A stretch of DNA of 64,000 nucleotides from Sulfurospirillum barnesii SES-3. GTDB taxonomy: Bacteria; Campylobacterota; Campylobacteria; Campylobacterales; Sulfurospirillaceae. The DNA lies in contig NC_018002.1 of assembly GCF_000265295.1 (NCBI RefSeq), positions 2,108,001 to 2,172,000 of the forward strand, written 5' to 3'. This document shows positions 1 through 64,000 of the stretch, piece after piece (position 1 is the stretch's first letter; each line of letters opens with the position of its first letter). The position numbers and the translations under genes are program-made. The notes below the pieces were generated by a model. It was not told where the DNA came from. It was given only the letters and a program-made list of their open reading frames with translations, and did not search any database.

Positions 1-702
1 AAAAGCCTTAAAGAGCAGGCAACACTAGGGGCATATGCTCTCTTTTTAGGCAGTTCTTTTTTATACGGTCTGCTTCACGCCGCAGGACCAGGGCATGGTA
101 AAGCACTGGTCAGTTCGTATCTCTTTGCCTCATCGCATCGCTACCCAAAAGCCATCACGATGTCCGCACTGATTGGGCTTGTGCATACCTTCTCTGCGTT
201 TATTCTCACGCTTATTATTTACGCACTTTTTGATCTTTTCTTCAATGCCTTTTTTACCAACGTCACCTACTATGCCACCAAACTCTCCGCCCTTATGATT
301 ATAGGTATCGCTGGCTATTTAGCCTGGAAAAAACTAAGCGCCTTAAAACACACACCTAAAATCGTAAGCTTTTCTGCACATCCTTTTGCGTGTCACTGTG
401 CTGGATGCTCCCAAAAATCTCAAAGTACGGATTGGGGCGTGGTCTTAAGTGCAGGCATTGTACCCTGCCCTGGTACCATAACAATTTTTATTTTCGCACT
501 GAGTACAGGTGCGTACCTTTTGGGGTTTTTAGCGGCATTAAGCATGAGTTTAGGCATGAGTTTTATGATTGCTTTGGCTTCTCTTTCGACACTCTTTGCG
601 AAAAATCGCTTCAAAACGCACAATACAAAAATGATTTTTTACAGTGAAAGCCTTAGCCTTATCATTATGCTAAGCCTTGGCATTGTTTTACTTTTTCTCT
701 AG
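1..702 (+). CDS. NicO/RcnA-family nickel-cobalt permease (5' partial)
   Basis: The reading frame is open from base 1, so the gene begins upstream of the window; 233 residues are visible. It carries both hallmark motifs of the NicO family: HAAGPGHGK at visible residues 26-34 and GIVPCPG in the C-terminal half. Several hydrophobic segments indicate an inner-membrane permease or exporter for Ni2+/Co2+. A loop between the two halves holds a metal-ligand-rich stretch, HPFACHCAGC, that could sense or hand over metal. An internal ATG at 160 is not the start, because the PGHGK motif lies upstream of it. The next gene encodes a DUF1007 protein, a common neighbour of nickel permeases. Direction of transport cannot be read from the sequence. 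Confidence 0.87.
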   Translation, partial: KSLKEQATLGAYALFLGSSFLYGLLHAAGPGHGKALVSSYLFASSHRYPKAITMSALIGLVHTFSAFILTLIIYALFDLFFNAFFTNVTYYATKLSALMIIGIAGYLAWKKLSALKHTPKIVSFSAHPFACHCAGCSQKSQSTDWGVVLSAGIVPCPGTITIFIFALSTGAYLLGFLAALSMSLGMSFMIALASLSTLFAKNRFKTHNTKMIFYSESLSLIIMLSLGIVLLFL

Positions 703-707
703 GAGGC

Positions 708-1223
708 ATGGTGTTTTTTCGCTTACTTTTTTACGCCTGTACGATGCATACTTTCATGTATGCCCATCCACACGTCTTTTTAGACACCTACGTCGAGGTT
801 TTACCTGATAAAATTCGTGTAAACTGGGTCTTTGATGAGATGAGTTCTGCTATGCTGATGGAAGATTACGATAAAAACAGAGATAAAAAACTAGATGCCA
901 ACGAAGTGGCGTTTATGGAAAAAGATCATTTTAAAGCCCTTGAGCCATACAGTTATTTTATGCATATTTTTGATGGCAAAAACGAATCAGACATTCATGA
1001 AACGAACGAATTTAGTGCCCTTTTTGAAAAGAGAAAACTGATTTATGCGTTTAGTATTGCCAAACCAAAAATTAAAAAATACGAACTTCGTTTTTATGAC
1101 CCTGAAATGTTCGTTGCGCTGATTCTCAAAAAGAAATTTCTTACATGTAAAGAGGTGAAGTGCAGTGTTGAGGGATATGATGCGGATTTTTATTATGCGT
1201 ATAAAGTGATGATTCACGAATAA
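708..1223 (+). CDS. DUF1007-family periplasmic protein with EF-hand-like loop
   Basis: A 171-residue protein with an N-terminal hydrophobic signal segment followed by AHPHVFLDTYVEV, the typical beginning of DUF1007 proteins. Residues around 50-62 (DKNRDKKLDANE) fit the spacing of a calcium-binding EF-hand loop. The Shine-Dalgarno AGGAGG at 701-706 overlaps the stop codon of the upstream permease, so the two genes are translationally coupled. DUF1007 proteins often sit beside NicO permeases, and a periplasmic metal-handling role is inferred from that. The codons near 1141 contain the TTACATGTAA palindrome and read LTCKEV. Confidence 0.8.
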   Translation: MVFFRLLFYACTMHTFMYAHPHVFLDTYVEVLPDKIRVNWVFDEMSSAMLMEDYDKNRDKKLDANEVAFMEKDHFKALEPYSYFMHIFDGKNESDIHETNEFSALFEKRKLIYAFSIAKPKIKKYELRFYDPEMFVALILKKKFLTCKEVKCSVEGYDADFYYAYKVMIHE

Positions 1224-1251
1224 GTAAGAAAAGGCTTTTGCCTTTTCTTAC
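1224..1251. terminator. Perfect 12-bp stem terminator between convergent genes
   Basis: The arm GTAAGAAAAGGC (1224-1235), a TTTT loop and the exact complement (1240-1251) form a strong hairpin. It begins directly after the DUF1007 stop and lies just beyond the end of the small leftward ORF at 1257-1394, so it can serve both strands. Confidence 0.75.
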
Positions 1252-1256
1252 AAGCT

Positions 1257-1394
1257 TTAGCAGGTGCATTTGCAAAAGAGTAAACGCTCTTTTGCACTGT
1301 TTTTTTCACCCTTATGTTCAGATTCTTTGACATCTTTTGACTGTGGACTCACCGTAGGGTTTGGCTTAGCGCAAGCAATGTCACATCGGCTCAT
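1257..1394 (-). CDS. Small Cys-rich protein of 45 residues, coupled to flavodoxin
   Basis: An ORF whose ATG (1394-1392) overlaps the TGA of the flavodoxin gene as ATGA, the classic sign of translational coupling. The product starts MSRCDIACAKPNP and ends FCKCTC, giving five cysteines in 45 residues, three of them clustered at the very C terminus. The middle is highly charged (Lys/Glu/Ser). I recognise no family. The terminal CKCTC cluster could bind metal or an Fe-S centre, or carry redox thiols next to a flavodoxin; this is inference. The precise overlap, and the terminator placed just after its stop, are the reasons to believe it is real. Confidence 0.5.
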   Translation of the reverse strand: MSRCDIACAKPNPTVSPQSKDVKESEHKGEKNSAKERLLFCKCTC

Positions 1395-1897
1395 GCGCTT
1401 GCTTTTAACTCAGTATCTAATTGTGCGCACCATGAAGCAATACGCCCATCGCTGAGTTCACTTTGATTGTCCTCATCCAAAGCAAGCCCTACAAATTTAC
1501 CATCAATCACCGATGCTGAGTGTTCGTATGAATACCCTTTATCTTCCCATGCACCAATGACTTTCGCACCTTTTTCTATTACCACATCGTAAATCTGACG
1601 CATACCGCTGACATAATCACTGCCATACCCTTCTTGATCACCTAAACCAAAAAGTGCGACGGTTTTTCCACTAAAATCTGCTGCTTTGAGATGCGCTATA
1701 AAACTTTCCCAGTCATCTTGCAATTCACCATCGTACCATGTAGATGTCCCTAAAACTATCACATCATACTGTGCAAGCTCATCGCTACTATTTAATTTAC
1801 CAACATCGTGAATCTCTGCATTAAAATGCTTTTTAATTTTTTCTGCAGCATCTGCAGTATTTCCATTGGTACTGCCATAAAAAACGCCTATTTTCAT
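1391..1897 (-). CDS. fldA: Flavodoxin (long-chain type)
   Basis: 168 residues, the normal length for a long-chain flavodoxin. The FMN phosphate-binding loop GSTNGNT is at residues 9-15, followed by the isoalloxazine-contact segments TSTWYDGELQDDW and LFGLGDQEGYGSDY. It is a soluble low-potential electron carrier; in Campylobacterota flavodoxin is a usual partner of pyruvate/2-oxoacid oxidoreductases. A Shine-Dalgarno AAGGAG lies just upstream. A 45-residue ORF follows with an ATGA overlap. Confidence 0.93.
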   Translation of the reverse strand: MKIGVFYGSTNGNTADAAEKIKKHFNAEIHDVGKLNSSDELAQYDVIVLGTSTWYDGELQDDWESFIAHLKAADFSGKTVALFGLGDQEGYGSDYVSGMRQIYDVVIEKGAKVIGAWEDKGYSYEHSASVIDGKFVGLALDEDNQSELSDGRIASWCAQLDTELKASA

Positions 1898-1922
1898 TGA
1901 ATATTCTCCTTATTAAGATAGA

Positions 1923-2369
1923 TTAGTAAATCACATACGGAACGAGTTTTAATGTATATTCAAGCCCCAATGCATCCAATTTTGGGCTACGGATGGGGAC
2001 ATGTTTTCTAAAATTGGCGCTTCTTGGAAAGAGTAGATAAATGTGTTTGCACGCTTTGGATTCAAGCAATGCAATCGCACGGTTAATCTCATCGCATGCT
2101 TCAAAATCCGCACGCTCTTCAATACGTTTCCAGTTAGGATACAAGTGCAGGGCCTCAGAACACGCCTCACTTTGAATCACAATGCACGATGCTTCTTGCG
2201 TAACAAACATGTCAGGATTTTGACGTTTCACCCGTGTAAAAATATGCTGAGTAAAAAGCTCATACGTATTAATAGTAAAATGAAAATCAGGATGTTTTGC
2301 TAACAACTCAAAATCTTCACGATCAAAACGCCGACTAATTTCATGCAAGGTCGAATAGGCTTCGGACAT
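1923..2369 (-). CDS. Conserved hypothetical protein, 148 residues
   Basis: A soluble protein with no signal peptide or membrane segment and no motif that I recognise. The sequence is mixed alpha/beta in character, with scattered cysteines. It lies 25 bp upstream of flavodoxin on the same strand, so the two may be co-transcribed. The start MSEAYSTLHE is preceded by an AGAGGTG Shine-Dalgarno. Its promoter region (2370-2477) is shared with the divergent LysE gene. No function can be assigned from the sequence. Confidence 0.65.
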   Translation of the reverse strand: MSEAYSTLHEISRRFDREDFELLAKHPDFHFTINTYELFTQHIFTRVKRQNPDMFVTQEASCIVIQSEACSEALHLYPNWKRIEERADFEACDEINRAIALLESKACKHIYLLFPRSANFRKHVPIRSPKLDALGLEYTLKLVPYVIY

Positions 2370-2477
2370 TGTTCACCTCTTTTTTGATATGTGAAATGAT
2401 AACCGTTTTCATATAATATGTCAAGAACTTTTTGATTTTTTTGAAGTACAATACGCTATCTAAACCAAAGGAGACCT

Positions 2478-3104
2478 ATGCCACTAGAGCTTTGGACGTT
2501 TCTGGTTGCCATTACACTGCTGAGTATGACGCCAGGAGCAGATACGTTGATTGTTATTCGCAACACCCTAAGAGGTGGCGCATACGATGGTTTGGTTTCA
2601 AGCTTGGGCATTTGTTTGGGACTCTTTGTGCATGCAACACTCTCAGCCGTAGGTATTTCAGCCATTTTGCTCTACTCAGCAACAGCGTTTATGGTGCTTA
2701 AAACACTGGGGGCTCTTTATCTTATCTGGTTAGGTTTTAATGCCCTAAAATCATTTTGGAATGCTAAAAATATGCGCCAAAAAGCGGTGGAAAAACACCC
2801 ATTTTCGTTTTGGATCTCTTTACAGGAGGGGTTTTTATCGAATGTGTTAAATCCAAAAGCAGTGATTTTTTACATGGCATTTTTACCACATTTTATCTCA
2901 CATGAACATTCTGCACTCAGTCAATCACTCTTTTTAGCCTTGCTTCATTTCATCATTGCAAGCCTTTGGCAAGCCATGATTGTGTATACAATTGTCAAAG
3001 CCAATGGATTTATCACCAAAAAAAGTGTGCGTCAAAGTCTGGATGCCCTCTCAGGTAGTATTATGATAGCCCTTGGCATCCGACTTTTTTTAGAGGAACG
3101 CTAA
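2478..3104 (+). CDS. LysE/RhtB-family amino acid exporter
   Basis: 208 residues with about six hydrophobic segments and the LysE signature early in the protein (SMTPGADTLIVIRNTL, residues 14-29), followed later by NPKAVIFYMAFLPHF, the second conserved block. It is an inner-membrane exporter of amino acids or related small molecules; substrate unknown. The start is supported by AAAGGAG just upstream. Its last four bases overlap the convergent epimerase gene. A second LysE paralogue lies at 4040-4663. Confidence 0.88.
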   Translation: MPLELWTFLVAITLLSMTPGADTLIVIRNTLRGGAYDGLVSSLGICLGLFVHATLSAVGISAILLYSATAFMVLKTLGALYLIWLGFNALKSFWNAKNMRQKAVEKHPFSFWISLQEGFLSNVLNPKAVIFYMAFLPHFISHEHSALSQSLFLALLHFIIASLWQAMIVYTIVKANGFITKKSVRQSLDALSGSIMIALGIRLFLEER

Positions 3105-3919
3105 GCGAGAATTTTTCTAAGGGAATGCTCCAAATCGCCGTATTCAAAGACAAAACCCTTTTCCAACAAGGCTTTGGGGTACGCCTCTTTACTATCAAGT
3201 AAAACCGTTGCGCCCTCCCCAAAAAGCATTTTAATAATAAAAGCAGGAACAGGAAAAAATGTGGGTCTACGCAAGACTTTTCCTAACATTGTGGTGAAGC
3301 GAAAATTGGTCAGTGGTTGGGGCGATGTGGCATTAAAAATACCCTCCAGTTGATGCTCTAAGACAAAGGCATAGATAGAGACTAAATCATCTATATCCAC
3401 CCAACTCATCACCATCGCCCCATTTCCAATAATACCACCCAAACCGATTCTAAACGCAGGGAGCATCTTCTCCAGTGCGCCACCCCCACGACCTAAAACC
3501 ACTCCAAAACGTACTATCGTTGTCTTCTTCGTGCATTTACGAGCTTCTCCTTCCCACGCAATGGCAAGGTGCGCTAAAAAATCCTCTCCCAATTTTTCAC
3601 TTCTTTCATCGCTGGGCACATTACTAGGATAAATGCCCACAGCAGAGGTAGAAATAAGGTGCTCTACCTCACTTTGATTGATCGCTTCAACAAGTTTCTT
3701 AGTGGTCTCTATTCGACTGCTCCACAGCACTTTTTTATACGCCTCATCCCACTTAGCAGCAATGGGCGCACCCGCAAGATTAAAGACCGCATACACTCCT
3801 TTGAGTTTTTGAACAATGGTGTTAAGGTCATCACTTCGTTCAATAACCACCACATCAGGGAATCTTTTCTTTAGGGCATTGGCAACAAAGCCACTCGCAC
3901 CTGTCATTGCAATTTTCAT
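3101..3919 (-). CDS. TIGR01777-family NAD(P)-binding epimerase/oxidoreductase
   Basis: 272 residues from the chosen ATG at 3919, which has AAGGAT at good spacing; a longer reading back to 3967 adds residues that do not look conserved. The Rossmann loop is MTGASGFVANAL, and further blocks (NLAGAPI, STSAVGIY, RFGVVLGRGGGAL, SWVDIDDLV) follow the family order. The conserved C-terminal part contains LRRPTFFPVPAFI. This is the SDR39U1/YfcH-like group, whose substrate is not established. It is convergent with the upstream LysE exporter. Confidence 0.85.
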   Translation of the reverse strand: MKIAMTGASGFVANALKKRFPDVVVIERSDDLNTIVQKLKGVYAVFNLAGAPIAAKWDEAYKKVLWSSRIETTKKLVEAINQSEVEHLISTSAVGIYPSNVPSDERSEKLGEDFLAHLAIAWEGEARKCTKKTTIVRFGVVLGRGGGALEKMLPAFRIGLGGIIGNGAMVMSWVDIDDLVSIYAFVLEHQLEGIFNATSPQPLTNFRFTTMLGKVLRRPTFFPVPAFIIKMLFGEGATVLLDSKEAYPKALLEKGFVFEYGDLEHSLRKILA

Positions 3920-4039
3920 TGTTTTATCCTTTTTAGAAACGATGCACACTGCAAGATTGTACCACATTTAGAACCATTTAATCCCCTCTAAGGCATGAAG
4001 GGTTACAATCTTTTTTTACTTTACATGTAAGGATTTTTT

Positions 4040-4663
4040 ATGTCTTTAGATATTTGGCTCACCATGCTTGTGGCGTCTATTCTTATCAGTATCTCTCCTG
4101 GGGCTGGTGCGGTTGTGTCTATGAATTATGGATTAAAATACGGACTAAAACGCTCGTATGCAGCTATTTTTGGTTTGCAAGCAGGCTTGTTTGCCCAAAC
4201 CTTTATTGTAGTAGTTGGCTTAGGCTCATTGATTATGAAATCGCTCTTACTCTTTAACATTATCAAATGGATTGGCGTGGTGTATTTAGTCTTTTTAGGA
4301 GTGATGAAATTTATTGAAAAGCCTCATTTACCTGATGATACCCAAAACATTAAGCGCTACAGTGCTTCAAAAGCCTTTATACAAGCCACACTGATTAATC
4401 TAACCAACATTAAAGCAACGGTCTTTTTGGTGGCGTTTATTCCTCAGTTTCTCAACCCAAATGCACCACTTCTTGGGCAATTTGTCATTATTTGCGCTAC
4501 CTTAATTAGTGTTGATATTATCGTGATGACAGGCTACAGCTCATTGGCTTCAAAGCTTAAACATGTCATCAAATCTCTCCGAGCGATTCAAATTCAAAAC
4601 CGACTTACAGGTGCTTTTTTACTTTTAGCAGCCTTTTTTATCTCAACTGCTAAACGTACGTAA
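4040..4663 (+). CDS. LysE/RhtB-family exporter (second copy)
   Basis: 207 residues with the motif SISPGAGAVVSMNYGLKYG near the N terminus and the later block NIKATVFLVAFIPQF, both typical of RhtB/LysE transporters. It is only distantly similar to the LysE protein at 2478. A TTACATGTAA palindrome at 4021-4030 runs straight into its Shine-Dalgarno AAGGA. Its 3' end overlaps the convergent ArsC/Spx-like gene by 21 bp. Substrate unknown. Confidence 0.87.
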   Translation: MSLDIWLTMLVASILISISPGAGAVVSMNYGLKYGLKRSYAAIFGLQAGLFAQTFIVVVGLGSLIMKSLLLFNIIKWIGVVYLVFLGVMKFIEKPHLPDDTQNIKRYSASKAFIQATLINLTNIKATVFLVAFIPQFLNPNAPLLGQFVIICATLISVDIIVMTGYSSLASKLKHVIKSLRAIQIQNRLTGAFLLLAAFFISTAKRT

Positions 4664-4987
4664 ATAAAGCTCCTCATCAAAACCCACCAACAGCGCTCCA
4701 TCCTCACACTCAACAATGGGGCGCTTAAAGAGTAACTGCTCTTTTAAAAGCCACTCTTTTTTCGCTTCATCGCTGAGCTCTTTGGAGAGATTGAGCGTTT
4801 TAAATTTCGTTCCTTTGGTATTAAATAAACGCAAAAGTGGTTGTTTGCTAAGCCACTCTTCTAAGGTTTCTTCACTGATTTGTGTCGTTTTTAAATCCAC
4901 AAAGCTGTAAGGAATCACCTTAGCTTTAAAAAAAGAGAGCGCTTTTTTCACACTCCCACACGTTGTAATACCATACACTTTAATCAT
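4643..4987 (-). CDS. ArsC/Spx-family thioredoxin-fold protein
   Basis: 114 residues, the expected size. It starts MIKVYGITTCGSVKKAL, with a single catalytic-position cysteine, Cys-X3-Lys spacing and no CXXC. It also has the characteristic block FNTKGTKFK and, near the C terminus, FKRPIVECEDG. This fits the YffB/Spx/MgsR subgroup rather than a true arsenate reductase. Its ATG overlaps the TGA of the upstream diguanylate cyclase (ATGA at 4984-4987), so the two are translated together. Confidence 0.85.
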   Translation of the reverse strand: MIKVYGITTCGSVKKALSFFKAKVIPYSFVDLKTTQISEETLEEWLSKQPLLRLFNTKGTKFKTLNLSKELSDEAKKEWLLKEQLLFKRPIVECEDGALLVGFDEELYLRTFSS

Positions 4988-7107
4988 ACATTCTCCTCTT
5001 CATAAAATTCAATGCGATTACGCCCATTTTGTTTTGCCTGATACATCGCACTGTCTGCTTGCACAAAAAGCTGCTCTTTGTGCTCTTTTTTATGACCAAA
5101 AAGCCTCACACCAATACTGGCAGTACAGTGGTGGGTAATTGTTTTTTGAAGCCCATCTTCTTCTAGGGCAATACTATAAGGTTGACTTACATGTAAACGT
5201 ATTTTTGCGCCAATTTGCATTGCTTCTTCTTTGGCACGCTCTTTATCTTCACTCAAATTTCCCAGCACAACAATAAACTCATCCCCACCAAAACGTCCCA
5301 CAAAATCGACTTCTCGCACACACGCTTTCAAACGTCTAGCAACTTCCATCAGTAAAACATCTCCTGCATGATGTCCAAACGTATCGTTGAGGGGTTTAAA
5401 ATTATCCAAATCAATCACCATTAATGCCCCGTGATTTTTCTGCCGTTTTGCCTGAGCAAGGATAAGAGCAAACTGTTCATTAAACATTCTACGATTTGGT
5501 AAACGAGTCAGTGCATCATGATAGGCTAAATCATGAATCACCTCTTCAATTTTTTTACGCTCTGAAATATCCGTTGAGATACCGCATAACGCATAAATCA
5601 TCCCATTGGCATTACGTAAAGGTATTTTTGTTGAAAGATACGTTCGCTTTTGCTGTGTTATTCTATCGGTATTGCTCTCTTCTCGTGTCACTTTTCGCCC
5701 ATATTCAATGACTTCTTCATCATACATACGAATATTTTTTGCACTCTCTTCCTCAAAAAAATCATCATCCTCTTTACCTATTAATCCCTCAAGACCGATA
5801 CCAAAAAGTTCACAGGTTTTTTTATTGGCGTACATGTAACGGTACTGGGTATCTTTAATATAAATAAATGCTTCCACCGAATCTAAAATGGTATTGAGTT
5901 TTGCTTCACTCTCTCTAAGCCCCTGTGTTCGCTCTTTCACTTTCTCTTCAAGGGCTTCATTGTTACGGCGAACATAATGAATCATGGTGATAAAATGCTC
6001 TGATAATTCCCTAATTTCAGAACTTCCCACAGGAGAGACATCAATCGCATAATCGCCTTGTTCAACACGACCCATTGCCCTTTGCAACTCTTGAATGGGT
6101 TTTAAAATCAGAATGTTTAGCGCAAACCCAACAATTGATAATACCATTAAAAATAAAAAGCATAAAATGGGGAAGAGCGAAAAACTCCTAAATACTTCAA
6201 GCTCTTTTTCATCAATCAAGGTAAAATTAAACCACTCAAGATCTTCTAAATAGCTCATGCCCAAATGTTTTTTAACGCCTTCATACTCCACCCAAAATGT
6301 CACAATTTCAGACGGGTGTTCCTTTAAATATTGCGCTGTTTCTCTCATCTTTTTTCGATCTAAAGGATGGGTAAAAAGTGTTTCAATATTTTCACGGCTT
6401 TGGTATGAAGCTTCACGTTTTTCAGGTGTTGGCATGGTGGCGCTACGCTGGGCTTGAATCATAAATTCATGATTGGTAAAAAATGTTTTCACCCCCTCTT
6501 GCTCAATACCCACCGATTCCAACATAAAACGATTAAAATCAAGCCCCGTACCAACCACCCCTATAATATGACCCTCATGACGTATCGGCACATTGACCCA
6601 AACAAAGGTTTTGCCTCCTGCTGCTTCATCCATATTCACGTGAATGCGGTACTCACTCTTCTCCAAGAGCATATCAAAAAACCAACGATCATTGGGATTA
6701 AAAGCAGAGAGAATGTATTGAGACTCTGTACCATCATAACGGTAGTGTGAATCATTAAAATAGTAATAGTTACTTTTAGCAAAACCTGCAAAATAAGTAT
6801 GACCGTAGTATTTTAAACGGTACGCTTCTAAAACCTTTAATCCCTCTTCTCTTATCACAGGATTGGTATCATCCAATGCCATGGCAAGAATAGCAGGCTC
6901 TTTTGCCATCTCTTTGGCAATATCAACTTCATATAAAAGCGGTAAAAGCGTGCGATTTTTATCAAAAATCATCTGTTTTTTTATAAAACGCTCTGCCCAT
7001 TTTTCATTAATGTGATTGAGTAAGCTTGAAGAATACATCCAAATAGACAAAGAAAAAAAGATAAAAATAACTCCCATAAAAATGAATAACTTACCTCTAA
7101 GACCCAT
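4984..7107 (-). CDS. Membrane sensor diguanylate cyclase (Cache-HAMP-PAS-GGDEF)
   Basis: 707 residues from the ATG at 7107, which has GAGGAT upstream; an upstream in-frame ATG at 7137 lacks a good ribosome site. An N-terminal membrane helix is followed by a long periplasmic Cache-like sensor (with GVVGTGLDFNRF), a second membrane helix, HAMP, a coiled coil, a PAS domain (FIYIKDTQYRYMYANK) and a C-terminal GGDEF domain. The active-site GGDEF is intact and an RxxD inhibitory site (REVD) sits five residues before it, so an active, product-inhibited c-di-GMP synthase is expected. The ligand is unknown. Confidence 0.92.
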   Translation of the reverse strand: MGLRGKLFIFMGVIFIFFSLSIWMYSSSLLNHINEKWAERFIKKQMIFDKNRTLLPLLYEVDIAKEMAKEPAILAMALDDTNPVIREEGLKVLEAYRLKYYGHTYFAGFAKSNYYYFNDSHYRYDGTESQYILSAFNPNDRWFFDMLLEKSEYRIHVNMDEAAGGKTFVWVNVPIRHEGHIIGVVGTGLDFNRFMLESVGIEQEGVKTFFTNHEFMIQAQRSATMPTPEKREASYQSRENIETLFTHPLDRKKMRETAQYLKEHPSEIVTFWVEYEGVKKHLGMSYLEDLEWFNFTLIDEKELEVFRSFSLFPILCFLFLMVLSIVGFALNILILKPIQELQRAMGRVEQGDYAIDVSPVGSSEIRELSEHFITMIHYVRRNNEALEEKVKERTQGLRESEAKLNTILDSVEAFIYIKDTQYRYMYANKKTCELFGIGLEGLIGKEDDDFFEEESAKNIRMYDEEVIEYGRKVTREESNTDRITQQKRTYLSTKIPLRNANGMIYALCGISTDISERKKIEEVIHDLAYHDALTRLPNRRMFNEQFALILAQAKRQKNHGALMVIDLDNFKPLNDTFGHHAGDVLLMEVARRLKACVREVDFVGRFGGDEFIVVLGNLSEDKERAKEEAMQIGAKIRLHVSQPYSIALEEDGLQKTITHHCTASIGVRLFGHKKEHKEQLFVQADSAMYQAKQNGRNRIEFYEEENV

Positions 7108-7239
7108 TGTCTTATCCTCTGCGCATATTTTTTGCATTATAGCAAGTATTTGTCACAAATAAAGATGCTCCATGCCTCTATTTCATCCTATAAGCAAGAT
7201 TGCTTTATAATAAGCTTATTTTATAACAAGCTGGTATAT

Positions 7240-8139
7240 ATGAACCATTTTTCAAGCCAAACGCAAGGCTATATTTATGCTGTTTTAGCCTTTCTTTTTT
7301 GGGGATTAGTTCCCATCTATTTCAAGCTTATTGCTACCGTATCTGCTTTGGAGATACTCGCACACCGTATCATTTGGTCGGTTGTTTTACTCTTTGTTAT
7401 GATACTTTTAAGCCGTCAATTGGGCACATTAAAAGTACTTCTTGTAGATATTCATAAACTTAAATATTTAGTACTCTCAGCTTTATTAGTCTCTTTGAAT
7501 TGGTTGGTGTTTATTTGGGCGGTAGGACACAATATGATTGCAGAATCGAGTTTGGGGTATTACATTAACCCCTTGGTAAATTTTGCCTTAGGTATCCTCT
7601 TTTTTAAAGAGCGTCCAAATTTTTGGCAAAAAATCGCCATTGCCCTAGCCTGTATTGCCATTATGTATCAGGTCATTACCTTGGGCTCCTTGCCTCTTGT
7701 TTCACTCATTTTAGCGTTTAGTTTTGGCTTTTATGGACTCATTCGCAAATACATTCATCTGCCTTCCATGAGTGGGCTTTACATTGAGACGCTTATCTTA
7801 TTTCCCATGGCTTTATTCTATATTTTTTATCTTGCCAACACACAAAGCACCGCCTTTATCTTTCCACCCAATACAACCTCATGGCTTTTAATGCTAGCAG
7901 GTGTGGTTACGGTGATTCCTCTTTTATGGTTTAATGCTGCGGCCACACGTATTTCACTGGTGCATTTAGGCTTTTTTCAGTACATTGCGCCAACCGTTTC
8001 TTTTTTATTAGCTATTTTTGTTTATGATGAAGTTTTAGTTCCTGAAAAACTGACCAGTTTTATTCTCATTTGGATCGCACTGGCTATTTTTAGTGTGGAT
8101 GGGTATTTTAAAAAAAGAGTTGCAAAAGAGGAAAAATGA
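7240..8139 (+). CDS. rarD: RarD-type EamA-family transporter
   Basis: 299 residues from MNHFSSQTQGYIY, with about ten hydrophobic segments and the RarD-specific blocks FLFWGLVPIYFKL, EILAHRIIWSVV and NWLVFIWAVGHN. An in-frame ATG far upstream (7132) would add about 36 non-conserved residues and overlap the divergent cyclase gene. A TATAAT hexamer at 7206-7211 fits a promoter just ahead of the chosen start. RarD is an inner-membrane permease of the drug/metabolite superfamily with unclear substrate. The stop overlaps the start of the following response regulator (ATGA). Confidence 0.86.
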   Translation: MNHFSSQTQGYIYAVLAFLFWGLVPIYFKLIATVSALEILAHRIIWSVVLLFVMILLSRQLGTLKVLLVDIHKLKYLVLSALLVSLNWLVFIWAVGHNMIAESSLGYYINPLVNFALGILFFKERPNFWQKIAIALACIAIMYQVITLGSLPLVSLILAFSFGFYGLIRKYIHLPSMSGLYIETLILFPMALFYIFYLANTQSTAFIFPPNTTSWLLMLAGVVTVIPLLWFNAAATRISLVHLGFFQYIAPTVSFLLAIFVYDEVLVPEKLTSFILIWIALAIFSVDGYFKKRVAKEEK

Positions 8140-8810
8140 AAATTCTAGTCGTAGAGGACGATGAAAAAATCGCCTCCTTTTTAAAACAAGGACTTGAAGA
8201 GGAACGCTTTAGTGTTGATGGGTGCGATAATGGTGAAGATGCGCTTTATTTAGCCCAGATGAACCCTTATGATATTATTATTTTAGACCTGATGATACAC
8301 GGCATGCAAGGCGACGCGGTGTGCCAAAAATTGAGAGAACAAAAGCTTACGACACCCATCATTGTCCTGAGTGCCAAAAGTACGATCAATGACAAAGTGG
8401 GATTGTTGCATTTGGGTGCGGATGATTATCTCACCAAGCCTTTTAGTTTTGAAGAACTTTTAGCACGTATTCATGTCCAACTACGCAAAACAAACGATAA
8501 AGAACCTCTGCTTAAAGTCGCTGATTTGGAACTCAACCCCTTAACAAAAAATGTCACACGTGCGCAAGAGCCTATTTCCCTTACGGCTAAAGAGTATATT
8601 TTACTAGAATACTTGATGCGCCACAAAGGTGCAATTATAGAAGAACACATCCTTGCGGAGCAGCTTTTTAGTCAAGAACAAAGCATTAATAGCAATATTG
8701 TCAGTGTTTACATGTACCGTCTTCGTACCAAAGTGGATAAAAATCATCCGCAAAAACTGATTAAAACCATACGTAACCTAGGATACACCCTCAATGAAAA
8801 TGCTCTTTAA
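8136..8810 (+). CDS. OmpR-family response regulator
   Basis: 224 residues with a receiver domain (phospho-acceptor Asp in IIILDLMIHG, Lys in LTKPFS) followed by an OmpR/PhoB winged helix (TAKEYILLEYLM, then SVYMYRLRTKVD and IRNLGYTL). The start overlaps the rarD stop as ATGA and the end overlaps the kinase gene, so the three genes form one transcript. The downstream eptA gene and the direct repeats in front of it suggest that the regulator controls lipid A modification, in the manner of PmrA. Confidence 0.92.
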   Translation: MKILVVEDDEKIASFLKQGLEEERFSVDGCDNGEDALYLAQMNPYDIIILDLMIHGMQGDAVCQKLREQKLTTPIIVLSAKSTINDKVGLLHLGADDYLTKPFSFEELLARIHVQLRKTNDKEPLLKVADLELNPLTKNVTRAQEPISLTAKEYILLEYLMRHKGAIIEEHILAEQLFSQEQSINSNIVSVYMYRLRTKVDKNHPQKLIKTIRNLGYTLNENAL

Positions 8811-10221
8811 AAACCTTAGATTTCGCCTTTTATTAGCACTTTTTGTTATCTTATTTGCTTTTTTTTATGGCTTTGGATGGAGCGTTGTTTACACCATGAA
8901 AAAATCACAAGAACGCTCGTTGGAAGCTTCGCTAAAAGCCTATGCAAAAGATTTGCAGCATGACTATTTGGAAAGAAATGTTAAGGGGCAAATCATCGAT
9001 TTTGAGGAACTTAAAGAAGAACTTGATGAAGTCAAAGAAGAGTTTGATATACCTGTGTTGTATGCGCAATTACTGAGCTATAAAATTGCCTCCCAAAACC
9101 CTACCATCATTGCGCAATCACGTGATTTAAAAGGGGAGAGCCTTAAACTTACATCCAAACTTATTGAAAATATTCTCAATGACCCTAGCCAAATCTATTT
9201 TGCTGAAACACGCAACGAAACACTCAGTAAACATAAAATTTACATTGGAACACTGTTTTTAGGAATGCATGACAATCAAATGCTTTTACTGCAATGTGCC
9301 ATGCCTTATGATAAACGAACTCCTGAAATTGAAAAGATGGAAGAGACTTTGTGGATTGGCTTATCCATTTTACTTGCCCTTGTCCTTTTTCTTGCCTCTT
9401 TACTCCTTTCTACCTCGTTAAAAAATGTTCAAAAGGTCACCGATAAAGCTAAAAAGCTCAGCATTCAAGATAACTATATGAAAATTTCTAAAACACATAT
9501 TGCTCATGAAATTGATGATTTGATTGAGACGTTTAACACCCTCTTAGAACACCTTCAATATGCCTATGCGCAAGTAAAAGAGTTTGGACAAAATGCTTCG
9601 CATGAACTCAAAACGCCCTTAACCATTATGCAAGGAGAAATTGAGATAGGCCTAAAAAAAGAGCGAAGCACGCAAGAATACCAACACATTTTGCATAAAG
9701 TTGCCAAAGAGGTAACGCATTTGCATGAGGTAATTGAGAAAATTCTCTTTTTATCCAGCAGTTCTAAAAACGATCTTATGCGCCATTTTAGTGAAGTCTA
9801 TGTGGATGAAATTTTGATGGAGAGTATTACTGAAAAAAAAGAGAAAGCGCAAACACGAGGCATTACATTAGTAGTAGATGCCCTAGAGCCTCTTAGCATT
9901 CAAAGCAATGCTCTGCTCTTAAAAATGGTTGTGAACAATTTAATTGACAATGCCATTAAATATGCGTTGGGAAACTCCTCCGTGCATCTTGCTTTACATG
10001 GAAAAGAACTTCGCATTGTCAATAAAGGTACACTCATTGATGATACTGAGCTTGAACACATTTTTGAACCTTTCTATCGGGGAAAACGGGCAAAAAAACA
10101 TGCACAAGGAAGTGGGCTGGGGCTTGCGATTGTCAAAAATATTCTTGATGCACACCATGCACACATTACGCTTACACAAGAAAAGAAAACAAACACCATT
10201 ATACTCACCGTACAGTTTTAA
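8794..10221 (+). CDS. Membrane sensor histidine kinase
   Basis: 475 residues: an N-terminal membrane helix, a short periplasmic segment (about residues 35-185), a second helix, a HAMP-like linker, a dimerisation domain with H box FGQNASHELKTPLTIMQGE, and a catalytic domain with N box NNLIDNAIKYA and G box GSGLGLAIVKNILDAH. It overlaps the response regulator gene by 17 bp. The periplasmic part is Glu/Asp-rich, which in PmrB-like sensors binds cations; a cation or peptide signal is possible here but inferred. Confidence 0.91.
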   Translation: MKMLFKNLRFRLLLALFVILFAFFYGFGWSVVYTMKKSQERSLEASLKAYAKDLQHDYLERNVKGQIIDFEELKEELDEVKEEFDIPVLYAQLLSYKIASQNPTIIAQSRDLKGESLKLTSKLIENILNDPSQIYFAETRNETLSKHKIYIGTLFLGMHDNQMLLLQCAMPYDKRTPEIEKMEETLWIGLSILLALVLFLASLLLSTSLKNVQKVTDKAKKLSIQDNYMKISKTHIAHEIDDLIETFNTLLEHLQYAYAQVKEFGQNASHELKTPLTIMQGEIEIGLKKERSTQEYQHILHKVAKEVTHLHEVIEKILFLSSSSKNDLMRHFSEVYVDEILMESITEKKEKAQTRGITLVVDALEPLSIQSNALLLKMVVNNLIDNAIKYALGNSSVHLALHGKELRIVNKGTLIDDTELEHIFEPFYRGKRAKKHAQGSGLGLAIVKNILDAHHAHITLTQEKKTNTIILTVQF

Positions 10222-10240
10222 TTCATTTTACGTTCATTTT
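10222..10240 (+). promoter_or_regulatory. Tandem TTCATTTT repeats, candidate OmpR-type operator for eptA
   Basis: TTCATTTT occurs at 10222-10229 and again at 10233-10240, an 11-bp period, in the short gap between the kinase stop and eptA. Two direct half-sites one helical turn apart are the usual binding architecture of OmpR/PhoB regulators. A weak -10-like stretch and an AAAGGA ribosome site follow. Confidence 0.45.
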
Positions 10241-10288
10241 CATTCTTTAGAATTCTTTTTATCATTCATATAAAAAGGATTCTACATT

Positions 10289-11845
10289 ATGGCAACCTTG
10301 CTCGTCCATTTTAAAACTCAAAAAATTATTTTTCTTCTTGCCATTGCATTAAGCGCTCTTTTTAATTTCACGTTTTTCTCAAAACTCTACACGTTTGCCT
10401 TAGCAGAACATAATTACATCGTAGCATTGAGTGCGCCTTTTGTGTTGATACTTCTTTATATCTTTGCTGCTAATGTTTTATTGCTCTTTACACACCGCCT
10501 AAGCTTTCGTATTGGTGTGGCGTTATTGGTTTTTATCAGTGCGCTGAGTAGTTATTTTATGGACTCCTTTGGAACCATCATTGACAAAGATATGCTCATC
10601 AATGTTTTGCAAACAGACAGCTATGAAGCCCTAAGTCTTATCACGCCAAAACTGATTCTCTATAGTGTGCTAGCAAGCGTTTGTGCCTACTGGATTTTGT
10701 TTAAAGTGCGTATTCATTTTAGAGCGTATACCGTAGAGATGGTTCAAAAAGCACTCGTAGCCTTGGTCTGTTTTGTGCTCATTGGTGGGGTTTACATGAG
10801 TGTTAGCAAATCGTACAGCTCTTTTTTTAGAAACCACAAAGAGATGAAAATGTACCTCAATCCTTTTTTCCCTATAGCATCTTTTTCCAAACTTCTCTAT
10901 GCTAAACTCAAACCAAAACCTAGCTTTCAAGCCATTGCAACCGATGCAAAACGCCTCAGTGGTGAAAAGAAAAAATTGGTGGTTTTTATTGTGGGAGAGA
11001 CCGCACGTGCTAAAAATTTTGCGCTGGGTGGCTATGAGGCACAAACCAACCCACTCCTTTCCAAAAGAGAAGACATTGTTTACCTCCAAAATTTTAGCTC
11101 TTGTGGAACAGCTACGGCCATTTCACTGCCGTGCATGTTCTCAAAATTTGAGCGTAAAGCGTGGGATAGCGATAAAGAACAGTATGAAAATCTCGTGGAT
11201 GTTTTGATGAAAACAGGGGTACGCATCATTTGGAGAGATAACAATTCAGGCAAAGACAAGAACATTGCAAAACGCATCAATGATGTGGTGCACTATCAAG
11301 GCAAAGCGTTTGATGAAGCCTTGTTGCAAGATTTTCAAACCACGCTTGCGCAAAACTATGAAGATACGTTTGTTGTTTTGCATCAAGAAGGGAGTCACGG
11401 ACCAACCTATTTTCAACGTTACCCAGAAAAATTTAAAACCTTTACCCCAACGTGCGATACGCAAGATTTGGAAAAATGTAGCCAAGAGGAGATTATCAAT
11501 ACATACAATAACACCCTTGTTTATACCGATTATATCATTCATCAAACACTCACCCTGCTCAAAGCCAATGAAGAGCAATACGAGACAACCCTTATTTATG
11601 TCTCAGACCACGGTGAATCCTTAGGAGAAAATGGCATCTATTTGCATGGACTACCGTATATGATAGCGCCCAATGAACAAAAACACGTCCCTGCGCTCTT
11701 CTACTTTAGTGATAAAGAAAAAGAGAAAGCCTTACATGTAAAAAGAAAAGAGCCTTTTTCGCACGATTATCTTTTTCATACAATTGTGAGTCTTTTTAAC
11801 ATTAAAACAAGCGAATACAAACCAAGCCTAGACCTTTTGCGCTAG
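10289..11845 (+). CDS. eptA: Lipid A phosphoethanolamine transferase
   Basis: 518 residues: five N-terminal membrane helices, then a periplasmic alkaline-phosphatase-fold domain. The nucleophile Thr lies in VGETARAKNFALGGY and metal ligands in SDHGESLGENGIYLHG. Paired cysteines (SSCGTATAISLPCMFS; CDTQDLEKC) match the disulfides of this family. It transfers phosphoethanolamine to lipid A or related acceptors, lowering negative surface charge and giving cationic-peptide tolerance. It follows a two-component system on the same strand. The palindrome at 11732 supplies the residues LHVK near the C terminus. Confidence 0.93.
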   Translation: MATLLVHFKTQKIIFLLAIALSALFNFTFFSKLYTFALAEHNYIVALSAPFVLILLYIFAANVLLLFTHRLSFRIGVALLVFISALSSYFMDSFGTIIDKDMLINVLQTDSYEALSLITPKLILYSVLASVCAYWILFKVRIHFRAYTVEMVQKALVALVCFVLIGGVYMSVSKSYSSFFRNHKEMKMYLNPFFPIASFSKLLYAKLKPKPSFQAIATDAKRLSGEKKKLVVFIVGETARAKNFALGGYEAQTNPLLSKREDIVYLQNFSSCGTATAISLPCMFSKFERKAWDSDKEQYENLVDVLMKTGVRIIWRDNNSGKDKNIAKRINDVVHYQGKAFDEALLQDFQTTLAQNYEDTFVVLHQEGSHGPTYFQRYPEKFKTFTPTCDTQDLEKCSQEEIINTYNNTLVYTDYIIHQTLTLLKANEEQYETTLIYVSDHGESLGENGIYLHGLPYMIAPNEQKHVPALFYFSDKEKEKALHVKRKEPFSHDYLFHTIVSLFNIKTSEYKPSLDLLR

Positions 11846-11863
11846 TCTTACATGTAAAGAGAT

Positions 11864-12403
11864 TTACGCATAGCACAGTGCACTTTGTTCGACCAAACGC
11901 TCCATATGTACCGTTTGCCATACCCCACCCTCATCGAGTGTGATGGAAAACCCCATGGCACTCCAAAACATAAAGCCTCCTGGAAGAAAATAGTGTGTAT
12001 GCAAGTAGAGCATGCTATAACCTTTTTCTTTCGCAAAAGAGGTGGCTAATTCAAAAAGACGCACACCAATGCCACAGCGTCGATACGCTTCGTGCACATA
12101 ACAACGGCTCATCTCCGCTGCTTCTTTGCTTTCATAACGCCCTTTAATGGCTTCAATGCGATCGTCATAATCGCTAAGGGCAATCACCCCCACCACCTCA
12201 TCTTTTTCATTCAGCGCAATAAAAATGGCACAGCACTCAGGACGACTCATCTCTTTTGCAATACGCTTTTGCAAAGCCTCATAACGCTCTGGCATAATCT
12301 TATCCCCGTAATGCAGTTGACACTGTTCCCAAATAAATTTTTGTGCTTTTTCAAAAGACTGCTGCGTTACGCGCTCGTATGTAATACTCTTTACATGTAA
12401 CAT
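11864..12403 (-). CDS. GNAT-family N-acetyltransferase
   Basis: 179 residues with the acetyl-CoA pyrophosphate loop RRCGIGVRLF preceded by MSRCYVHEAY and followed by AKEKGYSMLYLHTH, the usual order of GNAT motifs A and B. Substrate unknown. The palindrome TTACATGTAA at 12391-12400 lies immediately inside the start, so the protein begins MLHVKS; AAGGAAAATAC upstream supports this ATG. The gene is convergent with eptA, with another copy of the palindrome (11848-11857) in the gap. Confidence 0.85.
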   Translation of the reverse strand: MLHVKSITYERVTQQSFEKAQKFIWEQCQLHYGDKIMPERYEALQKRIAKEMSRPECCAIFIALNEKDEVVGVIALSDYDDRIEAIKGRYESKEAAEMSRCYVHEAYRRCGIGVRLFELATSFAKEKGYSMLYLHTHYFLPGGFMFWSAMGFSITLDEGGVWQTVHMERLVEQSALCYA

Positions 12404-12421
12404 GTATTTTCCTTCATCTTT

Positions 12422-13213
12422 TTAACGTACACACGCCTCGTACCTCTGTATCAAGGCTTTTCGAGTTTGTAATAAATAACGGCTGTAGGCATGCTTTGGC
12501 GCACGAAACAAGGTAGGGGCGGATGCAAACTCAACCCCCTCCCCCTCTTTCATCACCAATACTTTATCTGCCAAAGAAGCCACAATGGCAAGGTCATGGG
12601 AGACGATCATCAAGGAACGCTTGTTATCTTTAAGCGATGCGAACAGATCCATAATGGCACGTTGATGAATCACATCCAGCGCTGAAGTTGGCTCATCCGC
12701 AATGATCAAACGTGTCTCTTGCGCCAAGGCTAAGGCTATCATCACCCTCTGCAACATTCCCCCACTTAACGCATGAGGGTACGCATTAAAAACCCGCTCA
12801 GGTTCACACAAACCCATTTTTTCAAACCACATTAAAGTTGTTTTTTTCGCTTCCAAAGCACTCAGACGCTCGTGTAAACTCTCCACCATTTGCGCCCCTA
12901 TACGCACCATAGGATTAAAAGCATTCATGCCATCTTGAAACACCATCGCAATGCTTCGCCCACGAATTGCCTGCCACGCACCCTCGCTCTTGCCGACCAG
13001 CTCTTCTTTGTCTAGTTGAATGCTTCCTGCTGTCACAAGATAGTTAGGATTAAGCCCCAAAAGGGCTTTACATGTAAGAGACTTTCCGCTTCCACTCTCC
13101 CCAATAATGCCCAAAACCTCGCCTAATTCGAGCACAAAACTCACATCTTTGACAAGAATATTTTGGCTTCTTCTATCCGTGATGCTCACATGCTCTACAA
13201 CTAAAAAACTCAT
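12422..13213 (-). CDS. nikD: Nickel/oligopeptide-type ABC transporter ATP-binding protein
   Basis: 263 residues with Walker A GESGSGKS, Q-loop VFQDGMNAFNP, signature LSGGMLQR, Walker B LIIADEPTSALD and a switch histidine in IVSHD. The arrangement and the NikA-like binding protein upstream suggest NikD. The gene overlaps the permease gene by 4 bp. No second ATPase (NikE) follows; the next gene is a GNAT enzyme. The palindrome at 13068-13077 falls right after Walker A and writes LTCKALLG there. Confidence 0.86.
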   Translation of the reverse strand: MSFLVVEHVSITDRRSQNILVKDVSFVLELGEVLGIIGESGSGKSLTCKALLGLNPNYLVTAGSIQLDKEELVGKSEGAWQAIRGRSIAMVFQDGMNAFNPMVRIGAQMVESLHERLSALEAKKTTLMWFEKMGLCEPERVFNAYPHALSGGMLQRVMIALALAQETRLIIADEPTSALDVIHQRAIMDLFASLKDNKRSLMIVSHDLAIVASLADKVLVMKEGEGVEFASAPTLFRAPKHAYSRYLLQTRKALIQRYEACVR

Positions 13214-14058
13214 GCAACACTCTTTTTAAGGCGTTCATGTTTTGGGTCCAGTGCGTTTTGAATGCTATCGCCTAAAAAGTTAAACGAAGCCACCACCACC
13301 AAAATAGCAATCCCAGAAGGAAGCATTTGAAGCGGGTAAATACTCATCACATTCTTCGATTCACTGAGCATCATGCCCCATTCAGGGGTTGGTGCTTGAA
13401 CGCCTAGCCCCAAAAACGAAAGAGCAGAAATACTCAAAATAACCCACCCCGCATCCAAACTTGCCAGCATTGCCACATCATCCACGATAGAAGGCAACAG
13501 ATGTTTGCGCAGAATGCGCCACGAAGGAACCCCTGTAGCACGGGCAAAATAGATATAATTTTTCTCCTTGTACTCCAAAACAAAGGTATAGACCATACGG
13601 GTGTACCACGCCACTTTAGCAATGACATTGGCTAAAATGACATTGCCAATACCAGCACCGAGCATCCCTACAATCGCTAAAATCATCAGCTCACTCGGAA
13701 AAGAGAGCATCACATCACACGTACGCATAATAGGCTCTTCTGCTTTGCGAAAAAAGCCCGCAATCAGCCCTAATAAAACCCCTAAACTCACGGTAATCAT
13801 CATCGCAAGCAAGGCTAAAAAAAGCGTGGTACGAATACCATAAATCAATCGGGACACAATACACCGTCCCAAATGATCGCTGCCTAAGGGATACTCTCCT
13901 CCCCATGGGGCAAATTTATGCGCAAGGTTGGTGGCAATAGGATCATGCGGCGCAATCCACGGGGCAAATATACCAAGTACAATGACCCCGACAATGACAC
14001 TTAAAGACAAAAGTGCCAATGGGTCTTTCAACAGTTTCGTGTAAAAGGGGCTCATCAT
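13210..14058 (-). CDS. nikC: Nickel-type ABC transporter permease, NikC-like
   Basis: 282 residues with about six membrane helices, an N-terminal APHDPIATN segment and PLGSDHLGRCIVSRL typical of the DppC/NikC family, and a cytoplasmic EAA-type loop (YFARATGVPSWRILRKHLLP). It overlaps both neighbours by 4 bp, showing a tightly coupled nikABCD operon. It pairs with NikB to form the membrane channel for nickel or a nickel complex. Its loop at 13860-13890 (GSDHLGRC) carries a Cys/His pair; a role in metal binding is not shown. Confidence 0.86.
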   Translation of the reverse strand: MMSPFYTKLLKDPLALLSLSVIVGVIVLGIFAPWIAPHDPIATNLAHKFAPWGGEYPLGSDHLGRCIVSRLIYGIRTTLFLALLAMMITVSLGVLLGLIAGFFRKAEEPIMRTCDVMLSFPSELMILAIVGMLGAGIGNVILANVIAKVAWYTRMVYTFVLEYKEKNYIYFARATGVPSWRILRKHLLPSIVDDVAMLASLDAGWVILSISALSFLGLGVQAPTPEWGMMLSESKNVMSIYPLQMLPSGIAILVVVASFNFLGDSIQNALDPKHERLKKSVA

Positions 14059-14981
14059 GACCTTCCCAGCCGTGGATTAATCCAGCGAATCACACTATCT
14101 GCTAGAAGATTAAAGCCCATAAACAGCAAAGCCATCAGCAAAACATAGGCTTGAATCATGGGATAATCTCGACTAAAAATAGCACTCACGCACAGCCTTC
14201 CCACCCCAGGCAGTGCAAAAATATTTTCAACAATCACCGTGCCTGCAACCAACTTAGGAATAGACATTCCAAGGGCTACGACAAAAGGATGCAAGGCGTT
14301 CATCACACGGTGCTTCATAATCAAAGAGCTTTTCAGTCCTCTGGCTTTCGCATACAGCACGTAGAGTTCATGTTCACTTTGAATCAAGGTATTGCGCATC
14401 AGACGAATGTACGTTGCCACATACGCAAACGAGAGGGTAATGGAAGGTAAAATCATCGCATCCCACTGTTCAAAACCACTGGTAGGTAAAAGGTTGATAT
14501 AAAACGAGAAAAACCACATCAACAACAATGCCAACCAAAAGCTGGGCATTGCCGTTGAGAAGAAAATAAAAAAACGAATGATTTTATCAATGAAATGTTG
14601 CTCATACACCGCACACACAATGCCAAAAAAAAGTCCCAACACCACAATGAGCACTAAGGTAATACCCGCTAAAAGCAAAGTGATAGGGAGGGCATGAAGA
14701 ATCTCATGTACAACGGGGGTTTTCGTGACATAACTCAGCCCAAAATCACCGTGAATCACACCCAAAAGCCATGAAAAATAGCGTACATGTAAAGGCTGAT
14801 CTAAGCCCAACTCTTGACGCATCTGTGCAATCGCCTCAGCCGTTGGAATAATATCATTAACCCGTAACACCACCTCGGCAGGATCACTCGGGCTTAAAGT
14901 GGTAAGCATAAAACTCACCACCGAAATACCTAAAAGTAGCGGCAAAATCATTAAAAGGCGTTTGGCAATAAACAAACCCAT
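14055..14981 (-). CDS. nikB: Nickel-type ABC transporter permease, NikB-like
   Basis: 308 residues with the DppB/NikB N-terminal block (RLLMILPLLLGISVVSF), LGLDQPLHVRYFSWL, and an EAA loop around ARGLKSSLIMKHRVMNAL. Six or so membrane helices. It sits between the binding-protein gene (2-bp gap) and nikC (4-bp overlap). The family assignment to nickel rather than peptide transport rests on the neighbouring NikA sequence. Confidence 0.87.
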   Translation of the reverse strand: MGLFIAKRLLMILPLLLGISVVSFMLTTLSPSDPAEVVLRVNDIIPTAEAIAQMRQELGLDQPLHVRYFSWLLGVIHGDFGLSYVTKTPVVHEILHALPITLLLAGITLVLIVVLGLFFGIVCAVYEQHFIDKIIRFFIFFSTAMPSFWLALLLMWFFSFYINLLPTSGFEQWDAMILPSITLSFAYVATYIRLMRNTLIQSEHELYVLYAKARGLKSSLIMKHRVMNALHPFVVALGMSIPKLVAGTVIVENIFALPGVGRLCVSAIFSRDYPMIQAYVLLMALLFMGFNLLADSVIRWINPRLGRS

Positions 14982-14983
14982 GC

Positions 14984-16576
14984 TTACTCGAAAAACATCT
15001 TTTCAAAAGCAATTTCGTACTGGGAAGGATTAAACCCAACGCCTTTAAGATGCGGCGTAAAAATGGCTTTGGTACGAGAATAACTAAGGGGCACATAGAC
15101 ATTTTCATTGTGAACGTAGGTTAGAATTTCTGCGTACATTTTAGACCGTGCTTCGTGCGATGGCTCGATGAGGATAGCTTGAATCTGCTCGTCCAACCAC
15201 GCTTTTTTCTCAAGCCCTAATTGCGCTTGATAATCCCCATGTGCTGCCATTCTCCATGAAGAAACATACGATTGTGGATCATACGGTGTGCCCCATGATA
15301 AAGAGTATTGTAGGTCAAAATCCCCGCTTTTTTGACGATCCAAAAAGGCTTGTTTCTCTTCTCCAATAATGTTTACCTCCACGCCAATTTCTTTGAGATT
15401 GCTTTGAATGTACTCACTGATACTCTTTTCTTGCGCATTTTTTGCATTGAAGTAAAAACGTAAGGATAAAAGCTTACCCTCTTTCATACGATACCCAGCC
15501 TTCTCATCCATCATCCAACCAGCCTCTTCTAAGAGGGCTTTGGCTTTAGCACTATCATAAAGCTTAGCGCTCAAAGGCACATCACAATACGGTGTCGTAG
15601 GAGAGAGCAGTGTGTGTGCGATATTTTCTGAGTGATTGAGAATACCTGCAACAATCGCCTCTTTATTGATAGCATATTGCAAGGCTTCTCGCACCTTTTC
15701 CTCTTTGGTAATGGGCTGTTTGGTATTGAGTAAAATAGCACGAGAGGCGGTGGGTTGACTCAAAAGTGTGGCATATTTGCCCTCTTTTTGAAGCACACTA
15801 AAGGCATTTAAATCAATCATATCGCCATCCGCACCAAAAATAAGGTCAATCTCACCTTTTTGCAAAGCCAGTAAAACCGTTTGGTGATCGGGCATAACAC
15901 GCCATTTAATCTGCTCTAACTTTGGTTTCTCACCCCAATAACTCGGATTTCGTTTAAACAAGGCACGTGCATTTTTCTCATGCTCCACCAAAACCCAAAC
16001 GCCCGTACCCACATAACAACTCACCCCATTTTTACTTCCACCCTCCATAAAGCATGATGGAGCAATAAAACGAAACGGACGGGTCATTGCAAGCTCGGTT
16101 AAGGTTGGATAATAGGGATTTTTGAGGTTAAGTTTGTACGTAAACTCATCAACGACTTCACCGCTTACAATTTGATTGACAAGTTCTAACCATGCGTGTC
16201 GTGGACGATTGTCAACAATGGCATCAATGTTTTGTTTCACCACATGGGCATTAAACGCACTGCCATCACTAAATTTAACATCTTTACGCAAATAAAAGGT
16301 ATAACTTTTGCCATCGTTGCTGATCTCCCAACGCTGCGCTAACCACGGCTTTACACCCTCACTCGTGTTCATCACCAATGATTCAAAGACCATATTTTGA
16401 GCGGACATCTCTCCGCCATACAAATGCGGATTAATGTTACGAATATCTTTGGTACTTGCATACACGAGTTCTGTCTTTGGAACATAAGCATTTTTAGTTT
16501 TGCTTTCACACCCTGTAAAAAGCGCTAAAAGCATGGCGCAACCTACCAGTAAACTCCCCTTTTTGATTCCTTGCAT
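14984..16576 (-). CDS. nikA: Nickel ABC transporter substrate-binding lipoprotein
   Basis: 530 residues. The ATG at 16576 is preferred because AGGAG lies at normal spacing; two GTG codons directly upstream are also in frame. A lipoprotein signal ends LFTGC, so the protein is anchored in the membrane. Segments such as ELAMTRPFRFIAPS, CYVGTGVWVL, NPSYWGEKPKLEQIKW and SRAILLNTKQPIT closely follow NikA as I know it from E. coli. It binds nickel, probably as a small-molecule chelate, for supply to hydrogenase or urease. It is divergent from an EAL-domain gene. Confidence 0.9.
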   Translation of the reverse strand: MQGIKKGSLLVGCAMLLALFTGCESKTKNAYVPKTELVYASTKDIRNINPHLYGGEMSAQNMVFESLVMNTSEGVKPWLAQRWEISNDGKSYTFYLRKDVKFSDGSAFNAHVVKQNIDAIVDNRPRHAWLELVNQIVSGEVVDEFTYKLNLKNPYYPTLTELAMTRPFRFIAPSCFMEGGSKNGVSCYVGTGVWVLVEHEKNARALFKRNPSYWGEKPKLEQIKWRVMPDHQTVLLALQKGEIDLIFGADGDMIDLNAFSVLQKEGKYATLLSQPTASRAILLNTKQPITKEEKVREALQYAINKEAIVAGILNHSENIAHTLLSPTTPYCDVPLSAKLYDSAKAKALLEEAGWMMDEKAGYRMKEGKLLSLRFYFNAKNAQEKSISEYIQSNLKEIGVEVNIIGEEKQAFLDRQKSGDFDLQYSLSWGTPYDPQSYVSSWRMAAHGDYQAQLGLEKKAWLDEQIQAILIEPSHEARSKMYAEILTYVHNENVYVPLSYSRTKAIFTPHLKGVGFNPSQYEIAFEKMFFE

Positions 16577-16714
16577 CACCACTCCTCATCATAAAATCAA
16601 ATCTATTTTTATTACTAATATATATTTCGTGTTATTTTAGCGGATAAATATTTAAAAAGTGTTTTTATGAATCTCTGCCTTTTTATTAATCAACGCTTAT
16701 GAGAGGGGTTGAAG

Positions 16715-16720
16715 TATAAT
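16715..16720 (+). promoter_or_regulatory. Candidate -10 element for the EAL gene
   Basis: TATAAT lies about 29 bp upstream of the EAL start codon in the divergent intergenic region 16577-16748. The rest of this region is AT-rich. No convincing NikR operator was seen in it. Confidence 0.4.
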
Positions 16721-16748
16721 ACACCAAACGTGCATCAAGGAGTTTAGT

Positions 16749-17936
16749 GTGATTGAGAACCTTATTCAGAGCAACCGTATTGCTATTTATTTTCAGCCCA
16801 TTGTTTCCATTCGCAGTGCAAAGATGATGGGCGTTGAAGCACTAATGCGGGTGAGTGATGAGAACGATGAGCCTCTTTCTCCTATTTTTGTTTTTGATCA
16901 AGCCAAAAAAGAGAACCTCTCCTTTGCACTGGATAAACACGCACGTATACGTGCCTTAAACGCATTTAAGCCTCTTTTGGACGCCAACAAAGAACTCTTA
17001 CTTTTTTTAAACTTTGAATCCCATCTGCTCGATAGTGCCATAAGCTTTACAGATTTTGCTTTTTGTTCACTGGCAAATGAAGTGGGCATTCCACCCTCTA
17101 GGATTGTGATAGAGATTAAAGAGTACCAAATTCAAAACACCCAACGTCTGAAAGAATTTTGTGATTTTTACAAAGAGCGGGGTTTTATTATTGCGCTGGA
17201 TGATTTTGGTGCGGGAAATGCGAACTTTGATCGTATTTCTACGGTGCGTCCACATATCGTCAAGGTGGATCGTTCTTTGATTTTCAATGTGCACCAAAAC
17301 TTTATTCACAAAGAAATTTTAAAATCCATCGCAAACATGTGTTTTAACATTGGCGCATTGGTTTTAGCAGAAGGAGTTGAAGCAGAAGAAGAGATTTTAA
17401 GTGCCTTAAAACTGGATATTGACCTCTTTCAAGGCTTTTGGTTTGCACGACCCACCCACACGCTTGTCGAAAAACCCATCCATGAAAAAATTGGCTACAT
17501 TGGTGAAAAACATACCCACAATGTCAAAACGTCCATGCAACACAAATCCTTTTTAATTGAAAGTGCCACAGCGTATGCTTCTATGATTATTCAAGCACTG
17601 CATCAAAACAGCGCTTTAGATTTAAATGATTTTTTAAAAGAGTTTGACCCTATTGAAGCGATTTATTGTATTGATGCGAACACAGGCATTCAAACAGGAA
17701 AAACCTACATCAGTGTCGATACCAATGACTTTTTTTACCCCGCCAAAGCGGGTGATAGCCATGCACTAAAAGAGTATTTTTACATCACCAAAGAGTCCCA
17801 AAGAGGAAACTACCTCAGCCAAAAATACATCTCTCGTGCCTCTGGACGTATGTGCCGTACCTTTGCACAAACCTTTTTATACAAAGAAGAGGAGCGCATT
17901 TTGTGTTTAGACCTCAAAGTCTCCTCTTTGTCTTAA
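16749..17936 (+). CDS. EAL-domain c-di-GMP phosphodiesterase with C-terminal sensor
   Basis: 395 residues. The N-terminal two thirds are a complete EAL domain: VEALMR, a metal-ligand Asn in FLNFESH, EIKEYQ, LDDFGAG, KVDRSLI, AEGVE and GFWFARP. All catalytic positions appear present, so c-di-GMP hydrolysis is likely. The C-terminal 130 residues (with CIDANTGIQTG and a YISRASGRMCRTF stretch) resemble the PAS/Cache-like sensor tail found in YkuI-type EAL proteins. No membrane helix. The start is GTG or ATG at 16749 after AAGGAG. It may counteract the cyclase at 4984-7107; this is inferred only. Confidence 0.88.
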   Translation: MIENLIQSNRIAIYFQPIVSIRSAKMMGVEALMRVSDENDEPLSPIFVFDQAKKENLSFALDKHARIRALNAFKPLLDANKELLLFLNFESHLLDSAISFTDFAFCSLANEVGIPPSRIVIEIKEYQIQNTQRLKEFCDFYKERGFIIALDDFGAGNANFDRISTVRPHIVKVDRSLIFNVHQNFIHKEILKSIANMCFNIGALVLAEGVEAEEEILSALKLDIDLFQGFWFARPTHTLVEKPIHEKIGYIGEKHTHNVKTSMQHKSFLIESATAYASMIIQALHQNSALDLNDFLKEFDPIEAIYCIDANTGIQTGKTYISVDTNDFFYPAKAGDSHALKEYFYITKESQRGNYLSQKYISRASGRMCRTFAQTFLYKEEERILCLDLKVSSLS

Positions 17937-18434
17937 TTACGCTTCGTGTGAATGGCAATGAGCGTGTTGATGCCCGTGTCCACCTAGCGCATTGTGTCCT
18001 TTGGTTTCACAGCATTTTAGTTTTGTTTTAAATTTATTTTTACCCTCATGCGAATGACACCCACCCTCATGTTTATGCCCTGCAGCCTCTTCACCTAAAA
18101 GTTCCATGTAATTGCTCACATCAACCTCAATCAACGTGCCTGCTTTAAACGAAGCAAGGGCTTCTTCCACCACAATGCGCTCACTGCCTGCAAAATAAAT
18201 TTTGACACCTGCTTTTAAGAGCGCATGAAAAGGTTTTTCCCCTAAATGAGACGTAATCAGTGTTTTAACACCCAAACTCTCAAACCATCGTGCCACTTTA
18301 ATACCACCCTCAGCACTGTTGGCTTCCACACGTACGGCACCGTTTTCATCCACAAACGCAAACCATTTTGCTTTGCCAAAGAGTGGGGAAAGTGCACCAT
18401 TTTGATCTTCTGTTTTGATAGGTAATGCTATCAT
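17937..18434 (-). CDS. NifX/NifB-type FeMo-cofactor-binding-domain protein with His-rich tail
   Basis: 165 residues. The first 110 form a dinitrogenase iron-molybdenum cofactor-type domain (MIALPIKTEDQNGALSPLFGKAKWF, then TLITSHLGEKPFHALLKAGVKIYFAG). The last 50 are rich in His and Cys (HKHEGGCHSHEG, LKCCETKGHN, HGHQHAHCHSHEA), a probable metal-binding tail. The gene is divergent from a DUF134 regulator that carries a related domain, so the pair probably forms a small metal-responsive module. The natural cargo (Mo, Ni, Fe-S) cannot be told from the sequence. Confidence 0.85.
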   Translation of the reverse strand: MIALPIKTEDQNGALSPLFGKAKWFAFVDENGAVRVEANSAEGGIKVARWFESLGVKTLITSHLGEKPFHALLKAGVKIYFAGSERIVVEEALASFKAGTLIEVDVSNYMELLGEEAAGHKHEGGCHSHEGKNKFKTKLKCCETKGHNALGGHGHQHAHCHSHEA

Positions 18435-18453
18435 TGTAAACTCCTTAATTGGT

Positions 18454-18491
18454 CATATGTTCAGAATTGTAGCACTTTAAATGAGCATATG
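18454..18491. promoter_or_regulatory. Paired CATATG sites, candidate operator
   Basis: In the divergent gap between the NifX-like and DUF134 genes, TCATATGTTCA and GCATATGTCA hold two CATATG cores (18454-18459 and 18486-18491) 32 bp apart, about three helical turns. A site for the helix-turn-helix DUF134 protein encoded next door is plausible. Confidence 0.4.
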
Positions 18492-18552
18492 TCAAGTATA
18501 TTTAAAATCTTTTATGCTAAGATTCTTGCATTACATGTAAAAGGATTGCTTC

Positions 18553-19134
18553 ATGCCACGCCACAAATGCCACCGTGCCACCTCCTATCAGCCACTCATT
18601 ACCCGCTTTAATCCCAAAGGGGGAAAGCACAATGAAACGATTTGCTTGATTCCTGAAGAGATTGAAGCCTTGTATTTGATGGATTTATTGGAGTTGTATC
18701 AAGAAGAAGCAGCCCAAAAAATGGAAGTTTCTCGTCCCACCTTTGCCCGCATTATTAAAGCCGCACGCCAAAAAGTCGCACGGGCAATTTTAGGTGGGTA
18801 TGAGCTTCATTTAGAAGCGAAAAGAGAGCGTTATGTGGTTGGTTTTTGTGCGGATTCTGAGCAGTACGAGAACCTCAATCCTAAGGGGAAATTTTTGTTT
18901 ATTTTTAAGGTAGAGGGTGAGCAAATTAAAGAGACACTTAGGCTTGAAAACCCAGCGCACGCAAAAGAGGCAAAGCCGCCTTTGCTTTTAGCACCGCTTT
19001 TGCACACCTATGGGGTCAATTTTTTTATCACCCAAACACTAGGGCAAGGCTTACGTAGCGTTTTGGGTGACAAAGGCATTCAAGTAATTGAAAAACCCTC
19101 TATTGAAGAGGCAGAAATTGCCAAGCTCTTTTAG
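18553..19134 (+). CDS. DUF134/UPF0251 HTH protein fused to NifX-like domain
   Basis: 193 residues. The N terminus ([13 protein letters not shown], then [20 protein letters not shown] and [20 protein letters not shown]) is the UPF0251 helix-turn-helix. The C-terminal part ([39 protein letters not shown]) resembles a NifX-like metal-cofactor-binding domain, matching the product of the divergent gene. A metal- or cluster-sensing regulator is inferred. The TTACATGTAA palindrome at 18531-18540 runs directly into its ribosome site AAAAGGA. Confidence 0.85.
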
Positions 19135-19898
19135 GCGTAGAGTAAAAGTGCTATGCCAAAAAGAATGCGATAAATACCAAAAGCCACAAAAGTAAATTTC
19201 TCTAAAAATTTCAAAAAGAGTTTAATGGTAGCATACGCAATCACAAAAGAGACCACAAAACCCACTGCTAGAACGCTAAAATTGGCATCGCTAAAGAGCT
19301 CACTTTTGTGTTTTAAAAGGTCATACCCTGTGGTGGCACACATAACAGGGAAGGCAAGTAAAAACGAAAACTCAGCACTGGCTTTGCGAGTAAGCCCTAC
19401 TAGCATCGCTCCAATAATACTCGCCCCCGCTCTACTCGTTCCAGGAATGAGGGCAAAAATTTGAGCAATACCAATCCAGAGTGCTTGTTTGTAACTCACT
19501 TTTTCCACATCATCCACAAAGTGCTCTTTGGGCTTATAAAACTTCTCCACCGCTAAAAAAACAATCCCTCCGATGATAAACATCAAAGCCACAATCTCAA
19601 CGCTAAAAAGCGCTTTGATCTGTTTGGCAAACAAAAAACCCACGGCACCCAGTGGTACAAACGCCACGGCTAGTTTCATCCAAAGGTTAATTTTTTTGGG
19701 CGAAAACTTCTCTTTATAGTTTAAAACGACTGCCAAAATGGCTGCAAACTGAATAATAATCTCATAGGCTTTCACAAAATGATTTTGCTCTAACCCCAAC
19801 CAATCACCTACAATAATCATATGCCCCGTAGAAGAGATAGGTAAAAACTCCGTAAACCCCTCAACCACTCCCATAATAATCGACTGAAAAATATCCAC
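19131..19898 (-). CDS. uppP: Undecaprenyl-diphosphate phosphatase
   Basis: 255 residues with about eight membrane helices and the BacA/UppP signatures [18 protein letters not shown] (residues 11-28) and [10 protein letters not shown]. It recycles the undecaprenyl carrier lipid for peptidoglycan and other wall polymers and can confer bacitracin tolerance. The gene converges on the DUF134 gene with a 4-bp overlap. Confidence 0.95.
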
Positions 19899-20013
19899 AA
19901 AATGTCCTACATGTAAAGATAAAAACGAGATTGTAACATAAGCCTCATGAGACTTACCATGTAACGCCTTTTGGCGATGGTACCTCTTTTATGTTTATCT
20001 AAAAGTTCATGAC

Positions 20014-21699
20014 CTATGCTTCTGCTTCTTTTACCAAAGGTAAACGCACTTCAAAAACAGCACCATCCCCCTCATTAAACGCAAGAATTTCCCCTTCATT
20101 TTGGCTCACAATTTGCTGAGCGATGTTAAGTCCAATCCCAATGCCAGAGCTCATTTTGGTACTTTCAAAGGGTTCAAAAATACGAGGTAAAATTGCAGCA
20201 TTAATGCCTCCAGCATTGTCACAAAAGCGTACCACAACCTTTTCATTGTCTTGAAAAATCTTTACATGTAACGTACGTTTTTCAAAAGGCTCAATCTTCA
20301 CAAGTTCATCCAACGCATTGTTTAGAATAATTACAAATACCTGCTCGATGCGCTGTTTTTGAATGTTACATGTAAAGAAATATTCATCTTTTAAAAGGTT
20401 TTGATCAAAGAGTTTGTCATTCAGATGAATGGTAACAATCTGCTTTGAACGGTGGTAGCAAAGCGCAAGGGAAGAGCAAAGAAGCTCATACACATTGAGC
20501 TTCTCTTTTTGTTCACGGCTCTTTTGAGATGCCTCTCGCATGGTTCCAATAATGCTCTCAATTCGCTCAATTCCTTCTTGAATCAATTGACTGTCTTTGA
20601 GCATCCCATCTTTATGAGAAGAATCAGGCAGTACTGCCATAATGTCTTCCACGAGCATCTCAAAATTACCCTTAACATACGTCAAAGGCGTGTTAATTTC
20701 ATGCGTAATGCCAGCAGCCATTTTACCAATGGCGCTAAATTTGGCATTGCGCACCATCTCCTCTTGGTAGATTTTTTGGATTTTCAGATTTTTATCCACC
20801 TCTTCACGAATACGGTTTTGCAGATAAATTTCTTGCTTCTGTGCTTCTGTTATATCAATAAAAACGCCCACAAAGCCATCAAAAACATCGTTGCGTATCA
20901 TACATTTTTTTTGAATTTCCAAACTCACTCTTTGCTTAGTACGTGGCTCAATCGTGGTGATTTTGTAAACTTGAAGGTTACAGCTAAGCATCTCTTGATC
21001 TTTTTGATTGATTTTATTGGCTATTTCAAGAGGATAGAGGTCAAACACTGTTTTACCTAAAATCTCTTCTTTACTCAAACCAAAATAGGCGCAATACGCA
21101 CGACTGCATCCAATGTAGCGCAAATAGCGGTCTTTAATAAAAACAGGCACAGGAATAATGTCTAAAATCGTTTCCATATCACGCAACTGTTTTTGATATT
21201 TGAGGTTGAGCTTTGCGATGGTATTGCGTGATTTTATGCGTAAAGAGATGTCACGAACGCTCCAAATACTCAGCGCTTCTGCCTCATCCATAAACTTTTT
21301 GCCAAACAGTTCTGCCCAAAATGCCGTGCCCTCTTTGGTACGCAATCGGTACTCTAAGTTACTAAGACGTTCAAACATACCCTCATGTAAGTAGACATGC
21401 CACCACTTTTCATAAAGACTTTGTGAGGTAAAAAGGATGCTAACATGTAAGCCTAAAATCTCTGCCTTAGCATAACCAAAAAGGTGTGTAAACGTCTCAT
21501 TGACATCAACAACCAAGTGCTTTTCATCCAGTACGATGTAGGCAAGATCTGCGTTATTAAAATAAAGTTTTACTCTTTGGGCAAGGCGTTCTAACTCTTT
21601 TTTTTCAGCAATGGCGCACTCTAAAATGCGCCTATTTTGGTTTTTAAGAACGGTAATTTCTTGCTCAAGGTCTCTGATTTTAGAGAGTGCATCTTTCAT
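20014..21699 (-). CDS. Cytoplasmic PAS-PAS histidine kinase
   Basis: 561 residues with no membrane helix: an N-terminal coiled coil, PAS 1 (YIVLDEKHLVVDVNETFTHL), PAS 2 (PVFIKDRYLRYIGCSRAY), a coiled-coil linker, H box GKMAAGITHEINTPLTYVKG, and catalytic motifs NNALDELV, DNAGGI and GIGIGLNIAQQIV. It lies 8 bp downstream of a single-domain response regulator and a CZB chemoreceptor on the same strand; the three appear to be one signalling unit. Two palindrome copies lie inside the gene (20262, 20366). Confidence 0.9.
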   Translation of the reverse strand: MKDALSKIRDLEQEITVLKNQNRRILECAIAEKKELERLAQRVKLYFNNADLAYIVLDEKHLVVDVNETFTHLFGYAKAEILGLHVSILFTSQSLYEKWWHVYLHEGMFERLSNLEYRLRTKEGTAFWAELFGKKFMDEAEALSIWSVRDISLRIKSRNTIAKLNLKYQKQLRDMETILDIIPVPVFIKDRYLRYIGCSRAYCAYFGLSKEEILGKTVFDLYPLEIANKINQKDQEMLSCNLQVYKITTIEPRTKQRVSLEIQKKCMIRNDVFDGFVGVFIDITEAQKQEIYLQNRIREEVDKNLKIQKIYQEEMVRNAKFSAIGKMAAGITHEINTPLTYVKGNFEMLVEDIMAVLPDSSHKDGMLKDSQLIQEGIERIESIIGTMREASQKSREQKEKLNVYELLCSSLALCYHRSKQIVTIHLNDKLFDQNLLKDEYFFTCNIQKQRIEQVFVIILNNALDELVKIEPFEKRTLHVKIFQDNEKVVVRFCDNAGGINAAILPRIFEPFESTKMSSGIGIGLNIAQQIVSQNEGEILAFNEGDGAVFEVRLPLVKEAEA

Positions 21700-21707
21700 A
21701 CGAAACG

Positions 21708-22076
21708 CTACAAAACCAACTCGTAAATCTTCTCTTCTAAGGCTTTCATCGAGGAAAATGGCTTCATGACATAGTGCGTCGCCCCCTCACGGTGCGATTT
21801 GAGCACTTTATCAAGGGTGGAGTAGGCTGTCATCATAATGATTTTAAGACCTGGGGTTTTTTCATGCAAACGTTTGAGCACATCCAAACCATTCATCTGT
21901 GGCATCATGATGTCTAAAAGCACCACATCATACGTTTTATCGATATGGGAGATGGCATTTAAAGGGTTAGAAAAGGTAGTGACTGCAAAACCAGCTGTTC
22001 GGTTGAGCGATTTTTCAATCATATTTAATATCTCTTGCTCATCATCAATAATGGCTACTTTAATTATCTTATTCAT
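21708..22076 (-). CDS. Single-domain (CheY-like) response regulator
   Basis: 122 residues: acidic pocket IIDDEQ, phospho-acceptor Asp in VVLLDIMMPQMNG, Thr in MMTAYST and Lys in VMKPFS. No output domain. It lies between the CZB chemoreceptor and the PAS kinase (gaps of 3 and 8 bp), so it most likely receives phosphate from that kinase. Confidence 0.92.
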   Translation of the reverse strand: MNKIIKVAIIDDEQEILNMIEKSLNRTAGFAVTTFSNPLNAISHIDKTYDVVLLDIMMPQMNGLDVLKRLHEKTPGLKIIMMTAYSTLDKVLKSHREGATHYVMKPFSSMKALEEKIYELVL

Positions 22077-22079
22077 TCG

Positions 22080-23402
22080 TTACCCCCTTACTTGTTTGTC
22101 AAAAAGATGCTCTTTGGCTTCAAGCATCAATGTTTTTGATTTTTCATCAACCATCACATCCAGTGTCGTAAAAACTGTTTCACTCGCACCTTCAATCTCT
22201 CTTACCATTGCTTCTATCTCTGCTTTGGAACAAATCGCTTTCTCGCCACCACACTCTTTGGCTAAACGATTTGCCAATTCATGCACTTTAGCATGCGGGT
22301 TTTCCAGTTTTCCAAACGATGGGGTTATGCTAAACTCCTCTTTGCCGATGCCTTGCTCATACCAATGCCCCAAACGGCATTCATGGTGGGTGGTGGCTTT
22401 AAAGTCGTTCTTTTCCCCAAAAAGAAGTGCATAGAGGTTGTTTTTATAGATCACATGGTCGATTTTTGCGAGGGATGCAAAGATTTTATCGCTTAAGTAG
22501 CTGACTTCATACATAGAACGAGCGGCATTTTTCTCAAACGAGATGATTTTCTCTTTGAGCGCATCGGTTTGCTCTTTGGTATTGCGAGCAATGAGGCTTA
22601 CTTCCTCCGTGCTTTGTTCAGAATGCGAGGATTCTTGTTGCATCGTTTGTACCACCATGGCAATCTCTTTGGTCGCTTTTTGCGTGCGCTCAGCCAAGTT
22701 TCGCACCTCATCGGCAACAACCGCAAACCCACGTCCGTGCTCACCTGCGCGCGCAGCTTCAATGGCGGCATTGAGCGCTAAGAGATTGGTCTGATCCGCA
22801 ATATCTTCAATGAGTTGTACCACCCCTGAAATCTCCTTGCTTCTGCTTAGAAGAGACTTTGAATTGCTGACAACATCGCTCATCAAAAGGCTTAGTTTAT
22901 CCATAGCCGTAGAAGCATTATTCACAAGAGTGAGTCCTTCTCGTGACTCTTTTGAGGTCTGAGCTGACTCTGTTTTCATCACTTTTAGATCACCCAAAAT
23001 CTCCGAAAAAGTCGTCTGAGAATTTTGAAGTGCATCTGAAATAGACTTTTGATGCAGGCTTAAAATGTTGCTGTCTTTGGCATTGCGAACATCGGTTTTG
23101 ATGATGCTATACGCCACAAGATCAGGGCTGAGGCGTTTTGAGCGCACAGAACCTTCGCAACCGTTCATGCTGATATGATCCATTGATTCGTTCAAAAGTG
23201 AGGCTAATTTAGAAGGCTCTTTAATCGTCATTTTGGCAAGATCATTTTGCATCACGATCTTTTTAGCGTTATCCACCACCACAATCATCTCTTCTTGAGA
23301 AAAGTGCGTGAGTGCCAAAAGGCGCTCATTTTCTGCTTTCAACGCTACGACTTCATCTCGCAAAATGGCCAGTTCTTCAGGCTCTTTTTTCGTAAAAAAC
23401 AT
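22080..23402 (-). CDS. Soluble methyl-accepting chemotaxis protein with CZB zinc domain
   Basis: 440 residues, no transmembrane segment. An N-terminal coiled coil and PAS-like region are followed by the signalling domain with its hairpin tip ([20 protein letters not shown], then [18 protein letters not shown]). The C terminus holds a CZB domain: [18 protein letters not shown] and PHAKVHEL give the usual His3-Cys zinc site. CZB receptors sense zinc or oxidants such as hypochlorous acid through the cysteine. First gene of the three-gene signalling operon. Confidence 0.92.
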
Positions 23403-23541
23403 TCAAACCCCTCTGTTAAAAAATTGCCTTTATTATAGGATAAAACACTAGCGATTAGCATATAATTTTGTCAAAAAAAACAGTTCCTCTTACAAAGCGT
23501 GTTATAATCGTTTGACTATCTTTACATGTAAAGGATTCATC

Positions 23542-24114
23542 ATGCTTTTAGACTTCTCAACCTTAGAGGAAACCAGCATCTACAAACTTATCTCCAACAC
23601 AATAACGCCTCGTCCCATCGCATGGATAAGCACAGAACATGAGGGTGTGTGTAACCTAGCCCCCTTTAGCTATTTTATTCCCCTCTCATCCAAACCGCCC
23701 ATGCTTATTGTCTCCATCGGAAAAAAAGAAGATGGCTCACCCAAAGATACCTTAGCAAATTTTCTAAACGGCTCTTACGTGACCATTAGCTTTGTCTCCA
23801 AGGAGCTCAAAGATGCCATGAGCCAAAGTGCTACAGAGCTTCCTTACACAAAGAGCGAGTTTGAAGCCTTTAACATTGCATCCAAACGATGCATACCCGA
23901 GTACCCTCCCATGGTAGAATCAAGCCAATGTGCTCTTTTTTGCCGTTTCACACAAACCATGCCTATTGAAGGAAGTAAGCATACGCCCTGCTTATTGCGT
24001 GTTGAACATGCTTATTATGCCGATGAAGTCATTGATGAAGCGTTACATGTAAAGCTGGATAACATAGGACGAGTAGGAGCAAAATTTTTGATAAACGGAG
24101 AGATTATCTCCTAA
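23542..24114 (+). CDS. Flavin reductase-like (DIM6/NTAB family) FMN-binding protein
   Basis: 190 residues from the ATG at 23542; the palindrome TTACATGTAA (23522-23531) runs into its ribosome site AAAGGA. Motifs: NTITPRPIAWIST, NLAPFSYFIPLSSKPPM and YVTISFVS. It binds FMN and probably supplies or transfers reduced flavin. The last codons (INGEIIS, stop) lie within a 24-bp sequence that is repeated exactly at 26264-26287, on the far side of a 2.2-kb inserted cassette, so this gene's 3' end served as an insertion site. Confidence 0.87.
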   Translation: MLLDFSTLEETSIYKLISNTITPRPIAWISTEHEGVCNLAPFSYFIPLSSKPPMLIVSIGKKEDGSPKDTLANFLNGSYVTISFVSKELKDAMSQSATELPYTKSEFEAFNIASKRCIPEYPPMVESSQCALFCRFTQTMPIEGSKHTPCLLRVEHAYYADEVIDEALHVKLDNIGRVGAKFLINGEIIS

Positions 24115-24115
24115 T
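24092..24115 (+). repeat. 24-bp direct repeat, left copy
   Basis: Begins TAAACGGAGAG and ends TCTCCTAAT. Here it encodes the last residues and stop codon of the flavin reductase. Identical to 26264-26287. The core GGAGA-N4-TCTCC is itself an inverted repeat, a feature often seen at site-specific recombination crossover points. Confidence 0.9.
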
Positions 24116-24168
24116 CTTTAAAAAACATTAATGCTTTATCATTTTTTGATATCGGAAAAATATTAGAT

Positions 24169-24182
24169 ATTGCCTTGGCAAT
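24169..24182. promoter_or_regulatory. Inverted repeat ATTGCC-TT-GGCAAT upstream of cassette genes
   Basis: A perfect 6-bp inverted repeat with a 2-bp centre lies between the left repeat and the ATPase start. It is the only clear dyad in the 145-bp leader of the cassette and may be an operator or promoter-associated site. Confidence 0.35.
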
Positions 24183-24260
24183 CGTATAGTATCAGCATAT
24201 CAAGAAGAAATAAAAATTAGCTATGTTACAATTCAACCTAGATGTTAAAAAGGACTAGAT

Positions 24261-25673
24261 ATGAAAATTGCTTTTGAGAACCTTGGGGCAGCAGAAATAG
24301 GTGAAATCGAATTGGCAAACCTTACCATTGTTTGTGGTGAAAATAATACTGGAAAAACTTATATAACATACCTCATTTACAACTTGTTGAGCAATTGGAA
24401 ACAATTTGTAGACATAGACTTAGAAGTGGAATTAATGCAACTCTTACAAGAAGGAACTGTTAAAATAGATTTGCAACTCAAACTTATTGACAAATGGGAT
24501 GAAATCTGCCAAGAAACATTGAAAAAATTTTTAAATAATTTTCCTGAAATGCTGGCTTCTAATAGTGGATTATTTGATAAACTTAAACTCAGCGTAACTC
24601 TTCCACTTGACATACAATGGAAGGAACGAGAATTTAAAAATGAATTTAGAGGTGAAAAAGGGAATTTATTAGTTGCAATGACAAAAGCTGCAGGATCAAC
24701 AGAACTCGAACTAGCAGCTCCAAAATCAGAAGAGTCAATATCCCGTTCAATGTTACCATTAGGAAGCTTTATAGAAGACCGACTATTCTCAATGGTTTTA
24801 GAAGATACTATCCCCAATGTTTTTATTGCAAGCACAGAAAGAACAGGTGCTACAACTTTTAGAAAACAATTGAATATGGCTACTGGAAATCTTATCGATT
24901 TATTAAGTCAAGTGCACAAAGATGGTGAGAAGAGTATCACTCCAAATAAAATTTTTGAAACTATCTATGGTAAACAAGAATATGCTCTTCCTGTGCGACA
25001 TAATGTGAGATTTATCAACCAACTTCCTGATAGCAATGCAGAATTTGGTGAATTGCACAAAGCCGACCAAACCCTCCTGCAAAAATTCGAGGGAATTGTT
25101 GGGGGAACTTATGTAACAAATAAAGAAGGTATAACCTACTTTCAACCAAAAGGAACATATCTCAAACTTGGACTTGGCGAAGTATCTAGTTCCGTGAGAT
25201 CATTACTTATTCTGTGGTATTGGCTTAAATATTTTGCAAAAAAAGGAGACATGTTAATTCTTGACGAACCAGAACTAAATTTACATCCTTCAAATCAAAG
25301 ACGATTAGCAAGATTTTTAGTTACTCTTGTTAATCATGGATTAAAAGTATTTATTACAACACATAGCGATTATATCGTTAAAGAATTTAACACCCTGATT
25401 ATGCTAAATCAAGACTTGCCATCGTTTGAAAGCATAAGACAAAAGTACCCTGAATATACAATAGACGATAAATTGTCAGCTAGCAAAGTAGCTCTTTATA
25501 TGACACGCGAAGAGTTATTGATGAGAGCTGGAGGAAAGCGAAAAACAAGAACAAAAACACTTAAAAAGGCAAATATTAGTCCAACACTTGGAATTGAAGC
25601 TGAAAGTTTTGATGAAACCATAGATGAAATGAATGCAATGCAAGAAGCTATTTATTACAATATGGAAGCTTGA
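24261..25673 (+). CDS. AAA/ABC-type (OLD-like) ATPase of candidate defence cassette
   Basis: 470 residues. Walker A GENNTGKT is at 26-33, a degenerate signature GEVSSSVRS near 306-314, Walker B MLILDEPELNLHP with catalytic D335-E336, and a switch His in TTHSD (H368). This is the AAA_15/AAA_21 SMC-like ATPase arrangement found in OLD, Septu (PtuA), Gabija and retron-associated effectors. The middle section (about 60-300) is not recognised. No TOPRIM domain is present; the C-terminal tail is basic (GGKRKTRTKTLKKA). It overlaps or abuts the nuclease-like gene, suggesting one complex. A role in phage defence is inferred from architecture and the mobile context. Confidence 0.8.
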   Translation: MKIAFENLGAAEIGEIELANLTIVCGENNTGKTYITYLIYNLLSNWKQFVDIDLEVELMQLLQEGTVKIDLQLKLIDKWDEICQETLKKFLNNFPEMLASNSGLFDKLKLSVTLPLDIQWKEREFKNEFRGEKGNLLVAMTKAAGSTELELAAPKSEESISRSMLPLGSFIEDRLFSMVLEDTIPNVFIASTERTGATTFRKQLNMATGNLIDLLSQVHKDGEKSITPNKIFETIYGKQEYALPVRHNVRFINQLPDSNAEFGELHKADQTLLQKFEGIVGGTYVTNKEGITYFQPKGTYLKLGLGEVSSSVRSLLILWYWLKYFAKKGDMLILDEPELNLHPSNQRRLARFLVTLVNHGLKVFITTHSDYIVKEFNTLIMLNQDLPSFESIRQKYPEYTIDDKLSASKVALYMTREELLMRAGGKRKTRTKTLKKANISPTLGIEAESFDETIDEMNAMQEAIYYNMEA

Positions 25674-25675
25674 AA

Positions 25676-26266
25676 ATGAGTATTTTAGAAGCTCTTAAAC
25701 AAATTATTAAAAGTAGTGCTATCCTTTGTGATGGGCAACAGCAGTGTCATGCGATACTTGAAGAGAGAAATGAAGCTAAATTAAAAAAATTAACTCTTTC
25801 AGACTTAAAATCTAACCACTTGGTCATTGGACTTGATGATGCAAGGAAATTAGTATGCGATGCAAGGATTACTTGTATGTCACCTATATTTTCCACAACG
25901 AGTGCTTATGATATTAATAGGGCTTGTGACGCATTATTAATTGAAGAAAAAGAGGCAGGAAAATGCAAAATTACTTATATTGAATTGAAATCAGATTCTC
26001 CATCAGGATTTGTAAGTCAGTTTATAAGCTCAAGTTGTTTTGTATCTTACCTAAAAGAAATATTGATAAAATTATGTAATATTCACGTTGAAAGCATAAC
26101 AGAAAAATTTTTGATTTTTCACACCGATCCAAATGATGGAAAACCCTCTTTAAGAAAAACAACTACAACTAAAAAGAACATACCTGCTAATGCAAATAGC
26201 CCTAAAAATCCAAAAAAAATAATTGTTAGAAATGATGATACAAAAAGTATTATGGAAATTTGGTAA
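25676..26266 (+). CDS. Probable PD-(D/E)xK nuclease partner of the ATPase
   Basis: 196 residues from ATG 25676, with GGAAG upstream; an in-frame TTG at 25670 is a weaker start. The segment from D85 (RACDALLIEE) to E103-L-K105 (TYIELKSD) has the spacing and strand pattern of a PD-(D/E)xK nuclease core. The C-terminal 45 residues are Lys/Thr/Asn-rich and probably bind nucleic acid. Its start is 2 bp beyond the ATPase stop. The stop codon TAA is the first three bases of the right-hand direct repeat, so the reading frame ends exactly at the cassette boundary. I do not recognise a named family. Confidence 0.68.
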   Translation: MSILEALKQIIKSSAILCDGQQQCHAILEERNEAKLKKLTLSDLKSNHLVIGLDDARKLVCDARITCMSPIFSTTSAYDINRACDALLIEEKEAGKCKITYIELKSDSPSGFVSQFISSSCFVSYLKEILIKLCNIHVESITEKFLIFHTDPNDGKPSLRKTTTTKKNIPANANSPKNPKKIIVRNDDTKSIMEIW

Positions 26267-26287
26267 ACGGAGAGATTATCTCCTAAT
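26264..26287 (+). repeat. 24-bp direct repeat, right copy
   Basis: Exact duplicate of 24092-24115. It supplies the stop codon of the nuclease-like gene and is followed by a hairpin that would suit the flavin reductase gene if the cassette were absent. Confidence 0.9.
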
Positions 26288-26289
26288 TT

Positions 26290-26307
26290 GGTAAAAAACT
26301 TTTTACC
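26290..26307 (+). terminator. AT-rich hairpin followed by T-run
   Basis: GGTAAAAA, a 2-bp centre, TTTTTACC, then TATTTTTAAT. The stem is 8 bp but AT-rich, so termination is probable rather than certain. It directly follows the right repeat and was probably the flavin reductase terminator before insertion. Confidence 0.55.
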
Positions 26308-26350
26308 TATTTTTAATCTTTTCTCCTTTATAATGTCCAAAATGCTGTTG

Positions 26351-26365
26351 GTCTAAGGCTTAGAC
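26351..26365. promoter_or_regulatory. Palindrome GTCTAAGGCTTAGAC upstream of double-cubane operon
   Basis: A perfect 7-bp inverted repeat around one base, about 16 bp downstream of a TATAAT hexamer (26329-26334). A nearly identical sequence, read on the minus strand as GGTCTAAGGTTTAGACA, sits in front of yedF at 49193-49207. A shared operator for a dimeric regulator is likely. Confidence 0.55.
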
Positions 26366-26451
26366 ATACATGAAGTAGCACTCTTTTTTCTGCTTTTCTT
26401 CTTTACATGTAACCCTCGCACAGCATCATTTTTCATCATAAAAGGAACAAC

Positions 26452-27771
26452 ATGGGTGTTGAGCAACACAAAGAGTTATTGGGCAGTATTGGTGTGGACG
26501 TTGATCGTCACGCAAAAATGATGGCAATGGGCTTAGACGCCTATAAAGCGCAGTTTTTAGGACAACCTAATCGTCCTAAAGGTATGGCGTATTTTGACTG
26601 GTTTATGAGTGAGATTCAAGGGCAGAGAATTGCTGAAATCAATCAACTTCGTGCAGAGAAAAAACCAGCCGTGGGGACGTTTTGTATCTTCGTTCCTGAA
26701 GAGATTGTGGTGGGTGCTGGCGGAGCCTGTTATGGGCTTTGCGGTGGTTCAAACGCTACGGTTGCCGATGCTGAGACGGAGCTTCCTCGCAATATCTGCC
26801 CTCTTATCAAATCCGCACACGGCTTTAAGTTACAACGCACCTGTGCTTACACCCAATCAAGTGATTTTATCTACGGTGAGACCACCTGTGAAGCAAAGAA
26901 AAAAACATGGGAAATCTTAGCCAAACACCATCCTGTGCATGTGATGAACATTCCCCACATGAAACGTGAAAAAGACCTCAAAATGTGGCAAGAAGAGATT
27001 GCGGAGTTTAAAGAGCATATTGAGCAAGTGAGTGAAAAAAAACTAAGCCTTGCTGAGATGATAGAAGGGGTGAAAAAAGTCAATGCCAAACGCTCAGCCC
27101 TTCAAAGGCTCGATGCCCTTCGTGGTATGAACCCTGATATTATGCCTATTAGCGGAAAAGATTCGCTGTTTATTACGCAAGTGGGGTTTATGGACGACAT
27201 TGAGCGTTACACGCAAAAAGTGAACGAACTCTGCGATGAACTTGAAGAGCGTGTGAGAGAGGGGGTCAGTGTCTTTCCTGCTAACACGCCTCGTATTATG
27301 ATTTTAGGCACTCCTTTAGCGCCGCCAAACTGGAAAATTCATACCGCCGTTGAGAGTACAGGTGGGGCGATTATCAACGAGGAGAGCTGTATTGGGCATC
27401 GCTATTACAAAGACAACGTCGATGTTGAGGGTGTGACAAGCGAAGATGAACTCTATGCACGCTTGATGCAACGCTACTCCAAAATTGACTGTGCGTGTTT
27501 CACCCCCAACACAGGTAGAACCGAGAAAATCGTGCAAATGTACAAAGAGCGCAAAGCCGATGGTGTCATCTACTACACCCTCTCTTTTTGCCACACGTAC
27601 AATGTTGAAGCGCACCTTGTCACCGAAGCACTTGCCAAAGAGGGCATACCATGCCTTGTCATCGAATCTGACTACTCACCAGAAGATGCAGGACAGATTA
27701 AAACCCGTGTGGAAGCCTTTTTAGAGAGCATCAGCTTTAAACAAAAAGCCCAAGCGTTCGCAAGTAAATAA
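26452..27771 (+). CDS. Double-cubane cluster protein (2-hydroxyacyl-CoA dehydratase-like)
   Basis: 439 residues of the HgdB/FldB-like family with many conserved cysteines in the first half (C93, C97 in CYGLCGGS; C116 in PRNICPLIKS; C131 in RTCAYTQSSDF; C146) and C-terminal CACFTPNTGRTEK. A single such subunit next to a dedicated activator, with no partner dehydratase subunit or CoA transferase, matches the double-cubane [Fe8S9] cluster proteins described in anaerobes, which reduce small molecules such as acetylene in an ATP-dependent way. The physiological substrate is unknown. Start after AAAAGGA; the stop overlaps the activator's start by one base. Confidence 0.85.
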   Translation: MGVEQHKELLGSIGVDVDRHAKMMAMGLDAYKAQFLGQPNRPKGMAYFDWFMSEIQGQRIAEINQLRAEKKPAVGTFCIFVPEEIVVGAGGACYGLCGGSNATVADAETELPRNICPLIKSAHGFKLQRTCAYTQSSDFIYGETTCEAKKKTWEILAKHHPVHVMNIPHMKREKDLKMWQEEIAEFKEHIEQVSEKKLSLAEMIEGVKKVNAKRSALQRLDALRGMNPDIMPISGKDSLFITQVGFMDDIERYTQKVNELCDELEERVREGVSVFPANTPRIMILGTPLAPPNWKIHTAVESTGGAIINEESCIGHRYYKDNVDVEGVTSEDELYARLMQRYSKIDCACFTPNTGRTEKIVQMYKERKADGVIYYTLSFCHTYNVEAHLVTEALAKEGIPCLVIESDYSPEDAGQIKTRVEAFLESISFKQKAQAFASK

Positions 27772-28529
27772 TGTTTTGGGGCGTGGATATAGGCTCGACC
27801 TATACAAAAATCATCGGTATCGGAAGAGAACGGGAGATTGTGCATAGCGCAGTTATCCCCACCATCTTCAATCAAGATGTTATCGTGGGCGAGTATTTGG
27901 CAGATAAAGAGGTCAAAATGCTCGTCGCCACGGGCTATGGGCGTTACATGTTGGAAGAATCGCATGGTGCTCCCGTGATAAGCGAAATCAAAGCCCACGC
28001 CAAAGGGGCTTACTTTTTTGAACCCGATGTTGCTACAGTGATTGATTTGGGTGGACAAGATAGCAAAGTGATTAAAATGGGCGAACAGGGCAGTTTCACC
28101 GACTTTCGCATGAACGACAAATGTGCCGCAGGGACGGGCAAATTCCTAGAAATCGCCGCCAATCGTTTGGGGCTAGAGATGCAAGACTTTGCCAAAGCAG
28201 GCTTTGAGCACGACAAGGAGCTCACCATCTCCAGCATGTGCGCCGTGTTTGCAGAGTCTGAGGTCATCTCTCTTATCGCCAAGAAAGAGAGTTTGGCGAA
28301 CATTTGTTATGGCGTACACGAATCCATCGCCTCAAGGCTTGCTTCCATGGCTCGCAAATTTGTCGTCAAAGAGAATGAAACCATCGTTTTCACAGGCGGC
28401 GGTGCGCTTAATCCTTTCTTGCATCATATGTTGGAACTTAAATTAGAGCGGACTATCGTCATTCCCAAACACCCTCAACTCATGGGTGCTGTTGGTGCGG
28501 CGTTGGCGGGGTTGGAGGTGGTGGGGTAA
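27771..28529 (+). CDS. ATP-dependent activator/reductase of the double-cubane protein
   Basis: 252 residues of the BadF/BadG/HgdC family: ASKHA nucleotide motifs GVDIGSTYTKI at the N terminus, DLGGQDSKVIKM in the middle, and the two cysteines that bridge a [4Fe-4S] cluster in the homodimer, C118 in NDKCAAGTG and C157 in SSMCAVFAESE. It hydrolyses ATP to drive electrons into the partner encoded directly upstream. Overlap of one base (TAATG) shows coupled translation. Confidence 0.9.
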   Translation: MFWGVDIGSTYTKIIGIGREREIVHSAVIPTIFNQDVIVGEYLADKEVKMLVATGYGRYMLEESHGAPVISEIKAHAKGAYFFEPDVATVIDLGGQDSKVIKMGEQGSFTDFRMNDKCAAGTGKFLEIAANRLGLEMQDFAKAGFEHDKELTISSMCAVFAESEVISLIAKKESLANICYGVHESIASRLASMARKFVVKENETIVFTGGGALNPFLHHMLELKLERTIVIPKHPQLMGAVGAALAGLEVVG

Positions 28530-28587
28530 GATACTGTTTGGGGTGAAAATGTGCTACAATTAGGCAATTTAACACAGGTGCAAGTGA

Positions 28588-28734
28588 ATGAAAAAGCGTG
28601 AAATTTCAAAAGAAGCTATCAAAAAAACGGTCGCTATTTCTCAAGAAATAGAAGGATACCAACCTGCCCCAAAACCCTTGCAAGAAAAAGCGAAAATACT
28701 TATGGCAAAGTATCATGTCAAAATATCGGCTTGA
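28588..28734 (+). CDS. Fic-inhibiting antitoxin, 48 residues
   Basis: A short ORF (MKKREISKEAIKKT...) overlapping the Fic gene by 20 bp. Residues 18-23 read SQEIEG, which fits the Fic inhibition motif (S/T)xxxE(G/N) of class I antitoxins such as VbhA and YhfG. The glutamate E22 would block ATP orientation in the Fic active site. Basic and helical in composition. Gene order antitoxin-toxin and the overlap are typical. Confidence 0.75.
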   Translation: MKKREISKEAIKKTVAISQEIEGYQPAPKPLQEKAKILMAKYHVKISA

Positions 28735-29332
28735 TGAAAGCCCAATTTATATCGAAGGAACAGATGTCCCAAAAAATAAATTGGGCATTAAGGAAGCAGC
28801 GCTTATCCACGAAATAGAAAACAATCTCCTGCTTGAAGCATATGAATACTTTTCCTCCCAAATAACGAAAAAAACTCTTCTTAACGAAGCCTATTTCATC
28901 AGTTTACACAAGAAAACATTTGAATCTTTGTATGACTTTGCGGGACTTTATCGCACGGTCAATATGAGCAAAAGTAACTCACAGTTTTGCCTTGCACACT
29001 ACCTTCCAAACGAGTCTAAAAGAATTTTCACAGAGCTTGAAAACGATGCTTATCTTCTTACATGTAAAGATAAAAAAGCATTTGTCAAAAAGCTAGCTTA
29101 CTATAAAAGCGAACTCATTGCATTGCACCCTTTTTATGAACTAAACGGTCGAATTTTGCGCCTTTTTATCGATATGCTTTGCCTTTACAACGGCTACGAT
29201 TTTATTGATTATTCCAAAGCTCTTGAAAACAACACCTACATTGAAGCTTCCATTCTTTGCGTACAATACGCCGATGCTTCAATGATGGAAGAAATTATCG
29301 AGAATGGGTTGAAAGAACACAGTAATTCTTAG
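28715..29332 (+). CDS. Fic/DOC-family AMP-transferase-like toxin
   Basis: 205 residues. The Fic core is HPFYELNGRILR (H138-R149): the catalytic His, acidic E142, N144, R146 and R149 are present, but the glycine normally before the Asn is Leu (L143). The upstream helices (LHKKTFESLYDFAGLYRTVNMSK) match the FicT class. Such enzymes AMPylate targets like gyrase and topoisomerase IV when free of antitoxin. Whether the L143 substitution reduces activity cannot be decided here. The palindrome at 29058 writes LLTCKDK. Confidence 0.85.
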   Translation: MSKYRLDESPIYIEGTDVPKNKLGIKEAALIHEIENNLLLEAYEYFSSQITKKTLLNEAYFISLHKKTFESLYDFAGLYRTVNMSKSNSQFCLAHYLPNESKRIFTELENDAYLLTCKDKKAFVKKLAYYKSELIALHPFYELNGRILRLFIDMLCLYNGYDFIDYSKALENNTYIEASILCVQYADASMMEEIIENGLKEHSNS

Positions 29333-29379
29333 ATATAAGGGTTTGGATATAATTTGACAACTCTTCAAAAAGGTCGTTT

Positions 29380-30051
29380 ATGAGTCTCAAATCTTTACCG
29401 AAAAAAGTTGGAAATGACTTAAAAGCCGATGCTATTGCGGTTTTTCATGCACTTAATATCGCAAATGGTGGCTTACTCTATCTTTAATTAAAGAGTCTAT
29501 TGCAAAAAGTTATCAAGGCTTTTTAGATGCTAAATTTAATAACTTGATTTTAGATATGGCATACAATAATGTATCAACAGATGAGCTGCTTGATTTTATC
29601 AATTCAAAATCACATAAAGATAGAGAATTTATGAGCAATCTCATCATTAAACCTTCATGCTGACAATCGTATCACCATTTTTATCCTCGCTAAACTTTGG
29701 ACAAATAGAATTAAAAATGGCTCACTCAATTATTATGAGTCTTCTCTTTTTACAAATATCAATACATTTACACATGAAGATTTTAAATGCTTTTATGAAT
29801 TATGGAAAGATAAAATAACACAAGAAAGTGGTTATTTTCATTACACACTCAAATCTCAACAAGAATTTTATTGTGATGTTCAGAAAAAATTGTTTGGATT
29901 GGGTATTTTAATTCAACCTGACATGGGTTTAACCTTCTGGGATCCTAAAAAATCTGATAAGAAATTCATCTCTGTTTTTGATGGCTCTGAAATGGCTGAA
30001 ACATTATTCAATATCCTTGATGATTACTTTACATGTAACCCCAATCCCTAA
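29380..30051 (+). pseudogene. Frameshifted remnant of an unknown accessory gene
   Basis: Three adjoining reading segments look like one protein: 29380-29487 (MSLKSLPKKVGNDLKAD...), then about 29481-29663 in another frame (LIKESIAKSYQGFLDAKF...), then 29659-30051 back in the first frame (ADNRITIFILAKLWTNR... ending NILDDYFTCNPNP). Two compensating frameshifts therefore interrupt it. No family recognised. It lies between two toxin-antitoxin modules, a typical place for decayed accessory genes. A palindrome copy (30029-30038) is in its 3' end. Confidence 0.6.
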
Positions 30052-30065
30052 GCTTCTTTTCCAAA

Positions 30066-30107
30066 AGTATCCTTTATAATACGCTAAATCGTACGATTAA
30101 GGATACT
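30066..30107. promoter_or_regulatory. Operator/promoter of Phd-RelE module
   Basis: The arms AGTATCCTT (30066-30074) and AAGGATACT (30099-30107) form a perfect 9-bp inverted repeat. Between them are a TATAAT -10 hexamer (30075-30080) and a 12-bp palindrome AATCGTACGATT (30087-30098). This nested dyad covers the promoter and suits autorepression by the antitoxin. Confidence 0.6.
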
Positions 30108-30110
30108 ATT

Positions 30111-30371
30111 ATGATAATCTCAGCCAATGACATCAAGACCAAAGGGGTCACGCTTTTAGACAAACTTTTTGAAACCATGAGTGAAGTGGTTATCAATGTA
30201 CGAGGAAAAAACAAGTACGTTGTCATCGATATTGAGCGTTACAAGCAGTTGCGTGAACTGGAACTTGACCGCCTGTATGACGAAACGATGCAGGAAATCA
30301 AAGAGGGGCGTTACACGACAGATGTGGAGGAACACCTCAAAGAAGTAAGAGCCATTGCCAATGGCTTATGA
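30111..30371 (+). CDS. Phd/YefM-family antitoxin
   Basis: 86 residues, beginning MIISANDIKTKGVTLLDKL and continuing with NVRGKNKYVVIDIERYKQLRE, the pattern of Phd/YefM DNA-binding antitoxins. The charged C terminus would wrap the toxin. It overlaps the toxin gene by 17 bp. A nested inverted repeat covers its promoter. Confidence 0.82.
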   Translation: MIISANDIKTKGVTLLDKLFETMSEVVINVRGKNKYVVIDIERYKQLRELELDRLYDETMQEIKEGRYTTDVEEHLKEVRAIANGL

Positions 30372-30636
30372 AATCCGTTTAAGCGAAAGCTACAAAAAAA
30401 AGCTTCGCAAATTTATACAAACGCATAAAGATATGGCGGTGCGTTATGAAAAAACCATTCGTATTCTTCAAGAAAATCCGCACCATCCCTCGCTTCGCTT
30501 GCATAAGCTCAAAGGGAATTTAAGTGCGTATTACTCTATTTCGATTAACATTGAGTACCGCATTATTTTAGATTTTATCATCGTCGATGAAGTCATCATT
30601 TTACTCGACATTGGGGCACATGATGATGTGTACTAG
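30355..30636 (+). CDS. RelE/YafQ-type mRNA interferase toxin
   Basis: 93 residues, with SLRLHKLKGNLSAYYSISI, the core EYRIILDFI and a C terminus LLDIGAHDDVY typical of the RelE/YafQ/ParE superfamily. The start could be at 30355 or at the ATG at 30361. The catalytic His and Arg positions appear conserved. It is translationally coupled to the Phd-like antitoxin and its end overlaps the next gene. Confidence 0.82.
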   Translation: MPMAYEIRLSESYKKKLRKFIQTHKDMAVRYEKTIRILQENPHHPSLRLHKLKGNLSAYYSISINIEYRIILDFIIVDEVIILLDIGAHDDVY

Positions 30637-31156
30637 AAAAATAACCACCCTCATTCACACCGCACTCGTTGCCGAAGCCAAGCCCATCATTGGGCATTTT
30701 TCTCTTACATGTAAAGCAAAACAACCGTTCAATCTTTACGAGGGCGAGCAGATTGTCCTCATCGTCTCTGGAATGGGAAGCCAAAATTCCAAAGAGGCAC
30801 TTTTGTATGCACTCAGTCTTTATGAACCGTGCGTTGCCATCAACATCGGCATTGCGGGGTGTGTCGATAAAACCGTTCTTAAAGGCACCCTTTTTTGCAC
30901 CACACATGAGGGTTTAAGCGTACCTTTTGCGAGCTGTTCCTCACATGAAAAAGCGGTGGAGAATGCTTTACATGTAAAGACTACTTTGGTGGACATGGAA
31001 GCGGACACCTTCTTGCAAACGCTACCCAAAAACATCGAAGCCTACGTTTTGAAAGTCGTCTCCGACCATTTGGAAGACGTCATCCCAAGCAAAACCGATG
31101 TGGGAAATTGGATAGGAAAAAGCATCAAACAGTGGGAGAAATATGTTAGAAGATAA
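30620..31156 (+). CDS. Nucleoside phosphorylase-like (MTAN family) protein
   Basis: About 178 residues. The start is uncertain among three consecutive ATGs at 30620-30628, which overlap the end of the toxin gene. Conserved features: AEAKPIIGHF near the N terminus, IVSGMGSQNS, NIGIAGCVD, and VDMEADTFLQ where the Glu-Ala-Asp segment corresponds to the purine-site region of MTA/SAH nucleosidases. Short for the family, and the final helix is divergent, so substrate is unclear. It overlaps the radical-SAM gene by 14 bp. Two palindromes lie inside (30705, 30968). Confidence 0.72.
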   Translation: MMMCTRKITTLIHTALVAEAKPIIGHFSLTCKAKQPFNLYEGEQIVLIVSGMGSQNSKEALLYALSLYEPCVAINIGIAGCVDKTVLKGTLFCTTHEGLSVPFASCSSHEKAVENALHVKTTLVDMEADTFLQTLPKNIEAYVLKVVSDHLEDVIPSKTDVGNWIGKSIKQWEKYVRR

Positions 31157-32381
31157 GCAAATACATTTTGAAAAAGCGTGCGAAAACACCGCTTTTCAAA
31201 GCTTACATGTAAACACACAAACCTTTTTAAAAGAGAAAGCCTTAGCGTATCATTTCAGTTTTTCGCAAATTCAGCAGTTCATCGTTATGGCGATTGATAT
31301 GCAGATGTGGGGTGAAGATATAACGGCAGTTTGGGTGGAGAAAGAGAGTAAAAAAGAGGCGTTTTCAGCCCTCCAAAAAGCTTATGAAGCCTTAAAAACA
31401 AACCTAAAGTGCTATCCTCCAGTACCCATGGATTTTGAAAAAGAGACGTTCAAAATCGAAGAGCTTGAAAAAGAGCATTTGGGGCTAGGAAGTTGTCCTG
31501 TGGCATCACCTAAAACACGCTGTTGCAACCTCATGACACTGGACGCTGTGGAGAGTTGTGGGTTTGACTGCTCGTACTGCTCCATTCAGAGTTTTTACAA
31601 AAACAACACCATCACCTTTGATAAAAGCTTTGCTGAGAAGTTGGAGCGTTTGGAGCTTGAGCCTTCCAAAACCTACCACATCGGTACAGGGCAGTCTTCA
31701 GACTCACTCATGTGGGGAAACCGTTCAGGCGTTTTAGAAGCCCTTTTTGCCTTTGCACGAAAACATCCCAACGTTATTTTGGAGCTCAAAAGCAAGTCAG
31801 ACAATATCGCCTATTTACTTGAAAACGAGGTTCCCAAAAACGTTATTTGCACATGGTCGTTGAACCCTCAGGTCATTATTGAGAATGAAGAAAAGCGAGC
31901 CTCTAGCCTTGAAAAACGCATCCAAAGTGCCAGAGCTTTGGCGGATAAAGGGGTTTTGGTGGGCTTTCATTTTCACCCCATCGTGCTTTTTGAGGGGTGG
32001 AAAGAGGCGTACACAGAAATCGCAAATGAGCTTACCAAACGGTTTACATGTAAAGAGGTTGCCCTCATCTCCATGGGAACGCTGACGTTCATTAAGCCCG
32101 TTTTGAAGAAGATTCGTTTGCGTGCGCAAAGCAGTAAAATTTTACAAATGCCCCTCGTCGATGCGAGTGGTAAATATTCTTATCCCCTTTCTTTAAAAGA
32201 GGAGATGTTTAGCACGCTCTACCAAGCATTTAAGCCGTGGCGCAACGAGATTTTTTTCTACCTCTGCATGGAAGATGAAAGCTTGTGGCAAAAGGTTTTC
32301 GGGCATGAATTTGAAAACAATGAAGCCTTTGAAGAAGCGATGTTAGGGGCATATATGAAAAAAATAAAAGGAGCTTTATGA
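31143..32381 (+). CDS. SPL-family radical SAM protein
   Basis: 412 residues with the radical-SAM cluster motif CGFDCSYC (Cys-X3-Cys-X2-Cys) preceded by NLMTLDAVES and followed by GTGQSSDSLMWGNRSG, both characteristic of spore photoproduct lyase relatives. The organism group does not make spores, so the true substrate is open; DNA or tRNA modification has been proposed for SPL-like proteins. It lies in an operon with the nucleosidase-like gene (14-bp overlap) and an SDR (ATGA). Contains palindromes at 31203 and 32044. Confidence 0.85.
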   Translation: MLEDKQIHFEKACENTAFQSLHVNTQTFLKEKALAYHFSFSQIQQFIVMAIDMQMWGEDITAVWVEKESKKEAFSALQKAYEALKTNLKCYPPVPMDFEKETFKIEELEKEHLGLGSCPVASPKTRCCNLMTLDAVESCGFDCSYCSIQSFYKNNTITFDKSFAEKLERLELEPSKTYHIGTGQSSDSLMWGNRSGVLEALFAFARKHPNVILELKSKSDNIAYLLENEVPKNVICTWSLNPQVIIENEEKRASSLEKRIQSARALADKGVLVGFHFHPIVLFEGWKEAYTEIANELTKRFTCKEVALISMGTLTFIKPVLKKIRLRAQSSKILQMPLVDASGKYSYPLSLKEEMFSTLYQAFKPWRNEIFFYLCMEDESLWQKVFGHEFENNEAFEEAMLGAYMKKIKGAL

Positions 32382-33034
32382 AAACCGTTTTAATGACTGG
32401 CGGTAGCAGTGGCATTGGTAAGGCGATAAAAAACATTCTTACATGTAAAGAGTATCAGGTTTTTAATATTGGACGAAACGAAGCGGAGATTGTTTGTGAT
32501 TTAAGAGACGAAAAGAGCCTTGAAAATGCGGTGAAGGCGTGGTTGAAAACGCATGAGGTTGATGTGCTGATTAACTGTGCGGGCATTGGGCTATTTGACC
32601 CACATGAGACGATTAGCCCCTCTAAAATTAAAAACCTCATCGACATTAACCTCACGGCTCCTATTATGTTAAGTTCTTTGTGTTTGCGTTCTTTGCAAAA
32701 AACGCAAGGGCATATCATTAACATTACATCCATTGAAGCGACCCGCCATGCCAAATATTCTGCTTTGTACACCGCCACGAAAAGCGGGCTTCGAGACTTT
32801 GGGCATTGTTTGTTTGAAGAGGTGCGCAAAAGCGGTGTGAAAGTCACTTCCATCAATCCCGACATGACCCAAACGCCTTTTTTTGATGCACTTCATTTTA
32901 AGCCCAGCGAGGATGAATCCACCCATCTGCTTCCTGAAACCATCGCTAAAAGCGTGTGGGATGTCTTACATGTAAACGGGGTGATTACTGATTTGAGCAT
33001 ACGTCCTCAAAAGGTGGGCATTGCTAAAAAATAA
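32378..33034 (+). CDS. Short-chain dehydrogenase/reductase
   Basis: 218 residues. Cofactor loop TGGSSGIGKAIKN at residues 7-19, NCAGIGLF, catalytic Ser in INITSIEATRH and catalytic YTATK. NADP(H)-dependent oxidoreductase of unknown substrate. The start overlaps the SPL stop as ATGA. The palindromes at 32439 (ILTCKEYQ) and 32966 (LHVNG) fall inside the frame without breaking it. Confidence 0.88.
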   Translation: MKTVLMTGGSSGIGKAIKNILTCKEYQVFNIGRNEAEIVCDLRDEKSLENAVKAWLKTHEVDVLINCAGIGLFDPHETISPSKIKNLIDINLTAPIMLSSLCLRSLQKTQGHIINITSIEATRHAKYSALYTATKSGLRDFGHCLFEEVRKSGVKVTSINPDMTQTPFFDALHFKPSEDESTHLLPETIAKSVWDVLHVNGVITDLSIRPQKVGIAKK

Positions 33035-33108
33035 TCTTTACATGTAAAGATACTTTATAGTAACTCCGCTTATAATGGCGCAAACCATTGCTCAAAAAAG
33101 GAGTTACC

Positions 33109-34539
33109 ATGTCTACACGCATTGAACACGATCTTATCGGTGATAAAGAGATTTCAAACGAGTGCTATTATGGCGTTCAAACCGCACGTGCGGCTGAGAA
33201 TTTTCACATCACAGGCGTAACCCTCTCCAAATTTCCAACCTTTATTGAATCCATCGCTAAAGTCAAACTAGCAGCCGCTTTGGCAAACTACGAATTAGGG
33301 CTTCTCACAGAAGCAAAGAAAAACGCCATTGTTGAGGCGTGCGACCAGCTCATCGCAGGAAAACACCATAACCAATTTGTGGTCGATATGATTCAAGGAG
33401 GCGCAGGAACGTCGACCAATATGAACGCCAACGAAGTCATCGCCAACATTGGTTTAGAACTGATGGGATACCAAAAAGGCGAATACAAATTTTTACACCC
33501 CAACAACGATGTCAACCTATCCCAATCAACCAATGACGCTTACCCCACCGCCCTTCGTGTTGCTTTGTATGAAAAACTAGGCGAACTTAGTGAATCAATG
33601 AAGATCATCCAAAACTCCTTTGCCAAAAAAGCAGCGAGCTTTAAAGATGTGATTAAAATGGGTCGCACCCAATTGCAAGATGCCGTTCCTATGACCTTAG
33701 AGCAAGAATTTCGAACCTACGCCGTGATGATTGGTGAAGACATTCAACGTGTTCATGAGGCAAGGCAGTTGGTGCGTGAGATTAACATGGGTGCTACGGC
33801 GATTGGGACGGGCATTAACGCACATCCCAATTATGCCAAAACGGTTGAGGCAAAACTACAAGAAGTCACAGGACGTCCTTTTGTTACCGCAGGTGATTTG
33901 ATTGAAGCGACGCAAGATACGGGTGCGTACGTGCAAATTTCGGGTGTTTTAAAAAGAGTGGCGACTAAAATGTCAAAAATTTGCAACGATTTGAGGCTTT
34001 TAAGCTCAGGTCCTCGTACAGGTTTTGGTGAAATCAATCTTCCTGCTATGCAACCAGGAAGCTCCATCATGCCAGGTAAAGTCAATCCCGTCATTCCTGA
34101 AGTGGTTAATCAAGTCTGCTTTCAAGTGATTGGAACCGACATTGCGGTGACCATGGCGTGCGAGGGCGGACAACTGCAACTCAATGTCTTTGAACCGCTC
34201 ATTGGCTACAACCTTTTCAACTCCATTAACATGATGAAAAACGCTTTTGAAGCATTGGCGTACACCTGCGTGGATGGCATTACCGCTAATCCTGAGCGAT
34301 GCAAAGCGCTGGTGCTCAATAGCATTGGTTTAGTCACCGCTCTTAATCCTTTCATTGGTTATGAAAACTCCACGATGGTGGCTAAAGAAGCATTGGAGAG
34401 CGGGCGCTCTGTCTATGATATTGTCTTAGAAAAAGGCTTACTGGATAAAGCCGAACTTGACGATATTATTCAGCCAGAGAACATGATAAAACCTCGTAAT
34501 TTTGGTCTTTCTGAAAAAAGTAAATTCGTCAAACTCTAG
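33109..34539 (+). CDS. aspA: Aspartate ammonia-lyase, copy 1
   Basis: 476 residues. The start MSTRIEHDLIGDKEIS is preceded by AAAGGAG; an upstream in-frame ATG at 33088 is less likely. Class II fumarase/aspartase signature GSSIMPGKVNP is present, along with AGTSTNMNANEVIAN and STNDAYPTALR. Converts L-aspartate to fumarate and ammonia, feeding fumarate respiration. A nearly identical copy follows. Codon choice is less biased than in copy 2. Confidence 0.94.
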   Translation: MSTRIEHDLIGDKEISNECYYGVQTARAAENFHITGVTLSKFPTFIESIAKVKLAAALANYELGLLTEAKKNAIVEACDQLIAGKHHNQFVVDMIQGGAGTSTNMNANEVIANIGLELMGYQKGEYKFLHPNNDVNLSQSTNDAYPTALRVALYEKLGELSESMKIIQNSFAKKAASFKDVIKMGRTQLQDAVPMTLEQEFRTYAVMIGEDIQRVHEARQLVREINMGATAIGTGINAHPNYAKTVEAKLQEVTGRPFVTAGDLIEATQDTGAYVQISGVLKRVATKMSKICNDLRLLSSGPRTGFGEINLPAMQPGSSIMPGKVNPVIPEVVNQVCFQVIGTDIAVTMACEGGQLQLNVFEPLIGYNLFNSINMMKNAFEALAYTCVDGITANPERCKALVLNSIGLVTALNPFIGYENSTMVAKEALESGRSVYDIVLEKGLLDKAELDDIIQPENMIKPRNFGLSEKSKFVKL

Positions 34540-34565
34540 GTAAAGAGGGATTTTTCCCTCTTTAC
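34540..34565 (+). terminator. Terminator after first aspA
   Basis: GTAAAGAGGGA, a TTTT loop and its exact complement (34555-34565) form an 11-bp stem. The right arm merges into a TTACATGTAA copy (34562-34571). It separates the two aspA genes into different transcripts. Confidence 0.72.
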
Positions 34566-34731
34566 ATGTAAAACATTCTTCCTTAAATCTTTATATATTT
34601 TAATTAATTATCTTCTTTCAATCTTTTTTTAAAAAAAATCCCAAAAAGTCATTTTCAAATCCCTTTAGAGGTTTACACTTTCAGCACATAAAGACTTCCA
34701 CAAGGAAGCCCTAAACTTTTAAGGAGATACG

Positions 34732-36138
34732 ATGTCAACTAGAATGGAACACGATCTAATCGGCGATAAAGAAATATCTAACGAATGTTATTATGGCGTT
34801 CAAACAGCACGTGCGGCTGAGAACTTCCACATTACTGGAATTACCCTTGCAAAATTCCCAACATTTATTACGTCATTAGCAAAAGTAAAAAAAGCGGCTG
34901 CTTTAGCAAACTATGAACTTGGTCTTTTAGCTGAAGCTAAAAAGAATGTGATTTGTGAAGCGTGCGATGAAATTATTGGCGGTCAATACCATGACCAATT
35001 CGTTGTGGATATGTTTCAAGGTGGAGCAGGTACTTCAACCAACATGAACGCTAACGAAGTTATCGCAAACATCGGACTTGAAAAAATGGGTCACAAAAAA
35101 GGTGAATACAAATTTTTACACCCAAACAACGATGTTAACCTTTCTCAATCCACCAATGACGCTTACCCAACAGCGCTTCGTGTCGCTCTTTTTGAAAAAC
35201 TAGGCGAGCTTACGGTTTCTATGAGCATCATCAAAAATTCATTTGCTAAAAAAGCAGCAGAGTTTAAAGACATCATCAAAATGGGTCGTACCCAGCTTCA
35301 AGATGCGGTTCCTATGACCTTAGAGCAAGAGTTTCGTACTTATGCGGTTATGATTGGTGAAGACATTCAACGTGTGATTGAAGCGCAACAATTGATGCGT
35401 GAAATGAACCTTGGTGCTACTGCAATTGGTACAGGTATTAACGCTCATCCCAATTATGCAAAAACCGTTGAAGCAAAACTACAAGAAGTAACAGGTCGTC
35501 CGTTTGTAACCGCAGGTGACTTGGTTGAAGCGACACAAGATACAGGTGCGTATGTACAAATCTCGGGTGTTCTTAAACGTGTAGCGACCAAAATGTCAAA
35601 AATTTGTAACGACCTACGCCTTCTAAGCTCAGGTCCAAGAACTGGTTTTGGCGAGATTAACCTTCCTGCAATGCAACCAGGTAGCTCTATTATGCCAGGT
35701 AAAGTCAACCCCGTTATGCCTGAGGTTGTAAACCAAGTATGTTTCCAAGTGATTGGTACAGACGTTGCGGTTACTATGGCGTGCGAGGGTGGTCAACTTC
35801 AACTTAACGTGTTTGAACCAGTGATTGCATTCAACCTTTTCAACTCTGTAAACATGATGCGAAACGCATTTGAAGCATTGGCAACAACATGTGTTGATGG
35901 AATTACTGCAAATCCTGAGAGATGTAAATCACTTGTTCTTAACAGTATCGGACTTGTTACTGCACTGAACCCATTTATCGGTTATGAGAACTCAACTTCA
36001 GTAGCGAAAGAAGCACTAGAGACAGGCGGTTCAGTCTATGACATCGTTCTAGCACGTGGTCTTTTGGCTAAAGATGAGCTAGATGACATCATCAAACCAG
36101 AAAACATGATCAAACCTCGTACCTACGATAAAAAATAA
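34732..36138 (+). CDS. aspA: Aspartate ammonia-lyase, copy 2
   Basis: 468 residues, aligned with copy 1 over its whole length with few substitutions (for example TRMEHDL, GSSIMPGKVNPVMPEV). Codon use is more uniform (many CGT, AAC, CCA), as in strongly expressed genes. AAGGAG lies before the ATG, and a separate 160-bp leader follows the upstream terminator, so it has its own promoter. It is followed by dcuA, which exchanges aspartate for succinate or fumarate. The first copy may be constitutive or differently regulated; this is inferred. Confidence 0.94.
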   Translation: MSTRMEHDLIGDKEISNECYYGVQTARAAENFHITGITLAKFPTFITSLAKVKKAAALANYELGLLAEAKKNVICEACDEIIGGQYHDQFVVDMFQGGAGTSTNMNANEVIANIGLEKMGHKKGEYKFLHPNNDVNLSQSTNDAYPTALRVALFEKLGELTVSMSIIKNSFAKKAAEFKDIIKMGRTQLQDAVPMTLEQEFRTYAVMIGEDIQRVIEAQQLMREMNLGATAIGTGINAHPNYAKTVEAKLQEVTGRPFVTAGDLVEATQDTGAYVQISGVLKRVATKMSKICNDLRLLSSGPRTGFGEINLPAMQPGSSIMPGKVNPVMPEVVNQVCFQVIGTDVAVTMACEGGQLQLNVFEPVIAFNLFNSVNMMRNAFEALATTCVDGITANPERCKSLVLNSIGLVTALNPFIGYENSTSVAKEALETGGSVYDIVLARGLLAKDELDDIIKPENMIKPRTYDKK

Positions 36139-36151
36139 ATAGCCTTTTGCC

Positions 36152-36210
36152 GTGCCACAGAAGAAGCGGTGCTCACACACCTTCTTCCTTTTACCGCTCT
36201 TTTGTGGCAC
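36152..36210 (+). terminator. Long imperfect hairpin between aspA and dcuA with alternative pairing
   Basis: GTGCCACA at 36152 pairs with TGTGGCAC at 36203-36210, and the stem continues to an ACCGC/GCGGT pair, about 18 bp with one bulge and one mismatch. Inside, GAAGAAG (36160-36166) can instead pair with CTTCTTC (36181-36187), a competing fold. It may act as an attenuator or a partial terminator that lowers dcuA expression relative to aspA. Confidence 0.55.
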
Positions 36211-36274
36211 CCAATTGCTCTAATCGCTTTTTGAGCTATTAGAGGAGTTCATAAACTTAGTACAAGGAGTTACC

Positions 36275-37576
36275 ATGTTATGGTTAGAAATCATTGTTGT
36301 TCTTGCTGCCATCTTTTTTGGTGCAAGACTCGGTAGCATTGCTATCGGTTATGCTGGAGGGTTGGGCGTTCTTGTCTTAACGCTTGGTATGGGTTTAAAA
36401 TTAGGATCAATTCCTATTGATGTTATCTTAATCATTATGTCTGTTATTGCAGCCATTGCTGCTATGCAAGTAGCAGGTGGGCTTGATTATATGGTGAGTA
36501 TCGCGGAAAAAATTCTTCGCAAAAATCCTAAACAAATTACGTTTTTAGCCCCTGTGGTTACGTACATTATGACATTTTTTGCAGGTACGGGTCATACCGC
36601 ATTCTCTACACTTCCTGTTATTGCAGAAGTGGCAAAAGAACAAGGCATTCGTCCATCACGTCCTTTAAGTATTGCCGTTGTTGCCTCTCAAATCGCCATT
36701 ACCGCATCTCCCATTTCAGCAGCAGTTGTCTTTTTAAGTGGTGCATTAGAGAAACACGGTGTAGGCTATTTGGAACTTTTAGCGGTTTGTATTCCTTCCT
36801 CTTTTCTTGCATGTATGTGTGCAGCGTTTGTTGCTAACTTTTTAGGTAAAGAGCTTAAAGACGATGAAGTCTATCAAGAGCGATTAGCAAAAGGTTTGGT
36901 AAAAACAAGAGGTGCTACACAACTTGAAATTAAACCAGGTGCAAAACTCTCTGTGGTTATTTTCCTTGTGACTATTTTAGCCGTTGTCGCATATGCAACG
37001 ATGATTAGTGGAAAAGTAGGTCTGATTAAAAATCCTGTGGTTGGACGTGATGCAGCGATTATGCTTTTCATGCTAACAGGTGCAACATTTATCACCTTCT
37101 TGACAAAAATTGATTCTGCACAAATTCTTAACTCTGGTACCTTTAAATCAGGTATGAGTGCATGTATCTGTGTACTAGGTGTTGCGTGGTTAGGTGATAC
37201 GTTTGTAGCAAACCACATCACTGAAATTAAAGCGTTTGCGGGTGATTTGCTTAACATTTATCCATGGATGTTAGCTGTCGTTCTTTTCTTTGCTAGTATG
37301 CTTCTTTACTCTCAAGCAGCAACCGCTAAAGCGTTGATGCCAAGTGCATTGTTGCTTGGTGTTTCACCTTTAACCATCGTTGCTTCGTTTGCAGCGGTCA
37401 GTGCGCTGTTTGTTCTTCCAACCTACCCAACACTCATTGCAGCGGTGGAAATGGACGATACAGGATCAACACGCATTGGTAAATATGTATTTAATCACCC
37501 ATTTTTAATTCCTGGTGTGGTTGCTATTTCTCTTTCTGTTGCCTTTGCCTTTGTTATTGGTGGAATGATTTTATAA
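36275..37576 (+). CDS. dcuA: Anaerobic C4-dicarboxylate antiporter
   Basis: 433 residues, about ten membrane helices. Typical Dcu segments: GYAGGLGVLVLTLG, FFAGTGHTAFSTLPVIAEVA and LYSQAATAKALMPSAL. Exchanges aspartate or fumarate for succinate under anaerobic conditions. It follows the second aspA across a hairpin and precedes asparaginase: together they bring asparagine and aspartate into fumarate respiration. Start after ACAAGGAG. Confidence 0.93.
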   Translation: MLWLEIIVVLAAIFFGARLGSIAIGYAGGLGVLVLTLGMGLKLGSIPIDVILIIMSVIAAIAAMQVAGGLDYMVSIAEKILRKNPKQITFLAPVVTYIMTFFAGTGHTAFSTLPVIAEVAKEQGIRPSRPLSIAVVASQIAITASPISAAVVFLSGALEKHGVGYLELLAVCIPSSFLACMCAAFVANFLGKELKDDEVYQERLAKGLVKTRGATQLEIKPGAKLSVVIFLVTILAVVAYATMISGKVGLIKNPVVGRDAAIMLFMLTGATFITFLTKIDSAQILNSGTFKSGMSACICVLGVAWLGDTFVANHITEIKAFAGDLLNIYPWMLAVVLFFASMLLYSQAATAKALMPSALLLGVSPLTIVASFAAVSALFVLPTYPTLIAAVEMDDTGSTRIGKYVFNHPFLIPGVVAISLSVAFAFVIGGMIL

Positions 37577-37646
37577 AAAATGTTTTTATGCTTTAATTCG
37601 GCTCTTTTTGAGCCGAATGCCTTTACATGTAAACCAAACTTTTTAA

Positions 37647-38705
<1,059 letters not shown>

Positions 38706-38711
38706 AAACAT

Positions 38712-38741
38712 TCCCATCTCTTTTGGCGGAAGGAGATGGGA
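38712..38741 (+). terminator. Terminator after asparaginase gene
   Basis: TCCCATCTC (38712-38720) pairs with GAGATGGGA (38733-38741) across a 12-base loop. It ends the aspartate-asparagine transcription unit just after the stop codon. Confidence 0.68.
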
Positions 38742-38787
38742 CTTTGTCTCTCATGTGTTATAATAATCTTTAAAAAGAACAAACGCC

Positions 38788-40638
38788 ATGAAAAAAATAC
38801 TTCTCTTTCTAATCCTTTTTGTTCTTATGGGCACCACCCACGCATGGGCACACGATAAAAAAATTCTCATCATTAATTCCTATCACAAAGGCTTTCAGTG
38901 GAGCGATGATGTTTTACATGGTATGGAAGAGGTCTTTTACAAACATCCTGAAATCACCATGAACATTTTATACATGGACTCTAAACGCATTAATTCCAAA
39001 GAGTACTATGAAAAATTGCGTGAGCTTTATAAACTTCAACTCAAAAATCAAAAACATGACCTTATTGTTGCTGTGGATAAATTTGCCTATGATTTTTTAA
39101 TTGAGTATTACCATGAGCTCTTTACCGATGAGCCCATTTTATTTACAGGCTTAGAGCAGTTTGACCTGAAAGAAATTCACGAAAAAGGTTTAGAAGACCG
39201 AATTTATGGAGTTATGGAAAGACGTGCGATTGGTGAGACTATCCCTTTGATGGCAAAAATGATGCCTAAGCTTAAAAAAATCACCATCATTAACGATGCC
39301 AGCGCTAATGGAGACGATAGTGAACCTTTTATTCGAGAAGCCATGGAAGAGTACAAAGAGAGCCTTGAAATCGAATACATTCGCCAATCCACCCTTGAAG
39401 AGCTTGAAAAACGCTTCTCCACCCCCAATAAAGAAGAAGCCATTTTTTACATTCGCTTTTACAATGACCGCTATGGTAACTTGTATAAAAACAACCAAAT
39501 CGCTGCCATGATTCAAAAAAGTGCCCTACCCGTTTTTATTACCGATACCCTCTTTATTGGCAAAGGAGCCTTTGGTGGAAAGCTTGTTCCTGTTCAAAAA
39601 TTAGGTATGGCAACAGGGGAGATGGTGCTAGATGCCTTGGATAAAAAAATTCATCCTTTACATGTAGAAACATTTGAGGAGTATTGGTACCAATTTGATG
39701 TGCAAAAAATTAAACAATTTGAAATTTATCCCAATCCTGTCATCCCAGAATTTGAGCTTGTCAATGAACCTGAGACCTTTTTTGATCGTCATAGAAAGCT
39801 CATTGATGCTGTGTTTCTCATTTCGCCTTTTCTTATTTTTCTTATTTTAGGACTCTTTCATAACATTTATATGCGCATTCGTTCTGAAAAAGAGCTACGT
39901 GCGGTTGAAGTGCAAAAAAACAAACACCAACAATTTATCATTCAACAATCCAAACTCGCCGAGATTGGGGAAGTATTCTCTTCTATAGCCCATCAATGGA
40001 AAAATCCTTTGGTGGAGATTGCAACCATTGCACAAGACCATTTTTACAGCACAACGGAGCAAACAGAAGAACAGAACAACCAATTTGTCCATGATATTAT
40101 GGTGCAAGTCCACTATATGACAGACACCATTAACAGTTTTCAAGCCTTTATTATGCCCTCAACCACCAAAACGGTTTTTGATGTGAATGAAGCCATTGAG
40201 ACCATGCTCAAAATTATCAATCATACAATTAAGTATAATTACATTGATGTTAGCGTTGATATAAGCAATGCCACTAACCTGATGGTAAAAGGCTATAAAA
40301 ACGAATTTATGCAAACGCTTCTTAATATTGTTAACAATGCCAAAGACCAGATTATTCAACAAAGAGAAGAGAAAAAAATAAAACGGGGCACAATTTCTAT
40401 TATGGTCTACAATCACGCACAAAAAGTCATTATAGAAATCTGTGATAACGCAGGAGGTATCCAAAACGAAAAGTTATCCCATCTTTTTGATGCCTATTTT
40501 ACAACCAAAAAACAAGGGCATGGGATTGGGCTGTATATGAGTAAACTGATTATTGAAGATAAAATGGGCGGAAAAATTACCGCTTCTAATAAAAATGATG
40601 GTGCTTGTTTTACCATCACACTAGGAAATGTAACATGA
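38788..40638 (+). CDS. Histidine kinase with periplasmic-binding-protein-like sensor
   Basis: 616 residues: a signal segment, a periplasmic region (about residues 25-320) with the layout of ABC substrate-binding proteins (KILIINSYHKGFQWSD, PILFTGLEQFDL, FITDTLFIGKGAFGG), one membrane helix near 345, then a kinase core with H box SSIAHQWKNPL, NIVNNAKDQI, DNAGG and GHGIGLYMSKLI. The AHQWKNPL form is typical of Campylobacterota. It probably senses a small extracellular ligand. Its position beside aspA, dcuA and ansB suggests control of C4-dicarboxylate use. Confidence 0.88.
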   Translation: MKKILLFLILFVLMGTTHAWAHDKKILIINSYHKGFQWSDDVLHGMEEVFYKHPEITMNILYMDSKRINSKEYYEKLRELYKLQLKNQKHDLIVAVDKFAYDFLIEYYHELFTDEPILFTGLEQFDLKEIHEKGLEDRIYGVMERRAIGETIPLMAKMMPKLKKITIINDASANGDDSEPFIREAMEEYKESLEIEYIRQSTLEELEKRFSTPNKEEAIFYIRFYNDRYGNLYKNNQIAAMIQKSALPVFITDTLFIGKGAFGGKLVPVQKLGMATGEMVLDALDKKIHPLHVETFEEYWYQFDVQKIKQFEIYPNPVIPEFELVNEPETFFDRHRKLIDAVFLISPFLIFLILGLFHNIYMRIRSEKELRAVEVQKNKHQQFIIQQSKLAEIGEVFSSIAHQWKNPLVEIATIAQDHFYSTTEQTEEQNNQFVHDIMVQVHYMTDTINSFQAFIMPSTTKTVFDVNEAIETMLKIINHTIKYNYIDVSVDISNATNLMVKGYKNEFMQTLLNIVNNAKDQIIQQREEKKIKRGTISIMVYNHAQKVIIEICDNAGGIQNEKLSHLFDAYFTTKKQGHGIGLYMSKLIIEDKMGGKITASNKNDGACFTITLGNVT

Positions 40639-41282
40639 AAATTTTAGTACTTGAAGATAATGACCGTTTAGCAAAAGTGATTAAGAGTGTTTTAGATAAA
40701 GAAGGATACAGTGTTGATCTCTTTTTTGATGGTGAAAAAGCCCTCGATGCGCTGAATTGTGGTTACCACTGTTTTATTTTAGATATTAATGTTCCCTCCC
40801 TTGATGGACTCTCCATTTTAGAAACCATACGACTTTATCATAAAGAGATTCCTGTTATTATTATGAGTTCTAATCACGATTTAGAGAAAATTCAAACTTC
40901 CTATGAAATAGGTTGTGATGACTACCTTAAAAAGCCTTTTTTTATCTACGAACTTGTGCAAAAAGTAAAAAAACTCTGCCACAAACCTTCACAAGTGATT
41001 ACCCTTTGGACAGGGTATACCTATGATTATGTAAATCATCGCCTCTTTTCACCTGAGAATGAAGAGATAAAACTCGCTAAAAAAGAGTGTATGTTTTTAG
41101 ATCTTTTTATCAAAGACAGACACCGTGTCATTACCTTTAGCGAACTTGAAGAGTATGTCTGGGAGGGCGAGGAGACCAGTGTGCTCAATATGCGAGCTCT
41201 GATTAAGCGTTTACGTAAAAAACTTCCTGAGGGCGCTATTGAGATGATTAAAGAGGTAGGGTATCGCTTGGGTGAGCTATGA
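40635..41282 (+). CDS. OmpR-family response regulator
   Basis: 215 residues from the ATG at 40635, which overlaps the kinase stop as ATGA. Receiver with Asp in CFILDINVPSLDG and Lys in LKKPFF. The winged helix includes LAKKECMFLDLF and RALIKRLRKKLP, ending EVGYRL. It forms a two-component pair with the upstream sensor. A role like that of DctR or RacR in C4-dicarboxylate metabolism is inferred from location. Confidence 0.9.
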   Translation: MKILVLEDNDRLAKVIKSVLDKEGYSVDLFFDGEKALDALNCGYHCFILDINVPSLDGLSILETIRLYHKEIPVIIMSSNHDLEKIQTSYEIGCDDYLKKPFFIYELVQKVKKLCHKPSQVITLWTGYTYDYVNHRLFSPENEEIKLAKKECMFLDLFIKDRHRVITFSELEEYVWEGEETSVLNMRALIKRLRKKLPEGAIEMIKEVGYRLGEL

Positions 41283-41900
41283 GGGGTCTTTGTAATAGAG
41301 TTTTGTGCTATCTTTTTGATAGGAGCTGTAAAGCTTTCTAAACTCTTTAAACACTTTAGCAGAATACGGATTGTCATTAATCTTGCCATTATAGGCGTTA
41401 ATGGCATCTTTGTTATTTTTATGTTTGGCAAAACAGGTCGCTAAAATATATGCCCCCACTTGAATATTGATTTTTGGGTCGAACAGGTCATAAAAAGAGA
41501 TATTTGCCCTATCAAGCATGGGTTTATGAATAGAGTTAATTTGCATGATGCCCATATCAAAACGGGGATAATTACGGGTGTAGAGAAAATGCACCACATG
41601 ACTGGCTTCGTACTTATTTTTGCTCTTAATGGCAATCACTTTGGTGTGTTGCTTACTCTCAATCCCTTTTTGTTTTAAAAAAGTTTGAAGTTCTGTTGCT
41701 TGTTTAGGGGTCATTTTATCCGCACTAAAGGCAACCACATAACGGTCCAAATCGCTCTCAACTTTTGCAATAGAGTACAAAAGGCTCGGCTCAATACCGT
41801 AAATTTGCCCTACCTTAACCCAAATATTTTCCCCAGATTGCTTCGGTGCTGCCCACATTAAAAAAGGCAAACACAGCAGTAAAAACAGACGTAACACCAT
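41277..41900 (-). CDS. Lytic transglycosylase (SLT domain)
   Basis: 207 residues from the ATG at 41900, which has AAGGAGG upstream. A signal peptide (MVLRLFLLLCLPFLMWA) is followed by an SLT-type lysozyme fold: SLLYSIAKVESD with the catalytic Glu, then FDMGIMQINSIHK and AINAYNGK. It cleaves peptidoglycan to anhydromuropeptides in the periplasm. An insert of about 45 residues lies between the catalytic Glu block and the GIMQIN block. The gene overlaps the convergent response regulator by 6 bp. Confidence 0.88.
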   Translation of the reverse strand: MVLRLFLLLCLPFLMWAAPKQSGENIWVKVGQIYGIEPSLLYSIAKVESDLDRYVVAFSADKMTPKQATELQTFLKQKGIESKQHTKVIAIKSKNKYEASHVVHFLYTRNYPRFDMGIMQINSIHKPMLDRANISFYDLFDPKINIQVGAYILATCFAKHKNNKDAINAYNGKINDNPYSAKVFKEFRKLYSSYQKDSTKLYYKDPS

Positions 41901-41992
41901 GTCTAACCTCCTTACATGAACTTTCATTCATTATAAAGAATACTAACTTTATTCTCACTAAAGCAAATCTAGGTTACAATATTTTCCCTTTG

Positions 41993-42092
41993 CGGGGGGT
42001 ATGTGACTCTGGTGTGCACCACGGCCTTCAAAGCCGATTGGAGGGGCGGTTGACCGTCTCTTGGGAGGTTCGATTCCTCCACCCTCTCGCCA
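41993..42092 (+). tRNA. selC: tRNA-Sec (anticodon UCA)
   Basis: A tRNA-like gene of about 100 bases. The anticodon loop CTTCAAA (anticodon TCA at 42028-42030) is closed by CGGC/GCCG. There is a long variable arm (GGCGGT pairing with ACCGTC), a T arm GGAGG-TTCGATT-CCTCC, and an encoded G-CCA end (42089-42092). The 8-nt acceptor strand ACCCTCTC pairs with the G-rich 5' strand through several G-U pairs; the first base is uncertain by one. A UCA anticodon with a long extra arm identifies selenocysteine tRNA. selD and yedF lie 5-7 kb away. Confidence 0.92.
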
Positions 42093-42221
42093 CTACTTCT
42101 CTTGATTTTTCAACATAAAAAATAAAAAAACCATCCCTTCAAAATTGACACTCTTTCGTAAAAAAGTTATAATCAAATACACTTACAGATACATTCAACC
42201 AAACCAAAGCAAGGAGTAATT

Positions 42222-43079
42222 ATGCAAAATTTCACACTATTGGTCGCAATTGATTTTTCAGAGGGTACAAAGACGCTTCTAAAAAAAGCACACCATTTTG
42301 CAGAGAAATTTGAAGCAACACTCCATGTCGTTCATGTCATCGAAAATGAGCTTTTTCAAAAAAACAAATCCCATGAAGAGATTGCAGAGCATTGCTGGGA
42401 AATTATACATGCTTCTTCTTCTCTGGTTGAGAAAAAACATTTTTACTGCCTTGATGGAGCGGTTGATAAGACCATTCAAATTGTTGCCAAGACGATTGGT
42501 GCACATATGGTGATGATAGGCGACAATAAAGAGAAGCATCCACTTGAAGCTATTTTTATTGGCTCTGATACCAAAGCCATTATTAAAAAATCTTCCATAC
42601 CCGTTTTTGTAACCAAAAACCATACCCTTCACAACTATACCACAATTCTCATTCCTACGGATTTGTCGAAAGATTCCGCCCTTATGGTTCAGCATATTGA
42701 ACATCTTTTCCCCAATGCGCTCTTGCTTTTATTGCATCTTTATAGTGTTCCTTTTGAGTTTAGACTGGGAATGTATGGCTTTAATGAACATGAAATTATG
42801 AATTTTCATGAAGAGAGCAGGCAAGCCGCAGAGACACAACTCAATCTTTTTATTAAATCGCTTGAAATTCCTTTGAAAAGAGTTGTGCCTATTGTACGAA
42901 AAGAGCTTTTAAGTTCAGAGCGCTTTGAAGAGAATCATAAAGATTTAAAAGCAGACCTCGTTGCCATTCACACCACGGGAAACATTAGCTTTTTTGCGTT
43001 TGACCTATTGGAAAAATCAAAAAATGACGTTTTAATTTACAAAGTTCACCACACGCATAAGGCACATCATGGTCATTGA
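42222..43079 (+). CDS. Tandem universal stress protein (UspA x2)
   Basis: 285 residues with two Usp-like halves: LLVAIDFSEGTKTLLKKA at the N terminus with MVMIGDN and FIGSDTKAIIKKSSIPVFVTK, then ILIPTDLSKDSALMVQHI in the second half. The second half's nucleotide-binding loop is degenerate. It overlaps the downstream antiporter gene by 11 bp; Usp proteins next to cation/proton antiporters often regulate them. AAGGAG precedes the ATG. Confidence 0.87.
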   Translation: MQNFTLLVAIDFSEGTKTLLKKAHHFAEKFEATLHVVHVIENELFQKNKSHEEIAEHCWEIIHASSSLVEKKHFYCLDGAVDKTIQIVAKTIGAHMVMIGDNKEKHPLEAIFIGSDTKAIIKKSSIPVFVTKNHTLHNYTTILIPTDLSKDSALMVQHIEHLFPNALLLLLHLYSVPFEFRLGMYGFNEHEIMNFHEESRQAAETQLNLFIKSLEIPLKRVVPIVRKELLSSERFEENHKDLKADLVAIHTTGNISFFAFDLLEKSKNDVLIYKVHHTHKAHHGH

Positions 43080-44532
43080 AAATTTGGAGTGGTACATTGT
43101 TATCATTGCATTTTTGATGCTTGTAAGCGTGATCTCAAGTAAAATTTCCGATAAGTTTGGGGTTCCCACACTTTTTATTTTTTTGGGGCTTGGCATGCTT
43201 GCTGGCTCAGATGGTATTTTGGGTATTCATTTTGATAATCCCAATTTAGCACAAAGCATTGGCACCATTGCGCTTATTTTTATTCTTTTTGGTGGGGGAA
43301 TTGACACCTCATGGAAAGTCATCAGACCTGTTATTAAAGAAGGTTTATTGCTCTCCACGTTGGGTGTGCTTTTAACGGCTCTGCTCACGGCATTATGTGT
43401 GCATTATCTTTTTCATTTTAACACATTAGAGTCGCTACTGGTTGGTGCGATTGTATCATCGACCGATGCGGCGGCAGTCTTTGCTATTTTGCGAGCCAAA
43501 GGGATTGCACTGAAGCGTCCTTTGGCTCCTTTGTTAGAGCTTGAATCAGGAAGCAATGACCCCATGGCAATTTTTTTAACCCTGAGCGTGCTTCAACTCA
43601 TTGCCATACCACATGAACTCTCCTTTTCTGAACTTATCTTCTCATTTTTTCTTCAATTTCTCATTGGAGGGCTTTTAGGCTACCTCTTTGGTTTTTTATT
43701 GCCTTTGATGCTCAACCGACTCCATTTAGGTTACTATGGGCTCTATCCCGTCTTTAGCATTGCATGGGTTTTGCTCCTTTTTGGTGGAACGGTTATGCTA
43801 GGAGGCAATGGCTTTTTAGCAGTCTATATTGCAGGCATTGCTGCCAACGCCAAAGAGTTTACCCACAAAAAAAATCTGGTGGGCTTTCACGATGGTTTGG
43901 CGTGGATTATGCAAATTTGGGTTTTTCTCACACTGGGTCTTCTTGTTTTTCCCTCCGAACTTCCCAACATTGCATGGCAGAGCATTCTCATTGCGCTATG
44001 GCTTGCCTTTATTGCACGTCCTGTTGGTGTTTTTCTAACCCTTTTAGGCTCTTTTTTAACTGTTAAAGAGAAACTCTTTATCTCATGGGTAGGACTAAGA
44101 GGTGCCGTACCCATTGTTTTAGCCACCTACCCTTTTTTACAAAATCTTGAACACGCCTCTATGATTTTTAACACCGTTTTTTTGGTCGTACTGATTTCAC
44201 TCTTGATGCAAGGCATGTCACTGCCGTGGATGGCACGTTTGTTAGGCGTTGAAGAGCCTCAAGAAAAGAGCGCATTGACAAACAATGTTGCGGCATCACC
44301 TCTTTTTTACCACGCTATGCGACAACTCTATGTGGAAGAAAACGCTGAAGTCATTGGAAAATCCTTGGCAGAACTTGACTTACCCTCAGAATTTTTAATT
44401 GTCTTAATAAAAAGGCAAGGCAAAAGTCTGAAACCCACAGGCTCAACCCTCTTTCATGCCAATGACCTTTTACTGGTCTATTGTGACCCAAAAGAGTTAT
44501 ATGAGACCATTTCAAAACGTTTTAGCGCCTAA
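43069..44532 (+). CDS. Cation (K+)/proton antiporter, NhaP2/CvrA type with RCK-C domain
   Basis: 487 residues: about twelve membrane helices of the CPA1 antiporter fold (TLFIFLGLGMLAGSDG, SSTDAAAVFAILR, LLELESGSNDPMAIFLT, ISWVGLRGAVPIVLATYP) and a C-terminal RCK-C-like domain (GKSLAELDLPSEFLIVLIKRQGK, LLVYC). It exports K+ or Na+ in exchange for protons. It overlaps the stress-protein gene upstream and, by 4 bp, the convergent polymerase gene. Confidence 0.9.
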   Translation: MVIENLEWYIVIIAFLMLVSVISSKISDKFGVPTLFIFLGLGMLAGSDGILGIHFDNPNLAQSIGTIALIFILFGGGIDTSWKVIRPVIKEGLLLSTLGVLLTALLTALCVHYLFHFNTLESLLVGAIVSSTDAAAVFAILRAKGIALKRPLAPLLELESGSNDPMAIFLTLSVLQLIAIPHELSFSELIFSFFLQFLIGGLLGYLFGFLLPLMLNRLHLGYYGLYPVFSIAWVLLLFGGTVMLGGNGFLAVYIAGIAANAKEFTHKKNLVGFHDGLAWIMQIWVFLTLGLLVFPSELPNIAWQSILIALWLAFIARPVGVFLTLLGSFLTVKEKLFISWVGLRGAVPIVLATYPFLQNLEHASMIFNTVFLVVLISLLMQGMSLPWMARLLGVEEPQEKSALTNNVAASPLFYHAMRQLYVEENAEVIGKSLAELDLPSEFLIVLIKRQGKSLKPTGSTLFHANDLLLVYCDPKELYETISKRFSA

Positions 44533-45821
44533 TGATGGCGTTTTTCTGCTCCACTCCTTACAATATCAATGCCATACATATCACGCAGATGCGTGAGTTT
44601 TTCGCTAAGGCGTTTGGCTTTTTCATCGGTGTTTACATGTAAAAGCGAAAAGGTTTTGGTGTGCGAAGGCGAGATGAAGTTACTGAGGCTTAAGCTGATG
44701 TGCGTAATACCATAATGCGTATGGGCATCAAGGCTTAAAAGCGTTTTTACAACCCATTGACGATAGAGTGTTTCGCTAAAAACCCTCTCAATTGTTTGAG
44801 AGGTATGCACCCGAACTCCCGTCTCATAGCGTAGGGAAAAAGCGTACGTTGTGGGTCTGAGGGCTAGTTTTTCAATCGTATAAGAGAGATGACGGGAAAG
44901 AATAATAGCACGTCTTAAGACCTCTTCACGCGCATGTATTGCCGCGAAATTTCGAGAAATTCCAACGGAATGACGGTTACGGTTGGCAATGACGGGCTCG
45001 TTATCTTCGCCTCGTAATCGTGCTATTAAATCTCTTCCTATTTTTCCAAAACCCATCACCAATTTTTCATGCTCTAAGACTTCCCCTAGGGTTTCAATGG
45101 CATACGAAGCAAACTTTTTTTGCAACACCTTGCCAATGCCAGGAAACGAAGCAATCTTCATGGGAGCAACAAATGCAGCAATTTTTTCTTGAGGTACAAG
45201 GGTAAGCCCGTATGGTTTATTAAAATCCGTTGCAAGCTTTGCAATCCACTTTGAACGGGATGCCCCAATAGAAAGGGGCAAATCAAAACGCTCTAAGACC
45301 TCTTTTTGCACGTGTGCCATAAAAGCATAGGTCTCTTCATCACGCACCCAACCTTTCAAATCGCCCCAAAACTCATCAATGCTATACTGCTCCAAAAGGG
45401 GAATTTTACTCTGTAAAAAAGCCTTCAGTGCAAGGGAGAGTTGCTGGTAAAAAAGATGGTCACTAGGTACAATTAGAAGTGAAGGAGCTCTTAAAAGCGC
45501 CTCTTGTAAACGCATACCAGTTTGAATACCATACCGTTTTGCTTCATAGCTTTTTGCAATCACAATGCCATGAATCTGCCCTTTTTCGTCTATAAACTCT
45601 TCTCTCCACGCCTCTTTATGAAAACATTGGAATGTTTTTTGATGGTGAAGCATGCCATTAAACCCACCAACCCCCTCGGTGAGCATACTGGGCATATCGT
45701 GTGTGCTAAAAATTTTAGTATCACCACTTTTGCACACCACCACAGGTTTGCCTTTTAGAAAAGGGCTTCTGGTACGCTCCGCTGAGACAAAAAAACAGTC
45801 CAAATCCATGTGAATAATCAC
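44529..45821 (-). CDS. Y-family DNA polymerase (DinB-like)
   Basis: 430 residues from the GTG at 45821 (VIIHMDLDCFFVSAE), which has AAGAAGG upstream; the ATG four codons later is an alternative. Catalytic motifs: DLDCFFVSAER, YEAKRYGIQTGM, SIDEFWGD with both acidic residues, and IGASRSKWIAKLATDFNKP. About 50 residues are inserted after the first strand (KIFSTHDMPSMLTEGVGG to KGQIHG). It is an error-prone translesion polymerase. A palindrome copy (45833-45842) precedes the ribosome site and another (44633) writes LLHVNTDE. Confidence 0.88.
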   Translation of the reverse strand: MIIHMDLDCFFVSAERTRSPFLKGKPVVVCKSGDTKIFSTHDMPSMLTEGVGGFNGMLHHQKTFQCFHKEAWREEFIDEKGQIHGIVIAKSYEAKRYGIQTGMRLQEALLRAPSLLIVPSDHLFYQQLSLALKAFLQSKIPLLEQYSIDEFWGDLKGWVRDEETYAFMAHVQKEVLERFDLPLSIGASRSKWIAKLATDFNKPYGLTLVPQEKIAAFVAPMKIASFPGIGKVLQKKFASYAIETLGEVLEHEKLVMGFGKIGRDLIARLRGEDNEPVIANRNRHSVGISRNFAAIHAREEVLRRAIILSRHLSYTIEKLALRPTTYAFSLRYETGVRVHTSQTIERVFSETLYRQWVVKTLLSLDAHTHYGITHISLSLSNFISPSHTKTFSLLHVNTDEKAKRLSEKLTHLRDMYGIDIVRSGAEKRHH

Positions 45822-46042
45822 GCAAAACCTTCTTACATGTAAAGATATGTACAGTATAAATCTTTTTAAAACATTCAACTAAAAGTATTACAAAATGAAA
45901 TATTTATATTTTTTTGTTACCCTAGTTCACACTTTAGAGAAGAAAAAAAAATTATTTTACAATTTGAAACAAAAAGTCTTTTTTATGTCTTTACAGTTCA
46001 TTAAAATCGTTTAAAAATTAGAGAAAAAGGAATACTGCTATT

Positions 46043-47401
46043 ATGGAACATGTAGAAAAGCCTGCGGTCAAACTCATCGCTATTGCCTTGTTGCTTGGTG
46101 GCGTGGGTTACGCTTTGGCACTCTTAGGATTTAAACCGCTTCATGCCACGATGATTGGTGTGCTTGTCTTTTTAGTCACACTTTGGACCAATGAGGGTCT
46201 ACCTGTGGGCGTTGTTTCCCTCTTACCTATCATTCTTTTCCCCGCTTTGGGACTACTGGAAACGGGGGCTACCACCACGAACTACTCAAACCCCATTATT
46301 TACCTCTTTTTAGGAGGATTTTTACTGGCGATTGCCACGGAAAAAACGGGGCTTCACAAGGTTATTGCTAAAAAGATTTTAACCGTATTTCCTACCACAC
46401 CACGAGGCGTTATCTTCTCTTTAGCCATCACCTCAGGACTTTTAAGCTCCATTTTATCGAACACCACCACCGCATTATTGCTGATTCCTATTGCGACGTT
46501 TTTGAGTTCGCATAAGATTTTGCAGGTGCGTTTTATTTTGGCCATCGCCTATGGTGCGAGCATTGGTGGTATTATTACCCCTGTGGGAACACCGCCTAAT
46601 ATGCTTCTTTTAGGCTTTATGGAAAATCATGGTATGGAGATGATTCCTTTTGTAAAATGGATGATGCTGGTCACGCCTGTTGCCTTTGTCATGGTCATTT
46701 TTGCTTCCTTTTTTCTCTCCTATGGCTTACACAATGTGGGGCATATTCAAGAAATCGAAGAAGAGCATAAAATCACACATGCGCAAAAACGTCTTTTATG
46801 GATGCTGATCTCTTTAATTGTCCTTTTGTTTGTCAACTCTCCGATTAAACCCTATTATGATGGGTTGGGACTGGATGAGCGCATTATTTTACTCAGCTAC
46901 GGTTTGATTATGTTTTTGCCAAAAATTGGCGTACTCAAATGGGAAGACAGCAAAAAAATACCCTTTGATATTATGTTTCTCTTTGGTGCGGGGTTTGCCA
47001 TTGCTGCAGCATTTTCTAAAACAGGATTAGCAGGAGAGATTGCGAATAAATTGATGCTCGTTGCTGATTTTTCACCGTGGCTCATTTTACTCATTGTTGC
47101 AGCTTTAGTTACTTTTACCACAGAAATTACAAGCAACACTGCACTGATCTCCATTATGCTTCCCATCATCTTCTCACTCTCTCAAGCCGTGGGGGCTGAT
47201 ACACAACTGCTTATGATGGCAGCCACCATTTGTGCGAGTTACGCCTTTATGCTTCCTATCGCCACCCCACCCAATGCCATTGCGATGAGTACGGGTATGG
47301 TGAGTGTTGCTTTTATGGCAAAAATCGGGTTTGTTCTCAATGTTGTCGGTATTCTTTTGATTGTTTTTGCAGCAGAATTTTACTGGAAGTTTTTTCTTTA
47401 A
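46043..47401 (+). CDS. DASS/SLC13-family anion:sodium symporter
   Basis: 452 residues, about eleven membrane helices. Family motifs: GLPVGVVSLLPIILFPALG, the SNTTTALLLIPIATFL helix hairpin, PVGTPPNMLLLGFM, and near the C terminus SNTALISIMLPI and LPIATPPNAIAMSTG. It imports dicarboxylates, sulfate or phosphate with sodium; dicarboxylate is favoured by the metabolic setting but not proved. The AT-rich intergenic region 45822-46042 upstream shows no further gene. Confidence 0.88.
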   Translation: MEHVEKPAVKLIAIALLLGGVGYALALLGFKPLHATMIGVLVFLVTLWTNEGLPVGVVSLLPIILFPALGLLETGATTTNYSNPIIYLFLGGFLLAIATEKTGLHKVIAKKILTVFPTTPRGVIFSLAITSGLLSSILSNTTTALLLIPIATFLSSHKILQVRFILAIAYGASIGGIITPVGTPPNMLLLGFMENHGMEMIPFVKWMMLVTPVAFVMVIFASFFLSYGLHNVGHIQEIEEEHKITHAQKRLLWMLISLIVLLFVNSPIKPYYDGLGLDERIILLSYGLIMFLPKIGVLKWEDSKKIPFDIMFLFGAGFAIAAAFSKTGLAGEIANKLMLVADFSPWLILLIVAALVTFTTEITSNTALISIMLPIIFSLSQAVGADTQLLMMAATICASYAFMLPIATPPNAIAMSTGMVSVAFMAKIGFVLNVVGILLIVFAAEFYWKFFL

Positions 47402-47407
47402 TTCTTG

Positions 47408-47437
47408 TTACATGTAAGGATTTTTCCTTACATGTAA
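47408..47437. terminator. Bidirectional hairpin built from two TTACATGTAA copies
   Basis: TTACATGTAAGGA, a TTTT loop and TCCTTACATGTAA form a perfect 13-bp stem between the convergent DASS and selD genes. Each arm contains a copy of the iterated palindrome (47408-47417 and 47428-47437). The right copy also provides the selD stop codon (TAC ATG TAA, ending FYM). Confidence 0.7.
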
Positions 47438-48459
47438 AAGAGTGGTTTGTCCTCTTTTTCAAACACCTCAGCGATAATAGCACTGTAACTAAGCCCCTCA
47501 TCAAGCAGTTCTTGCAAAAGTTTTGGCGCATCGTTTTGGGAGACGGCTATTAAAAGTCCGCCCGAAGTTTGTGCATCGTAGAGCAAAATTTCATCTTTAT
47601 GTGGCACTTTAGCTTCTACATATGCACTCACATAACTTTTGTTATTGTACGCACCTGCTGGGATAATCCCCATATCCGCCATCGCTCTGGCTTCCTCTAA
47701 AATAGGAATCTTGTTCACCCAAAAACCAATGCTCACTCGATGAAAACTCATCTCATAGGCATGACCTAACAGACCAAAACCTGTAATATCTGTACACGCA
47801 CTTACATCGTATTTTTGCATAATGCGTGAAGCTTTATGATTGAGCGTGGCTAAAATAGACGCCACTTTTTCTACCACACTATTCTCAAGCATATCCGCTT
47901 TAATGGACGTGGTTAACACACCCATTCCCAAAGGTTTGGTTAAAATGAGCACATCTCCCACCCGAGGCGTGTTGTTGCGGTAAATCTTTAAAGGATGCAC
48001 AAAACCTGTGACACTCATGCCATAGGTCATCTCAGGCGCTTCTATCGTATGCCCCCCAATAATCACCCCACCGCACTCATTGACCTTACTCTGTCCGCCT
48101 GCTAAAATCTCTTTAAGCACGCTTCGTGGTTGATGACAGCCATCAAATCCGACAATATTCATTGCAGTAGCGACTTCACCACCCATAGCGAACACATCGC
48201 TTAGCGAGTTTGCCGCGGCAATTTGCCCATACACAAATGGGTCATCCACCACAGGGGTGATAATATCGACCGTTTGCACAAGGGCCCGCTCTTCATCGAG
48301 GTAATAGACACTGGCATCATCACTCTCATCCATTCCTACCAGTACCTTCTCATGCCTGCAGTTGAGACCACCTATCGCTTCTGTGAGGTCTCCCGGACCC
48401 AGCTTGGCAGCACAACCCGCAGCTTTGACGTACTTGGTCAATTTTGCTTCGTTGTTCAT
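47428..48459 (-). CDS. selD: Selenophosphate synthetase
   Basis: 343 residues from the ATG at 48459, preceded by a TAAGG ribosome site. The catalytic pair is Cys and Lys in AAGCAAK (a Cys codon TGT, not UGA). Gly-rich loops and metal-binding Asp include DDASVYYLD, GGHTIEAPEMTYG and TSGGLLIAVS. It makes selenophosphate from selenide and ATP for selenocysteine (and possibly selenouridine) synthesis. It lies downstream of yedF and in the same window as selC. The stop codon comes from a TTACATGTAA copy. Confidence 0.94.
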   Translation of the reverse strand: MNNEAKLTKYVKAAGCAAKLGPGDLTEAIGGLNCRHEKVLVGMDESDDASVYYLDEERALVQTVDIITPVVDDPFVYGQIAAANSLSDVFAMGGEVATAMNIVGFDGCHQPRSVLKEILAGGQSKVNECGGVIIGGHTIEAPEMTYGMSVTGFVHPLKIYRNNTPRVGDVLILTKPLGMGVLTTSIKADMLENSVVEKVASILATLNHKASRIMQKYDVSACTDITGFGLLGHAYEMSFHRVSIGFWVNKIPILEEARAMADMGIIPAGAYNNKSYVSAYVEAKVPHKDEILLYDAQTSGGLLIAVSQNDAPKLLQELLDEGLSYSAIIAEVFEKEDKPLFYM

Positions 48460-48574
48460 TGTATACCTTAATTTCAACTTCTTGAGCATGAAATGTTCAC
48501 GAAGTAGTACGAGCCTTCCGCTGAGGAAAACCCAGTGTTAACGTAGTTTGAAAAGCTTTGCTTTGAAAGCGTTA

Positions 48575-49165
48575 TTATAAAGATATTGTACCCTCTCCAC
48601 CAAAGAGCATCTCAATGGTACCATAGGCATTGCCGATTTTTCCCACTTTAAGCTTCTCACTCACCCCATAAAATTCCAAACAGACCCCGCACGAATAGAT
48701 TTCAACGCCTTTGGCCTCAAGCGCTTGGAGCACTTCAATGATAGGAGAATTTTCATCAGCAGTGGTTAAATACACAGCAGTGTTCACACAAATAATGCGC
48801 TTTGGAATTTTAGGCAATTCTAAAGCTGATTTTAAAAAACCGACAATAAGCTTAGCGCCTAATTCGCCCTCGCCTACTGTATTGCTTTTAAGAAAAAGCG
48901 TTTTATCTAAAAACTGCTCACTTTTTTCCTCACTAAGCACCTTACATGTAAAGCCTTTAATAATAGAAACAAGTGTTTTTCCATCAGCCATTGCCTCCAC
49001 ACGTGCTTCAAAGCCACCGTTTTGTGCAAAACGCACCACATTTTCTTTGGAAGCTAGGTTATCCACCACAACCTCTAAAATGGAATCATTGGGCAAAGCT
49101 TCTAAGGCTTTTTTGGTTTGTAATACGGGCTCAGGACACGCTAAGCCACTGCAATCAATTTTCAT
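48575..49165 (-). CDS. yedF: YedF selenium-metabolism protein (TusA-like + DsrE-like)
   Basis: 196 residues from the ATG at 49165, which has AAGGAAA upstream. The N-terminal SirA/TusA domain has the active-site CPEPVLQTKKAL; the C-terminal domain (RIICVNTAVYLTTADENSPIIEVLQALEAKGVEIYSCGVC) is DsrE/DsrF-like with a CGVC pair. This fusion is the 'YedF' protein associated with selD, thought to handle reduced selenium or sulfur. The 115-bp gap before selD contains no gene. A palindromic operator lies 28 bp upstream. Confidence 0.9.
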   Translation of the reverse strand: MKIDCSGLACPEPVLQTKKALEALPNDSILEVVVDNLASKENVVRFAQNGGFEARVEAMADGKTLVSIIKGFTCKVLSEEKSEQFLDKTLFLKSNTVGEGELGAKLIVGFLKSALELPKIPKRIICVNTAVYLTTADENSPIIEVLQALEAKGVEIYSCGVCLEFYGVSEKLKVGKIGNAYGTIEMLFGGEGTISL

Positions 49166-49192
49166 GAATTTCCTTTTGTACATAATAGCATT

Positions 49193-49207
49193 TGTCTAAA
49201 CCTTAGA
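49193..49207. promoter_or_regulatory. Palindrome GTCTAA-N3-TTAGAC upstream of yedF-selD
   Basis: On the gene's strand it reads GGTCTAAGGTTTAGACA, sharing all but one base with the site at 26350-26366 before the double-cubane operon. It sits 28 bp upstream of the yedF ATG, near a TATTAT -10-like sequence, a position suited to repression. Confidence 0.5.
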
Positions 49208-49267
49208 CCTACAAGAGCAGAAGAGAGATAAATATCTCTCAGAATAAACAGACAATGATGTAAAAAT

Positions 49268-49456
49268 TTATTTTTGGTTCATGGTCTTTTCAACCCATTT
49301 TTGAGCGGCATCAACACTCTCAAACGTATGGCTTTTTGCTACTTGCACCTGACCTTCGTAAAAACGAACCCGAATACCATCTTGAACCTCATCAATTTTA
49401 ATTCGTGTAATACGATCTGCATTTAGATACACTCTGTCATTTAACTTTACAAACAT
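49268..49456 (-). CDS. Small hypothetical protein, 62 residues
   Basis: A soluble 62-residue protein (MFVKLNDRVYLNADRITRIKIDE... ending VEKTMNQK) of beta-rich appearance, with AAAGGGAG upstream of its ATG. No family recognised. It lies between yedF and the tungstate/molybdate ATPase gene on the same strand, so it may belong to that transcript. Confidence 0.55.
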   Translation of the reverse strand: MFVKLNDRVYLNADRITRIKIDEVQDGIRVRFYEGQVQVAKSHTFESVDAAQKWVEKTMNQK

Positions 49457-49508
49457 GTGAAACTCCCTTTCTTTAATAATGCTTTATTTTAGCACGATTT
49501 TTGTAAAA

Positions 49509-50732
49509 CTATGCCTCTTTTGATGGCACGTTAATGGCCGATTTTTTAAAATGAACATACACCTGTGCAGAGGGATAAAAACGGTATTGCTCAAAATATT
49601 CAAAGCTCTCTACACACTCTAAAACATGTGTGCCTATAGCAATTTTTAAAGAAATTTCATTGCTTTTCACACTGTGAGCCACTTCACGAATAATCCCTTT
49701 GAGGCAAACACTATCATCATTACATGTAAACGGTTCCAAACCAACACAGATGTCACGAGGGTTAATCGCCACACCTCTTTTTTCACCAATACGATAACTT
49801 TTAGGAAGTGACATACGCTGTGTCTCATCAAAATCAAAAATACGTTCATCCCCACTTTCACGCCACTTTCCCATGATTAAATTACTGCTTGTAAAATCCA
49901 TTAAACGCCCAAAATGAAGCCCAACTTTACGGGTTACAATTTCATTAAGCCACAACAAATCGTGACTTGCAACAATCACAGTCGTTCCCCATTCACGATT
50001 GGCATACACGATAGCATCGCTAAATTGTGGAAGCCCACTGTAATCTAAACTGTTGGTTGGTTCATCTAAGAGTTGCGATAAAACATCGTTGGTGCTTCCC
50101 ACTTGTTGCACCCGTCCATCCATAACGATGGCAATTCTATCCGCCAAATACGAAGCCTCACGAAAATTGTGCGTTACATGTAACGTCGTTAAACCATACC
50201 GCCTATGAATATCTTTAAGAAATTTCATAATGGCATTGCGAAAGGTGGGATCAATAGCACTTAAAGGTTCATCTAAAAGTAAAATTTTAGGGCGTGAAAA
50301 AACCGCCCTAGCGATGGCGATGCGTTGTTTCTCTCCACCTGAGAGATTATCAATGCGCCTATCAAGCAACTTTTCCAAACCTAAAAAATCCACCAAATCG
50401 TTAAACAAAGACTCCGCATCTTCAATCTCTTTATACCGTCCTGCAAAACGGATATTTTCTCGTACGTTCAAATTGGGAAACAGTGCAAAGTCTTGATACA
50501 CAAAACCAATGGAGCGCTCTTCTGGGGCTTTATGGGTTATTTCTTCTTGATTAAAAAGAAGCTTTCCACCCACACGGTGCAAGCCTGCGATGGATTCTAA
50601 AATAACTGTTTTTCCAGCACCGCTGTGCCCTAAGATGACAAAATACTCACCCTCTCCCACATCAAAGCTAATATCATGAAGATGAAACGCCCCCACATTA
50701 CATGTAAGGGCTTGAAGGCTTAAAAAACTCAT
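49509..50732 (-). CDS. Molybdate/tungstate-type ABC ATPase with duplicated C-terminal NBD fragment
   Basis: 407 residues. A complete nucleotide-binding domain comes first: Walker A GHSGAGKT (35-42), Q80, signature LSGGE (130-134), Walker B LLLDEP (151-156), His188. A second Walker B LLDEPTNSLD (221-230) and a second switch segment VIVASHDLLWLNEIV with H257, LHFGRL, resembling the tail of a TupC-type ATPase, then follow. The last 80 residues look like a TOBE ligand-sensing domain. This looks like a fusion of a WtpC/ModC-like ATPase with the end of a second ATPase. It overlaps the binding-protein gene by 4 bp with no permease between. Confidence 0.75.
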   Translation of the reverse strand: MSFLSLQALTCNVGAFHLHDISFDVGEGEYFVILGHSGAGKTVILESIAGLHRVGGKLLFNQEEITHKAPEERSIGFVYQDFALFPNLNVRENIRFAGRYKEIEDAESLFNDLVDFLGLEKLLDRRIDNLSGGEKQRIAIARAVFSRPKILLLDEPLSAIDPTFRNAIMKFLKDIHRRYGLTTLHVTHNFREASYLADRIAIVMDGRVQQVGSTNDVLSQLLDEPTNSLDYSGLPQFSDAIVYANREWGTTVIVASHDLLWLNEIVTRKVGLHFGRLMDFTSSNLIMGKWRESGDERIFDFDETQRMSLPKSYRIGEKRGVAINPRDICVGLEPFTCNDDSVCLKGIIREVAHSVKSNEISLKIAIGTHVLECVESFEYFEQYRFYPSAQVYVHFKKSAINVPSKEA

Positions 50733-51679
50733 TTTTGTCCTAAAATGGAACTATCGCCTGTGATGATAGGAGGATTCATGGCATCTTGTCCGTTTTTCTT
50801 CATAATCGCTTGTCCCTCAGCAGAGAGAACAAAGTTCACAAAAGCAACCGCACCTGCTTTGTTGGCGGGAGATGTAGCGTTTTCAAACACACTCAAACCA
50901 TACACCATTGGCGCACCCACTTGTTTTTCCACAACGCCAGGTTTCTTCCCATCAATGTTAAAGGAAACCGCCTTGTAAGCCTCTTCAAACTTGGCATTTT
51001 TAAGATTAATTTCTTCAGGCAGTGTGACGTATTTGAGTTTGTGTTGGTCTGCAACGGATTTGTAAATGAAGAGATAATCGTACTGTCCCGCTTCCAAAAG
51101 CCCTAACAAATCGGTCTCTTTGGGGCGTACAATCACTTTTTTAGCGTTCTCTTCCCCAATTTCATAGTGATCACCATAGCCAAACAATGCGTCATAAAGC
51201 CCTGCTTTTTTGTAATGTTTTTCTGCCAACATGGTCACAAGCATAGAACGATACCCGCAAGGGTCTAAATTGGGGTTAGAATGCCCTACCACAACGCCCT
51301 CTTTCAAAAAGATGTCCGTCCAGTTTTTTTCGTTAATGTCTTTCGCAAATTTTGATTTCTCAGTGTAGGCTAAAACCATCTCATTGGTCGCAAAATGGGC
51401 ATTAAACTTTGCATGATTAGGAATCAACATGGTATCAATCACCTGATAATCCGCACTGCCCATCACATCCGCAGCCCTTCCCAAATCCGTTACTTTACGA
51501 GCTGCTGCCACACTGCCACTGGGTTCTCTTTGCACATCAAATTGGGGATATTTTTCTTCAAAAACTTTTTCAATTTCTGCAAAAGGAACCGATAAACTTC
51601 CTGCATGTAAAACAATAACAGGCTCTTTAGCCAACAACAACGATGCCACAAGGGCACTGAGTACCCAAACTTTTTTCAT
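50729..51679 (-). CDS. Tungstate/molybdate-binding protein (WtpA/ModA-like)
   Basis: 316 residues from the ATG at 51679 with AAGGAA upstream. Signal peptide MKKVWVLSALVASLLLA. The ligand segments LHAGSLSVPFAEIE, EPSGSVAAARKVTDLGRAAD and MGSADYQVID, followed by NPNLDPCGYRS, match the WtpA type of periplasmic molybdate/tungstate receptor. The partner ATPase follows with an overlap; the permease gene expected in between is missing. Confidence 0.86.
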   Translation of the reverse strand: MKKVWVLSALVASLLLAKEPVIVLHAGSLSVPFAEIEKVFEEKYPQFDVQREPSGSVAAARKVTDLGRAADVMGSADYQVIDTMLIPNHAKFNAHFATNEMVLAYTEKSKFAKDINEKNWTDIFLKEGVVVGHSNPNLDPCGYRSMLVTMLAEKHYKKAGLYDALFGYGDHYEIGEENAKKVIVRPKETDLLGLLEAGQYDYLFIYKSVADQHKLKYVTLPEEINLKNAKFEEAYKAVSFNIDGKKPGVVEKQVGAPMVYGLSVFENATSPANKAGAVAFVNFVLSAEGQAIMKKNGQDAMNPPIITGDSSILGQK

Positions 51680-51704
51680 TAAAATTCCTTTAAAGATATG
51701 TGTT

Positions 51705-51714
51705 TTTTGCATAT
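51705..51714 (-). promoter_or_regulatory. TTTTGCATAT element, shared with fdhD and fdhA upstream regions
   Basis: TTTTGCATAT occurs here upstream of the tungstate-binding protein gene, again at 53368-53377 upstream of fdhD, and as TTTGCATAT on the opposite strand at 58336-58344 in the fdhA upstream region. A CATAT-N8-ATATG inverted repeat overlaps the copy here (51710-51727). All three lie in molybdenum/tungsten gene promoters. Confidence 0.35.
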
Positions 51715-51817
51715 TTATACGGATATGTCGCATAAAAAACCAATTCTACGTCACATTTAATGTTTTCAACCTTAAGAGTCTACTCACTTTTCATAGCATC
51801 AAAATAGCATACACGTA

Positions 51818-52555
51818 CTATTTTCGAAACTCTTTTTGATTGCGAGGCTTTAAAAAAAGCTCTTTAAACCGCTCATTGGCATAATTTTCAATGTCATCTT
51901 GAAGCTTACGATAATTTTCCATGTATTCATGCGCCACAGAGGTAAGTTTTGTGCCCGCATCTTCACCGCCCCCTTGTTTAGTCTCTACCATCACATCGTT
52001 GATATTTTTTTGCAAAATTTTAATGTGCGTCCATGCTTTTTTATAATTCATCCCAATTTTTTCAGAGGCTTTGGCAATAGACCCTTCTGATTCGATGAGC
52101 TCTAAAATCTCCGTTTTACCTTTACCAAAGAGCAATTCACCCTCGGCATTTTCTATCCATGTTTTGGTTTTGACATACAAACGTGGTCGTCTTTTTTCTG
52201 TAAAACAGCCTAAACTACAATACGTCACATCAATGTTTTTCTCTTTGAGGGTGCCTCTGATTTTTTTAAGCCCAATGCCACCTGCTTGCGCCCTTGCATC
52301 TTTACATGTAACACGATTTTGATCGTCTAAAAGTGGAGTAAGTCGGTTTAACGCTTCTATATCAAACGATCCACCTTCTACCTTTCCAAATTGACCCAAA
52401 TCACACGCATCAATACGTATTTCCATCGCTTTAGCTGCATCGCCAACCTCACGAATCGGGCATTTTAATTTAGCCGCAATTTTATAGGCATCGGCACAAT
52501 CCAGCTTGCCTTTATCGTTCAAATAGTGTCTAATCAACTCTTGCATTTCAGCCAT
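51818..52555 (-). CDS. ModE-type HTH regulator with unusual duplicated N-terminal domain
   Basis: 245 residues from the ATG at 52555 with GGAGG upstream. The C-terminal part (GKTEILELIESEGSIAKASE, GMNYKKAWTHIKIL, KQGGGEDAGTKLT) is the ModE winged helix. Ahead of it are two related segments of about 40 residues: CADAYKIAAKLKCPIREVGD...IDACDLGQFG and CKDARAQAGGIGLKKIRGTL...VTYCSLGCF. No TOBE domain follows. It probably senses a different signal than classic ModE and may regulate fdh and metal uptake. One base separates it from fdhD. Confidence 0.72.
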   Translation of the reverse strand: MAEMQELIRHYLNDKGKLDCADAYKIAAKLKCPIREVGDAAKAMEIRIDACDLGQFGKVEGGSFDIEALNRLTPLLDDQNRVTCKDARAQAGGIGLKKIRGTLKEKNIDVTYCSLGCFTEKRRPRLYVKTKTWIENAEGELLFGKGKTEILELIESEGSIAKASEKIGMNYKKAWTHIKILQKNINDVMVETKQGGGEDAGTKLTSVAHEYMENYRKLQDDIENYANERFKELFLKPRNQKEFRK

Positions 52556-52556
52556 T

Positions 52557-53345
52557 TTATACCTCCACTGAAATTCTTTGAGGATGACGGTACACATTCA
52601 TTGTATCGCCTCTGACAAAACCAATGAGCGTCAGCCCAAACTTTTCTGCTATCATCAAACCTAAACAGGTCGATGCCGTACGAGAGGCTAAAATAGGAAT
52701 TTGATGCATCACTGCTTTGGCTACCATTTCAGAAGAAAGTCTGCCACTGACCATTAAAAAAGCATTGCGTACATCTATCCCTGCCATCACCGCTTTTCCT
52801 ACGACTTTGTCAATGGTGTTGTGTTGGGCAATATCTTCTCCAATAAAATATGTATTTTCATCTGTAAAGAGTTTTGCCGTATGCACACAGCCTGTTTGTT
52901 CGTACAACGGGCACTCGGTGTAAAACTGACTCATTTCACGGGAGAGTTTGGAAGCGCTCAAACGAAACGTGCTTTTAATCACTTTGGCTTCAATCGCTTC
53001 TGGGTCTATGTTTGCGGTCATGCTTTTGCCACATCCGCTAATCACCACGCCCTCAGCACTTAATTTTTTAATATTTTCATCATTCACTTTGGCTTCAATG
53101 TCCACACGCATGCCATCATTAAGAAGCTTCAAAGAAGTGACATCGCTAAATTTCTCAATGATATTTTCACTCATCAAATACCCAATCGCAAGGGCTTCTT
53201 GATCCACAGGCGTTGCCATCACCGCACCCACACGATTGCCATTCACATAGAGTTCAAGCTTAATTTCACGCACCAATGTATCTTCACGCTCAAATATCTC
53301 TTTACCTTTGATCTTGGTAATGCTTGTTTTAAAAACAGCTTCCAT
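52557..53345 (-). CDS. fdhD: Formate dehydrogenase sulfurtransferase
   Basis: 262 residues with ALAIGYLMSENII, VISGCGKS and the later blocks EDIAQHNTIDKVVGKA and SGRLSSEMVAKAV. FdhD transfers sulfur from a cysteine desulfurase to the molybdenum/tungsten cofactor of formate dehydrogenase. The conserved loop carries CGKS rather than the CxxC of the E. coli protein, so only the first cysteine is present. GGAGGAG precedes the ATG. Same strand as fdhABC, 107 bp downstream. Confidence 0.9.
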   Translation of the reverse strand: MEAVFKTSITKIKGKEIFEREDTLVREIKLELYVNGNRVGAVMATPVDQEALAIGYLMSENIIEKFSDVTSLKLLNDGMRVDIEAKVNDENIKKLSAEGVVISGCGKSMTANIDPEAIEAKVIKSTFRLSASKLSREMSQFYTECPLYEQTGCVHTAKLFTDENTYFIGEDIAQHNTIDKVVGKAVMAGIDVRNAFLMVSGRLSSEMVAKAVMHQIPILASRTASTCLGLMIAEKFGLTLIGFVRGDTMNVYRHPQRISVEV

Positions 53346-53451
53346 GCTTTCTCCTCCAACGTGCTAATTTTGCATATATATTGTCAAAAATTGTAGCGTA
53401 CTATCCTTAAAATGAGTACGCTACTTTCTTACATGTAAAGGAACAAAGGAA

Positions 53452-54351
53452 CTAAAACTTTCCTTTTTCCTTAAGCTTCTTATACCACGCATTGTGAAGA
53501 AACTTAACTTCTTCTTCTTCGACATACCCTGTAATAATACTATGCACTGCCCCTTTAATGGCAAACATAGACATATAGACATGGGTAATAAAGAGGGCGA
53601 CAACCGCAAAGCCCATCACATTATGCACAATAGCGGCAACTCTTAGAAGGTCTATTTGAGAAAGACCTGTGAGGTTATGCAACATCTCCATTTTAAAATC
53701 TAAGAAGAACATCATTGCCCCACTTAGAATCATGGTAATGCCACCAAGTATTGCCACCCAGTACCACATCTTTTGACCTGCGTTAAATTGGGTAGCATTA
53801 ATCACTTGTTTCTCTTTAGAGAGGTATCCTCCTAAAATCATAAACCATTTGACATCTTCAAGGTTAAAGAGTGCCTCTTTCAGCCACATGAGTGCCATAG
53901 GAATGACCACAATCGCAAAGGGAATGGTAAAGATACCATGAAGGTTTTTTGCCATTCGAACGAGTGTTCCTCCACCAAAGAAATCACCAAAAACGATAAT
54001 AAAGCCTGTTGGAACGAGTACCAAAAAGCTTACTGCTGCAATTTGGTGAACGGTTCGATGAAACAGGTTAAAGGCATAATGTTTTTTCTCACTGTGTGGG
54101 AAGACTTTAGGGCCTACCAGTTTATAGTGTAAGAAGAAGACACTTGGTACACCAATGAGGACAGCTAGAAATATCCATGCAAAGTATTTGCCTTGAAGCA
54201 AGGTAAAGAGTGCTCCTAATTTCAAGGTCTCTTCTTGTCCGTACCCTAGGATATTTTGTATGCGCATCTCACCCCAGATTTGGCTATCCGTAGCCATTGC
54301 CACGGATGCCAAAGCCAGAGTCGCAATGAACATATAAATGACTTTTTTCAT
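53452..54351 (-). CDS. fdhC: Formate dehydrogenase cytochrome b subunit
   Basis: 299 residues from the ATG at 54351, which has AAAGGAT; an upstream ATG overlapping the fdhB stop (54366) is also possible. A signal-like N terminus (IATLALASVAMA) precedes four main membrane helices, with haem-ligand histidines in NLFHRTVHQIAA, NLHGIFTIP, AAIVHNVMGFA and FITHVYMS. It passes electrons from the iron-sulfur subunit to menaquinone. A palindrome copy lies 13 bp past the stop. Confidence 0.9.
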   Translation of the reverse strand: MKKVIYMFIATLALASVAMATDSQIWGEMRIQNILGYGQEETLKLGALFTLLQGKYFAWIFLAVLIGVPSVFFLHYKLVGPKVFPHSEKKHYAFNLFHRTVHQIAAVSFLVLVPTGFIIVFGDFFGGGTLVRMAKNLHGIFTIPFAIVVIPMALMWLKEALFNLEDVKWFMILGGYLSKEKQVINATQFNAGQKMWYWVAILGGITMILSGAMMFFLDFKMEMLHNLTGLSQIDLLRVAAIVHNVMGFAVVALFITHVYMSMFAIKGAVHSIITGYVEEEEVKFLHNAWYKKLKEKGKF

Positions 54352-54362
54352 TGCGAATCCTT

Positions 54363-54965
54363 TCATTGGTTTTTATACGCCTTATCCCATCCATAAGGTG
54401 CATTAGCCCCTTTACCTCGTGTTGCGACACGTGCTCTAAAGACATTCGCAACCGATTGGGCATCGCCTACAAGTAAGGCTTTGGTGGAACACATGGCTGC
54501 ACACACAGGTACTTTGCCCTCTGCGATTCTATTTTGACCATAGAGATGTCGCTCTTTTTCAGAGTTAGTCTCTAAAGGACCACCTGCACACATGGTACAT
54601 TTATCCATTGCCCCTTTAGCACCAAAGGCGCCATCACGAGGAAATTGTGGTGCACCAAATGGACATGCGTACAAGCAGTATCCACAGCCTATACATGTCT
54701 CTTTATCATGAAGAACGATTCCATCTTCTCGGATATAAAAACAATCCACTGGGCATACTTGCTCACATGGAGCGTCTGTACAGTGCATACATGCAATCGA
54801 TGTACTCATTTCCTTACCAGGTATTCCTTCATTGATTGTGACAACTTTTCGTCTACTGATACCAACGGGTAGCTCATGTGCTTCCGCACATGCGACGCTA
54901 CAGCCATCACACTCGATACATCTGCTCTCATCGCAGTAAAATTTCATTCTTGCGTATTCCATCAT
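54363..54965 (-). CDS. fdhB: Formate dehydrogenase iron-sulfur subunit
   Basis: 200 residues with four ferredoxin-like cysteine groups: CIECDGCSVAC, CMHCTDAPCEQVC, CIGCGYCLYAC and, in split form, CTMC with CAAMC. These would hold four [4Fe-4S] clusters. The start is one of two adjacent ATGs (54965 or 54962). It lies 7 bp downstream of fdhA and its stop overlaps the region of the fdhC start. No membrane anchor is seen. Confidence 0.92.
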   Translation of the reverse strand: MMEYARMKFYCDESRCIECDGCSVACAEAHELPVGISRRKVVTINEGIPGKEMSTSIACMHCTDAPCEQVCPVDCFYIREDGIVLHDKETCIGCGYCLYACPFGAPQFPRDGAFGAKGAMDKCTMCAGGPLETNSEKERHLYGQNRIAEGKVPVCAAMCSTKALLVGDAQSVANVFRARVATRGKGANAPYGWDKAYKNQ

Positions 54966-54972
54966 CCACCCC

Positions 54973-57771
54973 CTACGCTTTTTCTACGCGGCATAGACCC
55001 GTTTTTGTCTCGGGAATTTGCGTCATAATATCATAGCCATAACCAACCACGGTGTTAGCCGACTCACCTGTTGCGTAAGGTTTTGTACCCGCTGGATAGT
55101 TCGCACTTAAATCTTTACCTTGGAATTTACCCATATAGTGGAATGGCATAAAGATAGTTTTTTCATCCACGGTGTAAGAGAATTTCGCTTTCACATGAAT
55201 GCGTGTTCCTTCAACGCCATACACCCACACCATTTCCCCATTACGAATACCAAGATTGAGTGCTGTATTGGGATGAATATCAATAAACATTTCAGGATTA
55301 AGCGCACTGAGGTATTTTGAAGCTCTTGTCTCTGCACCTGCTCCACTGTGGGTTACCAAACGACCTGTGGTCATGATAAGTGGGAACTCTTTGGTGTAAT
55401 CTTTTTTCGTTTGAGCAGAGATATATTTCGTATCAACCCTAAAGTGATCTTTTTTATCTGGATAGGTCGGATACGCTTTGATCATCTCAGCACTTGGCGA
55501 GTGAATAGGCTCTCTGTGAAGTGGAATTTGATCTGGGAAGTTCCACGCTTTAGCTCTTGCTTTTCCATTACCATATGGGCAAAGTCCTAATGCAAGACCT
55601 TTTTTAACAAGGATACCACTAAGATCGGTCGCAAAGTTTTTACCTGCAACGATTGCTTTCTCTTCTTCGCTAAATGTTGCACCTGCTTTTTCAAGCATGT
55701 CTAGGGTTAATGCACCATGTCCTTTAGCAATCGCTGAACCTTTTGGCGCACTGCCCTCACCTGCAAGAAGGCTGACGCCATCTTTTTCAACGCCCCAGTT
55801 CAGACGAAATCCCATACCGCCATCACTCACAGGTTTGTTGACATTGTACAAGATTGGGCTACCGCTGTGGGTTTCATTCCAACACGGCCATGGAAGTCCG
55901 TAGTATTCACCTTTCATAGGTCCCATACCCGCAACGCTGACCTCTTCAAACATATGCCAGTTTTCTTGGTGTTTTTTAAGTCGCTCAGGCGTGTGTCCAC
56001 CCATACCAATAGAGCGAATACCCCGTGCAATCTCACGTGTAGCATCTTCTGGCCACTCAAATTTACCTTTACCATCGCCTAAGGCTTTGGTGTATTCATC
56101 ATAAAATCCTAAGCGTTTAGCTAATTCAAACATAATGTCGTGGTCGGTTTTACACTCAAATTGTGGTTCAACCACTTTGCTTCTCCATTGAACATTACGT
56201 CCTGTTGCTGTCACAGAACCGCTGGTTTCAAATTGTGTTGCCACGGGGAGAATAAAAAGGTTATCTTTTCTATCGGTTAAAATAGCCGCATCATTCATAA
56301 ATGGATCGGTGATGACTAAAAGCTCTACATTATCAAGCCCTTTTTTCACCTCTTGAAGTTGTGCGGTAGAAGTAATTCCACAGCCCATCACCACAAGGGC
56401 TTTTAGGTCAGTTCCGCCATTGTAAATGGCGTCATTTTTCATAACACCCTCAGACCAACGTGCCAGTGTAAAACCATTTTTTGTCATCATTTCACTATTT
56501 TTAAAACGCCCTTTGATCCACTCATAATCTGTTTTCCAAACATTTGAAAAGTGTTTCCATGCAGGCTCACCTAAACCATAATAGCCAGGAAGTGTCTCAG
56601 ATGAACACCCCATATCAGAGGCACCTTGAACGTTATCATGACCTCTTAGAATGTTACAGCCACCGCCTTCAACACCCATATTGCCTAAAATCATCTGCAA
56701 GATTGGTCCTACACGGGTATTTCCCGTACCAATACTGTGTTGTGTCCAACCCATGGTCCACACCAAACAGCCTGGTTTTGAGGTAGCAAAAAGTTTGGTC
56801 ACTTGAATCAACTCGGTTTCACTCACGCCTGTTACCTTAGAAACCACATCAGGTGTCCATTTTTCAGCCTCTTTAAACACATCTTCGTAGCCAAATACAC
56901 GCTCTTGCAAATACTTTTTATCTTCCCAACCGTTTTTCAAAATCAGATGAATCATTCCGTAAATAAAGGCAATATCGGTACCTGAGCGTAAACGCACGTA
57001 CATGTCCGCTTTAGCAGCCGTTTTCGTAAAGCGAGGCTCAACCACAATCAACTTTGTGTTGCTACGCTCTTTGGCTTTTAAGAAGTGTTGGAAACCAACA
57101 GGATGTGCTACCGCTGGGTTGGCGCCCATAATTAAAACCGCTTTTGAGTTTTGAATGTCTCCTAGTTGGTTGGTCATCGCACCATAACCAAAGGTATTGG
57201 CAACACCCGTTACGGTTGAGCTATGGCAAAGTCGTGCTTGATGATCGATGTTATTGGTACCGTAAAATGCGGCAAATTTACGTAAATAATACGCTTGCTC
57301 ATTGCTCATCTTCGCTGAGCCTAAAAACATTGCCGCATCAGGACCGTGTTTTTCACGAAGGGCTTTTAATTGTGCACCAATTTTTGTATAAGCATCTTCC
57401 CACGAGATACGTTTCCATTGACCGCCCACTTTTTCCATCGGGTATTTTAAGCGTACATCGGAGCGAATCATATCGATCATGCCCGCACCCTTACAGCAAT
57501 GTCCCCCTAAACTTAATGGATGATCTTGTGCCACTTCTTGACGAACCCAAACGCCATTGTGTACTTCTGCTAAAACACCACAACCAACCGAACAGACGTT
57601 ACAGATGGTTTTGACCATTTTTGAACCTGGGTAAGGGTTTTTAACCTCTTCCTCGGTTGCGGCTCTCGTTACTTTTTCACTGGCAAATCCAGAAGTTGCT
57701 CCAAAAGCACCCGCAATGGCTGCCATTTTAAGAAAACTTCTTCGCCCTACTTTTGCATTTAATTCACTCAT
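54973..57771 (-). CDS. fdhA: Formate dehydrogenase catalytic subunit, cysteine form
   Basis: 932 residues from the ATG at 57771 with AAGGAG. A twin-arginine signal (GRRSFLKMAAIAGAF) directs it to the periplasm. A [4Fe-4S] site CNVCSVGC with a later CC, and the molybdopterin domains (IMGANPAVAHPVGFQ, MGWTQHSIG, ILRGHDNVQGASDMG) are present. The metal ligand lies in HQARLCHSS and is encoded by TGC (57226-57228), so this is a cysteine enzyme, not a selenoenzyme, although selC and selD are present nearby. The neighbourhood of tungstate uptake genes suggests W or Mo. Confidence 0.94.
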   Translation of the reverse strand: MSELNAKVGRRSFLKMAAIAGAFGATSGFASEKVTRAATEEEVKNPYPGSKMVKTICNVCSVGCGVLAEVHNGVWVRQEVAQDHPLSLGGHCCKGAGMIDMIRSDVRLKYPMEKVGGQWKRISWEDAYTKIGAQLKALREKHGPDAAMFLGSAKMSNEQAYYLRKFAAFYGTNNIDHQARLCHSSTVTGVANTFGYGAMTNQLGDIQNSKAVLIMGANPAVAHPVGFQHFLKAKERSNTKLIVVEPRFTKTAAKADMYVRLRSGTDIAFIYGMIHLILKNGWEDKKYLQERVFGYEDVFKEAEKWTPDVVSKVTGVSETELIQVTKLFATSKPGCLVWTMGWTQHSIGTGNTRVGPILQMILGNMGVEGGGCNILRGHDNVQGASDMGCSSETLPGYYGLGEPAWKHFSNVWKTDYEWIKGRFKNSEMMTKNGFTLARWSEGVMKNDAIYNGGTDLKALVVMGCGITSTAQLQEVKKGLDNVELLVITDPFMNDAAILTDRKDNLFILPVATQFETSGSVTATGRNVQWRSKVVEPQFECKTDHDIMFELAKRLGFYDEYTKALGDGKGKFEWPEDATREIARGIRSIGMGGHTPERLKKHQENWHMFEEVSVAGMGPMKGEYYGLPWPCWNETHSGSPILYNVNKPVSDGGMGFRLNWGVEKDGVSLLAGEGSAPKGSAIAKGHGALTLDMLEKAGATFSEEEKAIVAGKNFATDLSGILVKKGLALGLCPYGNGKARAKAWNFPDQIPLHREPIHSPSAEMIKAYPTYPDKKDHFRVDTKYISAQTKKDYTKEFPLIMTTGRLVTHSGAGAETRASKYLSALNPEMFIDIHPNTALNLGIRNGEMVWVYGVEGTRIHVKAKFSYTVDEKTIFMPFHYMGKFQGKDLSANYPAGTKPYATGESANTVVGYGYDIMTQIPETKTGLCRVEKA

Positions 57772-57785
57772 CGATCTCTCCTTTC

Positions 57786-57983
57786 TCACAGAGCAGACTT
57801 ATAATAGTCTTCCCATGCCTGAGTTTTTTTGTAGGTAATCTCTTTCTTTTTCGATTTACCTACGACAACACCACCTGAAGCACTAGGCATTTTCTCAGCA
57901 CTCAGCAACGGTGAAACACCTATGGCTACGCCAGCTGAGCCTAACACAGCGGTTTTAAGAAAACTGCGGCGCATCTTTGTCAT
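57786..57983 (-). CDS. Formate dehydrogenase-associated small TAT-signal protein
   Basis: 65 residues beginning MTKMRRSFLKTAVLGSAGVAIG, a twin-arginine signal, then a short hydrophilic tail with KKKEITYKKTQAWEDYYK. It matches the small 'formate dehydrogenase region TAT target' proteins usually encoded just before fdhA. AAGGAGG precedes the ATG. Function unknown; a chaperone-like or assembly role has been assumed. First gene of the fdh operon. Confidence 0.85.
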   Translation of the reverse strand: MTKMRRSFLKTAVLGSAGVAIGVSPLLSAEKMPSASGGVVVGKSKKKEITYKKTQAWEDYYKSAL

Positions 57984-58418
57984 ACACCCCTCCTTGAAGG
58001 TTTTATGTTTACATGTAACCTACATGTAAAACCAATTAACACAAAAATGGTCTTAATTACTTTACCAGTAAAATTAAAATTTTTTGTGCACCAAGAATGA
58101 TGTTAATGATAAAATAAACACGGAAGTATAAAAATGAAAGTATAGTCTAGTAGTGATACTATAGCCTTTCACGATACCTATGTGAGCTTACACCGTAAGC
58201 CTATACCATGAACAACATATAACGTAAATATACCATCAGTAAATAATTATTTACCGATATGTGAAAATGTAACACAAGGCGTGTGATAGTAAACTATAAA
58301 AAAAAAGATACTTTAAAATATTAATATTTTCTTAAATATGCAAATTAAGCATAATATGTTAGTTCTTTTTATTGGTTCTCTTTGGTTACAATAACGCTTT
58401 TACATGTAAAGGAGAAGC
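57984..58418. promoter_or_regulatory. 435-bp divergent intergenic region upstream of fdh operon
   Basis: No gene. Near the fdh side are a TTACATGTAA copy (58009-58018) and, one base later, the variant CTACATGTAA. The middle (about 58140-58215) has several short dyads: TATAGT with ACTATA, TCAC with GTGA, and the hairpin GCTTAC-ACC-GTAAGC (58186-58200). Next come ATATAACG (58217-58224; CGTTATAT on the fdh strand) and a near-perfect 24-bp palindrome (58235-58258). The remainder is AT-rich, ending with a palindrome copy before the methyltransferase. A long, structured leader for fdh is likely. Confidence 0.5.
58235..58258. promoter_or_regulatory. 24-bp near-perfect palindrome upstream of fdh operon
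   Basis: ATCAGTAAATAA is followed directly by TTATTTACCGAT; one base pair in twelve mismatches, and the central 16 bp are perfect. Its ends (ATC...GAT) and AT-rich inner arms resemble ModE operators, and two ModE-type regulators are encoded in the window. Confidence 0.5.
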
Positions 58419-59183
58419 ATGCAACCTAAAAAACAGTTTTGGGACACACTTGCAAAGCGTTACCCACACTTTAATACCCCCTCAATGAGTAAAGATGTTC
58501 AGGAGATTTTGGCATGGACGAAGGAGCAAGGCATAGCGTATGCACCACAGAGCACACTTTTAGACATTGGCTCTGGAACAGGTACGTTTAGTATTCCTTT
58601 AGCGCTTTTACATGTAAAGGTTACCGCCATTGACCCCTCTTCTAATATGCTGGCTATTTTAGAAGAAGATGCTCGAAACGAAGGGGTTATAGAACGGATA
58701 AAAACCCATCAAAGCGATTGGGACACTTTTGACGTACCCACACCACCCTATGACATCGTTTTAGCCTCCATGACCCCTGCCATTCATGACATTTTTACCA
58801 TTGATAAAATGATAGATGCCTCATCCAAACAGGGTGTTTTTGTTTCGTGGGGGTCTTATCGCATCAACCCTTTTGTCGATGCACTCCTTGAGGCACATGC
58901 TCCAGAAGAACGCTTTTCCCAAACAGGAAGCATTAAAGCGCAAGATGTTATGGCTCGTCTGGATGCTAAGAACTGTAGCTATGTTAGCAAATGCTTTGAG
59001 ACCCAATGGAGCGATACCTATACGTTTGAAGAGGCTAAAGAGTATGCCAAAGAGCAGTTGGAGCGTAGAAGCATTGTGCCTGATTTTTCGATCATAGAAA
59101 CACTTTTACACCAATGCTCTGCTTCAGAGCCGATTGAAATTCATACAAAAGCTGAAAAAGTTATATTAGTATGGAAACATTAA
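58419..59183 (+). CDS. Class I SAM-dependent methyltransferase
   Basis: 254 residues. SAM-binding motif I LLDIGSGTGTFSIPLA, the acidic loop AIDPSSNML, motif II-like YDIVLASMTPAIHD, and a later FVSWGSYR block. Substrate unknown. A palindrome copy overlaps the spacer to its AAAGGAG ribosome site (58400), and another (58608) writes LHVK between motif I and the acidic strand. It is divergent from the fdh operon and may be its functional neighbour, but this is only positional. Confidence 0.85.
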   Translation: MQPKKQFWDTLAKRYPHFNTPSMSKDVQEILAWTKEQGIAYAPQSTLLDIGSGTGTFSIPLALLHVKVTAIDPSSNMLAILEEDARNEGVIERIKTHQSDWDTFDVPTPPYDIVLASMTPAIHDIFTIDKMIDASSKQGVFVSWGSYRINPFVDALLEAHAPEERFSQTGSIKAQDVMARLDAKNCSYVSKCFETQWSDTYTFEEAKEYAKEQLERRSIVPDFSIIETLLHQCSASEPIEIHTKAEKVILVWKH

Positions 59184-59211
59184 ATTATAAAGCCTTTTCT
59201 TAATCTTTGTG

Positions 59212-59254
59212 AAGCTATAATAATACAAGATTTTCATTAGTATTATTATAGCTT
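59212..59254. promoter_or_regulatory. Perfect 15-bp dyad upstream of metal-chelate ABC operon
   Basis: AAGCTATAATAATAC and its exact complement GTATTATTATAGCTT are separated by 13 bases. The stem is AT-rich and no T-run follows, so it is more likely an operator than a terminator. Each arm contains TATAAT or its complement. It lies 35 bp before the first gene of the operon. Confidence 0.55.
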
Positions 59255-59288
59255 ATGGAAATATTCATTCCATCTCAAAAGGGCTTCC

Positions 59289-60323
59289 ATGAAAAAAATC
59301 CTTTCTCTCTTACTCCTCTTTGCAACAATGCTTTTTTCCCAAACCTATACCGATATGCTAGGGCGCAAGGTGAGCCTTGAAAAAAGTGATAAAATTGTTT
59401 GCATCGGGCCTGGTGCACTTCGTCTTGCTGTCTATTTAGGACTTGAAAATCGCCTTGTAGGCATTGAAAAAACAGAAAATGACCCCTCAGCGCTCTCACC
59501 CTACCGTACTTTTTTAGGCAAAGAAAAAATTTCAAAACTGCCCATCATTGGCACGGGTGGTCCTGGAAAAATGCCCGATTTAGAAGCCTTGCTTGTTGCC
59601 AAACCTGATTTTATTATCGCTTCGTTTGTCGATAAAAATCAACTAGAACTTATTGCTTCTAAAACCAACATTCCCCTGATTGCCATCAGTTATGGCGCTT
59701 CGTACGGTGGCACCAGTAAAAAAAATCTGGACGACATTAAAAACTCCTTGTTGCTTCTAGGAGACATCACCCATACCAGCCAAAGAGCACACGCCTTAGT
59801 GGCGTTTATTAAGGCGCAAGAAGAAGCCCTGGGTGCGATTTCATTACCCTCTCAAAAACTCTATGTAGGGGGCATTGGGTATAAAGGGGTGCAAGGGCTT
59901 ACAAGCACGGAAGCCACCTACCCTCCTTTTGAACTCTTAGGACTTAAGAACAGTGTTTTTGAGGGCACAACGACGCAAGGACACCAATTTATTGAGTTAG
60001 AAGCCCTTATGAAAAACGATCCCGATATTATTTTTATTGATTTATTTGGCAAACAAAAAGTCGAGCAAGACTATCTCACACAAAAAGCACTCTACGACAC
60101 ACTAAAAGCTTACAAAACAGGCAATGTCAAAGAGATTTTAGGTTTTAATTTTTACAGTACCAATGTGGAAAACCTGCTTGTCATCGCATGGCAAATTGCT
60201 GCACATTTAGGTGCACCCGTGGATGTCAATGAAAAAGCCCATGCTATTTTTAATGCCTTTTATACCGAGCCAAAAGGAAGCGTTCTTCTTGAATCCTTGC
60301 CCTATGGATTTGCTAAAAAATGA
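59289..60323 (+). CDS. FecB/BtuF-type ABC substrate-binding protein
   Basis: 344 residues with signal peptide MKKILSLLLLFATMLFS, then VCIGPGALRLAVYLGLENRLVGIEK, PDLEALLVAKPDFIIASF and a long rigid linker helix (LLLLGDITHTSQRAHALVAFI), as in class III binding proteins. These serve iron-siderophore, cobalamin or, in the MolBCA system, molybdate/tungstate import. The adjoining FmdE gene, ModE gene and formate dehydrogenase favour a Mo/W-related substrate; this is inference. AAGGGC is a weak ribosome site. Confidence 0.82.
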   Translation: MKKILSLLLLFATMLFSQTYTDMLGRKVSLEKSDKIVCIGPGALRLAVYLGLENRLVGIEKTENDPSALSPYRTFLGKEKISKLPIIGTGGPGKMPDLEALLVAKPDFIIASFVDKNQLELIASKTNIPLIAISYGASYGGTSKKNLDDIKNSLLLLGDITHTSQRAHALVAFIKAQEEALGAISLPSQKLYVGGIGYKGVQGLTSTEATYPPFELLGLKNSVFEGTTTQGHQFIELEALMKNDPDIIFIDLFGKQKVEQDYLTQKALYDTLKAYKTGNVKEILGFNFYSTNVENLLVIAWQIAAHLGAPVDVNEKAHAIFNAFYTEPKGSVLLESLPYGFAKK

Positions 60324-61360
60324 GTCTTCAAAGCGTGTATCGTAAGCGTTTTTTAAAACGCTTTTTCATCTCCTTTGGCTTTGTAGGCTTGATTGTTTTA
60401 CTGCTATGGGTAGCGCTTATTAGTGGCTCTAGCGGTGTTGTGTGGAGTGATAGTGTAAAGCTTTTAGAGCTTAGCAAAGAGCCTGATTCGTTTCGTATGA
60501 TTATTGAATCTATTCGTTTGCCTCGTGCCTTAGCTGCGCTTTTAGTGGGGATGCTTTTAGGACTCTCAGGTGTTGCCATGCAAGGTGTTTTGCACAATCC
60601 TTTGGCATCTCCCTTCACACTGGGCATCTCTCAAGCGGCAGGATTTGGTGCGGCATTTGCCATTATTGTTTTAGAAAGTAGTACCTTTTCAAATCCATTT
60701 ATCTCAAAATTTAGCATTGCCTTGTGTGCCTTTCTTGCCAGCATGCTCTGTACTGCTTTAATTGTTTGGATTGGTAAAAAAGTACACATGCGCCCAACCA
60801 GTATTATTTTAGCAGGCGTGGGGCTGGGTTCCTTGTTTCATTCAGGTACCATGTTTTTACAATACTTCACGACTGAAATCAATGCCGCAGCAGCCTTGTT
60901 TTGGACTTTTGGTGATTTAAGCAAAGCCAATCATGAAAATTTACTCTTTCTCACGCTTGTGTTTATTCCTGCGTTGCTTCTGTTATGGATAGGGCATTGG
61001 AAGTTTGATGCGCTTTGTTTTGGTGATGAGAGTGCTTTTAACAAAGGGGTTCATGTCCAACGCTTTCGCAGTGTGGTCTTTTTAGTCTCAGCGCTTTGCA
61101 CCGCCATTGCGGTTGCCTTTTTTGGCATTATTGGTTTTATTGGACTCATTGCCCCTCATCTTATTCGCCTTTTGCTTGGAGGCGCACACAGTATGCTGAT
61201 TCCTCTTTCTGCCTTGTGCGGGGGCGCTTTGCTCTTAGGTGCGGATTTGCTCGCTCGTATGATGCTCTATCCCTCCGTGCTTCCTGTGGGTATTTTGACC
61301 TCCTTTATTGGTGCCCCCATGCTTTTGTACCTTCTTGCCACACAAGGAAAATTACGATGA
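60320..61360 (+). CDS. FecCD/BtuC-type ABC transporter permease
   Basis: 346 residues, about ten membrane helices, with RLPRALAALLVGMLLGLSGVAMQ, NPLASPFTLGISQAAGFGAA and GFIGLIAPHLIRLLLG, hallmarks of BtuC/FecCD permeases. It overlaps the binding-protein gene by 4 bp and the ATPase gene by 4 bp (ATGA). Confidence 0.92.
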   Translation: MSLQSVYRKRFLKRFFISFGFVGLIVLLLWVALISGSSGVVWSDSVKLLELSKEPDSFRMIIESIRLPRALAALLVGMLLGLSGVAMQGVLHNPLASPFTLGISQAAGFGAAFAIIVLESSTFSNPFISKFSIALCAFLASMLCTALIVWIGKKVHMRPTSIILAGVGLGSLFHSGTMFLQYFTTEINAAAALFWTFGDLSKANHENLLFLTLVFIPALLLLWIGHWKFDALCFGDESAFNKGVHVQRFRSVVFLVSALCTAIAVAFFGIIGFIGLIAPHLIRLLLGGAHSMLIPLSALCGGALLLGADLLARMMLYPSVLPVGILTSFIGAPMLLYLLATQGKLR

Positions 61361-62139
61361 GACTTCGTATCGAAAATCTCTGCTGTAGTATAGGGAAAAA
61401 ATGCCTGCTTGAGGCGATTAACACCGATGTACACAGTGGTGAAATTATGGGAATTATTGGGCCAAACGGTGCAGGGAAGAGTACCCTTTTAAAACACATT
61501 GCAGGAATTTTACCCTGTAAAACTATTTTCTTAGATGAAAAAGAGTTAAGCACGCTGAGTGTACGTGAGAGAGCCAAAGAGATTGCCTATCTCTCCCAAT
61601 TTGCCACGACGCCTTCCATGAGCGTTTTAGAAGTGTTAGAGCTTGGGCGAAGAGCGTACAGTGGCATGCTGCTCACGCACAAAGACAAAGCCTTGATGGA
61701 TGAGAGCATTCACCATTTCAATCTCGCACCTTTACTCGAGCGCAACATTGCAACCCTAAGTGGCGGAGAGAGGCAAAAGGTACTGATTGCAGGAGCGCTG
61801 TTACAAGAGCCAAAGGTGCTTTTGCTGGATGAGCCCATCTCGCATCTTGACCCTAAAAATCAGCTAGAGATGCTTCTTGCCATGCGTCATGTCACGCAAC
61901 ATAAAGCGTTAATCACGCTCATTGTTTTACACGATATGCAACATGCGATTCACTACACCCATCGGCTTTTAATGCTTAAAAAGGGACGCATTATCCACGA
62001 TACCCCAACCAAAGAGGTAGAAGCTTCGATGTTACAAACGCTTTTTGATGTTCAAACCTCTTTACATGTAAACAATGGACACACCTTTGTTTACTATGAA
62101 CATCATCATGATGAAACACACCTCAAACACCATCACTAA
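61357..62139 (+). CDS. FepC/BtuD-type ABC transporter ATPase
   Basis: 260 residues from the ATG at 61357, which overlaps the permease stop. Walker A GPNGAGKST, Q-loop YLSQ, signature LSGGERQ, Walker B LLLDEPISHLD and switch His in VLHDM. The C terminus is His-rich (YYEHHHDETHLKHHH), which may bind metal. A palindrome copy (62062) writes SLHVNNG near the end. It completes the three-gene importer. Confidence 0.92.
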   Translation: MRLRIENLCCSIGKKCLLEAINTDVHSGEIMGIIGPNGAGKSTLLKHIAGILPCKTIFLDEKELSTLSVRERAKEIAYLSQFATTPSMSVLEVLELGRRAYSGMLLTHKDKALMDESIHHFNLAPLLERNIATLSGGERQKVLIAGALLQEPKVLLLDEPISHLDPKNQLEMLLAMRHVTQHKALITLIVLHDMQHAIHYTHRLLMLKKGRIIHDTPTKEVEASMLQTLFDVQTSLHVNNGHTFVYYEHHHDETHLKHHH

Positions 62140-62150
62140 AAGGAAAACTC

Positions 62151-62678
62151 ATGAGACACTTATGGGAAAAATGTGTGGCATTTCATGGGCATGAATGTCC
62201 AGGTCTTGCCATCGGATTTAGAGCAGCAGAAGCAGCCCACACATGGCTTGGTATGACAGGATTTTCACAAGATGAAGAGTTGGTTTGCGTCACCGAAAAC
62301 GATGCGTGCGGGGTTGATGCTATTCAAGTGCTTTTAGGCTGTAGTTTTGGCAAAGGCAATCTTATCTACAAAGACACAGGCAAACAAGCTTTTAGTTTTT
62401 TTGACCGCAAACAGCACAAACAAGGACGCATTGTTTTTAAAAAATCTTTGATGCCCACTATGGATAGAAAAGCGATGCAAGCGCACATTTTAAACGCACC
62501 GCTTGAAGAGCTTTTTAGCCTCAAAGACGTCTCTTTTGAACTACCCGAACGTGCACGACTTTTTGCCTCCATACTCTGCGAAAAATGCGGAGAGAGCGCA
62601 CCTGAACATAAAATACGTCTGGAGGAAGGGCAAAAAGTCTGTTTGGATTGTGCAAAACCCTATACCCGTGGATTTTAG
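62151..62678 (+). CDS. FmdE-family protein with C-terminal zinc ribbon
   Basis: 175 residues. The N-terminal FmdE domain has FHGHECPGLAIGFRAAEAA and NDACGVDAIQVLLGCSFGKGNL; the C-terminal 30 residues have CEKCGES...CLDCAK, a four-cysteine zinc ribbon. FmdE-like proteins are linked to molybdenum/tungsten enzymes of the formylmethanofuran and formate dehydrogenase type. It follows the ABC ATPase by 11 bp with AAAGGAAAA upstream, so it is in the same transcript. Confidence 0.88.
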   Translation: MRHLWEKCVAFHGHECPGLAIGFRAAEAAHTWLGMTGFSQDEELVCVTENDACGVDAIQVLLGCSFGKGNLIYKDTGKQAFSFFDRKQHKQGRIVFKKSLMPTMDRKAMQAHILNAPLEELFSLKDVSFELPERARLFASILCEKCGESAPEHKIRLEEGQKVCLDCAKPYTRGF

Positions 62679-62686
62679 CTTTATGC

Positions 62687-62692
62687 TATAAT
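62687..62692 (+). promoter_or_regulatory. Candidate -10 element for fluC
   Basis: TATAAT is 29 bp upstream of the fluC start, just after the FmdE stop. No fluoride riboswitch-like fold was seen in the 42-bp gap. Confidence 0.4.
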
Positions 62693-62720
62693 CCACAAGC
62701 GTTTTTTTAAAGGTTCAACC

Positions 62721-63110
62721 ATGGTATATACCCTTTTGGCAATTTTCTCAGGTGCGGGTTTTGGTGCACTGATGCGGTATTTTTTAGGATTAAAACTCAA
62801 CAGCATCTATCCTTTGATTCCACTAGGAACCCTTGGGGCAAATTTGCTCGGTGGTTATCTCATTGGTGTAGCCATTGCTTTTTTCGCTTCCAATACAACC
62901 CTCTCTTTAGAGTGGCGTTTGTTTATTATTACAGGTTTTTTAGGCGGATTGACCACCTTTAGTACCTTTAGTGCAGAGATGTTAAACCTGTTTCAAGAAG
63001 GACGTTTGAGCATGGGAGTGCTTGCCATTCTTTTACATGTAATGGGCTCCATCGTCATGACATTTTTAGGCGTTGCTAGTTATACCCTACTTCAAAAAGG
63101 AAGCTTATGA
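62721..63110 (+). CDS. crcB: Fluoride ion channel
   Basis: 129 residues, four membrane helices, with [28 protein letters not shown] and [16 protein letters not shown], the conserved CrcB/FluC pattern including the Na+/F- site threonines and the break in helix 3. It exports fluoride. It overlaps the DUF190 gene by 4 bp. A palindrome copy (63033) writes LLHVMG in the last helix. Confidence 0.93.
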
Positions 63111-63418
63111 AAGGTTTTCAACTCACATTTTCAACCCTACAAAGTCGCAAACACCCTAGTGGTGAGTATCTAAGCGATTGGCTGATGCACATGGCACAAA
63201 CGGCTGGCATTCAAGGGGTAACTCTTCTTAAAGCCTCACAGGGCATTGGTCGAGATGGAAAAGTTCGCTCTGCAGGGTTTTTTGAACTTGCTGATGAACC
63301 CATTGAAATCATTATGAACGTGAGTGAAGAGACGTGCGAAACACTTCTTTCTACTTTAAAAAAGGAAAATCTAGGGCTTTTTTACACCAAAATCGCCATA
63401 GAATTTGGCACCCTTTAG
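63107..63418 (+). CDS. DUF190-family protein (PII-like fold)
   Basis: 103 residues with [38 protein letters not shown] broken into the usual DUF190 blocks. Such proteins have a PII/GlnB-like fold and are commonly encoded with CrcB, with which this gene overlaps by 4 bp. Presumed nucleotide-dependent regulator of the channel; not proved. Confidence 0.87.
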
Positions 63419-63464
63419 CTTTACATGTAAAGATTTTAAGCCTGACGTGTTACACTTTCAAAGT

Positions 63465-63489
63465 CGTTATATATTAGAACTACATAAGG
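63465..63489 (+). promoter_or_regulatory. ModE-box-like dyad ahead of modE
   Basis: CGTTATAT, 8 bp, then TACATAAGG. This is close to the E. coli modA operator as I remember it (CGTTATAT...TACATAACG) and lies just before the ModE gene, so autoregulation is likely. Confidence 0.5.
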
Positions 63490-63496
63490 GAAGGAA

Positions 63497-64000
63497 ATGG
63501 GCGAAACACTCAGTGCTGGTCTGATGCAATTTGATAAGCCTGCACTCTTAGAAAAACGGATTAAACTTTTAGAAGCAATTTTAGATTGTGGGTCTATTTC
63601 AACCGCTGCCAAACGTGTGGGACTGAGCTATAAAACCGCATGGGAAGCCATAGACACCATGAACAATCTCTCACAAACCCCTTTGGTGATTCGCACCACA
63701 GGAGGTAGCGGTGGTGGAGGAACAACCTTAACACCCTTTGGCAAAGAGATGATAGAAAACTATACCCTTCTCAAATCGGAGTATGAGCGTTTTATTCACA
63801 ACCTCTCCTCTATTTCTACGCTCAACATAGAGCACATCAAGCACCTCAAAAGGATGAGTATGCAAATTAGCGCACGCAATCAACTCATGGGAAAAGTAGC
63901 CCACATCAAACACGGTACGGTGAGTGCCGAGGTTTCTATGGTACTTAAAAGTGGAACAACCTTGATTTCCAACATTACGCACAGTGCCATTGAAGAACTC
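63497..64000 (+). CDS. modE: ModE molybdate-responsive regulator with TOBE domain (3' partial)
   Basis: 168 residues visible; the frame is still open at the window end. The N-terminal winged helix has LLEKRIKLLEAILDCGSISTAAKRVGLSYKTAWEAID and TTGGSGGGGTTLTPFG in order; the C-terminal part (MSMQISARNQLMGKVAHIKHGTVSAEVSMVLKSG in order) begins a TOBE/Mop molybdate-binding domain. It senses molybdate or tungstate and usually represses uptake genes. AAGGAA precedes the ATG. A candidate operator lies 8-32 bp upstream. Confidence 0.9.
   Translation, partial: MGETLSAGLMQFDKPALLEKRIKLLEAILDCGSISTAAKRVGLSYKTAWEAIDTMNNLSQTPLVIRTTGGSGGGGTTLTPFGKEMIENYTLLKSEYERFIHNLSSISTLNIEHIKHLKRMSMQISARNQLMGKVAHIKHGTVSAEVSMVLKSGTTLISNITHSAIEEL

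Follow-up and report, generated by a model that had tools for sequence, protein, structure and literature searches.

The window, a 64,000-nucleotide stretch of the Sulfurospirillum barnesii SES-3 genome, encodes a double-cubane-cluster reductase at 26452..27771 on the plus strand (NF040772, 456.8 bits, cut-off 350), followed by an acyl-CoA dehydratase activase-type ATPase at 27771..28529 (+; TIGR00241, 220.4 bits). On the minus strand, yedF is located at 48575..49165 (TIGR03527, 198.9 bits; 196 amino acids from the start codon shared in the genus) and selD at 47428..48489 (TIGR00476, 358.1 bits). These family matches confirmed the identities that an earlier note on this DNA had given to the double-cubane, activase, YedF and SelD genes. 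A plasmid search showed that members of the double-cubane family occur elsewhere, at identities below 60%. The tRNA-Sec gene selC was identified at 41992..42088 (+; Rfam RF01852, 55.2 bits, cut-off 47), which shows that the organism decodes Sec; selC itself is not under the leader described below. It is flanked by a transglycosylase-type gene and a universal-stress-protein gene, and selB is located elsewhere (G000 2184708). The formate dehydrogenase alpha gene at 54973-57789 (-) carries no in-frame TGA, while those at 834974 and 2175864 elsewhere in the genome each have one; Cys and Sec forms of formate dehydrogenase stand side by side in this genome. Upstream of the double-cubane leader, the region 24261-26266 (+) encodes two proteins that are perhaps a defence pair: one of 470 aa, which matches retron effector ATPases weakly (E 2e-7, well short of the cut-off), and one of 198 aa without any family match.

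Palindrome 1, GGTCTAAGGCTTAGACA, was read from the window sequence at 26350-26366 (+), and palindrome 2, GGTCTAAGGTTTAGACA, at 49193-49209 (-). The pair had been described in the earlier note and does exist, with the second site lying one base away from the 49192-49208 given there. When the whole window was searched, the exact core GTCTAANNNTTAGAC (pattern GTCTAA-N3-TTAGAC) was found only at 26351-26365 and 49194-49208, where 0.0024 exact cores per window are expected under a first-order Markov model. Sites with up to two mismatches were at an ordinary level (3 found vs 2.29 expected), and perfect 6-3-6 inverted repeats are common in the window (29, six arms occurring twice), so that the window by itself is moderate evidence. 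The complete genome (one contig, 2,510,109 bases) contains two exact cores. Across 24 genomes of the genus, 59 exact cores were present in 23, with 1-4 in each, and the reversed pattern used as control gave 0 in 24/24. The claim that chance agreement was unlikely is borne out by this conservation: copies are few, none lies at a random place, and the orthologous leaders keep the element across the genus. One of the one-mismatch sites in the genome, at 2224947, is a third family member; those at 704725 and 2105171 were absent from the matches in this genome, at E up to 1, of a covariance model (R2) built from 46 genus matches.

All 59 exact genus sites lie on the same strand, in the 5' leader directly ahead of one of four operon types. 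A scripted count (n = 58) gave 23 leaders of double-cubane reductase and activase genes, 19 of transglutaminase operons, 13 of yedF-selD and 3 of MetN-like ABC operons, and the remaining site (L074) precedes a transglutaminase fragment that the script missed because the gene is cut at the contig edge. In the transglutaminase operons, a TAT-signal transglutaminase-like gene comes first, with MerT-like and HMA genes behind it. Such a transglutaminase-MerT-HMA operon also follows the third member of the S. barnesii genome, which lies outside the window (G000 2224892-2224969, minus). Three extra genus matches of R2 precede rhodanese genes. The regulon exceeds the two operons first noted. In G005 and G012 (L052, L069), the double-cubane gene is present in tandem, each copy behind a leader of its own, and a third leader precedes a divergent MetN-like ABC operon, which indicates that the regulon grows by leader copying.

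In the genus leaders, the palindrome corresponds to P2, one of two hairpins (P2 and P3) that stand with a closing helix, P1, in an RNA of about 80 nt. The double-cubane operon leader RNA occupies 26342..26426 (+), as supported by the R2 match at 26343-26424 (67.5 bits), the fold, the P1 arms and covariation in relatives. On this strand, P1 is formed by arm pairing of 26342-26348 with 26420-26426, P2 by 26351-26365 with the loop GGC at 26357-26359, and P3 by 26367-26372 with 26406-26411 plus inner pairs. A -10-like hexamer, TATAAT, at 26329..26334 (+) lies 22 nt before P2 and predicts a transcription start at P1; it was not among the predictions of a strict promoter scan. The hexamer was found at -22 from P2 in 33 of the 45 genus leaders and at -19 to -23 in 41 of them. 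P2 has 5-6 bp and a loop that begins with G, mostly GG; in the third member of the S. barnesii genome it contains one G.U pair. Ahead of yedF, the P2 hairpin (GUCUAAGGUUUAGAC) is at 49194..49208 (-), where P1 and P3 are not evident and the R2 match is weak (E 0.024). The genus yedF leaders found via the core all have P2 (13/13) with no evident P1 or P3 and without this spacing of -10 and P2; thus, these leaders may need only P2, or they may have a different transcript. A leader peptide, ATG-CTG-TTG-GTC-TAA, that could be read by eye across P1/P2 of the double-cubane leader is not favoured, since relatives such as L181, L188 and L192 lack this reading, again by eye.

The arms of P1 differ between the operon types: GCUGU/ACAGC in double-cubane leaders, ACUGU/ACAGU in ABC leaders, and GCACG/CGUGC or GCACA/UGUGC in transglutaminase leaders. 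At least five contiguous P1 pairs were found in 42 of the 45 genus leaders, though in one of these (L058) an extra hairpin separates P1 from P2 and so displaces it; the three leaders that fell short are of the GCAGUG type and have a mismatch within the helix. Arms from the same sequence paired in 33/39 cases and arms swapped within a class in 481/654. Swapping between classes broke the helix, with 0/340 for a transglutaminase 5' arm with a double-cubane 3' arm and 24/340 for the reverse, and 0/40 for an ABC 5' arm with a double-cubane 3' arm; a double-cubane 5' arm with an ABC 3' arm paired in 33/40, through a G.U pair. A covariance model built from 19 transglutaminase leaders only (R1) recovered the double-cubane leaders with E-values between about 1e-3 and 7e-8.

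Double changes among the 45 distinct genus rows were seen at 5 of 6 pairs in P1, 2 of 7 in P3 and none in P2. The covariation score was 0.246, compared with 0.090 +- 0.008 for shuffled and at most 0.071 for slid alignments, and the number of pairs with double changes was not striking (7 vs 5.7 shuffled; 58/500 shuffles as high). This alignment and that of 28 further leaders were both fitted to the model, and the genus covariation therefore leans in its favour; the arm swap is independent of the alignment. Free-energy z-scores of eight leaders were mixed (-3.30, -2.31, -1.18, -0.95, -0.88, -0.56, -0.17 and -0.10), and the three helices were missing from three of the eight predicted folds (L184, L194, L095). 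P1 duplex energies beat shuffles for the transglutaminase class only (mean z -1.75; double-cubane -0.21). The 3' arm of P3 in double-cubane leaders coincides with a palindrome iterated genome-wide, TTACATGTAA.

Of 398 genomes of the order screened with model R2, 57 matched at E <= 0.01. Outside the genus, 25 of the 37 matches, in 23 genomes, are leaders: 14 of double-cubane and activase genes, 3 of selD (one encoding a SelD with an early in-frame TGA), 2 of PstS-like ABC operons, 2 of the operon just after selD, 2 of yedF plus one second-contig copy, and 1 of a rhodanese operon. The other 12 (L200, L204-L214) are placed inside genes or overlap them and look like chance matches. Together with a match of 33.1 bits (L271), they indicate that a score of less than about 35 bits should be judged with the neighbouring genes. 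The Sulfurospirillum-type double-cubane gene (E 1e-131 to 1e-138) was preceded by the leader in all 16 genomes outside the genus that have it, weakly in G128 and G224 (20.4 and 22.9 bits). Other double-cubane genes (seven f11 loci) lie directly after other coding sequence and seemingly have no leader.

A further alignment was made from 28 leaders, comprising 24 of the 25, the three genus extras and L245; the second-contig copy (L189, which duplicates L188 and is not followed by a gene) was left out of this alignment, A8. Double changes were found at 6 of 6 pairs in P1, 6 of 6 in P2 and 4 of 7 in P3, that is, at 16 of 19 pairs, and the covariation score was 0.427, compared with 0.156 +- 0.014 shuffled and at most 0.077 slid. 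The count of further pair types was less telling (32 vs 27.9 shuffled; 21/500). P2 stems include GUCUAG/CUAGAC, AUCUCA/UGAGAU, GCCUAA/UUAGGC, GUCCAA/UUGGAU, GCUUAA/UUAAGC and GUCUGA/UCAGAC, closed by loops of 2-4 nt. P3 is the weakest helix, with 160 of 186 cells paired, or 115 of 137 after removing the leaders that hold TTACATGTAA.

The earlier note had ascribed the palindrome to a DNA operator for one regulator protein. The shared control was supported, as the double-cubane operon and selenium genes have one element in common; the palindromic operator was not. The centre of the core on the coding strand was GGC in 39 sites, GGT in 17, GGA in 1 and GTC in 1 (n = 58), with one orientation in 58/58, and this fixed orientation argues against a symmetric operator, which should occur both ways round. 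The P2 spacer varies between 2 and 4 nt among relatives, and some P2 stems retain a G.U pair, as RNA allows, at positions where the DNA is no longer palindromic; neither the two orientations nor the fixed spacer of a dimeric operator was found. P2 alone would covary in a palindromic operator too, and the double-cubane P2, just past the predicted start, is in a possible operator place, but P1 and P3 also covary. Moreover, the co-occurring regulator gene that had been anticipated was not seen, since no common one stood out by eye among the neighbours of the sites. A shared DNA operator was rejected on the orientation, the variable spacer and the covariation of P1 and P3, and we regard a site for a symmetric transcription factor, surrounded by incidental folds, as highly improbable. 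Because the orientation is fixed, P1 and P3 covary and the leaders are conserved ahead of selenium-theme operons, we read the palindrome as very probably belonging to a structured leader RNA of a selenium regulon in Sec-decoding Campylobacterales.

A third covariance model (R3, 72 rows) was applied to 80 genomes, out of 145 that carry SelB but lacked a confirmed leader, and gave 16 matches in 15 genomes at E <= 0.01; one (L276) is the training-set site L245, leaving 15 independent matches. Thirteen of these are leaders of such genes and two (L286, L289) look like chance. The leaders precede yedF (5), transglutaminase genes (3, one about 190 nt away), selD (2), a rhodanese gene (1), a putative selenate ABC importer (TIGR04553, 390.1 bits) and yedE (TIGR04112, 487.6 bits), the last followed by YedF-like and desulfurase-like genes. 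No R3 match at E <= 0.01 was found in 65 of the 80 genomes, and many Sec-decoding relatives thus have no such RNA or have forms too divergent to be recognised. Upstream of one yedF (L288, 1470-1570, +), tandem P2-like hairpins, CCUAAGGUUUAGG and then GCCUAAGGAUUAGGC, were seen by eye. In a sample of 397 genomes of the phylum, two more matches were obtained, L271, which lies across a gene, and L272, a P2-like hairpin. The latter, AUCUAAGGCUUAGAU (near G488:C8:17197-17269, -), lies at the start of an operon leading to a TAT-signal formate-dehydrogenase-like ORF and was not counted as a member.

SelB, called at E <= 1e-60, was present in 186 of the 398 genomes of the order. SelB or SelA was found in all 23 genomes outside the genus with R2 leaders, 20 having SelB and the other three, which are fragmented, SelA. 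SelB occurred in 20/23 of these genomes vs 145/351 (Fisher p = 1.7e-5, uncorrected for shared ancestry), and in 5 of 11 genomes with chance-like R2 matches. Within the genus, 21 of the 23 genomes with the RNA have SelB; the draft genomes G018 and G023, with no SelB at this threshold, encode a formate dehydrogenase with in-frame TGA. The 99% complete genome G013, the one in the genus without the RNA, has no exact core and no R2 match at E <= 0.01, matches at E 0.036 and weaker being left aside, and no SelB, SelA, TGA-containing formate dehydrogenase or double-cubane match was found in it. A STRING table published in PMC5322559 links YedF, LysR_Se and DUF3343 to 2-hydroxyglutaryl-CoA dehydratase subunits, an activase and a transglutaminase-like enzyme, and the selenoproteins predicted in the available part of PMC13188914 include a putative mercuric transport protein and YeeE/YedE. 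A common redox signal is less probable, as the genes involved and the association with SelB/SelA favour selenium.

The -10-like hexamer about 22 nt before P2 suggests that transcription starts at P1, in which case the mRNA would begin with this RNA. Such an RNA would report selenium status and set the expression of selenium uptake and mobilisation genes, and a selenium-dependent metabolite may stabilise P1 and the P2/P3 junction, lowering expression when selenium suffices. We tentatively propose that sensing is most likely by a riboswitch with a selenium-dependent metabolite as ligand. Slightly more speculative is the proposal that the RNA itself binds a selenium metabolite such as selenophosphate with choice over sulfur, and would thereby control import, trafficking and the ATP-dependent double-cubane reductase. 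To our knowledge, no RNA has been described that distinguishes selenium from sulfur. In the two window leaders, no intrinsic terminator was found, and sequestration of the ribosome site by the pyrimidine stretch before P2 gave no signal in 13 yedF leaders (z -0.26 to +1.77).

Alternatively, SelB, alone or with GTP and Sec-tRNA, would bind P2 as a SECIS-like hairpin and repress the mRNA when Sec-tRNA is plentiful, as in the E. coli selAB leader, which is bound by SelB and whose mRNA is repressed under that condition. The confinement of the RNA to genomes with SelB/SelA agrees with this, as does the apparent need for P2 only in the genus yedF leaders. Epsilonproteobacterial SECIS elements are described in the accessible part of PMC4607533 as hairpins of 5/6 bp with an invariant loop G, and P2, a hairpin of 5-6 bp with G first in the loop in 28/28 leaders, fits this description. 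However, a bacterial SECIS follows an in-frame UGA Sec codon, whereas P2 lies upstream of start codons and has no UGA codon context. The loops also differ by eye: those of the genus FdhA SECIS begin with GGU in 21/21 and mostly have 5 nt, whereas P2 has GGC in 39/58 and a loop of 3 nt in the genus. Binding to P2 would leave P1, P3 and the ACAU after P2 unexplained, and we consider control by SelB, which ranks next after a riboswitch for the sensing step, rather unlikely. Another RNA-binding protein or a small RNA might instead bind the P2 loop and couple the genes to a signal other than selenium, for instance redox state, consistent with the strongly conserved loop and with an expression platform not having been found. 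This is unlikely, a little more so than control by SelB, given the single metabolic theme and the link to the Sec trait. A GGA loop of the CsrA type was rejected as a candidate, being present in only 1 of 58 genus leaders.

In metabolite riboswitches, a closing helix with two hairpins is a known arrangement, and the leader RNA resembles them in its 5' place, its closing helix and two hairpins, its conserved loop and junction letters and its occurrence ahead of several operons of one theme. Metabolite riboswitches differ in having a defined ligand and expression platform. At the curated cut-off, Rfam 15 gave only tRNA-Sec in the whole window, and for the leader region 26200-26520 at E up to 10 it gave four matches, all below cut-off. 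Among the titles and abstracts of open-access papers on selenium, riboswitches, candidate structured RNAs, SelB/SECIS leaders, FdhT/FdhU and Sulfurospirillum, no such element appeared, nor any paper on a selenium riboswitch, and the available text of a riboswitch review (PMC10043782) contains no mention of 'selen'. LysR_Se and HrsM, as presented in the accessible part of PMC5322559, are also proposed to control selenium genes, but they are protein regulators, whereas the conserved thing here is an RNA. Leader RNAs are a known kind, and the present one is probably a new class by its structure and theme.

The selenium regulatory network is described in the same source as not fully understood (PMC5322559, in part). 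Bacterial selenium sensing is largely open, and a conserved RNA heading many selenium-supply operons in one order offers a direct handle on it. The presumed shared control also ties poorly understood proteins to selenium acquisition, among them the double-cubane reductase and the periplasmic transglutaminase with its MerT/HMA partners, and likewise the rhodanese-VTT-Fe-S operons and the ABC importers.

The sequence TTACATGTAA is a highly iterated palindrome, with 40 copies in the window (e.g., at 26403, 48942 and 49720) vs 0.11 expected, 26 of them inside ORFs. The S. barnesii genome contains 1230 copies vs 6 for the reversed control. Across the 24 genus genomes, 49-1496 copies were counted, with few in G009, G022 and G017, and the controls gave 0-10. 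The palindrome recalls HIP1 or DNA-uptake repeats.

Follow-up and report, generated by a model that had tools for sequence, protein, structure and literature searches.

How a single open reading frame came to carry one complete ABC nucleotide-binding domain (NBD) followed by a second Walker B motif and H-loop is the question raised by positions 49,509 to 50,732 on the reverse strand of the window, the 64,000-nucleotide stretch of the Sulfurospirillum barnesii SES-3 genome analysed here. The original prediction was that two ATPase genes had been joined in frame and the DNA between them lost. Profile, protein and DNA matches identified the 407-residue frame as a wtpC::tupC fusion. We consider it highly probable (about 0.86) that one lineage-specific deletion of about 3.2 kb fused wtpC to tupC and ended dedicated tungstate import, leaving behind a chimeric ATPase that is probably non-transporting. 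The locus was not mentioned in the searchable Sulfurospirillum genomics papers.

Results

Domain content of the fused ATPase

The wtpC-derived part (50,074 to 50,732, reverse strand) comprises residues 1–219 and two bases of codon 220. It aligned without gaps to intact WtpC (327 residues) from relatives at 62–93% identity, the closest being WtpC of G005 (93% over residues 1–220), and the base-by-base match stopped at 50,074. That this part holds a complete NBD, as predicted, was confirmed by the motifs, all of which lie within residues 1–220 (Walker A GHSGAGKT, Q-loop, LSGGEKQ, ILLLDEP and H188), by a Pfam ABC_tran match at residues 18–157 and by a match to the NCBIfam WtpC model NF040840 at residues 6–224. 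A phmmer search with the fused protein matched the solved Mo/W NBDs 3d31 and 2onk as far as residue 220. The WtpC alignment match ended past residue 219, and the C-terminal domain of WtpC (residues 221–327) is missing from the fused protein. With all ATPase motifs present, the NBD half may remain able to fold and to bind ATP.

The tupC-derived part (49,509 to 50,072, reverse strand) encodes fused residues 221–407, which correspond to the final 187 residues (156–342) of intact 342-residue TupC, with 77–81% identity to TupC of ten congeners and 52% at family level. Positions 150–316 of the NCBIfam TupC model NF041774 matched residues 220–400, in agreement with the predicted TupC-like character of this half. 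It carries a second Walker B/D-loop (LLDEPTNSLD), a second H-loop (VASHD) and a C-terminal TOBE-like tail. As anticipated from the sequence, it has no Walker A of its own and also no signature motif; in the alignment, TupC residues 1–155, with Walker A, Q-loop and signature, are missing. Judged by these motifs, the TupC piece is predicted to form an incomplete second NBD core that lacks Walker A, followed by the TupC tail.

The NF040840 score of the fused protein (268.7 bits) is below the curated cut-off of 440 bits. The intact WtpC of G004 and of locus L009 likewise reached only 278–281 bits, so this cut-off does not separate fused from intact WtpC, and the NCBIfam cut-offs are uninformative here because intact congeneric WtpC and TupC both fail them. 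The predicted structure of the fusion had a mean pLDDT of 52, a low value that is due to the shallow alignment for the NBD half. The tail alone was usable, and the model was not taken as evidence on function. The tail is beta-rich at residues 321–400 (pLDDT about 70–89), which lends modest support to the proposed TOBE-like nature of this region, the rest of the model being poor.

Undeleted gene order in relatives

The loss of intervening DNA was supported by two congeners, G004 (locus L052) and G008 (locus L055), in which the order fdhC-fdhD-modE-wtpA-wtpC-wtpB-tupA(reverse)-tupB-tupC is unbroken. WtpA and TupA of these loci passed the NCBIfam cut-offs, as did TupB (334.7 versus 320); WtpB was the best match yet stayed below its cut-off (287 versus 340). 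Collinearity between the window and L052 extends from fdhC to position 4980 of L052, within wtpC, and resumes at 8197, within tupC. Counted from aligned codons, L052 bases 4981–8189 (3209 bp) and reversed-L055 bases 5989–9204 (3216 bp) have no counterpart in the window. Relative to G004 and G008, the missing DNA of about 3.21 kb comprises the end of wtpC, the whole of wtpB, tupA and tupB, and the start of tupC.

Directly upstream of the fused frame, and overlapping it by 4 bp, lies an intact wtpA for the tungstate-binding protein (50,729 to 51,733, reverse strand), which passed the NCBIfam WtpA cut-offs; an alignment places its likely true start at about 51,679 (MKKVW...). The conserved cluster continues on the same strand with a ModE-like regulator (51,818 to 52,597; TIGR00637 at residues 158–251, and synteny). 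The ModE DNA-binding match of this regulator is C-terminal, about 150 N-terminal residues are without a Pfam match, and this arrangement within the protein is conserved in relatives. Synteny in relatives also anchors the locus upstream by a gene that we take, from its sequence, to be fdhD-like (52,557 to 53,345, reverse strand) and downstream by yedF (48,575 to 49,183, reverse strand; TIGR03527).

An Rfam search over positions 46,000 to 56,000 revealed no riboswitch, and promoter and terminator scans gave signals at about shuffle level. A stretch of about 60 bp at 51,670 to 51,728 on the reverse strand, just upstream of and into the wtpA start (AAATATGCAA...ACATAT...AAAGG), recurs at L009:7780-7840, where the gene downstream of it belongs to a second Mo/W-type importer; the two copies may represent a common regulatory site. 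G005, the nearest relative, carries between wtpB and yedF a second ABC importer of molybdate/tungstate-like type, made up of binding protein, permease and ATPase (L009:7831-10413, L070). This implies a locus where such importers come and go.

The junction

The join falls inside codon 220 (window position 50,073) and places WtpC residues 1–219 in frame with TupC residues 156–342. Bases 658 and 659 of the fused frame are those of wtpC in 11 of 11 relatives, the sequence from base 662 is that of tupC, and base 660 (50,073) belongs to neither parent gene. The mean base match to wtpC dropped from 0.75 before the junction to 0.17 after it, and that to tupC rose from 0.25 to 0.80. The switch from wtpC to tupC at 50,074/50,072 (reverse strand) thus lies within 3 bp of the position of about 50,070 given originally. 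Microhomology at the breakpoints amounts to 1–2 bp at most, so the event looks like illegitimate rather than homologous joining. The doubling of Walker B and H-loop results from a join at non-equivalent positions of the two ATPases.

These data suggest an ancestor with two adjacent tungstate ABC importers, wtpABC and tupABC. As the comparison with congeners shows, a single deletion that runs from wtpC codon 220 to just before tupC codon 156 (about 3.2 kb) removed wtpB, tupA and tupB and brought the front two-thirds of wtpC in frame with the back half of tupC. The fused ATPase, whose gene still follows wtpA and overlaps it, was most likely left without a channel.

Distribution of the fusion

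The 407-residue fusion was not found in any of 60 relatives, 24 genus genomes or 44 family genomes, where all WtpC and TupC frames are of normal length. Among the genus genomes, 13 besides that of the window matched the WtpC half or more and ten matched the TupC half; both halves were matched in two of the 24 (G004 and G008), at separate genes. An additional match in G022, at 41%, was a different ATPase. A 201-bp junction probe run against the 44 family genomes gave one-sided matches only (positions 1–97, or from 99 or 105 onward) and none that spanned the junction.

Of the 24 genus genomes, 12 have WtpB and 10 have TupB; the window genome has neither. Three more genus genomes are without both, namely G017, at 99% completeness, and two incomplete ones, G001 and G018. 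Losing both tungstate systems is therefore not unique, and what is unique is the fusion. The nearly complete congener G017 indicates that the genus has lost dedicated tungstate import repeatedly or on a wider scale.

Transport genes left in the genome

The window genome is a single contig of 2,510,109 bp with 99.99% completeness. WtpB, TupA and TupB were absent from the whole of it, and the positive controls were found in congeners. The remaining oxyanion genes are modABC (G000:C1:1767734-1770437), wtpA and the fused ATPase. The sole WtpB/TupB-like permeases are ModB (29% and 23% identical, respectively) and a two-domain permease that contains a weak match. In the modABC operon of the window genome, a separate 174-residue gene (L068:8297-8821, reverse strand) lies between modA and modB and has the appearance of a stand-alone molybdate-binding (TOBE-like) protein.

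An ABC importer requires two transmembrane subunits. With both tungstate permeases gone, the fused ATPase lacks a cognate partner; judged from gene content, there is most likely no channel left for it to drive, and it probably no longer imports tungstate. Tungstate, if it enters at all, would do so via ModABC or other anion routes.

Evolutionary rate and history

The fused frame is free of stops and frameshifts. The nonsynonymous distance of the WtpC half to G004 was 0.115 (0.107–0.134 for others), and that of the TupC half to the outgroup G024 was 0.410 (versus 0.372–0.421). With an open frame and no clear acceleration of protein change in either half, either the deletion happened recently or constraint still acts on the protein. 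Both wtpA and the NBD half evolve slowly (dN/dS about 0.06–0.07 versus the nearest relatives), a ratio that cannot date the deletion because synonymous sites are saturated in most pairs, above all in the TupC half. The latter deviates at 21 of 149 positions that are invariant in eight congeners, which is not decisive because the window lineage itself branches outside that group.

In the nearest relatives (G005, G015, G022 and G003), wtpABC is present and tup genes are absent at the locus. The TupC half of the window falls outside the congeneric TupC group, and so does its ModE; this placement is consistent with vertical descent from a two-system ancestor and subsequent loss of tup in the sister lineages. 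For the comparison with G005, dS is about 0.67 across the wtpC half and about 1.18 across wtpA. The deletion, placed in the window's own lineage, would be younger than the split from G005.

Discussion

An assembly or sequencing artefact, in which the organism still carries the 3.2 kb and the assembly dropped them, has to be weighed since a single assembly stands for the species. We regard it as very unlikely: the genome is one contig of near-full completeness, breakpoints sharing so few bases offer no repeat to collapse, the joined product is in frame, and the lost genes have no copy elsewhere in the genome. That the fusion is just an ordinary ModC/TupC subfamily in which half a domain was duplicated is close to excluded, and is refuted at the genus and family levels. 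No relative has the fusion, its halves are two separate neighbouring genes in relatives, and the same architecture in many distant genomes, which was named originally as evidence against a fusion, was looked for in 60 relatives, the genus and the family and did not turn up.

A working ATPase that is re-coupled to ModB, with WtpA as the binding protein, would make a hybrid transporter that keeps tungstate import. The intact, slowly evolving wtpA and NBD half fit this, as does the presence of ModB in the genome; moreover, NBDs of the Mo/W family work without a C-terminal domain, and the NBD chain of A. fulgidus (2onk) has 240 residues. ModB, however, shows just 29% identity to WtpB across 196 residues and is encoded beside its own partners ModA and ModC, and the slow rate may wholly predate the deletion, which makes a hybrid transporter improbable. 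We give similarly little credence to a functional chimera more generally, be it a WtpC motor with a TupC sensing tail that drives ModB, or a soluble tungstate sensor acting with the ModE-like regulator. The fusion is most likely a transporter relic left by the deletion and not a new machine.

Compared with known systems, the fusion resembles WtpC (NF040840; solved relatives 2onk and 3d31) in its complete NBD and its position directly after wtpA, but differs in lacking the WtpC C-terminal domain and the partner permease WtpB. It shares with TupC (NF041774) the second half of the protein, but not residues 1–155 or the partners TupA and TupB. As in other in-frame deletion fusions of neighbouring paralogous genes, two head-to-tail genes were joined and the intervening DNA was lost; here, in contrast, the join lies at non-homologous positions, Walker B and H-loop are doubled, and a whole set of transport genes was lost as well. 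The result is a clean natural fusion of genes, of a kind already known, and not a new system. Beyond the original prediction, the gene order in congeners indicates that the lost DNA held both tungstate permease genes and tupA.

The locus thus offers a clean natural case in which two redundant transporters were lost in one event that left an open, annotatable "gene", with the pre-deletion neighbours surviving in congeners. Annotation by NBD similarity would label the fusion a working tungstate/molybdate ATPase. We predict that the species relies on ModABC or low-affinity routes for tungsten.
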